Shown: positions 1 through 34,067 of the stretch, piece after piece | How positions within the stretch are numbered: the stretch's first letter is position 1 | Layout of the letters: each line of letters opens with the position of its first letter | Notes under the pieces: model-generated | The model's database searches: none | The model's input: only the letters and a program-made list of their open reading frames with translations | What the model was told of the DNA's origin: nothing | Program-made: the position numbers and the translations under genes | DNA from: Acidobacteriaceae bacterium | Lineage (GTDB): Bacteria > Acidobacteriota > Terriglobia > Terriglobales > Acidobacteriaceae | NCBI GenBank assembly: GCA_027364815.1 | Contig: DAHXOQ010000006.1 | Coordinates: 1 to 34,067 of the forward strand | Direction: 5' to 3' | Length of the DNA: 34,067 bases

Positions 1-436
1 CGGGATACCAGCGGGCGTTGACGAGATCGTTCTCGGGGTAGGGGGTGCGCTCGGGTGAGGTGAAGCGCAGGAATTGCGCCTTGGGCAGGGAGCCGTTTTC
101 AGCCTGCTCGCGCAGGGCGGCGTCCTGGGCCAGTGTCTCGGGGCGGACGTTGGTGGGGAAGAGCTGGGGAAAGCGGTCTTCAAGGCGGTAGTCGGTGGGT
201 TTCTGGTAGCCGAAGAACTCGTCAGCGTTGGCAATGATCCAGTCGTTGAGCTTGTCGAATGTGGCGAGGGCTTCGGTTTTGGACATGGATTCGGAAGCGG
301 CGATGCCGGCGCGGTCGAGGGTTTGTTGCACCCAGTCAAAACCCCATTCAACGGGGCGAACAATGCGGTTCTCGTCACGCGTGGTGAGGCGCGTCTCCCA
401 TTTGTACATCCACTTCGAATACCAGGACTTAATCAT
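1..436 (-). CDS. Partial conserved protein, possibly alpha/beta-hydrolase family (N-terminal part)
   Basis: This reading frame is not in the ORF track because it runs off the left edge. It opens at an ATG complementary to 434-436 and stays open for 145 codons. The protein begins MIKSWYSKWMYKWETRLTTR and is rich in Trp, Tyr and charged residues, with no signal peptide or membrane segment. From memory, similar N-termini occur in acidobacterial proteins annotated as abhydrolase-18-like alpha/beta hydrolases. The catalytic part (GxSxG) would lie outside the window, so the family call is tentative. The plus-strand ORFs at 74-478 and 228-512 are shadows of this gene. It is convergent with nothing and is separated by about 70 bp from the VKOR gene on the same strand. 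Confidence 0.6.
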   Translation of the reverse strand, partial: MIKSWYSKWMYKWETRLTTRDENRIVRPVEWGFDWVQQTLDRAGIAASESMSKTEALATFDKLNDWIIANADEFFGYQKPTDYRLEDRFPQLFPTNVRPETLAQDAALREQAENGSLPKAQFLRFTSPERTPYPENDLVNARWYP

Positions 437-508
437 TCAATACCTATTTTATCAGCGTGGATGCAGGAGATTTGTTAAAGCTTTAAGTAGTTATGTGTGT
501 GATTTTGG

Positions 509-916
509 TTAGCTTGATTGCATTTTTTTGCGAGCCCAGAAGTACCAGCCACCGCTGAGGAGCGTGATGAGGGCAATCAGGCATTGGGAGATGACGCAGT
601 AGACACACCAGACCTGGAGGACGTCTTTCTCAATGTGCGAGAGATAGAGTGCAAAGCAGAAACCGATGAAAGAGAAGAGGAAAGAAAGCGCGCGCAGGGT
701 GCGGAAGCTGAAGATGCCGATGGCCAGATAGCCGACGATGCCAAGTGCGGCGACAGGAATGTGTGCGATCTCAGAGAAAGGGCTGTGATTGACGATGCCG
801 CAATCCCACTTGGCATTGATGTCGCAGGGTTCAACGTCGTTGGAATAGTGGACGCGGAGGGCGAGAGCGGAGACGATGACTCCGGCGAGAGCGAGGGTCA
901 GGAGTACGTAGCGCAT
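509..916 (-). CDS. Vitamin K epoxide reductase (VKOR) family membrane protein
   Basis: This 135-residue protein has four predicted membrane helices. It carries the VKOR signatures: a loop cysteine pair (Cys31 and Cys39, in EPCDINAKWDC), a following Ser (HSPF), and the active-site CxxC as WCVYC (Cys104 and Cys107) at the start of the last helix. Bacterial VKOR homologues reoxidise a periplasmic thioredoxin-like oxidase and pass electrons to quinone, replacing DsbB. The size fits a stand-alone VKOR domain; many bacterial members are fused to a thioredoxin domain, which is absent here. No DsbA-like partner gene lies in the window. It is divergent from nadD across about 100 bp. The family is clear; the quinone/disulfide role is inferred from it. 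Confidence 0.9.
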   Translation of the reverse strand: MRYVLLTLALAGVIVSALALRVHYSNDVEPCDINAKWDCGIVNHSPFSEIAHIPVAALGIVGYLAIGIFSFRTLRALSFLFSFIGFCFALYLSHIEKDVLQVWCVYCVISQCLIALITLLSGGWYFWARKKMQSS

Positions 917-1017
917 AGGTTAATGCTAGCAGGATGGGGCGGGGATTTGATGTGCGGAGATTCAGCTTTTGCTTTGAGGAGATCCTGCTTTTGATGTGAG
1001 GAGATTAGGATAAGGAA

Positions 1018-1761
1018 ATGGCGGAATTGAGAGCAAAGCAGCGGCGCATTGCGTTCTTTGGCGGGAGCTTTGACCCTCCGCATGCGGGGCATCTGGCCAT
1101 TGCGCGGGCGGCACGGGAAGCGCTCGATCTGGATGTGGTTTTGTTTGCTCCGGTGGGCGTGCAGCCGCTGAAAAGTGGGAGTCTCGTCAGTGCGAGTCTG
1201 GGTTCAGTAGTCGCAAGCTTTGAGCAGCGGCTGGCGATGACGCGGCTGGCGATTCAAGGCGAAGCGGGCTTTGAGATTTCAACACTCGATGCGCCAGTGA
1301 GCGATGACGCACCGAATTTTACGGCGGAGACGCTGGAGAGATTGAAGGCGGAGTCGGGAAGTGAGGCAGAGATTTTTTGCCTGATGGGCGCGGATTCGTT
1401 TTTGCAGTTGAGTCGCTGGCACCGCGCGAATGAGTTGCCGTTTTTGGCGGAGTTGATTGTGGCTGCGCGGCCGGGTGAGGAACTGGAGCCGATGGGGCAA
1501 CATCTGCCGCCAGGGATTGAGCAGGTGGAGAGGCCGCTGCTGAATGAGGATGGCAGCTTGAAGCAGTGGACCGTAAAAGATGCAAGCGGAAGACAGGCTG
1601 TGATCAGTGTGCTGCCGAATCTGCATTACGAAATTTCAGCGACTGAGTTGAGGGCGGCGATTCAAAATGGCAATCAGAGATTGATGAATGGTGAAGAGGA
1701 ACTGAAATCTGCGGTACTCGATTATATTTACGAGCACAAACTATATGCTTTTACAATCTGA
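1018..1761 (+). CDS. nadD: Nicotinate-nucleotide adenylyltransferase
   Basis: NadD adenylates nicotinate mononucleotide to deamido-NAD in cytoplasmic NAD biosynthesis. The 247-residue protein has the nucleotidyltransferase signature GGSFDPPHAGH near residues 15-25 (with the HxGH-type pair), a central MGADSFLQLSRWHRA segment typical of NadD, and the C-terminal ISATELR motif, a version of ISxTxxR that contacts the phosphates. The start ATG follows a purine-rich AGGATAAGGAA stretch. An insertion around residues 165-195 (LLNEDGSLKQWTVKDASG) makes it somewhat longer than the usual 190-220 residues. In many bacteria nadD lies directly before rsfS. Here an opposite-strand NYN gene separates them, ending only 5 bp after the nadD stop. 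Confidence 0.93.
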   Translation: MAELRAKQRRIAFFGGSFDPPHAGHLAIARAAREALDLDVVLFAPVGVQPLKSGSLVSASLGSVVASFEQRLAMTRLAIQGEAGFEISTLDAPVSDDAPNFTAETLERLKAESGSEAEIFCLMGADSFLQLSRWHRANELPFLAELIVAARPGEELEPMGQHLPPGIEQVERPLLNEDGSLKQWTVKDASGRQAVISVLPNLHYEISATELRAAIQNGNQRLMNGEEELKSAVLDYIYEHKLYAFTI

Positions 1762-1766
1762 ATGCG

Positions 1767-2507
1767 CTATTTAACTGGAATATATTCAATTGGACGGTTT
1801 ACGCGTACTCCGTTCATTTCATCAATTACTTGTTCACCCATAAGACTGCGTTGTAAATGTGATTCATTCATCTTGATTTCTGAATTGCATGCTTGCCTCA
1901 TTTCAAGTCCATTTTGTCGTCTTCCGATTGGCAAAACCGCGATTATCTCCTTTTTGGGCCAACGGTTCCTTATCAACTTAATTACAGGTATTAAATCCGT
2001 GTCGCCAGAAACCAAAATTGCTTTATCAAATTTATCTTGGTGAGCGAGATCCAGCATGCGAATAGCAATATTTACGTCAGTCTGTTTCTCAATTCGGATA
2101 CTAAAGTTACCTCGACAAGATGCCTCGCACCGAACAAATTTTTCTCTAAAGGCACCTAGGGTAACATTAACGCCATGGCATTCTTGAGCTCGAATAAATG
2201 CACGGTGTCTCATTTGTTTTCCAATATCCAAAGTGGGAACTGTCGTAAAAAAATCCACTCCGATTAAATCTTCGTTGCCCCCAACGAAACATTTCGCTAA
2301 ATCACGAAGGCTTATCCATTTGTATTTACGATATTTATGATTGTCTTCTTTTGTTTTGCCGTCATTAAACCAGTCGAGCGCATGATAGAGATTAAAGCCA
2401 TCCACGAAACAGTGGACACGAGTTTTCGCGACTACTGCTGTATCTATATTGTCAACATCTTCGCTCGAACTCATTTCGCGAACCTTCTGTGGAAAAATTG
2501 TAGACAA
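1767..2507 (-). CDS. NYN-domain (LabA/PIN-like) putative RNase
   Basis: The 246-residue protein has the NYN fold signatures. FVDGFNLYH (Asp36, Asn39) is the first strand with a catalytic Asp, QTDVNIAIRM (Asp144) is the second acidic site, and VSGDTDLIPVI (166-175) carries the third and fourth acidic residues. NYN proteins are PIN-like metal-dependent nucleases or RNA-binding proteins. An alternative start is the second Met (MSSSED, residue 12). The gene is visibly AT-rich compared with its GC-rich neighbours, is on the opposite strand from nadD and rsfS, and sits exactly between them, which suggests acquisition by transfer. Cys127 and Cys131 (CEASC) could form part of a metal site. The target and physiological role cannot be read from the sequence. 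Confidence 0.85.
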   Translation of the reverse strand: MSTIFPQKVREMSSSEDVDNIDTAVVAKTRVHCFVDGFNLYHALDWFNDGKTKEDNHKYRKYKWISLRDLAKCFVGGNEDLIGVDFFTTVPTLDIGKQMRHRAFIRAQECHGVNVTLGAFREKFVRCEASCRGNFSIRIEKQTDVNIAIRMLDLAHQDKFDKAILVSGDTDLIPVIKLIRNRWPKKEIIAVLPIGRRQNGLEMRQACNSEIKMNESHLQRSLMGEQVIDEMNGVRVNRPIEYIPVK

Positions 2508-2564
2508 TTCAGTATATACGGAGTATTATATTCTTATTCATCCCGTTGTGTTTACACAGCGGCG

Positions 2565-2588
2565 CCGGCTCTTTCGGGGGCCGGTTTT
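2565..2588 (+). terminator. Hairpin with T-run upstream of rsfS (terminator or attenuator-like)
   Basis: CCGGCTC pairs with GGGCCGG (one G-U) around a 6-base loop and is followed at once by TTTT and then GAATTTT. It lies about 150 bp before rsfS in the plus direction and just beyond the NYN start. It could stop readthrough from nadD or act as an attenuator for rsfS. The stem is short, so this is a moderate call. Confidence 0.4.
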
Positions 2589-2740
2589 GAATTTTGTGGT
2601 TAAAAGTTTACCTTGGGCCAAAGAATACATTAGCAATATATATAAACAACAACGTGCACCTACAATAGTCGCTGTAGTAGATAGTTTTGCATCCGCCTCT
2701 TACACGCGCTATCCTTGCATCTGGAGCAACGATAACAAGC

Positions 2741-3490
2741 ATGAGCAATCTGGAAGCGCGTAAAGAGATTCGCAAGCAGTTGCAGACGGCGCTTGCCGCC
2801 TGCGAAGACAAAAAAGCAGTTGAGACAAGAATTCTTGAGTTGGATCCGGTAGATTCGGGACTGACGGATTACTTCCTCATCACTTCAGCGACGAACGAGC
2901 GCCAGGCCATCGCGATTGCCGACGAGATTGAGCTAAGACTCAAGCACGAGTACGGCATGTATCCGAACTCGGTTGAGGGACGCCGCCAGGGCGAGTGGAT
3001 CCTCCTCGATTACGTTGATTTTGTGGTTCACGTCTTCCAGACCGAGAAGCGCGCCTTCTACGACATTGAACGCTTGAGGAAGAGCGCACGCCCGCTGACG
3101 CCGGACGAGTTTGACGCCGAGCTGAAGCGTGACTTGAGCGAGAAGACGCGTGCGGCCAGGACGCAAGCCAAGCCAGTTGTCGTAGCAGCCAAAAAGAAGG
3201 CAGTGGCGAAGAAAGCAGCAAAGGTTACTAGTAAGGTTCCCGGGAAGAAACCCAAAGAAACAGGCAAGAAAACCAGAACAACTGCCAAAAAAACCAAGAA
3301 AACCCCAAGTGGGGCCGCAAAGAAAATGGCAGTTAAAAAGGTCGTCAAAAAGGCTGCCAAGAAGGTTCCGGCGAAGAAGATCACCAAGAAGGCGCCCGTC
3401 AAAAAGGCAGTCAAGAAGGTTGTCAAAAAGCCGGCGAAGAAGATTGTGGCCAAAAAGCCCCTTAAGAAGGCAGCCAAAAAGCGCCGCTGA
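2741..3490 (+). CDS. rsfS: Ribosomal silencing factor RsfS with lysine-rich histone H1-like tail
   Basis: RsfS binds ribosomal protein uL14 and blocks joining of the subunits when nutrients are scarce. Residues 1 to about 120 are the RsfS domain, with DSGLTDYFLITSATNERQA, the IADEIE helix, and the YVDFVVHVF and YDIERLR segments. I chose MSNLEARKE at 2741 rather than the track start at 2687 because the upstream 18 residues do not fit the family and a GGAG lies upstream. RsfS is usually 105-130 residues; this protein has 249. The extra C-terminal part is about 100 residues of Lys, Ala, Val and Pro in KKAxKK-type repeats ending KKAAKKRR, resembling histone H1 tails and bacterial nucleic-acid-binding tails. 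It probably binds RNA or DNA. Confidence 0.88.
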   Translation: MSNLEARKEIRKQLQTALAACEDKKAVETRILELDPVDSGLTDYFLITSATNERQAIAIADEIELRLKHEYGMYPNSVEGRRQGEWILLDYVDFVVHVFQTEKRAFYDIERLRKSARPLTPDEFDAELKRDLSEKTRAARTQAKPVVVAAKKKAVAKKAAKVTSKVPGKKPKETGKKTRTTAKKTKKTPSGAAKKMAVKKVVKKAAKKVPAKKITKKAPVKKAVKKVVKKPAKKIVAKKPLKKAAKKRR

Positions 3491-3609
3491 TTTTTGAGTG
3501 AGTTTGAACTGTTTGTGTGTGTCCGAGGACACAAGCGGCGATTTGAAGGTTTGTGCGACAATAATCAGGACGGAGCTTCATCCGTAAGATGAAGCGTGGA
3601 GGTAGAACC

Positions 3610-3849
3610 ATGGGTGAACTTTTTCAACCAACGCATCTTATTCTGATCGGCATTGTGCTTTTTCTTCTCTTTGGCGCCAAGCGTCTACCCGAGCTGGGCA
3701 AGGGACTCGGTGAGGGTCTGAAGGGCTTCAAGGAGGGTATCAAGGGCGAACCGACACCGGCAGCACCTGCGCCAATCCAGCAGCAACAGGCCGCGCCACA
3801 GCCGCCACCTCCTCCCGCTCCGACCAACACGCCGATTCAGCCACAGTAA
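3610..3849 (+). CDS. tatA: Twin-arginine translocase subunit TatA/E
   Basis: The 79-residue protein has the TatA plan: a short N-terminal membrane helix (residues about 7-22), an FGAKRLPELGKGLGEGLKGFKEG hinge and amphipathic helix, and a Pro/Gln-rich tail. TatA oligomers form the transport path for folded twin-arginine proteins. The start at 3610 is fixed by a GGAGG at 3598-3602 with 7-base spacing; the track start at 3589 would add a seven-residue MKRGGRT extension. TatB and TatC genes are not nearby. A strong terminator follows the gene. The next gene repeats its first nine residues exactly. Confidence 0.93.
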   Translation: MGELFQPTHLILIGIVLFLLFGAKRLPELGKGLGEGLKGFKEGIKGEPTPAAPAPIQQQQAAPQPPPPPAPTNTPIQPQ

Positions 3850-3870
3850 TTTTTTCAGTGGATTGAAAGA

Positions 3871-3904
3871 AGCCCAGGTCTCTTGAATGAGATCTGGGTT
3901 TTTT
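3871..3904 (+). terminator. Rho-independent terminator after tatA
   Basis: CCCAGGTCTC and GAGATCTGGG form a 10-bp stem with one G-U pair and a TTGAAT loop, followed by a run of six T. It lies 23 bp after the tatA stop and separates it from the TatA-mimic gene. Confidence 0.88.
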
Positions 3905-3947
3905 ATATGTGTTTTAATTATTTCCGAGAATAGAAAGAGGATATTTT

Positions 3948-4166
3948 ATGGGTGAGCTTTTTCAACCGACGCATATAATTCTGATCATCTTTGTACTTTT
4001 TATTCCAGTGTTTGCTTGGCTCCCAGTCATTTGCTTTTGGCAGATCTTCAAAAAGTCTGGTTTTCAGCCTGCACTGAGTTTTTTGTTTTTAATTCCGTTG
4101 ATCAATCTCGTTCTTCTAATTTGGTTCGCATTTTCTGATTGGCCCGCACTGAAGAATAAGAATTAA
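3948..4166 (+). CDS. Small membrane protein with a TatA-identical N-terminus
   Basis: This 72-residue protein starts MGELFQPTHIILI, matching TatA at its first nine residues and nearly so at the nucleotide level over the first 40 bases. It then diverges completely. Instead of the FGxxxLPEL hinge it continues VLFIPVFAWLPVICFWQIFKKSG, then a second hydrophobic helix and a short Lys/Asn-rich tail, giving two membrane segments. An AGAGG lies about 8 bases before the ATG. The pattern suggests partial duplication of tatA with a new C-terminal part, or reuse of the TatA targeting or translation-start region. The remainder resembles short two-helix membrane proteins of unknown role. I know of no named family for it. 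Confidence 0.7.
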   Translation: MGELFQPTHIILIIFVLFIPVFAWLPVICFWQIFKKSGFQPALSFLFLIPLINLVLLIWFAFSDWPALKNKN

Positions 4167-4191
4167 TCAGCGGCCTAGATAGAAGTGATCA

Positions 4192-4227
4192 TGCGCAAAA
4201 TTAATTGCGGAAGAGAAATTTTGCGCA
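4192..4227. repeat. Perfect 11-bp inverted repeat
   Basis: TGCGCAAAATT and AATTTTGCGCA are perfectly complementary with a 14-base loop, 25 bp after the TatA-mimic gene. There is no T-run on either side, so it is not a standard terminator. It may stabilise the 3' end or be an operator. Confidence 0.5.
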
Positions 4228-4273
4228 CATTTCAATCGGCCCTCCGGGACGAGAGCTCATTGATGAATTCTGA

Positions 4274-4327
4274 CCCAGGGCTGCGCGATGCTTGCCCTGG
4301 GCTATTTTCTATGCTCCCTACGGGAGC
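4274..4327. repeat. Composite palindromic intergenic repeat, copy 1
   Basis: CCCAGGG...CCCTGGG (4274-4301) is followed by GCTATTTTC and a second small palindrome GCTCCCTACGGGAGC. The same order (CCCAGGG, CCCTGGGCTATT, then a C/G-rich palindrome) occurs at 33721-33788. Two copies in one window with conserved order but different loop contents suggest a REP-like family. Confidence 0.65.
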
Positions 4328-4471
4328 GATCTTTCGGGTGATGGATTTTGTTGGAGTCGCCGCGGTTTTGCGGGTAATTCTATTTGTTTGATTCATGGCA
4401 GATTCGACGAGGAAAGTGGGCTCAAGTAGACTCAAGACAAGCGATTCCAATTGAGAGTAGAGGTTCCGCTA

Positions 4472-5107
4472 ATGAGCGATCGGACAAAGTTGCGCCGGCT
4501 GCCGGATCGAGGCAGTCAAGAGATGGAAGCGGTGAACGCGATACTGGACGCATACTTCCTGGCGCATGTGGGCTTTGTGGTTGAGGGTCAGCCTTTCGTC
4601 ATCCCCACTCTTTATGGCCGCAAGAATGGCAAGCTCTATCTGCACGGCTCGGCCGCAAGCCGCATGATGAGGCATCTTGAAACCGGCGTCCCGGCCTGTG
4701 TGACGGTGACGTTGGTCGATGGAATCGTGCTGGCGCGCTCGGCCTTTCATCACTCCATGAATTACCGCTCGGCGGTGGTCTTTGGCATCGCCAAAAAAAT
4801 TGAAGGCGAAGCGGAGAAGAACGAGGCGCTGAAAATTGTCAGCGATAACGTGATTCGCGGGCGCTGGGATGAAGCGCGTCATCCGCATCCGCAGGAGCTC
4901 AAGGCGACGACGGTGCTCGAGTTCACGATTGAAGAGGGCTCGGCAAAAGTGCGCCCCGGCGGACCGCATGACGATGAAGAGGAATACGCGGTGCCGAGCT
5001 GGGCTGGAGTCTTGCCGCTTGCGGTGAAGGCGGTCGAGCCGATTGGGGATGAGCGATTGATTCCGGGAACGCCGGTGCCGGAGTATGTGAAGAAGTTCAA
5101 AAGCTAG
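4472..5107 (+). CDS. Pyridoxamine 5'-phosphate oxidase-like flavin-binding protein
   Basis: The 211-residue protein matches the PNPOx-like split-barrel family often annotated as flavin-nucleotide-binding or NimA-related. It opens with RTKLRRLPDRGSQE, followed by a strand with FVVEGQPFVIPTLYGRKNGKLYLHG, SRMMRHLETGVPACVTVTLVDG and the FHHSMNYRSAVVFG core. Family members bind FMN or F420 and reduce varied substrates; the substrate here is unknown. The ATG at 4472 is chosen because TAGAGG precedes it by 8 bases. The track start is a TTG seven codons upstream, with no ribosome site. The next gene begins after a 54-bp gap containing two AGTTCTCAGTT repeats. Confidence 0.85.
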   Translation: MSDRTKLRRLPDRGSQEMEAVNAILDAYFLAHVGFVVEGQPFVIPTLYGRKNGKLYLHGSAASRMMRHLETGVPACVTVTLVDGIVLARSAFHHSMNYRSAVVFGIAKKIEGEAEKNEALKIVSDNVIRGRWDEARHPHPQELKATTVLEFTIEEGSAKVRPGGPHDDEEEYAVPSWAGVLPLAVKAVEPIGDERLIPGTPVPEYVKKFKS

Positions 5108-5130
5108 TTCTCAGTTATCAGTTCTCAGTT
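5106..5130 (+). repeat. Two AGTTCTCAGTT repeat units
   Basis: Two copies of the 11-mer AGTTCTCAGTT (5106-5116 and 5120-5130) start at the stop codon of the preceding gene. The same 11-mer or its complement recurs at 17510, 17681, 31427 and 32240, with a 10-base version at 32528, always between or at the edges of genes. Confidence 0.7.
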
Positions 5131-5161
5131 GATTGCATTTGCGAAGTTGGTGGTTCTAAGC

Positions 5162-5710
5162 GTGAAACTTACAGAGAATTTTGCGCAAAGTTGGCGGGCG
5201 GAGATTTTGAAATCGCGACCGCTGATTTTGCCGCGCAGGCATTTCACTTATCCGGGCGTAGCGGAAGAAGTTGAACGCGGCGCGCTGGAGGTGATGGTAA
5301 CTCCGGCGAACTCTGAGGCTTTGCTTGCAACCTGCGCACTGGGATTTCGCGATCCTGCTGCGCCGAGTGGAATTTGGAGTACGCCGAATCCTGATTGGAT
5401 GTGCGCGCTCTCGGGCGGCTATGCGTATTTGGTGAACACAGAAAATCCGACCGAGTTCACAATGATTGAGATGCGGCCGGTGCTCAGCGTTCATGCGGCA
5501 ATTGATGCGTCTCTTCTGTTGTTTGTGGGGAATCGAATAATCATCGCATGGGGACGTGATGGAGTTGCATGGCAGAGCGGGAGTTTGTCGGATGAGGGCG
5601 TAACGGTGGAGCGGATTGACAGCGAAAAGTTGTACGGCCGCGGTTGGGAGTTGATGAAGGATCGCGAGTATGAGTTGGATGTGATGAGTGGTAAATCGAT
5701 GCGCAAGTAA
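5162..5710 (+). CDS. Conserved hypothetical cytosolic protein
   Basis: I do not recognise this protein. It is about 182 residues, soluble, with no signal peptide or repeats, and has WSTPNPDWMCALSGGYAYLV, a run of beta-strand-like segments (LLLFVGNRIIIAWG) and a charged C-terminus. The pattern of alternating hydrophobics resembles a beta-propeller blade or a small beta-sandwich, but no motif is diagnostic. The track start is a TTG inside the AGTTCTCAGTT repeat, so a GTG at 5162 (VKLTENFAQ) is more likely, with a weak GGTGG upstream. It follows the PNPOx gene in the same direction and may be co-transcribed. Confidence 0.6.
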   Translation: MKLTENFAQSWRAEILKSRPLILPRRHFTYPGVAEEVERGALEVMVTPANSEALLATCALGFRDPAAPSGIWSTPNPDWMCALSGGYAYLVNTENPTEFTMIEMRPVLSVHAAIDASLLLFVGNRIIIAWGRDGVAWQSGSLSDEGVTVERIDSEKLYGRGWELMKDREYELDVMSGKSMRK

Positions 5711-5764
5711 AAAGTGCGAGGATGGGGCAACCAAATCTTGATAGGAGGAGGGAAATCAACCGCA

Positions 5765-5801
5765 GATCCTTCGACTCCGCTGCGCGCCGCTCAGGATGAC
5801 A
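5765..5801. repeat. GATCCTTCGACTCCGC-type intergenic repeat
   Basis: The sequence GATCCTTCGACTCCGCTGCG runs into CGCCGCTCAGGATGACA, whose ends form a partial palindrome (ATCCT/AGGAT). From memory, this 37-base type of element is common between genes in many bacterial genomes, including Acidobacteriota. Only one copy is in this window. Confidence 0.5.
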
Positions 5802-5846
5802 AGTTTTTGATATACGTTTGAATGACTCAAGACACTAGAATCTTAA

Positions 5847-6425
5847 TTAATTTTCATTGAATGATTGAAAAAAACTTAACGCAGCATCGCCTTGCTCGAG
5901 AAGTCGTGTGCGTTTCAAAATGTTAATCGCCACAGGCAACGCGTCTTTGCGCCGATGTTCAGCGATGACCAAACCCTCGGGCGCTAAAAGCGAACCAACC
6001 GCCGAAAGCGTGGATTCATATTCGCCTGCCAGGTCATAGGGAGGGTCGAGGAAGATGATATCGAATTGCTGCTCAGCTTTTGCAGTTGCGCGCAGAAAGG
6101 CGGAGACCTTCGCGGATTCAATGCGATAACCGGTGGTGATGGAGAGTGACTCAAGATTTGCGCGGAGAATTTTGAGGGCCCGCGGAGCTTGCTCAACAAA
6201 AGTAACATGGAGAGCGCCTCGGCTGATGGCCTCAATCCCGACGGCGCCGGAGCCGGCATAAAGATCGAGAAAGCGCACGCCCTGAATATGCGGGTCATGC
6301 ATTTTAAAGCGCGGAGCCAGCACATTGAAAAGAGTTTCGCGCAGGCGGTCGCTGGTGGGGCGCGTCTCAATACCTGAAGGGGCATTCAAGATGCGGGAAC
6401 GGTAGTTGCCGGCAATGATTCTCAT
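5847..6425 (-). CDS. rsmD: 16S rRNA (guanine(966)-N(2))-methyltransferase RsmD
   Basis: RsmD methylates G966 of 16S rRNA in the 30S subunit using S-adenosylmethionine. The 192-residue protein opens MRIIAGNYRSR and has the TRPTSDRLRETLFNVL family signature, motif I as FLDLYAGSGAVGIEAISRGA, the acidic strand FVEQ, and the catalytic IIFLDPPYDL. The length is standard. The start ATG lies 43 bp from the divergent start of the M50-like gene, so the two share a short promoter region. Confidence 0.95.
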   Translation of the reverse strand: MRIIAGNYRSRILNAPSGIETRPTSDRLRETLFNVLAPRFKMHDPHIQGVRFLDLYAGSGAVGIEAISRGALHVTFVEQAPRALKILRANLESLSITTGYRIESAKVSAFLRATAKAEQQFDIIFLDPPYDLAGEYESTLSAVGSLLAPEGLVIAEHRRKDALPVAINILKRTRLLEQGDAALSFFQSFNEN

Positions 6426-6468
6426 TCAGTTGAAGCATACATCAGCCTGACGAACTACAATCTTTTGT

Positions 6469-7578
6469 ATGCGTGGGTGGTCCATTCCGTTAGGTCGCTG
6501 GCTGGGCGTAGAGATTCGCCTGCACACCTTTTTTCTGCTTCTGATCATCATCTGCATGGTGATTAACTCGGCGGCAGGTGGGTGGGCAGGCTTCGGGCTT
6601 TGGCTTGCGATTGGCGGTGCTGTTGTGGTGCGCGAGATTGCGCGCATGATGGTGGTTGCGTGGATGGGAATCAAGCTGCGCGCGGTATTGATTTTGCCGA
6701 TTGGCGGATTTTACGCGTACGCAAATCCTGAGAGCCAGGAGAAAGCGACGCAGGGCGCGGGGCAATATTTGCTGGCCTTTGCAGGGCCGGTTGCGAACAT
6801 ACTGACGGCGGTTGCGCTTTCATCGGCGCTGCTCGGAGCAAGCAGCAAATTCAGCCTCTTTGCACAGCCGTGGATCTCATCAAGTTATTTGCTGCGCAGT
6901 GTGGTTTGGCTGCAAGCGGGCATGGGCGTGCTGCACTTGATTCCGGCGTATCCGCTGGATGCAGGGCGGCTGATCCGGACAAATTTTTCGCGTACGCAAG
7001 GTGCGGCATCGGCGGTGCGTGTGGCTTCGGGGGTGGGTCAACTGCTTTCGATTGGCGCAATGGCCGTAGGCGGAATTATTCAAAACCCGTGGCTGATTAT
7101 TACCGGCTGCCTGGTATTTATTGGCGGGCAGATTGAAGATCAGGGAGTCTTCTTCCAATCGGTTGTGGACACGGTGCGGATGCGCGAAGTGATGCTGACG
7201 GATTTCTCCACGCTCTCGCCATCGGACACTTTGGTGGGCGCGCTGGCGCGTTGCGTTCACTCACTGCAGGAGGATTTTCCTGTAGTGCGTGGGCCGCAGT
7301 TAGTGGGAATTGTCTCGCGCCAAAAAATTGTAGATGCGCTGCGCTCGGATGGAAACGGGTATGTGCAATCCGTGATGTCGCGCGCATTCCAGGTGGCGCG
7401 GCCGGAAGACACGCTGGGCACGATTATTCGCCGCATCTCGGGCGGGCGTGGGCTCTCACTGATTCCTGTGACCGATAGCGGCAAGGTGGTTGGGATTGTC
7501 AGCGTGCAGAATCTGATGAGTTCAATGTCACTGCTTGCCGAGCAGCGGCGTCTGGAACGCGCGGAAGGCGGCAAGTAA
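6469..7578 (+). CDS. Site-2 protease (M50)-like membrane protein with CBS pair; metal site degenerate
   Basis: The 369-residue protein has the layout of CBS-type rhomboid-independent site-2 proteases: several membrane helices, then two CBS domains (residues about 230-350, with VMSRAFQVARPEDTL). In active members the first helix region has HExxH. Here it reads VVREIARMM, with Arg55 and Arg59 in place of both His and Glu56 retained. The codons are CGC, one transition from CAC. The third ligand region, LIPAYPLDAGRLIR, keeps Asp164 but loses the usual G after D. LPIGGFYAYANPES matches the conserved GG motif. It is therefore a likely pseudoprotease, perhaps a substrate-binding or regulatory protein. 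rsmI begins 2 bp after its stop. Confidence 0.85.
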   Translation: MRGWSIPLGRWLGVEIRLHTFFLLLIIICMVINSAAGGWAGFGLWLAIGGAVVVREIARMMVVAWMGIKLRAVLILPIGGFYAYANPESQEKATQGAGQYLLAFAGPVANILTAVALSSALLGASSKFSLFAQPWISSSYLLRSVVWLQAGMGVLHLIPAYPLDAGRLIRTNFSRTQGAASAVRVASGVGQLLSIGAMAVGGIIQNPWLIITGCLVFIGGQIEDQGVFFQSVVDTVRMREVMLTDFSTLSPSDTLVGALARCVHSLQEDFPVVRGPQLVGIVSRQKIVDALRSDGNGYVQSVMSRAFQVARPEDTLGTIIRRISGGRGLSLIPVTDSGKVVGIVSVQNLMSSMSLLAEQRRLERAEGGK

Positions 7579-7580
7579 CC

Positions 7581-8537
7581 TTGCGCGCTGAGGATGCATT
7601 AGAGAGTGATGAGCGCGATGGCGATTCCGCGCAAGGGTCATTTGATTCAACAACGAAAAAATCAGAACTAAAATTAGCTCCGGGACTTTATCTGGTCGCG
7701 ACTCCGATTGGTAATTTGGGCGATATTACATTGCGTGCGCTCGATGTGCTGCGTGGGGTGGATCGCATTGCGTGCGAAGACACGCGGCAGACGCAGAAGC
7801 TGCTCAATCACTTCGAAATCTCAACACCGACGGTGAGCTATCACCAGCACAACGAACGGGAGCGCGCGGAGCAATTGATTGAGACGCTCAAGGCGGGCGG
7901 GCGTGTTGCGGTGGTCAGCGATGCGGGTGTTCCGGCGATCAGTGATCCGGGTGGATGGCTGGTGAAAGCCGCGATTGAAGCGGGTGTGCGCGTGATTCCG
8001 ATTCCGGGCGCGAATGCAGCGTTGAGCGGGTTGATTGGTTCAGGATTGCGCACGGAGGCTTTTGCCTTTCACGGATTTTTGCCGGAGAAAGCCGGTGAGC
8101 GCAGAACTCGACTTGAAGAATTGGCAGAGGCCTCAGCCGGGAGTGGTGATGCACCGGCGACACTGATTTTCTATGAAGCGCCGCACAGAATTCTGGAGAC
8201 GCTCTCTGATTGCGAAGCAGTGTGGGGGCCGGAGTTGCGCGTGGTGGTGGCGCGCGAGCTGACAAAGATTCACGAAGAATTTTTGCGAGGGAGTGTGCGC
8301 GATGTGCGCGCAGATTTATCCGCGCGTGAGCGGGTGCGCGGCGAGATTACGCTGCTGATTGAGCCGGTTTGCAAGAAGGATGCAGCAGCGCACGAGAAAC
8401 TCACGGTGCGTGTGCAGCGCATGATGGATGAGCTGGGGGTGGATGAGAAGGAGGCGTTGAAAAAATTGGCGCGGGAGTTGAGGCAATCAAAGAGTGAACT
8501 TTATCGCGAGCTGCAAAGAGAAAAAGCGCGGAGGTAA
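7581..8537 (+). CDS. rsmI: 16S rRNA (cytidine(1402)-2'-O)-methyltransferase RsmI
   Basis: RsmI, a tetrapyrrole-methylase-fold enzyme, 2'-O-methylates C1402 of 16S rRNA. The 318-residue protein has GLYLVATPIGNLGDITLRAL, DRIACEDTRQTQKLL, the SAM-binding VVSDAGVPAISDPG, IPGANAALSGL, FHGFLP and the late FYEAPHR segment, all in family order. A low-complexity N-terminal extension of about 30 residues precedes the domain. The start is a TTG 2 bp after the upstream stop, with GGAAGG about 12 bases before it and no in-frame ATG or GTG before the domain. It is therefore likely translationally coupled to the M50-like gene. The C-terminal lysine-rich helix, ending REKARR, is typical. Confidence 0.92.
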   Translation: MRAEDALESDERDGDSAQGSFDSTTKKSELKLAPGLYLVATPIGNLGDITLRALDVLRGVDRIACEDTRQTQKLLNHFEISTPTVSYHQHNERERAEQLIETLKAGGRVAVVSDAGVPAISDPGGWLVKAAIEAGVRVIPIPGANAALSGLIGSGLRTEAFAFHGFLPEKAGERRTRLEELAEASAGSGDAPATLIFYEAPHRILETLSDCEAVWGPELRVVVARELTKIHEEFLRGSVRDVRADLSARERVRGEITLLIEPVCKKDAAAHEKLTVRVQRMMDELGVDEKEALKKLARELRQSKSELYRELQREKARR

Positions 8538-8742
8538 TTTTTAAATTAAATTTGGTTCACTTGCGCGGCGAGATTTGAATATTGGATCCCATCAGTAAAT
8601 TAGGATTAGTGTGGAGTCAATGATGTGGCGATGCATTGCGCGACGATCCCGCACGGTAGCAGACATTGGCAGAGGGTTGCTGACGATAGTTGAAGCAGCA
8701 CGCTCATGCGCTCTTCCGGCTCTGCAATTGCGCTTCAGTTAC

Positions 8743-9189
8743 TCAGTGACTTGCGGTTGATTGCCATGGGCGCGCGCCTTGTCGGTCGGGTGTGCCATGG
8801 CCTTTCAAGCGGTCGTAACGATAGATATCGCTGGTAGTTCCGAGGGCCTGATTGAAGAAGATGCTCTCGCCGGTTACCTGCTTGAGCTCTTCAGTGAAGC
8901 GATGAATGGCGTTGAGCTGCGTGCAGGTTGCGGGTATTTCATATTCTTCCGTAGACAAAAATTTCTGATATCCGCGATCGAGAAGATGAGCGATTTTGCC
9001 GTGGATGGAAGCGCCGGGGCCATCGAGGATTGTGGCGCCATTGGCGGCGAGAACGGCAGCGGCCCCGTATTTGCTGACCAGAACGCTGCCTGCGGGGTAA
9101 GGCGCATAGGCGGAGGAGACTTCAAATGAAGTTGCTTTTAGCGCGGAAAGAATGGATTGAAAATCCCTGGGTTTGGTCGCTTTTGCCAT
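8743..9189 (-). CDS. Conserved hypothetical protein, 148 aa
   Basis: I do not recognise a domain. The chosen start, MAKATKPRDFQSILSALK, has AGAGG about 7 bases upstream, unlike the track's 46-residue extension, which is Arg/Pro-rich and implausible. The protein is soluble. It has the stretch PAGSVLVSKYGAAAVLAANG (Gly/Ala-rich strand-turn), then a helix-rich half with FTEELKQVTGESIFFNQALG. The size and pattern suggest a small alpha/beta protein. The neighbourhood gives no functional clue. Confidence 0.7.
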   Translation of the reverse strand: MAKATKPRDFQSILSALKATSFEVSSAYAPYPAGSVLVSKYGAAAVLAANGATILDGPGASIHGKIAHLLDRGYQKFLSTEEYEIPATCTQLNAIHRFTEELKQVTGESIFFNQALGTTSDIYRYDRLKGHGTPDRQGARPWQSTASH

Positions 9190-9417
9190 TGCAAAACCTC
9201 TTTGTTGTTCAATTCTGTTCAATCTATAGGCAGAAATGCCGTTAACTCCAATCTCGCACAGTGGGGGGAGAGAGCGCAAAGAGCGCCGACACGGAGGATG
9301 GTGGCCAGGCGGCGCGCTGATCCCCATTCTTCCAGGAGCTTGAGGATAGGCGAGTGTAATGATGATTTGAAAAAATTAAGCGGAAGTTTTTGGTAGTCTA
9401 TTCAGAGGAGATTCCCC

Positions 9418-9525
9418 GTGAACTTTACCTCACCCTATGTTGTAGTGGCCGCGATTGTGATTATCTTTGCCGTTGTTATTTTGTTTGCAACCAGCAGCAA
9501 GGAAGATGGTCACGAAAAGCATTAA
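9418..9525 (+). CDS. 35-residue single-helix membrane protein
   Basis: Too short for the ORF track. A GTG start at 9418 has a good AGAGGAG ribosome site (7-base spacing), and the product runs NFTSPYVVVAAIVIIFAVVI then LFATSSKEDGHEKH. It has a single hydrophobic helix of about 20 residues and a charged, His-containing tail, predicted as a bitopic inner-membrane microprotein. Many such proteins act as accessory subunits of respiratory or transport complexes, but no partner is adjacent. It stands alone, with its stop 1 bp from the end of a convergent gene. Recognition rests on the ribosome site and helix, not on homology. Confidence 0.6.
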   Translation: MNFTSPYVVVAAIVIIFAVVILFATSSKEDGHEKH

Positions 9526-9526
9526 T

Positions 9527-10081
9527 TTACAAATATGTGGCTAGTGTCGGATAGAGCCCGGCGTGGCTGGTTTCATAGAGACTCATAAGCCTTTGGCGCA
9601 TCAGGTAGTAAGCGGCTACGGTTTCGTAGAGCCGGAAGGGGACTCTGAGCTGGAAGCTGCGCAGGATTCTTAGCTGTGTCATACCCAGGCGCAGACGGAA
9701 GGCCGCACGACGCAACATTGCGGCATCGCTTCTCATGCGGTGATAGACAATAACGCCCTCATCATAATTCCAGCGTTGCGCATAGGCGGCCAGAGCCAGC
9801 AGAACATCGACGTTCTCCCGCATCTTGCGGATTCCTTCGCTGCCCCCAATGAGCTCCCACATCTCGAATGGCTCCATGGTGATCTGGCCACGCTGGGGAT
9901 TCAGGTAGTCGTGGGCGATCAGCGAAATTTTTTCAAAATCCACTTGCTGAATCCGTCCGACCAGGTCAATCCAGTTCTCAGTGGCACGTTTTCTTAATGT
10001 TTTAAGTAGGAAATAAGCTGCAGCAATGCCAAAGGCAAATGACAGAATCCCTGTTGCGATCGATGGCAGCATGTAGTTCAT
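9527..10081 (-). CDS. Membrane-anchored hypothetical protein, 184 aa
   Basis: The N-terminus has one membrane helix (IATGILSFAFGIAAAYFLL). A cytosolic helical part follows, with WIDLVGRIQQVDFEKISLIA, EPFEMWELIGGSEGIRKM, the Arg-rich RSDAAMLRRAAFRLRLGM and LYETVAAYYLMRQRL. The second half is predicted all-alpha. The gene lies downstream of the next membrane gene on the same strand with about 50 bp between. I recognise no family. Confidence 0.75.
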   Translation of the reverse strand: MNYMLPSIATGILSFAFGIAAAYFLLKTLRKRATENWIDLVGRIQQVDFEKISLIAHDYLNPQRGQITMEPFEMWELIGGSEGIRKMRENVDVLLALAAYAQRWNYDEGVIVYHRMRSDAAMLRRAAFRLRLGMTQLRILRSFQLRVPFRLYETVAAYYLMRQRLMSLYETSHAGLYPTLATYL

Positions 10082-10133
10082 TACGAGGAATCTTACCCAG
10101 AGCCCCTCAAATTGTCAAACTCTAAAAGTAACT

Positions 10134-10859
10134 TTATTTATAATTGTTTATAGCATTTTGTAACTCAACCGGTATAGGACGCCGCAGAGGCTCGTTTGCC
10201 CAGAACTGGACGCTCCAGTAGCAGAGAGCGGCAAGATAAACAAACATAGGGAGATGGGTGAGATTTGTGAAGTAACGTTCAGAGCCGAAGTAGACATGCA
10301 GGCCGTCAGTCAGGATGCTGACCAGCGCCCAGACCGACCAACCGGTAACAAGCGCCATGACATGGTTACGCCATCCGAGGCCGTAACGGTCCGCCGTGAC
10401 GAGCATGACCAGGCAAAGCTCGCAAATGACAAAGCCAGTAAACATGAAAGCTTTCACTTTGAGCGAGCCGGCGAGATTATCCGAAGGCGGCGCAATGAAC
10501 CAGGCCAGAGTTGCGGCGAGCAGAATGCCCAAAACGGCCCAGAGGAGAAAGAACTTGCGCGCCTCCTGGGACCAGATGCCAGTTGGCCGCATGATGGTGC
10601 GCGCAATCTCCCAGATTACGCCGAGTTGCAAGACAAAATCGAGAGCACTATAAGTCCAGTAGACACGCGAATACCAGAGCCATTCATGCTGTGTATATAA
10701 CAAATAAATCACAGCACTCGAAAGAATATTCCAACCAATAATAGTTGTGAAGGCAGGAAATCGCCGCCACCTTCCCCTGTACAGGAGGATGGAGAAGAGG
10801 GCAATTTGGGCAATAAAGCCCCCGACCCACAATCCAAGATCGAATGCCGAAAGGTTCAT
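10134..10859 (-). CDS. Multi-pass membrane protein, 241 aa
   Basis: About seven hydrophobic segments, with aromatic-rich loops such as YTQHEWLWYSRVYW and a polar loop after GWRNHVMALVTGWSVWAL. GGGGTAGG lies just upstream of the ATG. No signature that I know is present. Adjacent minus-strand genes (the 184-aa anchored protein downstream, the signal-peptide miniprotein upstream) suggest an envelope-related cluster, but co-transcription is not shown. Confidence 0.75.
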   Translation of the reverse strand: MNLSAFDLGLWVGGFIAQIALFSILLYRGRWRRFPAFTTIIGWNILSSAVIYLLYTQHEWLWYSRVYWTYSALDFVLQLGVIWEIARTIMRPTGIWSQEARKFFLLWAVLGILLAATLAWFIAPPSDNLAGSLKVKAFMFTGFVICELCLVMLVTADRYGLGWRNHVMALVTGWSVWALVSILTDGLHVYFGSERYFTNLTHLPMFVYLAALCYWSVQFWANEPLRRPIPVELQNAINNYK

Positions 10860-11280
10860 CCTACCCCTCGGCTAATATTCTCTCCCATTTTGCTGACCCG
10901 TGACAAAGGGAGCGAGAGAATGCGTGGAATGAAGCAACACAATCTGCCTATGCAACAGTCCGAGGCACTGGAATTGTTCCCGTCGGATCAGAAGCTGAAG
11001 CGAGAGGAGCGAAGCCAGCGAGCACAAAGGCGGCAAGGGCGATACGAAGTGACATTTTCATAGTGGGACTCCTTCTTAATGCGCAAATATGCGCTGAAAA
11101 AAGCGTACAACTTCTAGAACTAATATGGGGACATTGTATGACTTTAGTTACCTATCCCTCAAAAGAAATTTTCAGCCTATTTGCGGCTAATTAATTGATT
11201 AACATCTTATTCAAGAGTAATTTAAAGGGCAGTATCAGCTTTCATGCATGCACGTAGAACAAGTAAAGTATTTTTACTCT
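10860..11280. other. Intergenic region of about 420 bp holding a miniprotein gene
   Basis: Holds the 37-residue exported-peptide ORF (separate entry). The rest (11062-11280) is AT-rich, with no other credible gene; the plus-strand ORF 10806-11063 has no ribosome site and reads as a shadow. Confidence 0.5.
10948..11061 (-). CDS. 37-residue secreted miniprotein
   Basis: This is too short for the ORF track. An ATG at 11061 (minus strand) follows AAGGAG with 7-base spacing. The product is MKMSLRIALAAFVLAGFAPL then ASASDPTGTIPVPRTVA. The first part is a textbook signal peptide with a Lys/Arg N-region, hydrophobic core and ASA cleavage site. Cleavage would release only about 13 residues, SDPTGTIPVPRTVA. 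That makes it either a tiny exported peptide or a lipoprotein/leader-like product. No homologue is known to me. Support comes from the ribosome site and clear signal peptide. Confidence 0.5.
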   Translation of the reverse strand: MKMSLRIALAAFVLAGFAPLASASDPTGTIPVPRTVA

Positions 11281-13986
11281 TTAGAAGTTGTTTGGGAGTT
11301 GTGGCGCCTTTGGAGGATTGTTGTCGGTGGGCAAGAGTTGCTCATCAATCGGCTTGGGTGATGCGTCATCAGGCGTAACAGTTGATGTCGTACTCTGCAA
11401 TTTTGCAGGGTCAGTCGTTGGCGTTGCGGTTGTGATTTGTGCCGCAGGCAGGAACTCAATGGGGAGTGTCAGAGTGTGCAAGGTTGCCGGATCATCACGC
11501 AGTCGCAGGTAGAGAAGACCATTGGTTGGGCGCGGAACACTGATTTCTATTCCGGTAAAATCCATCGGGATCTGCACCGGGTTCTGAAATTCTGCAGTAG
11601 ATGCGATGGAATCGAGCAGGAAGAGATTGCTTCCACTGAGCAGGCAGGGTTTGGTTGCTGAGCGTGGGCATCGCAAGGCTTTGAATCCGGGCAGACGGAC
11701 AAGGGTGCCAAGCGGAATCCAGTCGCCGGTGGTGCCCTCGGCAGCGAGCGCGCGGATTTGAATGGGGCCGAAGGCTGAGCTGCCAAAGCGCGTGATTGGA
11801 TCGAGAGAGGCGAGAGCGGTGTGCGCGTCCTCAAGCATCAGCGAGCCATCGGCGAGTGAGAGTTCGGTATGGAAGCTGCCATCCGTGGCTGCAACTTCGA
11901 CTTTTTCAGTGCGCGGAAAGTTGACGGGGAATTTGGAATCGAGGAAGAAGACCAAACGGCCGTTGACGGGCAGATCATCGTCACTGCCAAGATGAAGCGG
12001 CGAAGGCTCGTTGGAATCAAATTGCACGCCCTTGGTCCTAAGATGTAACTGCGGGCGCGGCGGGCCGACTGTGACGGGAACTTTCAAGGTGCGGCCATCA
12101 TGAAGCTGAACATGCGCGTTGTAGTGTCTGCCCGCAACCAGCGAGTCAGTGGCGCCGGTGGTGTGCAAGACGAGCTGGTCAGTATCCTGAATACGATTCA
12201 GCGCAGAGGGTGTGAAGGTGGTGCCTTCCAGTTGCAGAGACGCGACCTCGTCGAGACGCTTGCCCTTGAGCAGCGCAACCGAGTCATAGGCATCGAGCGT
12301 GAGGCGGTCAAGCGCGGCGGCTTCAGCATAAGTTTTGAGAATGATGCGGTCGGGTTTCTCGAGTCCATACTGATGAATGGCCAGAGTAACGAATGGAGGT
12401 TGCTCCACAACGGACTCAGACTTTTCTTTGAGCTTCATCGGCACAACAACTTCAAGTGAGTCGGGAATGGCAGCTTCAAGTCTCTCTACGTCTGACTTGT
12501 GTCTTTCTGATTTGGCGGCTTCCAGTTTGTCTGATTCAGATTTGGTTGTCTTCCAAACCAATTTCCTCTCTTCGCCGTGGTCATCGATGAGCTCAACCGA
12601 GTTGACGCAAAAAGTGGAGGTGACGCGTTTCTCATCATTGAATGCTTCAAGGGGCAGCGTGTCATCGCGGTCGAGGACGAGAGCGGATTGATCGTCCGCG
12701 CCGAGCTTCCACTGCAGTGGTTGCGCTGAGTGAAGGTGGAAGTGCGGTCCCTCCCAATCGTCAAAGCCCCATTTGCCGCGCAAAATTCCGGTGAGTTCAG
12801 TAGGCTTCATCAGCGGGGGCGCGTGATCAAGAACGATTCCACCCAGAGCAGGATCGGTGTGAACGGGAATATCAAGCGGGCCATTCGCGGTGTCAATGTG
12901 CAGCTTGAGATCGTGAGCCAATGTTGTGGCAAAGAGTATCGGTGCGCTATCGGCTTCAAGCACCAGGTCAGGTTTTTGTGCGCAGTAGGTTGCCGCAGTC
13001 ACCGCAGGCAGCAACGCGGGCGCTTTGAGCGGGCCGACGGGTGGCAGCGCGACGACGAGAACAGATTTGGGATCGCGGAAACTCGGCGGCACGTTGAGCC
13101 GCAGATTCATCGTGTCCTTCTCAGGCAGCGCCAGCGCGGGCAGGTACTGGAAGTGGGCAACGTGAACAGAGCTGAGGATGCGCGCCACGTCGATGATCGC
13201 CCCGACATATGGGCTGAAGTTTCCGCCTCCTGCGAGGGTGCTGTAACTCAGGTGATTCATCAGGTCGACAGTTGAGCCAGAGGTTAGCTGGTGGGCAAGG
13301 GATTGCGCATTTGCATCGTCGAGGACGAGCCCGTCAGTATGCTGCACGAGGCATGGGGCCTGTTGCTCGCTGGGCTTGTCAAAGCACTCTCTATCGACCT
13401 TGATACCGAGTGAGCGCGCCAATAGCGCAGTGCGCTCTTTGAGCTCCAGCGGATGAGCGATGGCCGCGTCTTTGACGCCGCTCAGGTAATCGTCGAGGCG
13501 CATGCGATCCCAACTGGCCTGCTGCAAGTCCTGAGTTGCACGCACAAAGGCTCCAGGCCTGCCGCGAACAGCCTGTCGCAGGGTACTGAAATCCCCGCCT
13601 GTCTCCGGCGCAAGAAAGAAGAGCGCCTGCTGCGCCTCAGCGGGAACAACGACAAAGACGCCCTCATCGTGTACCGCGCGGGTCCATGTGTCTACGCGTG
13701 TGAACCACTCAGGCGGCGGAGGATTCGTTGAGCCGCGCAGAAAAGTGACGATGAGAACATAACGTGCGGATTGGCTATCAGGAAAGTCGGGGTGAATCCA
13801 CAGGCGATCGCCTGGGAGCAGGCTTGCAACTTCGGCGATGGGTAGTGTCTTGCCATTACGCTGAACGTGAATGTCTACCTTGGGCCCTGAAAGGTCAAAG
13901 GCCTGCGCGTGAGCGCGCTGACCGGCAAGCGCGAACAATGTAAGCAGGATTAAACCTGTAAAGGTGAAGTAGGCACGACGCTGCAT
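11281..13986 (-). CDS. Large exported protein of unknown function, about 901 aa
   Basis: The start at MQRRAYFTFTGLILLTLFAL gives a signal peptide ending at AHAQA. The track start is 13 residues earlier and lacks a signal-like N-region. No membrane helix follows, so the protein should be periplasmic or outer-membrane associated. Residues about 45-200 look like an extracellular beta-rich domain. The middle contains a Lys/Glu/Ser-rich helical stretch (KSESDKLEAAKSERHKSD), then several beta-sandwich-like segments. The C-terminus is Pro/Thr-rich and ends QLPNNF. I know of no named family; large proteins of this kind are common in Acidobacteriota. The convergent ORFs on the plus strand are shadows. 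Confidence 0.75.
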   Translation of the reverse strand: MQRRAYFTFTGLILLTLFALAGQRAHAQAFDLSGPKVDIHVQRNGKTLPIAEVASLLPGDRLWIHPDFPDSQSARYVLIVTFLRGSTNPPPPEWFTRVDTWTRAVHDEGVFVVVPAEAQQALFFLAPETGGDFSTLRQAVRGRPGAFVRATQDLQQASWDRMRLDDYLSGVKDAAIAHPLELKERTALLARSLGIKVDRECFDKPSEQQAPCLVQHTDGLVLDDANAQSLAHQLTSGSTVDLMNHLSYSTLAGGGNFSPYVGAIIDVARILSSVHVAHFQYLPALALPEKDTMNLRLNVPPSFRDPKSVLVVALPPVGPLKAPALLPAVTAATYCAQKPDLVLEADSAPILFATTLAHDLKLHIDTANGPLDIPVHTDPALGGIVLDHAPPLMKPTELTGILRGKWGFDDWEGPHFHLHSAQPLQWKLGADDQSALVLDRDDTLPLEAFNDEKRVTSTFCVNSVELIDDHGEERKLVWKTTKSESDKLEAAKSERHKSDVERLEAAIPDSLEVVVPMKLKEKSESVVEQPPFVTLAIHQYGLEKPDRIILKTYAEAAALDRLTLDAYDSVALLKGKRLDEVASLQLEGTTFTPSALNRIQDTDQLVLHTTGATDSLVAGRHYNAHVQLHDGRTLKVPVTVGPPRPQLHLRTKGVQFDSNEPSPLHLGSDDDLPVNGRLVFFLDSKFPVNFPRTEKVEVAATDGSFHTELSLADGSLMLEDAHTALASLDPITRFGSSAFGPIQIRALAAEGTTGDWIPLGTLVRLPGFKALRCPRSATKPCLLSGSNLFLLDSIASTAEFQNPVQIPMDFTGIEISVPRPTNGLLYLRLRDDPATLHTLTLPIEFLPAAQITTATPTTDPAKLQSTTSTVTPDDASPKPIDEQLLPTDNNPPKAPQLPNNF

Positions 13987-14500
13987 ACTGCTATTGTACG
14001 AACAAGTTTGCTGGGAAGACCGCACAAATCAGCTCAACGTGTTTCCAGAACAGGTGCTACCGCTGATTTTGGGGCAATTATGCGTTGATTTGTCCCGAGG
14101 TGTGGGAAGGGTGAATCTGGCAAATATGGAGTATAAAAATGTAAATGATGCATTTTCCTCACTTGTTGTATGATGTTTCTAGTAAACATTAAGGTACTCG
14201 TGCACGGGTTCAGTGAAGATTCATCCATTAATGATTCGCGTACAGAGTGCCGAGAAAAACAAAAAGCCGATAGACCGTTTAACTGAATTACGGGCTCAAG
14301 CAAAATGGAGACTTTTTCCTGCTGTCTTAGAGTATTCCCGAGAATTGATCCAGAAAATTTGAATTTCAATTGAATGCGGTTTTATTGCAATCTGAGAAAT
14401 CAACAATGAAGACAGCTGGCTCGCAAGTAGTGAAGTGCCGCCGCGTTTTTAACTAGCTTGTACAAAATGACGCGCCAATGTGCGCATAATGGAGAGAAAA
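13987..14500. other. About 510-bp intergenic region with a possible small plus-strand ORF
   Basis: The stretch upstream of the 901-aa gene is AT-richer than its neighbours. A plus-strand ORF at 14231-14362 encodes 43 residues (MIRVQSAEKNKKPIDRLTEL...), basic and helical with codon phase that looks coding-like, but without a convincing ribosome site. The minus ORF 14034-14369 overlaps it and is equally weak. At most one is real. Confidence 0.4.
14231..14362 (+). CDS. Possible 43-residue basic helical protein or gene remnant
   Basis: ATG-initiated, reading MIRVQSAEKNKKPIDRLTEL and ending YSRELIQKI. Eleven Lys/Arg residues and an amphipathic pattern suggest a nucleic-acid-binding helix or the tail of a decayed gene. 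A GTG six codons upstream is also in frame. No ribosome site is visible, so it is low confidence. Confidence 0.22.
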   Translation: MIRVQSAEKNKKPIDRLTELRAQAKWRLFPAVLEYSRELIQKI

Positions 14501-15253
14501 ATGAGTTTGAAATATGCACCTAACGTAGATCTTTCAACCCTCAGCATTCCCGATGCAGAAGAAATTATTGAAGACGCATTGAATGATGAGATTGCCAATA
14601 CAACAATTCCCGGACTTCAGCGCGCATTGCAGTTTCTGGCGCCGGCAGGTTACCAGGCGATCGTAGAGCTTTGCGGCGAGAATGGCCGCAGCAAGCGCAG
14701 GAACGCTTCTGCCAGCACTTGGTCTCCTGAAGAAGATGAGCTGCGTATATATTTTGAGCGTGAAGGCGGCGATGACGATGAGGATGCCGTTGATGCGCCC
14801 CGTCAGCGCGGGAATACCCGCGCGGCTGCGCGCCCCTTTGTAGCGCACGATAAGGATTTTGATGACGATGTGGATGACTCGCAACTGGCGGTGATTCCTG
14901 CGGATATGGACGTGCGCGTGAAGGAACTTTGCGCCGCGCTCGCTGAAGCCGAGCGTGGAGGCCACGCTTTCATCGCACTCAAGTGGTTCCGCGATTCCTT
15001 TCTCCCCCGCAAGGCATTCCGCTGGAATCAGCATCCTGATTCGCGCCAGGCCGTGCTCGCCGAGTGCATCCAGCGCGGTGTTGTGCTGACGAGCAAGATT
15101 CCCAATCCCAAAACTCCCGCTTATCCGACTACCACGATTCGTTTGAATCGCGCCGAAGCCGGATTACCTGAAGAAGCACAGCGCTTCCGTCCTGTTTCAG
15201 TCACGGGCGAATCGTTGAGCGATGAAATTGAGCAGGACAGGGGTGCAATGTGA
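14501..15253 (+). CDS. Unrecognised acidic protein, first gene of a PIN-domain operon
   Basis: The 250-residue protein starts MSLKYAPNVDLSTLSI, preceded by GGAGAG 5 bases upstream; the track start at 14480 is less well supported. Regions: a helical N-terminal part (IPDAEEIIEDALNDEIAN, IPGLQRALQFLAPAGYQAI), an acidic low-complexity middle (GGDDDEDAVDAP, DKDFDDDVDDSQ), and a C-terminal domain (about 145-235) with helix-strand pattern ending TTTIRLNRAE, resembling a winged helix or oligonucleotide-binding fold. Its last codon overlaps the GTG start of the PIN gene (ATGTGA), so the two are translationally coupled. It is larger than typical antitoxins, and no known antitoxin domain is evident. Confidence 0.75.
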   Translation: MSLKYAPNVDLSTLSIPDAEEIIEDALNDEIANTTIPGLQRALQFLAPAGYQAIVELCGENGRSKRRNASASTWSPEEDELRIYFEREGGDDDEDAVDAPRQRGNTRAAARPFVAHDKDFDDDVDDSQLAVIPADMDVRVKELCAALAEAERGGHAFIALKWFRDSFLPRKAFRWNQHPDSRQAVLAECIQRGVVLTSKIPNPKTPAYPTTTIRLNRAEAGLPEEAQRFRPVSVTGESLSDEIEQDRGAM

Positions 15254-15699
15254 GCTGCTACTTTCTTGAAACCACGGCCTTCGTCAGACTATTTGTACAG
15301 GAGACCGGAACTGACGAGCTCATTCGTTTAATGAGCAACACGGACGACAACGGAAAACTGATCTCAGCTGCGGCGCCTCTGGAGGTTTACGCGGCCCTAC
15401 GCCGCCGTGAGCGTGCCGGCGACATTCCTGCCCAGCAAGCCAATGAAGCACTTGATATTCTGCGTCTTGAAGCGGCCCGTATGGTCCAGCAGCCGCTGAA
15501 TCCAGCCGTCCTTGAAGCCGCGCGCCAATTGATCGACCGCCAGCCGAACCTGCGCACCTCAGAAGCGTTGCAGTTGGCAGCAGCATTGGCAGCGCGCGAT
15601 ATGTTCAACGGCATGGAAATTACCTTTGTGTCGACGGATGCGAAGCTGCTAGCCGCAGCCGAGAGTGAAGGTTTCCCAACGTTGAATCCGGCCAAGTAA
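15250..15699 (+). CDS. PIN-domain protein (VapC-like)
   Basis: The 149-residue protein has the PIN fold with four acidic positions: YFLETTAFVRLF (Glu at the usual first Asp), PLEVYAALRRRE (Glu), SEALQLAAAL (Glu where Asp is usual) and VSTDAKLLAAAESEGF (Asp). The last segment, with NP at the end, is typical of the family. PIN proteins are Mg-dependent RNases; most VapC toxins cleave tRNA or rRNA. Two Asp-to-Glu replacements may lower or change activity. The GTG start overlaps the upstream stop by 4 bases, and a strong terminator follows. An operon partner normally acts as antitoxin; here it is the unusual 250-aa protein. Confidence 0.85.
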   Translation: MSCYFLETTAFVRLFVQETGTDELIRLMSNTDDNGKLISAAAPLEVYAALRRRERAGDIPAQQANEALDILRLEAARMVQQPLNPAVLEAARQLIDRQPNLRTSEALQLAAALAARDMFNGMEITFVSTDAKLLAAAESEGFPTLNPAK

Positions 15700-15725
15700 T
15701 TTGTGAAAAGTACGAATAAAACAAG

Positions 15726-15755
15726 GGAGCGCAGAATATTTTCTGCGCTCCTTTT
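15726..15755 (+). terminator. Rho-independent terminator after the PIN operon
   Basis: A perfect 11-bp stem, GGAGCGCAGAA and TTCTGCGCTCC, with TATT loop and TTTT. It lies 27 bp after the PIN stop and could also serve the convergent TM2 gene. Confidence 0.9.
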
Positions 15756-15787
15756 AGTTTGTGCTGCTAAATTATGTGTTCTGCAAT

Positions 15788-16234
15788 TTACCCATTCAAC
15801 TGCGCGCCGCAACCTGCGCAGAAGCGCGAGCCGGCGGGATTGATGCGCTGGCAGCGTGGGCAACCGGCGAGCGTGTTCGCTTCAGCTGCACCGGGCATAT
15901 TGACGGTTACGTTCACGGGCTGAACCCAGGTTGGCATACTGATTCCAAGCGCGGCGGCGATGGCTGCAGCTTGTATCGCGTTGAACTCACGCACGCGACC
16001 CGGCATGAAGAAGCACTCGACGAAAGCGATGATCCAGACAATTGGCGTCCAGAAGAAGCAGAGATAGAGAATGCCGAGCCCGGTGCGGCGAAGATAAAAA
16101 TGATGCGCGCCAAAGCCGCCCAGGAAAAGCGCAAGAAGAATGCCGACGACCTCGTCGCGGCGAACCGCCTCGTACTGCTGATAGAAGAGCGTCTGCGTAT
16201 TCATGGGAGGCGCGTTGTAATAAGTAGTGCTCAT
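15788..16234 (-). CDS. TM2-domain membrane protein with C-terminal zinc ribbon
   Basis: The 148-residue protein has a short polar N-terminus, then the TM2 domain: VVGILLALFLGGFGAHHFYL, a turn and LGILYLCFFWTPIVWIIAF. GGFGAHHFYLRRTGLGI is the conserved TM2 core. A linker with Asn and Pro leads to a C-terminal zinc ribbon with CPRCQRI and CAGCG. Proteins of this kind are common in bacteria with no settled function. A 9-bp inverted repeat, TCACACACA and TGTGTGTGA (16247-16314), lies upstream and may be a leader structure or operator. Confidence 0.88.
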   Translation of the reverse strand: MSTTYYNAPPMNTQTLFYQQYEAVRRDEVVGILLALFLGGFGAHHFYLRRTGLGILYLCFFWTPIVWIIAFVECFFMPGRVREFNAIQAAAIAAALGISMPTWVQPVNVTVNMPGAAEANTLAGCPRCQRINPAGSRFCAGCGAQLNG

Positions 16235-16246
16235 TGGATTAACTCC

Positions 16247-16314
16247 TCACACACAGTTACGCAAAGTAGGGGGGATTGGTTCCCGAGTCCATAAAAGGCT
16301 GCGATTGTGTGTGA
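16247..16314. repeat. Distant inverted repeat upstream of the TM2 gene
   Basis: Perfect 9-bp arms TCACACACA and TGTGTGTGA separated by about 50 bases, in the leader of the minus-strand TM2 gene. Possible operator or leader fold; weak on its own. Confidence 0.3.
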
Positions 16315-16333
16315 ATTGTAACTTAGAAAAATT

Positions 16334-17410
16334 CTACTCGCCGCGTGTTGGGGGTTCAATGGAGGCGGATTCGCTCTTCACCGGGCGGCGGCGTGCGCGT
16401 GGCCTGGGCTGCGCTTGCGGCAGTGGTTCGTAAGTGTCGTAGACCGTGATGTGGAAGCAGGCTTGCTTGAACTCTTCTTCCACGTCGATCTGGCCTGCAT
16501 CCTGCAGTGGCAGCAGCCAGCGGCGCATCCAGGCAATCTCTTTTTTGCTCATCTTTGCTTTGGCAATGTCGATGCTCCCGCCGGTCAGATGCGGGCTGGC
16601 GACATCACCCTCGGCGGGCGCGGCGTTGCCGTTGACTCCGATCAATTTCCGCTGGTATTCAACCGTGCGCACAGCCGAAGTGACCATCAGCGGCGACTTG
16701 AACTCAGTTGCGTGAGCGTGCGCAAGATCAGTGAGAAAGTTGGCGGTCCACGGCCGGCAGTAGCGGCGATTCTCCGGCAGGCTGCCGTTGATTGCGAGTG
16801 AAACATTGGTGGGCACGGGTATGAGCAGACCCTCGGCAATGCGGTCGTTCAAGTCGTCTTCGTCGAGGATGCGCTCCAGGCCTTCGTCGTCAGAGCGGGT
16901 GTTCTGCCGCAGCAGCGATTCGTGCGAACCGCGCAGAGGGCTGGGCATGGCTTCAGCTAGTTCAAAGCGACGAGTGGGCGCGGCTGGCGCTTCAATGACG
17001 CCGCTGCGTTCTTCCGTCTCAGTCTCAATGCGTGCGCGCCGCCGGGCTTGCAGGTTGACCTCGCGCAGACGGGCGAGCCGGCGCTCAGCTGCAGTGGTGC
17101 GATGATGGGGGCCGGTGTGCAGGACAGCCGATGTAGCGTGCGCGGAGTTGCGCGCTCCCGTGGTTGATCTCTTCGTTCCTGTTGCGCTTCTGCTCTGTGC
17201 TGTCGAGCGAGCTGTGTGGCTTGCTGCGTGCGCATTTTTTTTGTTCGCTGCAGCGGAGGCAGATTTGTGCTGTGCCGGCGCATGTGACTTTTGATTTGAT
17301 TTTGAGCTTAATTTTGAGCTGGATTTTGAGACAGTAGAGGAGGATGTCGCGCTGGCCGTAGCCAAACACAACAGCATTACCGTGCACATCGCGAAAGCAA
17401 CGCGGCGCAT
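16334..17410 (-). CDS. Secreted DUF5715/M15-like peptidase-related protein
   Basis: About 358 residues. The start MRRVAFAMCTVMLLCLATASA is a signal peptide; an in-frame ATG at 17461 would add 17 residues. A Ser/Lys/Ala/His-rich low-complexity linker follows (to about residue 110). The C-terminal domain, about 140 residues, has ENRRYCRPW, SAVRTVEYQRKL, SPHLTGGSIDIAK and CFHITVYD. The first His and Asp of HxxxxxxD and the last His match the zinc-ligand pattern of LAS/M15-type D-Ala-D-Ala peptidases. The family I would assign is DUF5715. The role is probably cell-wall related and periplasmic. It lies downstream of the kinase and on the same strand. Confidence 0.75.
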   Translation of the reverse strand: MRRVAFAMCTVMLLCLATASATSSSTVSKSSSKLSSKSNQKSHAPAQHKSASAAANKKNAHAASHTARSTAQSRSATGTKRSTTGARNSAHATSAVLHTGPHHRTTAAERRLARLREVNLQARRRARIETETEERSGVIEAPAAPTRRFELAEAMPSPLRGSHESLLRQNTRSDDEGLERILDEDDLNDRIAEGLLIPVPTNVSLAINGSLPENRRYCRPWTANFLTDLAHAHATEFKSPLMVTSAVRTVEYQRKLIGVNGNAAPAEGDVASPHLTGGSIDIAKAKMSKKEIAWMRRWLLPLQDAGQIDVEEEFKQACFHITVYDTYEPLPQAQPRPRARRRPVKSESASIEPPTRGE

Positions 17411-17689
17411 AGGCAAAGTTCGAAGGATCCAGAGCACTTTCAGTGTAGCGCGTCCGCGCATGAGATTCGAGTACCTTCCCGTATGCCGCTTTGTCTGATA
17501 ACAAGGGATAGTTCTCAGTTTGTAAACGGAGAAGCGGAGACAAATATGCTGCGCACTCCGCAATTGGAGCTGTTTCTATAAACACGTGCCTAACACTGAA
17601 GTTGCTTTAATTGTGCCTGGCGAGGACGTGCATAATGGACATTTCATAGATGGAGTTTGTAGAAACCAGAAATAACCGAGAACTGAGAA

Positions 17690-18667
17690 CTATCTTTTAG
17701 CGAGGAAGAACATTAATGCAAAGAGAATGAATGGGATGGCGACGATTGCCGCGTAGAAGGCCAAACGGCGGGCGAGCGGCGAGCGGCGGCGCACTGGTGC
17801 GCGCGTAGCGCGGTCTTCGGCGCCGCCGATTTGGTCCTGATGCGTGAGGTCCCAGAGCATCTCGTGTGCGGTTGCGTAGCGATGGCGCGGATCACGTTCC
17901 AGCGCGCGATAGAGTACCTCTTCAAGCTGCGGGCTGATCTCGGGATTCAATTGTCGCGGCGGTGTCGGGTCATTGAGTACTCGATCATTCATCACAGTGA
18001 AGGGATTGGGGCCGGTGAAGGGCACCTGCCCGGTGAGCATCTCGTAAAAAATAATGCCGAGCGAATAAATGTCGCTGCGTGGGTCGCCGCGCTTGCCTTT
18101 TACCTGCTCGGGGCTGATGTAGTCAGGCGTGCCGAGTGTGTTTGAGAGATGCGTGAAGGTCAGCCGGTGCGCATCTTCCTTCATTGCGATGCCGAAGTCG
18201 ATGAGCTTGACGTTGTCATTCGCGCCGATCATGACGTTCTCGGGTTTCAGGTCGCGATGCACCACGCCATGCTTGTGCAGATAATCGAGCGCGTCGGCGA
18301 TTTGCAGGGCGATGTTCGTCGCGCGGTCAATCGGCAGCTTGCCATGTTCTTTCAAAAGATCACGCAACAGGCAGCCATCGATCCACTCCATCGCCATGTA
18401 AACGCGCGAGCGGCCTTCGGAAGGAAAAACTTTGACGACGCCGGGATGGTCCATCTGCTGGCCGATTGTCTCTTCGCGATGGAAACGGTCATAGAGGACC
18501 GGGTCGGCTTCCATCTCCGGATGCGGAATTTTGATGGCGACAGTTTCGCCCGTATCCAGAAACGTCGCACGATAGAGCGTAGACATGCCGCTGCGCGCAA
18601 CCGTGGAGTCGATGCGGTAGTGGTCGAGTGTATCGCCGGTGTCGAGGGTGCGCATTGATTTAGCCAA
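17690..18667 (-). CDS. Membrane-tethered Ser/Thr protein kinase
   Basis: The 325-residue protein is a bacterial Hanks-type kinase. AIKI contains the ATP-anchoring Lys46, HRDLKPEN (137-144) and DFG (157-159) are intact, and SPEQ is the APE-like motif. The C-terminus has one membrane helix (about 300-322) and a very short tail, so there is no PASTA or sensor domain. The glycine loop is degenerate: ARSGMSTLY against the usual GRGGMGTVY, losing two of three glycines. The preceding gene encodes a PP2C phosphatase, which normally opposes such kinases. AGTTCTCAGTT (complement) overlaps its stop. Confidence 0.92.
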   Translation of the reverse strand: MAKSMRTLDTGDTLDHYRIDSTVARSGMSTLYRATFLDTGETVAIKIPHPEMEADPVLYDRFHREETIGQQMDHPGVVKVFPSEGRSRVYMAMEWIDGCLLRDLLKEHGKLPIDRATNIALQIADALDYLHKHGVVHRDLKPENVMIGANDNVKLIDFGIAMKEDAHRLTFTHLSNTLGTPDYISPEQVKGKRGDPRSDIYSLGIIFYEMLTGQVPFTGPNPFTVMNDRVLNDPTPPRQLNPEISPQLEEVLYRALERDPRHRYATAHEMLWDLTHQDQIGGAEDRATRAPVRRRSPLARRLAFYAAIVAIPFILFALMFFLAKR

Positions 18668-18730
18668 GATTATTCTTTCACGGGTTGCGTAAAGAAAAAA
18701 TCAGGGAAGCTGATTAGCCAATATGCGCTC

Positions 18731-19546
18731 TCAGCCATTGATTCCCGGCAATCGGTAAGGCCGTCCCCGATAAAGCCCGATGCGCTCAATTTTTTTGACG
18801 CGCGCCAAGATTACGGTTGCGTTGTCAGAGCCATCGGCTGCTGTTGCCTCATCCGTTAGTTGCAGTGCAATCTCGGCAAGCGGCTTGTTTTGCGCGCAGA
18901 TGATTGCAATACGCCTCTCGGAGAGTGCGCCGTGAAGGCCGTCAGAACAAAGCAGTAAAACGTCGCCGGGTTCGACCGGAGTGCTGATGAGATCGGGGGC
19001 GACAAAAATCTCAAGGCCGAGTGAGCGGGTGAGAGCATGCTTATTGACTTCGCCGATTTCTCCAAATTGGGCAAGCAGCGCCTGGTCGTTCTGCACATTG
19101 TGGTCGCGCGTAAGCTGGAGCGCATCAGGAAATGGTTTGGCGGGACGGATGCGGTAACAGCGCGAATCGCCGACATGCGCGACGTGCGCGTGGTCGTAGC
19201 GCAAAGCGCAGGCCACAATCGTGGTGGCCATCGATTGACCCGTCCCCTTTTGCTCTTCAGAGCGGGCGACGATGCGCTCGTTAGCGGTGCGGATCAACTC
19301 GGCGAGAAGGGTTGCCGGCGGAGTATCTGCGGCAGCTTCAGGAAATCCAGCGGTCATAGTTTCGATTGCAATCGCTGATGCAACTTCGCCGAAGTCGTGG
19401 CCGCCAACGCCATCAGCCAGCGCGAGCAACCAGCCATGCGAGCGTTTCAATGCGCGCGTCTCTGGAGTCCAACTGCCGAAGGCATCTTCATTGTGGTCGC
19501 GGATACGGCCCACGTTCGTCGAGTGCGCAAGTTCAACTTCCATCAT
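18731..19546 (-). CDS. PP2C-family Ser/Thr phosphatase
   Basis: The 271-residue protein contains the PP2C motifs in order: GRIRDHNEDAFG, LALADGVGGHDFGEVAS, HVGDSRCYRIR, LTRDHN, LLLCSDGLHGAL and SDNATVILARV. The Asp residues of the two-metal site are all present. Such phosphatases dephosphorylate Ser/Thr proteins, including partner kinases. It is 63 bp upstream of the kinase and co-directional, so the two likely form a signalling operon. Confidence 0.93.
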   Translation of the reverse strand: MMEVELAHSTNVGRIRDHNEDAFGSWTPETRALKRSHGWLLALADGVGGHDFGEVASAIAIETMTAGFPEAAADTPPATLLAELIRTANERIVARSEEQKGTGQSMATTIVACALRYDHAHVAHVGDSRCYRIRPAKPFPDALQLTRDHNVQNDQALLAQFGEIGEVNKHALTRSLGLEIFVAPDLISTPVEPGDVLLLCSDGLHGALSERRIAIICAQNKPLAEIALQLTDEATAADGSDNATVILARVKKIERIGLYRGRPYRLPGING

Positions 19547-19605
19547 GGCGGTTGTATCCTGCTTTAATCATCGCTGATAGCGGAGTAGAAAACAAAATTG
19601 AAGAG

Positions 19606-19640
19606 ATAAAAAAAGTAGGAGAGCTTTTTGAAGGCTCTCC
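19606..19640 (-). terminator. Terminator after the APC permease gene
   Basis: On the minus strand, GGAGAGC and GCTCTCC form a 7-bp stem, then TACTTTTTTTATC follows. It is about 50 bp past the permease stop. Confidence 0.8.
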
Positions 19641-19690
19641 TTCGTTCTGAAAAAATTACAGTTTTAGGAGACCGTATGAGGATGCGAAGC

Positions 19691-21481
19691 TCATGCGGAC
19701 TTTGTTGCCAGCAGGGACTTGCCCTTTTTCTTGCTGGAAGAGACGAAGTAAATGCCGCCATAGAGGCCCCATGCGCCGGCGATGCCGAGTGCGAGGAAGG
19801 GCTCCTTCCAGGTTCCGATTCCGATGAAGGGCAGAACCAGGTAGGCGATCATGCAGGCGACGTTGGCCAGCAGCCCGAAGACAGGAATGGCGACGTGGAA
19901 GATGAAGTTGTGTTTCGGATGCTTCCAGTAAGCGACGATGCAGAGAGCGCAACTGAGCGCATACAGAATAAAAGTTCCGAAGTTTGAAGTCAGCGTAATC
20001 GCGAGTAGCGAGTTGGGCATCGCGGCCATCGCGTCATGCGAAGTGTAACCGAAGCTTGAGAAGATCCCCGGCGGCAGAGCTTTGATGGCAACGTCAGTCG
20101 GAGCGCCACCATCGCCGAAGGGCATGATGACCGCAACGCAACCGACGATTGCAGAGATAATAGCCAGCGTCCAGATTGCGCGGTGCGGCGTAAAGTTTTT
20201 TGAGTGCAGCAGGCCGAAGTGCTCCGGCGCTTCGTCGTCCTTGCCCATCGAGTAGGTCACGCGCGCCGCCGTGTTCATGCAGCTCAGGGTGGTTCCAATC
20301 AGCGCGAGGAAGACCGTGAAGGCCTCGGCGAGCATGAAGATGCGGCCATTGCCGGGACCAAAGAGCGCGTCGCCAACAATGACCATCATGTCTCCGATGG
20401 GCGCAGCAGAGCCTTGTGCGCTGACCATTGAATAACCCGAGTTCAGAAAGTAGTTGGCCGCGAAATATTCAAAGAGATAGAAGACGACTCCCTGTATGAG
20501 CAGCGAGAGAATCACGGCGATGGGAATATGGCTGGCTTTTTTGGCCTCGTTGCCCATCGTAGTCACGGATTCAAAACCCACCAAGATCAAAATCGCAACA
20601 GTGGCCTGCAGCAGCACCCACGACCAGTTGTGCGGACTGATGACCGAGATTTTGTTCGGATGCGTCAGGAAGTTTCCGCTCGCATCCGAGTTGGGGTAAC
20701 TGATCTTGAAGGGCACAGGCTTGCCGGCTGAATCAAGCTTGGGCAGCGGAACGCCGTTTGCGTCGCGCAGCACCGTGTCAGTCGAGACACCGTTGACCAC
20801 ATCCGTTTTCACCTGGAACTCGTATTTGTAGGCCTCGCCGCTGGTCGAATCGAACTGCCATGCTTCAGAACCCGGAGGATGGCTGAGGCGATAGTTGAGC
20901 GCGATGACGGAGAAGATCAAGAGCGCTGCAATCTGAATAATATTGATGACGAGGTTGACGTTCGTCGAACTGGAAACACCGCGATAGCCGATGTACGCAA
21001 CAACAAATGAAAAAATAACCGCCGCGCTCATCATGAAGAGGGGCCCGGGATTGGACGCGCTGATGAAGTTCGGCCAGATGGTGCCAGTGACATAGCCGAT
21101 CAAGATTCCCATTGTCCCGACCATCACGCCGGGGTAGATCCAGTAATAAAGGTGCGAACCCCATCCAACGATGAACTTAGAGAGCCGCGCATATTTGAAA
21201 ACTTTGTCGCGCGAGAGGAAAGCCTGCTCGGCAAAATAATAAGACGAGCCGGTGCCGGGGTAGAGCTTGGCCATCTCGGCGTAACAAACCGCAGTGGCCA
21301 GGCAGAGCAGCAGCGCGGCGATAATGCCCCACCACATGCTGGGCCCGGATACTCCGGTAGTCGCCTGAATATAAAACGTGAGCCAGAGGAAGGCGCCGGG
21401 GGCGATGCGCGCCATTGCGTTGCTTGTCAGCCCGGTAAGGCCTAATGTGCGTTTCATTTCGCCGGATGGTTGTTCTGCCAT
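19691..21481 (-). CDS. APC-superfamily amino acid permease
   Basis: The 596-residue protein has about 12 membrane helices. It starts LGLTGLTSNAMARIAPGAFLW, the N-terminal segment of amino acid/polyamine transporters, then has PGTGSSYYFAEQAF and the long repeat of hydrophobic helices. A polar extracytoplasmic insertion of roughly 90 residues (YRLSHPPGSEAWQFDSTSGE to about VISPHNW) lies between two central helices and is unusual. The C-terminus ends in a short basic tail. Substrate is not readable. AAAGGAG precedes the ATG by 8 bases. Confidence 0.9.
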   Translation of the reverse strand: MAEQPSGEMKRTLGLTGLTSNAMARIAPGAFLWLTFYIQATTGVSGPSMWWGIIAALLLCLATAVCYAEMAKLYPGTGSSYYFAEQAFLSRDKVFKYARLSKFIVGWGSHLYYWIYPGVMVGTMGILIGYVTGTIWPNFISASNPGPLFMMSAAVIFSFVVAYIGYRGVSSSTNVNLVINIIQIAALLIFSVIALNYRLSHPPGSEAWQFDSTSGEAYKYEFQVKTDVVNGVSTDTVLRDANGVPLPKLDSAGKPVPFKISYPNSDASGNFLTHPNKISVISPHNWSWVLLQATVAILILVGFESVTTMGNEAKKASHIPIAVILSLLIQGVVFYLFEYFAANYFLNSGYSMVSAQGSAAPIGDMMVIVGDALFGPGNGRIFMLAEAFTVFLALIGTTLSCMNTAARVTYSMGKDDEAPEHFGLLHSKNFTPHRAIWTLAIISAIVGCVAVIMPFGDGGAPTDVAIKALPPGIFSSFGYTSHDAMAAMPNSLLAITLTSNFGTFILYALSCALCIVAYWKHPKHNFIFHVAIPVFGLLANVACMIAYLVLPFIGIGTWKEPFLALGIAGAWGLYGGIYFVSSSKKKGKSLLATKSA

Positions 21482-21920
21482 GGTCAGACTCCTTTATGTT
21501 GATTTCAAAATTTGCTGCAACTTTGAATTGACGTTTGCCGGCAAATTCTCAGTGATTCAGATGAGCTTCGACTGCGCAATCGGAGAGGGTATTCTCTGAA
21601 GGCAGTTGATTATTTTCTGTTCAACAAAATGCTTTCGAAATGAAAGCGAAAAAGGAAAATGCCGGTCTGCGGTGCGACTCTCCGGTCAAATGAAGGAAGC
21701 CCGGCCCGCGTCAAAGACACGAGGGACACTCCACAAATCGGATGCTGTTCTTATTGTTTTACCGATATTTGTTGCCGATGGCATAAGTAGTCCATAAAAT
21801 TTAGAACAAGGATTCATAAGGCCTTATGCGGTGAAGTTGCGATCTGCACGATTTTGTGTGCTTGTTGGGGCATCGTTCGTGTAGGTTTGTAAACAATCAT
21901 CAAGGCGATTTCAAGTGAAG
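21482..21920. other. Divergent intergenic region of about 440 bp
   Basis: Lies between the minus-strand permease and the plus-strand esterase and must hold both promoters. No ORF in it looks real. A small palindrome, GCTTTCGAAATGAAAGC, at about 21630-21646 could be an operator. Confidence 0.4.
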
Positions 21921-23132
21921 ATGAAGTTTCGCACTCCTATTCCGGCGAGCGGTGCACTGCACTCATGGATCTCACTCGCTCTCTGTCTGATCTTCGCGCT
22001 CTTCGTTATCTCACCTGCCCACGCCAGCAAAACATCGCAAAAAAAAATCAAAAACTTGCCTCCGCAAGAGACGGGTTTCCTCAACCGCTCCCTCATGCTC
22101 CACGGAGTCATTTACAAATACCAGGTCTATCTCCCTGCCGAGTGGAAGCGCGATGACGGCAAGCAGTGGCCCATCATTCTCTTTCTCCACGGGCGTGGCG
22201 AACGCGGCTCTGAGGGGATGTGGCAAACACAAATTGGCCTGCCCATGGCGGTTCGCGACCATCCGGAACGCTGGCCCTTCATTATCGTCATGCCGCAATG
22301 CCCGCTCAATCGCTACTGGACCGATCTTGAAGCGCTCACCATCGCCATGGTGGCTCTCGATCAGGAGACAGCCGAGTTCCACGCCGATCTGGACCACACT
22401 TATCTCACTGGACTCTCACTCGGTGGTTACGGCGCATGGGAGCTGGCACGCTCACATCCGCAACGCTGGGCAGCCGTGGCAATTCTGGCCGGCGGTATCT
22501 TCTGGAGCTACGAGCCTGAGCGCTGGAAGCAGCAAACCACTCTGCCGCAGGAGTATGCTCGCGCCGTCGGCAAGCTCCCCATCTGGCTCTTCCACGGCAC
22601 TGACGATTCAACCGTCCTACCCAAGCAAAGCGAGCTGATGTTTGAAGCCGTCAAGAACGCCGGTGGCCATATTCGCCTCTGGGAGTACCAGGGCCTCAAG
22701 CACGATTGCTGGACCCGCGCCTACCACGCACCCGAGCTCCCCCGCTGGCTCCTTGAACATCGCGGCGGAAAAACACCCATACCTGTGCACATGGCCGCCA
22801 ATGAGCGCTTGCTGATACCACTGCACCCGCCGGAGATCAAGCTGCCCATTCAACTTCTGGATACCTTTGTCGGCGAGTATACGGAGGGCGGCAGCGAGTT
22901 GCCTTTGGTCATCTATCGCCAGGGCGACCAACTTTTCCAGAAGACGCCTCAAGGGGTGGTTACAGCATTAGCGGCAGAATCCACGTCGGTTTTCTTCTTC
23001 CTGAACGCAGGCCAGACACGCATTATTTTTGAGCACGATGCAGAGGGCAAAGTCAGCGGCTTCCTCTATCATGATGACCGCAGCGAAGGCCATTGGGAAC
23101 TAGTGAAGCCCACCGCGCGTAGTGTTAATTGA
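21921..23132 (+). CDS. Exported serine esterase/peptidase (alpha/beta hydrolase)
   Basis: The 403-residue protein has a signal peptide ending near AHASK. The hydrolase domain has FLHGRGERGSEG (oxyanion region), the nucleophile GLSLGGYG, Asp in HGTDDSTV and His in GLKHDCWT, which form a complete catalytic triad. It resembles phospholipase/carboxylesterase and LpqC/COG4099-type predicted peptidases. The C-terminal 90 residues (VGEYTEGGSEL... to the end) look like a DUF3471-type beta domain often found after beta-lactamase-like proteins. Start at ATG 21921; the track start two codons earlier is a GTG. It is transcribed away from the permease. Confidence 0.87.
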   Translation: MKFRTPIPASGALHSWISLALCLIFALFVISPAHASKTSQKKIKNLPPQETGFLNRSLMLHGVIYKYQVYLPAEWKRDDGKQWPIILFLHGRGERGSEGMWQTQIGLPMAVRDHPERWPFIIVMPQCPLNRYWTDLEALTIAMVALDQETAEFHADLDHTYLTGLSLGGYGAWELARSHPQRWAAVAILAGGIFWSYEPERWKQQTTLPQEYARAVGKLPIWLFHGTDDSTVLPKQSELMFEAVKNAGGHIRLWEYQGLKHDCWTRAYHAPELPRWLLEHRGGKTPIPVHMAANERLLIPLHPPEIKLPIQLLDTFVGEYTEGGSELPLVIYRQGDQLFQKTPQGVVTALAAESTSVFFFLNAGQTRIIFEHDAEGKVSGFLYHDDRSEGHWELVKPTARSVN

Positions 23133-23186
23133 GGCTTCTGAGGGGTTGATTCCACCACTGAAATGAAAACTTACGGAGGGTGCAGC

Positions 23187-23238
23187 AGCCTTAAGGCTAC
23201 TGAATTCAATCCCTGAATGACCCGGCCTTCAGGCCCGG
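23187..23238. repeat. Pair of small palindromes after the esterase
   Basis: AGCCTTAAGGCT is a perfect 12-base palindrome, and about 25 bases later CCGGCCTTCAGGCCCGG has a GGCCT/AGGCC core. Together they resemble a REP-like intergenic element. Confidence 0.45.
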
Positions 23239-23273
23239 TTTACCTCTGAAGCCGGCAACAAGGAGATTCAATT

Positions 23274-23819
23274 ATGTTTTGCAGCGGATGTGGACAAGCA
23301 TTACAAGAGGGCGCACAGAGCTGCGCAGCCTGCGGTCGCGCAGTAAATCCGGTTGCGTCACCCATGAGCGCTATACCCGGCTTTGATTGGCAGTTGCGCA
23401 ACTACGCTACCCGCATCAAAACGCTGGGAATCTTCTGGGCTGTCTATGCCGTCGTCGCATTGTTAACCGGTATCGCTGGCGTCGGATTCCTGCACGCCTT
23501 TTTGGGCAACCATCAATCATGGATGCCGCATGAAGACTTCGGCGACAACCCAATGATGGAAGAGTGGATGCGCGTCCTGTTGCATGTTGTCTGGGTTGCG
23601 GTTGTGTTGCGTGCCGCATTGGCCGCAATTGCCGCCTGGGGATTGCTGACGCATGCTCCATGGGGGCGCATCATGGGCATCATTGCGGCATTTCTCTGCA
23701 TTCTGAAGCTTCCCTTTGGAACTGCCATGGGAATCTGGTCGCTGATCACGCTCATGGGTTACCGCAACTCCGTCCTCTACGACCACCTGAGCATCGCGCC
23801 AGACAAAGCCAACCTCTAA
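23274..23819 (+). CDS. Zinc-ribbon membrane protein
   Basis: The 181-residue protein opens with MFCSGCGQALQEG and SCAACGRA, a compact double-CxxC zinc ribbon, and then has three to four membrane helices (WAVYAVVALLTGIAGVGF, VVWVAVVLRAALAAIAAWG, MGIIAAFLCILKL, TAMGIWSLITL). An AAGGAG site is 9 bases before the ATG. Such zinc-ribbon membrane proteins are widespread without known function. A strong hairpin terminator follows. It resembles the TM2/zinc-ribbon gene in layout but with the ribbon at the other end. Confidence 0.85.
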   Translation: MFCSGCGQALQEGAQSCAACGRAVNPVASPMSAIPGFDWQLRNYATRIKTLGIFWAVYAVVALLTGIAGVGFLHAFLGNHQSWMPHEDFGDNPMMEEWMRVLLHVVWVAVVLRAALAAIAAWGLLTHAPWGRIMGIIAAFLCILKLPFGTAMGIWSLITLMGYRNSVLYDHLSIAPDKANL

Positions 23820-23859
23820 TGCCTGGGACCTAATCACCAGGGAAGAGGGAAGAGACAAA

Positions 23860-23893
23860 ACAACAGCCAGCAGAGAAATCTGCTGGCTGTTGT
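23860..23893. terminator. Bidirectional rho-independent terminator
   Basis: A perfect 15-bp stem, ACAACAGCCAGCAGA and its complement, with GAAA loop, T-run on the plus side and A-run before it. It lies between convergent genes (23819 and 23922) and can serve both. Confidence 0.92.
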
Positions 23894-23921
23894 TTTATGA
23901 GAATTTCTTTACTGCTTACTT

Positions 23922-24104
23922 CTACTTTGCTATCAGATACATTAACCAGCTCAGCAGAATTGCCGATCCTTCAAAGAGAACGAAGCAATAGATTCCGTAG
24001 TAGAGCATTTTCTTCGGGGTGATGCGCATGGTGATTCCAAAGACTACCGAAGCGAAGAACGCGTATAGAGAGAGAGCGGTAAAGTGCGAGGGGTGGAGGA
24101 TCAT
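23922..24104 (-). CDS. 60-residue two-helix membrane protein
   Basis: MILHPSHFTALSLYAFFASVVFG, then TMRITPKKMLYYGIYCFVLF and a second helix ending MYLIAK. A GGGAGGAAG ribosome site precedes the ATG. It overlaps the stop of the preceding 133-aa gene by 4 bases, so the pair is translationally coupled. I recognise no family. Confidence 0.8.
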   Translation of the reverse strand: MILHPSHFTALSLYAFFASVVFGITMRITPKKMLYYGIYCFVLFEGSAILLSWLMYLIAK

Positions 24105-24502
24105 AGAGGCTTCCTCCCGGTGCGCAGATTGTGCGCGTCGACTGCACTGATCACGTTCAACAGACCTGCGCCTACGATGAAGATTCTGCCGTAGTCGGCC
24201 GTGGTCACCTGCACCATGTCAGCGCCGATGCCGAGCATGCGGGCGATGATGTAAACGAGGCCGTTGCCGAGGTCGCCGACGAGGCCGAGCAGGTCAAGGA
24301 TGTCGTGGGCGCTCGAATGCAGCTTTCCCTGCATAGCAATGCCCAGCGCGAACATGCTCAAAATTGAAATCGCAATCAGCGAGCCGCGACCCCACTTGCC
24401 CACGAGCAGATGACCCGCTCCCGGAACCAGCCAGCCTGCCAAAAGCGGCAGGTAAACAAAGCCCTGCACGCCGCTAGATTTAGTTTTTTGCTCGATTGCC
24501 AT
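24101..24502 (-). CDS. Conserved membrane protein (DUF6677-like)
   Basis: The protein has about 133 residues with three to four helices. AGWLVPGAGHLLVGKWGRG (near residue 25) is the feature I link to acidobacterial DUF6677-type proteins. Later segments are GNGLVYIIARMLGIG and YGRIFIVGAGLLNVISAVDA. The start ATG is at 24502; the track instead uses a TTG 6 codons upstream, and neither has an ideal ribosome site (AAAAAGG abuts the ATG). The family link is from memory. Confidence 0.8.
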   Translation of the reverse strand: MAIEQKTKSSGVQGFVYLPLLAGWLVPGAGHLLVGKWGRGSLIAISILSMFALGIAMQGKLHSSAHDILDLLGLVGDLGNGLVYIIARMLGIGADMVQVTTADYGRIFIVGAGLLNVISAVDAHNLRTGRKPL

Positions 24503-24569
24503 ACCTTTTTGACTATACAAGATTGGGGCTTAGCTTTTCTTCAATGGTGTTTGCCGGTAGTGGTGCAGT

Positions 24570-24597
24570 TTCCGGATGGGCGGTGATACATCCGGAA
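24570..24597. repeat. Perfect 9-bp inverted repeat TTCCGGATG/CATCCGGAA
   Basis: Arms flank a 10-base loop between two minus-strand genes. It has no T-run in either direction, so it may be an operator or processing hairpin. Confidence 0.4.
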
Positions 24598-24614
24598 TGA
24601 ATACGGAACTCCCT

Positions 24615-25331
24615 TCAATGATTGCGCGTCCATTGCTTCAGCCACTCCAACAGAGCAACGAGTGCAAAGAGCGCCAGGGCAATCGCTACGATCTTCAGGT
24701 TTTGCTTTGGCCCTTTCCGTGTCATGCTCGATGCATCGAGCAGAACAAGAATGTAGTGGTCGCCTAGGCTCAATTTCTCTATTGCCCGATTCCAGGTCTC
24801 ACTTTCTTGTTCGCCCTGAACCTCAAGGCGGCCCTGAAGTCTGGCGGCCAACCCGGCAATCTTCTGCTCGTATTCGCCCTGATCGTAGCCCCGGTCAAAC
24901 TCCGCACTCACTTCTTTCATGTCCGGCAGCGTCCAACCAGTCTCGGTGAAGTAGAGCATCTTTCTCTCTAGCTCTGTTAAGGGCGCGCCCTCCCGCTGAG
25001 CCTCTTCGACAATCTTGCCTGCCAGAAAGTTCTTTGCATCTCGGACGGTCTTGAACCGCATCTCTCCCCGTCCCACCGCACTAACATTTGATTCTCCGGC
25101 ACATGTTTTCGAGCGAAGCCCGCGAGCGTCAGAGACAGTTGACTCATTTCCCTTAAATCGTGAGGTGAGCCAAATGATTGGCCAAAACATCGCCCAAAGA
25201 AAAGAGGATGCCGCCCGTTTTTCGTTCGCATCACCATCAACTGAGAGCAGCCACATAAAGGTCGCGAAAATAGCTGCTGTAATCGCCACAAATCCACCCC
25301 AAACCCCCATAAACTGTAAGAAAGTTTGCAC
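24615..25331 (-). CDS. Conserved membrane protein, 238 aa
   Basis: GTG start with a strong GGAGAGG site (about 5 bases). Two N-terminal helices (GVWGGFVAITAAIFATFMWL, then FLWAMFWPIIWL) are followed by a soluble region with FKTVRDAKNFLAGKIVEEAQ, ERKMLYFTETGWTLPDM and FDRGYDQGEYEQKIAGL. This block is one I associate with many acidobacterial proteins. A C-terminal helix (IVAIALALFALVALLEWL) ends the protein. Function is unknown. The gene sits in a small membrane-protein cluster. Confidence 0.8.
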   Translation of the reverse strand: MQTFLQFMGVWGGFVAITAAIFATFMWLLSVDGDANEKRAASSFLWAMFWPIIWLTSRFKGNESTVSDARGLRSKTCAGESNVSAVGRGEMRFKTVRDAKNFLAGKIVEEAQREGAPLTELERKMLYFTETGWTLPDMKEVSAEFDRGYDQGEYEQKIAGLAARLQGRLEVQGEQESETWNRAIEKLSLGDHYILVLLDASSMTRKGPKQNLKIVAIALALFALVALLEWLKQWTRNH

Positions 25332-25502
25332 TCACCTCTCCTTCGTTCGCAGTCGATAAACCGGGACCTACGGCGACACCAATCATCAACAATGCCCCAC
25401 ACGAGGCAGGCTCAATGGAATTGTACGTCCCATTTAACCTACCCGGTTCCGGGCGGTTTGTCGCCAATCCAGCAACACCACTACTGCCAATTTGCTAAAT
25501 AC

Positions 25503-26507
25503 TCAGGCGTACGTTTCCTTCTCCCATACGGCCGCGTCAAAGCGATGCAGCGTCTCGTAGCCATCGGCCTGGTAGAGTTTGACCGCCTCCTGATTGCCTT
25601 CCGTCACTGTCAGCGAAATCTCCGTCGCTCCCTGCAAAACGAATCCCGAGGCCGCAGCGGTCAACAGCAAATGAGCAAGACCCTGGCGCCGATACTGCGG
25701 GTGAACGCAAATCTGTGTGATGTGGCCGCTCTCGGCGCTGATCCGCGAGCAAAGCAGCAACGCGACGAGTTCGCGACTGTGGCGCTCGACGATGACTTGC
25801 GAAACATTCGGCGTGAAAACTCCACAGCCCGGGTAACGCACAATGTTATGCAGAAATCTCAGCGAGCCATGCACCGTGCGGTACTGGTTGTTGATGAGGC
25901 TGTCGAGATGTCCGCTGTACGCCTCGGCGATGAGCCGCCCGGCAGGATGCAGATCTTCATCGCGCCATGCGCGCAACTCAAGCGAGCCCGGCAGCCTGAC
26001 AACAGGAACTACGCGCGGTCCATGCAAAGTGCGCGTCATGAGCAAACGCGGATAGATTTGAAAGCCTGTGTCTTGAAATAAATGGGTATGCACGCCTGAT
26101 GGATGCACCAGCAACTGCGATTCAATGCGCTCCATCCCCGGGGATGCAAAGAGCGTCTCCAGTTGATGTCTCAAGAGCCGCGCTTCAATCTCGCGCGTTT
26201 CATCTACGCCGTCTTCACCGTCCTGAAGGGGCTGCATTCCAAATGGCGTGGCAAAGACATCGCCGAGGACGGCTTTTGACTCTTCATAAACAAAATACCC
26301 ATAGCCAAGCACGCGCCCACTCCGCACGGCCACATAGCCGGGGAGCGTGCGCGCATCCAGATATTGCGTCAGCAAGCGCGCCGAGGAACGGTAATCCCAA
26401 TGCAGGTCCCGCAACCAGACCGCGCTCTCGGCATCGAGCACAGCAGAAAGCTCTTTGGAGCCGAAGTGGCGAAGGTCGAGAATCTCGTAGGGAGTTTTGT
26501 TGGTCAT
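25503..26507 (-). CDS. Double-GNAT acetyltransferase
   Basis: About 334 residues with two GNAT-like halves. The C-terminal one has ITQICVHPQYRRQGLAHLLLTAA, with the Q/RxxGxG/A acetyl-CoA loop (RRQGLA), plus LTVTEGNQEAVKLYQADGYE. The N-terminal half (about 1-150) is weaker but has the VRSGRVLGYGYFVY pattern. Two-domain GNATs include mycothiol synthases and aminoglycoside-type enzymes, but the substrate cannot be read. The start ATG at 26507 (MTNKTPYEIL) is preferred over the track start, 11 codons earlier with a Cys-rich stretch. No strong ribosome site. Confidence 0.85.
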   Translation of the reverse strand: MTNKTPYEILDLRHFGSKELSAVLDAESAVWLRDLHWDYRSSARLLTQYLDARTLPGYVAVRSGRVLGYGYFVYEESKAVLGDVFATPFGMQPLQDGEDGVDETREIEARLLRHQLETLFASPGMERIESQLLVHPSGVHTHLFQDTGFQIYPRLLMTRTLHGPRVVPVVRLPGSLELRAWRDEDLHPAGRLIAEAYSGHLDSLINNQYRTVHGSLRFLHNIVRYPGCGVFTPNVSQVIVERHSRELVALLLCSRISAESGHITQICVHPQYRRQGLAHLLLTAAASGFVLQGATEISLTVTEGNQEAVKLYQADGYETLHRFDAAVWEKETYA

Positions 26508-26621
26508 AGATTCACAGTTTGTACAGTGGGCCTGTATCAACGCAGATTCACGATAGAAAACAGTGTAGGCTAACTGCCTCTCAATTGGACAGTGCGCAAT
26601 ACGAACTAACTTACTATGGTT

Positions 26622-28463
26622 CTACTTCCCACCTACCATGTAAACCACGAGATCCTGCTCCGGCCACAGAAACAGTTGCTCCGTATACCGGCCTTCCAGA
26701 TACTCGCCGAGCGCTTCTGGCGTGTGCAGGTCAACACCCTTCTTGCCATTCATGCGCACCACCAGCAGATGCTCGCCATCAGGCACGCCATCCATCTCGT
26801 AATTCACCACTTCGTGGTTGCGATAGTAGGAGAGGCCATACTCAATATCGCGGCGCACATGATAAACCGCAATGACCTCGTTATCCGGAACAGTGGCTTC
26901 GATCTTCTCCGCCAAAGGTCGTGCAGAATAAGTGCGATCAATCAGCCGCACTACGCGCTTGGTTGCCTCAACACCGGGAATGAACCAGAACGGCCCGACG
27001 CCGTAGAGGAAGAGCATCAGCACAACCACAACGGCCGTTGTTGCGAGCCGCAGACGCTTGAGCCCGTATCCCTTCACCACAATCAGAACCAACGCAGCAG
27101 CACCCACTGCAGCGACCAGTGTCGCCAACATCACCGCGATGGGCGGAACATGCGGACCATGCGCCACAAACCAGGGCAGGAGCAAGACGGCCGCCGTCAA
27201 AAGCCCGACCAGCGATGCATGGCTCACCAGCAGCCATCGCTGCAACCCGCTCGTGCGCCGGCGGTAAAGATAATCACCGGTCAGAATCGTAATTGGAGGC
27301 AGCGCGGGCAAGATATAACCGGGAAGCTTTGAACTTGAAAATGAAAAGAAGACGATGGGAATGATCGCCCACAAAACCAGAAACTCAGGGAAGGCATCAC
27401 CCGGTTTGGGGTTTCCTACTTTGCAACCCAGCCTGTGGCGGAGCCGCCACTCACGCACTGAAACCCGCACGCCATTTGCCAGCGCGCGTATCGCCAGCAC
27501 TGTCCACGGCATCAACGACAGCATCACGACAACCAGGTAATACCAAAACGGTTGTTCATGCTGATAACGATTTGTGGCAAAGCGCTCCAGATTATGTTCC
27601 AGGAAAAACTCTCTGAAGAAGGTGGGGTTCTTGTGCTGCACTGCGATGAACCACGGCAGCACCATGGCAAAATACAACGCCACACCCGGCCACCAGAGGG
27701 AGCGGTAGACAATTGACCACTCTTTGCGCAACGCCGCAAAGGCGGTAATAATGACGATGGCCAAAAACGGCGCCACCGGCCCCTTGGCGAGCGTTGCCAA
27801 TCCAGTAAAAAAATAAATATCAAAGAGCCAGAACTTTGAATCCGTCTCGTACCACGCATACCAGCCCAGCAAACCAATCGCCAGCGGCGCAGCCAGTTGC
27901 ATATCCGTCGAGGCGCCTCGTGAGAAACCCAGAATCCCCGCGCACGCCGCTGTAATCAGCGCGGCGTCCAGATGGCCGCCGAAGCGGAATCGTCGCATGT
28001 GCAGGTAAATCAGAACTACTAAAATCAGCGCAAAACTCACCGAAGGCAGACGCGCGCTCCAATCGTGCACGCCAAACTCGCGCGAGAAAAACATGGCCCG
28101 CCAATAATAGAGCGCGGGCTTTTCCAACCATGGTTTTCCGTAGAGATATGGGGTAACGCCGGCATTCAATCGATCCTTGATTGTCGTTGCGGCGTCAAAC
28201 TTGTCCATCATCTCGTGGGCAATCTGCGCGTAACGCGGTTCATCCGCGCCCACCAGTCCCATCCCTGCGCCGCCCATCAATGGCGTCACGCCGTAGCCTA
28301 AAAAGAATATGGAAAACACCAGCATGACCGCGGCTTCAATGACCGCTGCCTTATGCGGCAACCTCTGCCGCCAACTTGCTCGGCTCTTGCTTGTTAACTG
28401 GATACCTTCCACTGCATGTACTCGCAATCCCGTAGGTCTGGCTTGTAGGTCTGGGTTGAACAA
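26622..28463 (-). CDS. ArnT/PMT-like membrane glycosyltransferase (GT39/GT83 family)
   Basis: The 613-residue protein has about 12 membrane helices. Near the N-terminus it has the signature ADEPRYAQIAHEM, with the catalytic Asp, then LYGKPWLEKPALYYW, typical of ArnT-like lipid-linked sugar transferases. The rest is hydrophobic with a periplasmic C-terminal domain (VPDNEVIAVYHVRRDIEYGL). Such enzymes transfer sugars from polyprenyl phosphate to lipid A or proteins in the periplasm. The start is a TTG in the track, and the true start is uncertain. No cluster partners are present. Confidence 0.87.
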   Translation of the reverse strand: MFNPDLQARPTGLRVHAVEGIQLTSKSRASWRQRLPHKAAVIEAAVMLVFSIFFLGYGVTPLMGGAGMGLVGADEPRYAQIAHEMMDKFDAATTIKDRLNAGVTPYLYGKPWLEKPALYYWRAMFFSREFGVHDWSARLPSVSFALILVVLIYLHMRRFRFGGHLDAALITAACAGILGFSRGASTDMQLAAPLAIGLLGWYAWYETDSKFWLFDIYFFTGLATLAKGPVAPFLAIVIITAFAALRKEWSIVYRSLWWPGVALYFAMVLPWFIAVQHKNPTFFREFFLEHNLERFATNRYQHEQPFWYYLVVVMLSLMPWTVLAIRALANGVRVSVREWRLRHRLGCKVGNPKPGDAFPEFLVLWAIIPIVFFSFSSSKLPGYILPALPPITILTGDYLYRRRTSGLQRWLLVSHASLVGLLTAAVLLLPWFVAHGPHVPPIAVMLATLVAAVGAAALVLIVVKGYGLKRLRLATTAVVVVLMLFLYGVGPFWFIPGVEATKRVVRLIDRTYSARPLAEKIEATVPDNEVIAVYHVRRDIEYGLSYYRNHEVVNYEMDGVPDGEHLLVVRMNGKKGVDLHTPEALGEYLEGRYTEQLFLWPEQDLVVYMVGGK

Positions 28464-28608
28464 GTTGCTGGTGAAAAAACGAATGGAACTAGGCTATCAG
28501 AACGAATAAAGAATTTCGTTCAAATTTTGTGTAATTCAATAGTACTGCTTAAGGCTGAATCGCCAATATTATTCCACTTGGTTCCAAACTTTGCTGCAAA
28601 AAGATTGA

Positions 28609-28642
28609 CCCCGATGGCTTCTTACACTTTCAGCCATCGGGG
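28609..28642 (-). terminator. Terminator after the radical SAM gene
   Basis: A perfect 11-bp stem, CCCCGATGGCT and AGCCATCGGGG, lies about 60 bp past the stop; on the minus strand it is followed by TCAATCTTTTT. Confidence 0.75.
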
Positions 28643-28704
28643 CCGCTTGCATTATTGCTGCTCTTCTACGTACACGTACAGTAGAGTTCGTGCTCTCCGT
28701 TCAC

Positions 28705-29940
28705 TTACTCAACGGAAACTATAGCCTCATCCTTCTGCGCTGGGCCTGGCGCTACCCACTTACGCGGCTGATAGATGCAGCAAGGTTCGGCTGCCAGTGG
28801 ATCGCCGGTCAGCGCATAAGTTCTGGCGCGTGAGCCTCCGCAAATTTCCTTGAACTCGCAGACGCCGCACTTGCCCGTCAACTGGCTCGTATCGCGAAGC
28901 GCCTTGAAGATTGGCGCCTCGCGATAGATTTCGCGCAGTGGTTGCTGGCGAATATTGCCCGCATAAATCGGCAGAAAACCGCTCGGATACACATTGCCTA
29001 TATGCGAGATAAAAACAAATCCCTTGCCGTCATTGACGCGCCGCGTCGCCCAGCCCACATTGCGAGCGAGCGGGTCAACAGTTGGCGCCCCGGGTTCGTA
29101 AGCATGTGCAACAGCTTCGGCCGTGTGCATTGCGACTGCGCCGGGATGACCTGCGCCGGGATGTCCACCGGGATGACCGCCCATCTTGCGTTCTTCAAGA
29201 TTGTGCTGGAGCAGATAGCGGCGATAGTGCATCGCTTCGGTCGTTTTGATCTGGAAGCTTGCACGCCGTGAAAGTTCGTACAGTTTTCCAAAAACCTCTT
29301 CAAATTCTTCGCCCGAGAGCAGATCAGCCACCTGACCGCGGCCTACAGGAACCAGGAAGAAGACATTCCACATCACGATGTTGAGCTTCTCAAAAAGATC
29401 AACCAGGTTGTCCAGATCGTGTGCGTTGTGGCGGCTGACGGTGGTGTGAACCTGAATCGGCATTCCCGCTTCTGCGGCCCAGCCGATCGCCTCAATCGTG
29501 CGTGCGTAAGCGCCAGGCAATCCGCGGAAAGTATCGTGAATCTCGGGGCAGCTGCCGTCGAGCGAAATTCCCAATCGCACCACACCGGCAGCCTTCATCT
29601 TGAAGATGGCCTCGCGGGTCAGCAGCGGCGTCGCACTCGGAGTGACTGCGACTTTGACATTTTTCGTTGCCGCATACTCGACTAATTCATAAATGTCTTC
29701 GCGCTTGAGCGGATCGCCGCCGGTGAAGACAAAGATCGGAATCTTCATATCAGAGATTTCGTCGATCAGAACTTTGGCTTCAGCATTTGTCAGTTGGTCC
29801 GGGTGCGGGACAGGTTGTGCCGATGCACGGCAGTGTTTGCAGGCCAGATCGCAGGATTGCGTGATCTCCCAGATGGCCAAAAACGGCGTTTCGTCGTAAT
29901 CCAACCCTCCACGGGCTGGAATATTTTTCATGGCTTCCAT
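28705..29940 (-). CDS. Radical SAM/SPASM protein with His-Gly-Pro insert (TIGR04053-like)
   Basis: The start at 29940 is fixed by GGAGGT with 7-base spacing (the track adds 18 residues), giving 411 residues. The Fe-S motif is CDLACKHC (Cys30, 34, 37), followed by FTGGDP and the usual SAM-binding strands. The C-terminal SPASM region has GKCGVCEFKEICGGSRARTYA, close to heme-pathway AhbC/AhbD/NirJ proteins. Between them is an insert, KMGGHPGGHPGAGHPGAVAM, with five His nearby, resembling a metal-binding loop. The likely role is a redox or cofactor-maturation enzyme, but the substrate is unknown. A CRP/FNR-like site lies 136 bp upstream. Confidence 0.88.
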   Translation of the reverse strand: MEAMKNIPARGGLDYDETPFLAIWEITQSCDLACKHCRASAQPVPHPDQLTNAEAKVLIDEISDMKIPIFVFTGGDPLKREDIYELVEYAATKNVKVAVTPSATPLLTREAIFKMKAAGVVRLGISLDGSCPEIHDTFRGLPGAYARTIEAIGWAAEAGMPIQVHTTVSRHNAHDLDNLVDLFEKLNIVMWNVFFLVPVGRGQVADLLSGEEFEEVFGKLYELSRRASFQIKTTEAMHYRRYLLQHNLEERKMGGHPGGHPGAGHPGAVAMHTAEAVAHAYEPGAPTVDPLARNVGWATRRVNDGKGFVFISHIGNVYPSGFLPIYAGNIRQQPLREIYREAPIFKALRDTSQLTGKCGVCEFKEICGGSRARTYALTGDPLAAEPCCIYQPRKWVAPGPAQKDEAIVSVE

Positions 29941-30390
29941 TTCAACTACCTCCAGGGGGAAGGCTGGGTGCGGGCTCGGGGGAAACCGAATCAACCCGCT
30001 AGTTCCTAGCCGCTAGTGAATCCGATCCGGACCCCTTCGCTCCATTTAAGGAGACCACTCCTGCTTTTTTCAGGATGTGACTGCCATCACGGCTGGCGTA
30101 CATGACCATTTGAAGGCATAAACACCCCCGATTTTTGTTCACTTATCATCCTGCATCCCAAGTAGAGCTGTCAGAGCAATTTGAACCGCAGCTCACCCCA
30201 GCTCCCTGACCTGTCTTTTCAATCCCTTCCCTTGCATCTCACAGAAAATAGGCGTACGTTGTGAGCACAGTCACTGACCTGCTACTTACGGTCAGCGCAC
30301 AATTAATTACGCTTCTGGGTGTAAACCAAAGCGTGAGAGTCGCACCAAATTCTGCTCCCACAATAAGGCCTGCACCTGAAGGAGGTTTCT
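29941..30390. other. Divergent regulatory region of about 450 bp
   Basis: Between the radical SAM and universal stress genes, with no credible ORF. It holds the CRP/FNR-like palindrome (separate entry). A small hairpin GGAGACCACTCC followed by TGCTTTTTT lies at about 30050-30070. Confidence 0.5.
30076..30091. promoter_or_regulatory. CRP/FNR-family-like palindromic site
   Basis: TGTGACTGCCATCACG matches TGTGA-N6-TCACA at nine of ten palindrome positions. It sits 136 bp before the radical SAM start and 300 bp before the universal stress gene. A CRP/FNR-type regulator could control either gene; the protein and its signal are unknown. Confidence 0.4.
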
Positions 30391-31353
30391 ATGACCGTCC
30401 TGGTGAATCCGGGCTGGAGCAAACCCTCCAACCTCCTCTTTGCAACTAAAATCCCTACCGATGAAAAAGCCTTCGGTTTTGCTTTGGAGCAAGCCCGCGA
30501 GTTCGGCGCGCATCTAACGATCTTCCATGCCTATGACACGCTGGTGGTTGCCGCTTCAGAAACATCCGGCATACGCTACTACGATTACGAGGCGGCGGCG
30601 CACACAGAAAAAGAAGTGCTGGAGCCACTGGCCAAAAGAGCGCGCGACGCCGGCGTTGAGGCTGAAGTCGTGGTTCGCCCCGGGCTGCCGACCGACCAGA
30701 TCATCGCATATATCCGCGAGAAGCAGGTTGACCGCGTCATCCTCGGCACCCACGCTCGAGGCCCACTCGGCCAGTTGCTCATCGGCTCCTCGGCTGAAGC
30801 CATCATTCGCACTGCAACTGTGCCCGTCTATTGCGTCGGCCCGGATGTAGTCAGTGGCCGCTTCCGCCATTACGCAACCCGCACCGTTCTCTGCGCCGTC
30901 AACGAAGAGGAACGCAGCTACCCCGTTACCGCGCTCGCCGCAAAGATTGCCGCCAGCCACAAGGCGCGGCTGGTTCTGCAGCACGTCATACGCCCGCAAG
31001 ACCGCCAGGCCACGCTTACAGGACGGACCCTCGAACAGATGGAGCGCGACCTTCACCTTCTAGTACCTGCAGAGTTACAAAATCAGCTTCAGGTTGAAGC
31101 GATCGTCGTTCCTGGCGATCCGGCCGATGAACTGCTCTACCAAAGCAAGGCTCAGCAGGCCGACCTGATTGTCATGGGCGCACACTACGCTTCCATGATC
31201 GCCACCGTCACACGTCCGAGTGTTGTGCATAAACTGCTCGCCCACTCCCACTGCCCGGTTCTGACCTTATCCAATTTGGTCACTGAGCAGGTGGGCGCGA
31301 ATAAAAAACATCACTCACACCCTGACGAGGCGTACATGGCAGGCGTTTTTTAG
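30391..31353 (+). CDS. Tandem universal stress protein
   Basis: The 320-residue protein has two UspA domains. In the first, residues 1 to about 150, GTHARGPLGQLLIGSSAEAI with PVYCVGP fits the ATP-binding G-2x-G-9x-G(S/T) pattern. The second, about 165-305, has VMGAHYASMIATVTRPSVVHKLLAHSHCPVLTL, where the glycine motif is less clear. Tandem Usp proteins respond to starvation, redox or other stress. GGAGG precedes the ATG with 7-base spacing. A strong terminator follows. It is divergent from the radical SAM gene, with a CRP/FNR-like site between. Confidence 0.92.
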   Translation: MTVLVNPGWSKPSNLLFATKIPTDEKAFGFALEQAREFGAHLTIFHAYDTLVVAASETSGIRYYDYEAAAHTEKEVLEPLAKRARDAGVEAEVVVRPGLPTDQIIAYIREKQVDRVILGTHARGPLGQLLIGSSAEAIIRTATVPVYCVGPDVVSGRFRHYATRTVLCAVNEEERSYPVTALAAKIAASHKARLVLQHVIRPQDRQATLTGRTLEQMERDLHLLVPAELQNQLQVEAIVVPGDPADELLYQSKAQQADLIVMGAHYASMIATVTRPSVVHKLLAHSHCPVLTLSNLVTEQVGANKKHHSHPDEAYMAGVF

Positions 31354-31377
31354 AAAGCAACGCTCCTCCTGAAGCTC

Positions 31378-31417
31378 AAAAGGGCGGAAAGCTTACCTCC
31401 TGCTTTCCGCCCTTTTT
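31378..31417 (+). terminator. Rho-independent terminator after the universal stress gene
   Basis: AAGGGCGGAAAGC and GCTTTCCGCCCTT form a perfect stem with a 9-base loop, then TTT. It lies about 25 bp past the stop. Confidence 0.9.
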
Positions 31418-31426
31418 GCAGTTGCC

Positions 31427-31437
31427 AGTTCTCAGTT
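31427..31437 (+). repeat. AGTTCTCAGTT repeat unit
   Basis: The 11-mer follows directly after the terminator, in the intergenic space. See the pair at 5106-5130. Confidence 0.6.
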
Positions 31438-31487
31438 TTTTAAACCCCTGGATATCTATATTTTTCGCTATTAGTTAGTAGCTGTTT

Positions 31488-32153
31488 TTAATGGCATGCC
31501 GACTGATCCTGAAATTCATGGCTCCCCGTCATGGCTACAAAGCCCCGGGCACAATTTAGAATCTGGTCCTCAAGCGGAGTGCTATTGAAGGTGTCTGGTG
31601 AAATGAATGTGCCCTGCCTGCGGATTGTGAGGTAGCGATCACTCAAGTTTTGCATGTTGTTGAATTCTGATGAAAGCAGCGTGAAAGCGCTATGGTCGTC
31701 GTCTGTCGAAGCGGAGGCGGAGGCGAGTGCCAGATTCTTCTCTGCCAGCCTGTGCTGTGTGGATAGCCAGTCTAGCGATGCGGGAGTGTTATTCTCGACC
31801 GCAGTGACGATTGCACTCCGCCATTCCCTGATCACGCTCAGTTCCTCGATGCCCGCCTGTGTAAAGGCGCTGGAGAAGCCCGTAATTGCATGGGGCACGG
31901 CCGCTTCCGGTACCGTGCCAGGAAGCGTAAGAATTGTGTGATTGGCTTTGAACGATAAGGTTCCCTGGGTTAGCCGCGCCAGTGACTCCAAGTCGATATA
32001 CGATTTACCGTTGACGAGTATAAGCGGCGCTTCACCCGTGTGCCCAGCGACTGTGAATGTAGAAGCCTTTTGCGGCGATTGCGTTTGACCGTATGCCAGC
32101 GGTATCAATAGAGCGGTTAGGATGGCCACATCCAAGATGGTTGTCATTTTCAT
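31488..32153 (-). CDS. Secreted protein with copper-amine-oxidase-N-like domain
   Basis: The start at 32153 (MKMTTILDVAILTALLIPLA) has a GGGGAG site with 6-base spacing and gives a signal peptide ending at YGQTQ; the track start is 23 residues earlier. Residues about 40-85 (ILVNGKSYIDLESLARLTQG, FKANHTILTLPG) resemble the copper amine oxidase N-terminal 'stalk' domain, which is often attached to cell-wall or secreted proteins. The rest is helical, with two Cys near the end. The catalytic part is missing. The function is unknown. Confidence 0.7.
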   Translation of the reverse strand: MKMTTILDVAILTALLIPLAYGQTQSPQKASTFTVAGHTGEAPLILVNGKSYIDLESLARLTQGTLSFKANHTILTLPGTVPEAAVPHAITGFSSAFTQAGIEELSVIREWRSAIVTAVENNTPASLDWLSTQHRLAEKNLALASASASTDDDHSAFTLLSSEFNNMQNLSDRYLTIRRQGTFISPDTFNSTPLEDQILNCARGFVAMTGSHEFQDQSACH

Positions 32154-32222
32154 AGGAAACTCCCCGATAGTATCTGTTAGTTTCCCATTGTCAGATTCTA
32201 CAGGCTGTTCAGTTTTGCGCAC

Positions 32223-32569
32223 CCAAAAATGCGTGAAGCAGTTCTCAGTTGTTGGTAGTTAGTAGTCTGTTATTAGTGCCGGTTTGATGAATCAATTTAC
32301 CGGTACTGGGACGTTGACAAAATAGAGAGAAAAATTTGATTGATGGATAAAATTCGATGTAGATATACCGGGTTTTAGTGCGAAAAATGGGGGATGTTTA
32401 CCACTCAGTTAGCCATCTTGAAAAAATAACAGGGACGAGGGATTAAGCACTAGCTACCCCAAAAAGAAAGTTCACTTTGGGGGACTCCGGCAGGGACTAG
32501 ATGAAAAGTAGGGAACTGGGAATGACGACTGAGAACTGCTGAGGCAACCATGGTTACCTGCCGGGTAGT
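32223..32569. repeat. Intergenic region with AGTTCTCAGTT units and a hairpin
   Basis: About 350 bp with no gene. It holds AGTTCTCAGTT at 32240-32250 (plus), a complement AGTTCTCAGT at 32528-32537, and CCCCAAA...TTTGGGG at about 32457-32482. The units flank the region between two exported-protein genes. Confidence 0.55.
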
Positions 32570-33502
32570 CTATGGTTTTGAGTTGGGCGCTACATAGTTC
32601 ACTCGGGTGTGGAGACGGATGCCGGGACGGGAGACGATGACCTTGAGCTGATGTGAAGAGCCATCGGTGCGGATAGTGGATAGCGAGATGTCGAGAAGGT
32701 AAAGTAGTTCGGGGTACTGAGTGAAGGCGGAGGGTTTGGAAGAGCCAGGGAAAATAGAACCGCCAGTGGCGGAACTGAGTTCTGCTAATGCAATATTGTC
32801 ATCGCCGAGAGAGTGGGATGCGACATCCTGAATATTGAGGGCATTGAGGACTACACCGGATTGAACGATGCGATCTATAGCAGCCGTAGCGGCAGAGCGA
32901 ATTTCTGGAAAGTCGGCGGAGAAGCCCGGCGAGATGAGAACGAGCAACCGGCGTCCAGGAAGTTTGGACATCCGCGAGGCGTAATCGGCCAGTGAGGCGT
33001 AGGTGCCAATGAGGTCGAAGTTGTGAGCGCGGGTTCCCTGTGCGGCAAAGGTGGTGGTGTGCATGGAGGCGAGAGTTTGGCGGAGTTGATTGGGATCGCG
33101 CAAAAATCCACTATTCGTTGAGTCGGTTCCGGTGACGATTGCGACATAGCCATTAGAGTCGAGCGCGGATGAAAGAGCGGCGGCGACAACTTGCCGGGCA
33201 TTGTTCATCTCTTCCATGGTGAGACGTCTGTCGTCAAAATAGAAAACGGTGAAGTGAGCTTGTGCCGGTGGTGCAGTGGAGATGGTGAGGAATTCGGCTA
33301 TAGGAGCTGGCTTGCCGTTATCTAGAACTTTGAAGTCTTCGACATGGAGGTCAGAAACAGGTTTACCCTGCTTGTCGGTGACGACGACTGGGATGCGTAG
33401 GTGGCCAAGAGGCACATTGAGATTAGAATCAGGCGCGGTTTGTGCGATGGCAACTAGAGAAATTAAGAGAGAAAATGAAGCAAGTAATCGCAATATTGAC
33501 AT
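32570..33502 (-). CDS. Secreted VWFA-related acidobacterial protein
   Basis: The start at MSILRLLASFSLLISLVAIA gives a signal peptide (ending AIAQT) with GAGG 7 bases upstream; the track adds 26 residues. After the signal comes VVVTDKQGKPVSDLHVEDFKVLDNGKP, a hallmark of the acidobacterial VWFA (TIGR03436-type) family, then a Rossmann-like VWA domain: HFTVFYFDDRRLTMEEM, RRLLVLISPGFSADFPE. A classical MIDAS DxSxS is not obvious. Such proteins are lineage-specific exported proteins of unknown role, about 310 residues here. Confidence 0.85.
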   Translation of the reverse strand: MSILRLLASFSLLISLVAIAQTAPDSNLNVPLGHLRIPVVVTDKQGKPVSDLHVEDFKVLDNGKPAPIAEFLTISTAPPAQAHFTVFYFDDRRLTMEEMNNARQVVAAALSSALDSNGYVAIVTGTDSTNSGFLRDPNQLRQTLASMHTTTFAAQGTRAHNFDLIGTYASLADYASRMSKLPGRRLLVLISPGFSADFPEIRSAATAAIDRIVQSGVVLNALNIQDVASHSLGDDNIALAELSSATGGSIFPGSSKPSAFTQYPELLYLLDISLSTIRTDGSSHQLKVIVSRPGIRLHTRVNYVAPNSKP

Positions 33503-33825
33503 ATTGATCCTCTGTCGGAAAGAGTTGCATCGCCATGTTACCAAATGCGGGATGTGGACGGAGAGATTAGCGGGTGGCATTCACAGGTTGAGGAGCCACA
33601 ATTAAAGAGAGAAGATCAATAGGTGTGTTCTTTCATTGTGTGGGGCAGGTTTTGTGAATATATTACACAAGGGGCGCGTTCCGTCGCCCCTACGAGGCTT
33701 GAGATTCTGTATGACGCTAACCCAGGGTTGCCCCTTCACTTCGCTCAGGGTTCACCCTGGGCTATTCTCGGCCCTCCCTCCGGAAGGGTTAATTATCAGC
33801 TAAGTTTTGATTGATGCAAATGTAT
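33503..33825. repeat. Intergenic region with composite repeat, copy 2
   Basis: GGGGCG...CGCCCC (33671-33690) is followed by CCCAGGG...CCCTGGG (33721-33761) and a CCCTCCGGAAGGG palindrome. The order matches the repeat at 4274-4327. There is no gene here. Confidence 0.65.
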
Positions 33826-34067
33826 TTAATTCTTTGTTGGCTCCTTCACAATGAAATTGCCAGTCATTGAATCGCAGGGCTTGCCTTCGCACATTGCGCC
33901 TGTAATTCCTGCGCCTTCACTGATTGTGTAGATGCGGTCGACGGCGGGGAGTTTGATTTTTTCGATGGCGCCGGAGGGCCAGTGAATTTCGGCCGTGCCG
34001 GCGTCGGTTGCGTCGCCCAAACCAAAGTGAGGACGCTGATCATTCGAGCTGATAAAACTTCCTCCGC
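33826..34067 (-). CDS. Partial CRTAC1-like protein, ASPIC/UnbV C-terminal domain
   Basis: The frame runs off the right edge; the ORF track starts at an internal TTG, but the reading continues upstream. The sequence GGSFISSNDQRPHFGLGDAT, then EIHWPSGAIEKIKLP, is the ASPIC/UnbV C-terminal domain of CRTAC1-type exported proteins with FG-GAP repeats, which are abundant in Acidobacteriota. The catalytic or ligand-binding parts are outside the window. The gene ends with EGKPCDSMTG and a Lys-rich tail. Confidence 0.85.
   Translation of the reverse strand, partial: GGSFISSNDQRPHFGLGDATDAGTAEIHWPSGAIEKIKLPAVDRIYTISEGAGITGAMCEGKPCDSMTGNFIVKEPTKN

Follow-up and report, generated by a model that had tools for sequence, protein, structure and literature searches.

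A conserved RExxR variant of the site-2 protease fold in the Acidobacteriaceae, a probable pseudoprotease with a retained CBS pair

The M50 gene and its product

The window, by which we mean the whole analysed stretch of 34,067 nucleotides from an Acidobacteriaceae bacterium, carries a putative pseudo site-2 protease (S2P) gene at 6469..7578 on the forward strand, which has an ATG start and encodes 369 amino acids, as assigned by its open reading frame and translation, Pfam, and Foldseek. The product consists of an M50B membrane domain (residues 1-225), a linker, and tandem CBS domains at about residues 238-355. Its match to Pfam Peptidase_M50 is 32.3 bits, against a cut-off of 27.2, and two CBS domains are matched as well: the first lies approximately at 7180..7344 (forward strand, Pfam and PDB profile matches) and the second, residues 299-352, at 7363..7524 (forward strand, Pfam). 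On the other side of a short gap lies the divergent rsmD gene (5847..6425, reverse strand; NCBIfam TIGR00095 above cut-off), 43 bp off, and rsmI (7581..8537, forward strand; TIGR00096 above cut-off) begins with a TTG start 2 bp past the M50 stop, which is the arrangement that the earlier note on this DNA had described. The two divergent starts of rsmD and the M50 gene are separated by just these 43 bp (6426-6468), leaving little space for two promoters.

The place of the HExxH zinc-binding and catalytic motif is occupied by R55-E56-I-A-R59 (6631..6645, forward strand), within the sequence AVVVREIARMMVVAW. Both arginine codons (6631-6633 and 6643-6645) are CGC and the glutamate codon is GAG. 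In a profile alignment built from 11 close homologues (E 1.6e-29), REIAR aligns with HELGH, and LDAGR with MDGGR, of the solved enzyme mjS2P from M. jannaschii (3b4r). Since REIAR falls on HELGH, a true HExxH at another place in the window protein, named beforehand as a result that would overturn the reading, was ruled out, and the earlier description of a motif with both histidines changed to arginine and the glutamate kept holds in the translation and the alignment alike. The GG motif is intact at residues 79-80, and the LDG motif, D164-A-G-R (6958..6969, forward strand), keeps the zinc-ligand aspartate with its second residue altered, so that LDGG reads LDAG, a slight change. The protein thus lacks the HExxH by which M50B peptidases are recognised and retains their LDG-type aspartate. 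Because both histidine ligands are arginine, the RExxR protein would very probably be unable to hold a catalytic zinc ion, and hence to cut peptide bonds. Two further M50 open reading frames lie elsewhere in the same genome, both with HExxH.

The S2P fold is nevertheless recognisable in a multi-pass core, a re-entrant hairpin, and M50 homology. An AlphaFold2 model computed from 62 RExxR sequences is confident in the membrane part (residues 1-220, mostly pLDDT 73-96) and poor in the CBS part (pLDDT of about 30-53). The top Foldseek match is mjS2P 3b4r (TMt 0.77, E 1.6e-12), and the other best PDB matches are SpoIVFB and the CBS pair of the A. fulgidus site-2 protease. The latter pair (5g5r/5g5x), together with Pfam, places the C-terminal region in the tandem CBS fold, and its signature residues are mostly conserved, in line with the earlier view that the pair is intact. 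Strands in the AlphaFold2 model predict a beta hairpin of residues 70-76 and 79-84 with P77, G79, and G80 (6676..6720, forward strand); this hairpin, the membrane re-entrant loop of S2P, is retained in RExxR proteins with a conservation of 96-100%.

Compared to mjS2P, an M50B protease of the MJ0392 type, the RExxR protein has in common the fold, the GG loop, the LDG aspartate, and a C-terminal CBS pair, whereas both zinc histidines are arginine and metalloprotease chemistry is not expected. The membrane core, the interdomain linker, and the position of the CBS part below the membrane also resemble those of SpoIVFB from B. subtilis (8vjl; PMC11486902). SpoIVFB, however, is catalytic (H43, E44, H47, D137) and has one CBS domain instead of two. 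In SpoIVFB a re-entrant loop sits before the HExxH motif, and it was proposed that substrates are generally captured in an extended beta conformation (PMC11486902).

Distribution, origin, and selection

Homologues were collected with the whole protein or with CBS-region peptides, never by the motif, and the motif was read out in about 200 loci. In family-wide searches the gene was present in 371 of 398 genomes of the family, including 250 of the 256 good-quality ones. RExxR was found in 155 loci from 24 genera of the window organism's GTDB family, giving 135 non-identical proteins with a length of 330 residues or more; named records include Acidicapsa dinghuensis, Silvibacterium bohemicum, and Occallatibacter savannae, and the motif also occurs in metagenome-assembled genomes labelled Terracidiphilus and Acidobacterium. 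Recurrence of the R/E/R triplet in 135 non-identical proteins far exceeds chance. The family also includes 46 other genera with HExxH orthologues, and the two forms never share a genus; intact motifs in close relatives, which the earlier note had set as a ground for refutation, lie outside the clade. RExxR was absent from 29 homologues of other families and from five more distant paralogues within the family, all of which have HExxH. The idea that the RExxR gene is a paralogue standing beside an intact copy was rejected, as both forms occupy the same rsmD-divergent locus; that almost every family genome yields one strong match also argues against it.

In a tree computed with the motif columns omitted, the RExxR proteins all group together in a single clade (bootstrap 100, SH-aLRT 100) that branches on a long stem (0.82) from within the HExxH orthologues. 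As judged from this tree, RExxR arose once, when an orthologue of the active type changed in place at this locus. The sister of the clade (bootstrap 97, SH-aLRT 80) is a protein reading QETAR...AAG, without zinc ligands, and this second form may record an intermediate step. At its locus (L077; G079, g70), where AAG replaces DGG, an apparent alanine racemase gene follows. Two REVGH proteins from one genus fall within the RExxR clade. Degenerate sites also occur in the orthologue of two other genera, HELVQ (L035, G005) and HQLML (L036, G006). These arose independently of RExxR, so that the active site was lost at this locus more than once, with fixation in a large clade for RExxR only.

Each histidine codon CAC would need a single transition to become CGC, which speaks for a recent loss of activity, followed by decay, of the S2P gene in the window genome. 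The pattern across the clade leaves this explanation with almost no probability, because frames are intact in 24 genera, dN/dS is low, and the arginines are near-invariant despite codon turnover. When the REVGH members are counted in, the amino acid changed 0 times at R55, 0 times at E56, and once at R59, while the codons changed 47, 36, and 45 times, respectively; the median is 16 amino acid changes per position. All six arginine codons are used at position 55 and five at position 59; hence it is the arginine residues that are kept, not the DNA. For the closest pairs dN/dS is well below 1 in both of the parts that the earlier note had proposed to check, with values of about 0.02-0.10 for the membrane and 0-0.07 for the CBS region. 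Medians over less close and partly saturated pairs are 0.20 (membrane) and 0.07 (CBS) in the RExxR clade; the HExxH clade has 0.18 and 0.06. When rsmD divergence is matched, the membrane part has about the same identity as in HExxH orthologues, e.g., 0.581 vs 0.577. From the low dN/dS and this similar conservation it follows that the gene is not decaying and that its membrane part is more than merely tolerated.

In a different explanation the membrane domain would have given up its old client role and serve solely as a stable, oligomerising anchor for a cytosolic CBS sensor, with the arginines fixed for nothing but packing. It draws on the lower entropy of the CBS part (0.92 bits, compared to 1.46 bits for the membrane part) and on the 20 positions with zero change, 12 of which lie in the linker and CBS domains and five in the membrane part beyond R55, E56, and R59. 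A similar ratio of CBS to membrane entropy (0.76 vs 1.42 bits), however, is found in the HExxH orthologues, and relative to rsmD the membrane part shows no relaxation, so we regard an anchor role as rather unlikely. Relaxation of the membrane domain relative to rsmD or CBS was not seen in identity, entropy, or dN/dS compared with the HExxH clade. A membrane part relaxed while the CBS part was kept was accordingly rejected on entropy, dN/dS, and rsmD-matched identity.

Collectively, the marks of a pseudoprotease are present, namely loss of the catalytic residues throughout a clade and purifying selection after the loss. The single clade, the near-invariant R/E/R, the selection, and the presence in 250 of 256 good genomes bear out the earlier proposal of a conserved pseudoprotease instead of a decaying gene.

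Adjacency of rsmD and rsmI

An SD-like ggaaggcgg lies within the 3' end of the M50 gene ahead of rsmI, and rsmI is a probable co-transcribed operon partner of the M50 gene, to which it is possibly also translationally coupled. The earlier note had gone further, seeing in the two neighbours a link between membrane regulation and ribosome modification; in its strongest form, the protein would be a membrane regulator of RsmI (and RsmD) acting through operon coupling or direct contact. The distribution of rsmI speaks for this: it stands directly downstream in 124 of 135 assessable members of the RExxR clade, usually at an operon-like distance (median of 54 nt from the M50 stop to the conserved rsmI core), compared to one of 45 assessable HExxH orthologues, and rsmD is divergent throughout the family. 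Yet 43 of the family's 46 HExxH orthologues also have rsmD in divergent orientation, so that this pairing is an ancestral context that preceded the loss of the histidines. Adjacency to rsmI was gained once, along the long branch on which the motif changed as well, and it was later broken several times, with about nine adjacency changes within the clade and the M50 gene kept throughout. The synteny with rsmI is seen in most of the clade, but as one gain with repeated breaks it carries no statistical weight for a function and allows no functional link to be claimed; a membrane-ribosome connection is accordingly not supported, and a regulator of the methyltransferases is very improbable. The adjacency is probably an operon convenience, not evidence for such a link. 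Reports of an M50 gene paired with rsmI or rsmD were not found in the open-licence papers searched, where a Granulicella omics paper that mentions M50 proved a spurious match.

At the HExxH loci that were read out the downstream gene varies; a common one is a convergent gene, which we read as serA-like from its sequence. At one HExxH locus (L023; G029, g28) rsmI lies about 190 bp downstream, seemingly by an independent approach.

Possible role of the RExxR protein

As far as sequences can tell, the R-E-x-x-R motif, the membrane fold, and the CBS pair are fixed and under purifying selection, and we hold it highly probable that the RExxR protein has a selected function that is not proteolytic. 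The explanation that we prefer as a whole, with a probability of roughly 0.6, is a conserved pseudoprotease with a salt-bridge core and CBS-tuned holding of a client.

The charges of residues 55, 56, 59, and 164 cancel out in 132 of 135 RExxR proteins and also in the QETAR...AAG sister, which suggests that the two arginines replace the charge of Zn2+. Two Arg (+2) would substitute for Zn2+ (+2), and together with the Glu and Asp that are still present they would form a charge-balanced buried salt-bridge cluster that stabilises the core. Such a core appears somewhat better than evenly probable. D164 is retained in 132 of 135 RExxR proteins, and the other three, all from one subclade, keep RExxR with D164 lost (PTTQ/PSTQ/PTRR); the full charge cluster is therefore not obligatory. 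These three (L132, L133, L136; g80), without the LDG aspartate, also miss the residues after the LDG position.

The re-entrant hairpin, the LDG loop, and the linker may still bind the ancestral client or clients by a transmembrane or linker segment, and the CBS pair could set holding versus release by adenine nucleotide, although nucleotide sensing by the CBS pair of the window protein is inferred from homology only. The protein would then be a non-cutting receptor or protector of its client, with a logic like that of iRhoms or EGY3. We give this client-holding mechanism slightly less than even odds. It is more tentative to regard R-E-x-x-R as a new class of site in the S2P fold, in which a charge-for-zinc swap produced a CBS-gated, non-cutting receptor that is a core gene in much of the Acidobacteriaceae.

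Most known intramembrane pseudoproteases, such as the iRhoms and EGY3, are eukaryotic, and no described bacterial S2P pseudoprotease family was found in the open-licence papers searched. Arabidopsis EGY3 is an S2P homologue without HExxH that is retained and stabilises other proteins (PMC10978774). It is thus likewise an S2P pseudoprotease but belongs to the chloroplast and a plant lineage and is not stated to have RExxR, and its origin is taken to be independent of the RExxR clade; it indicates by analogy that a stabiliser-type role is possible for the RExxR protein. The iRhoms, according to two reports (PMC6451368, PMC3149277), are also dead intramembrane proteases that bind clients, whereas they are animal proteins with the unrelated rhomboid serine-protease fold. 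With sister genera that have intact orthologues at this very locus, the clade offers a clean natural experiment on one gene in one place, with versus without the catalytic histidine pair. Comparing RExxR with HExxH forms could make testable which roles S2P has beyond cutting, what the CBS pair is for, and whether a buried Arg/Glu/Asp cluster can stand in for a zinc site. The purpose of the CBS domain of S2P has been called enigmatic (PMC11486902).

Several residues of the RExxR clade are unchanged, namely H19, P77, G79-G80, W147, P159, D164, and most CBS signature residues. Others have shifted: DGG is loosened to D[A/C/G/F]G, position 225 switches from R in HExxH to Q in RExxR proteins and position 239 from E to R, and N149 and N156, which the HExxH clade conserves, are replaced by Q and H in the majority of RExxR proteins. 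This drift to Q and H may indicate a changed client site. A further explanation would be a protease with new metal ligands, e.g., H19, H156, D164, or, in one subclade, C165. H19 (6523..6525, forward strand) is invariant, with 0 amino acid and 29 codon changes, H156 (6934..6936, forward strand, at the site where a conserved Asn precedes the LDG motif) is His in 86 of 135 RExxR proteins, and position 165 (6961-6963 in the window) is Cys in 29. However, position 156 is Asn in the other 49 of 135, Cys165 is confined to its subgroup, and H19 is equally invariant in HExxH proteins. There is therefore no alternative metal site common to the clade, and a re-ligated protease is very improbable.

One large subgroup (L146 and relatives) combines His156 with Cys165, reading H...DCGR, and in these proteins the pair is a possible new metal or redox site.
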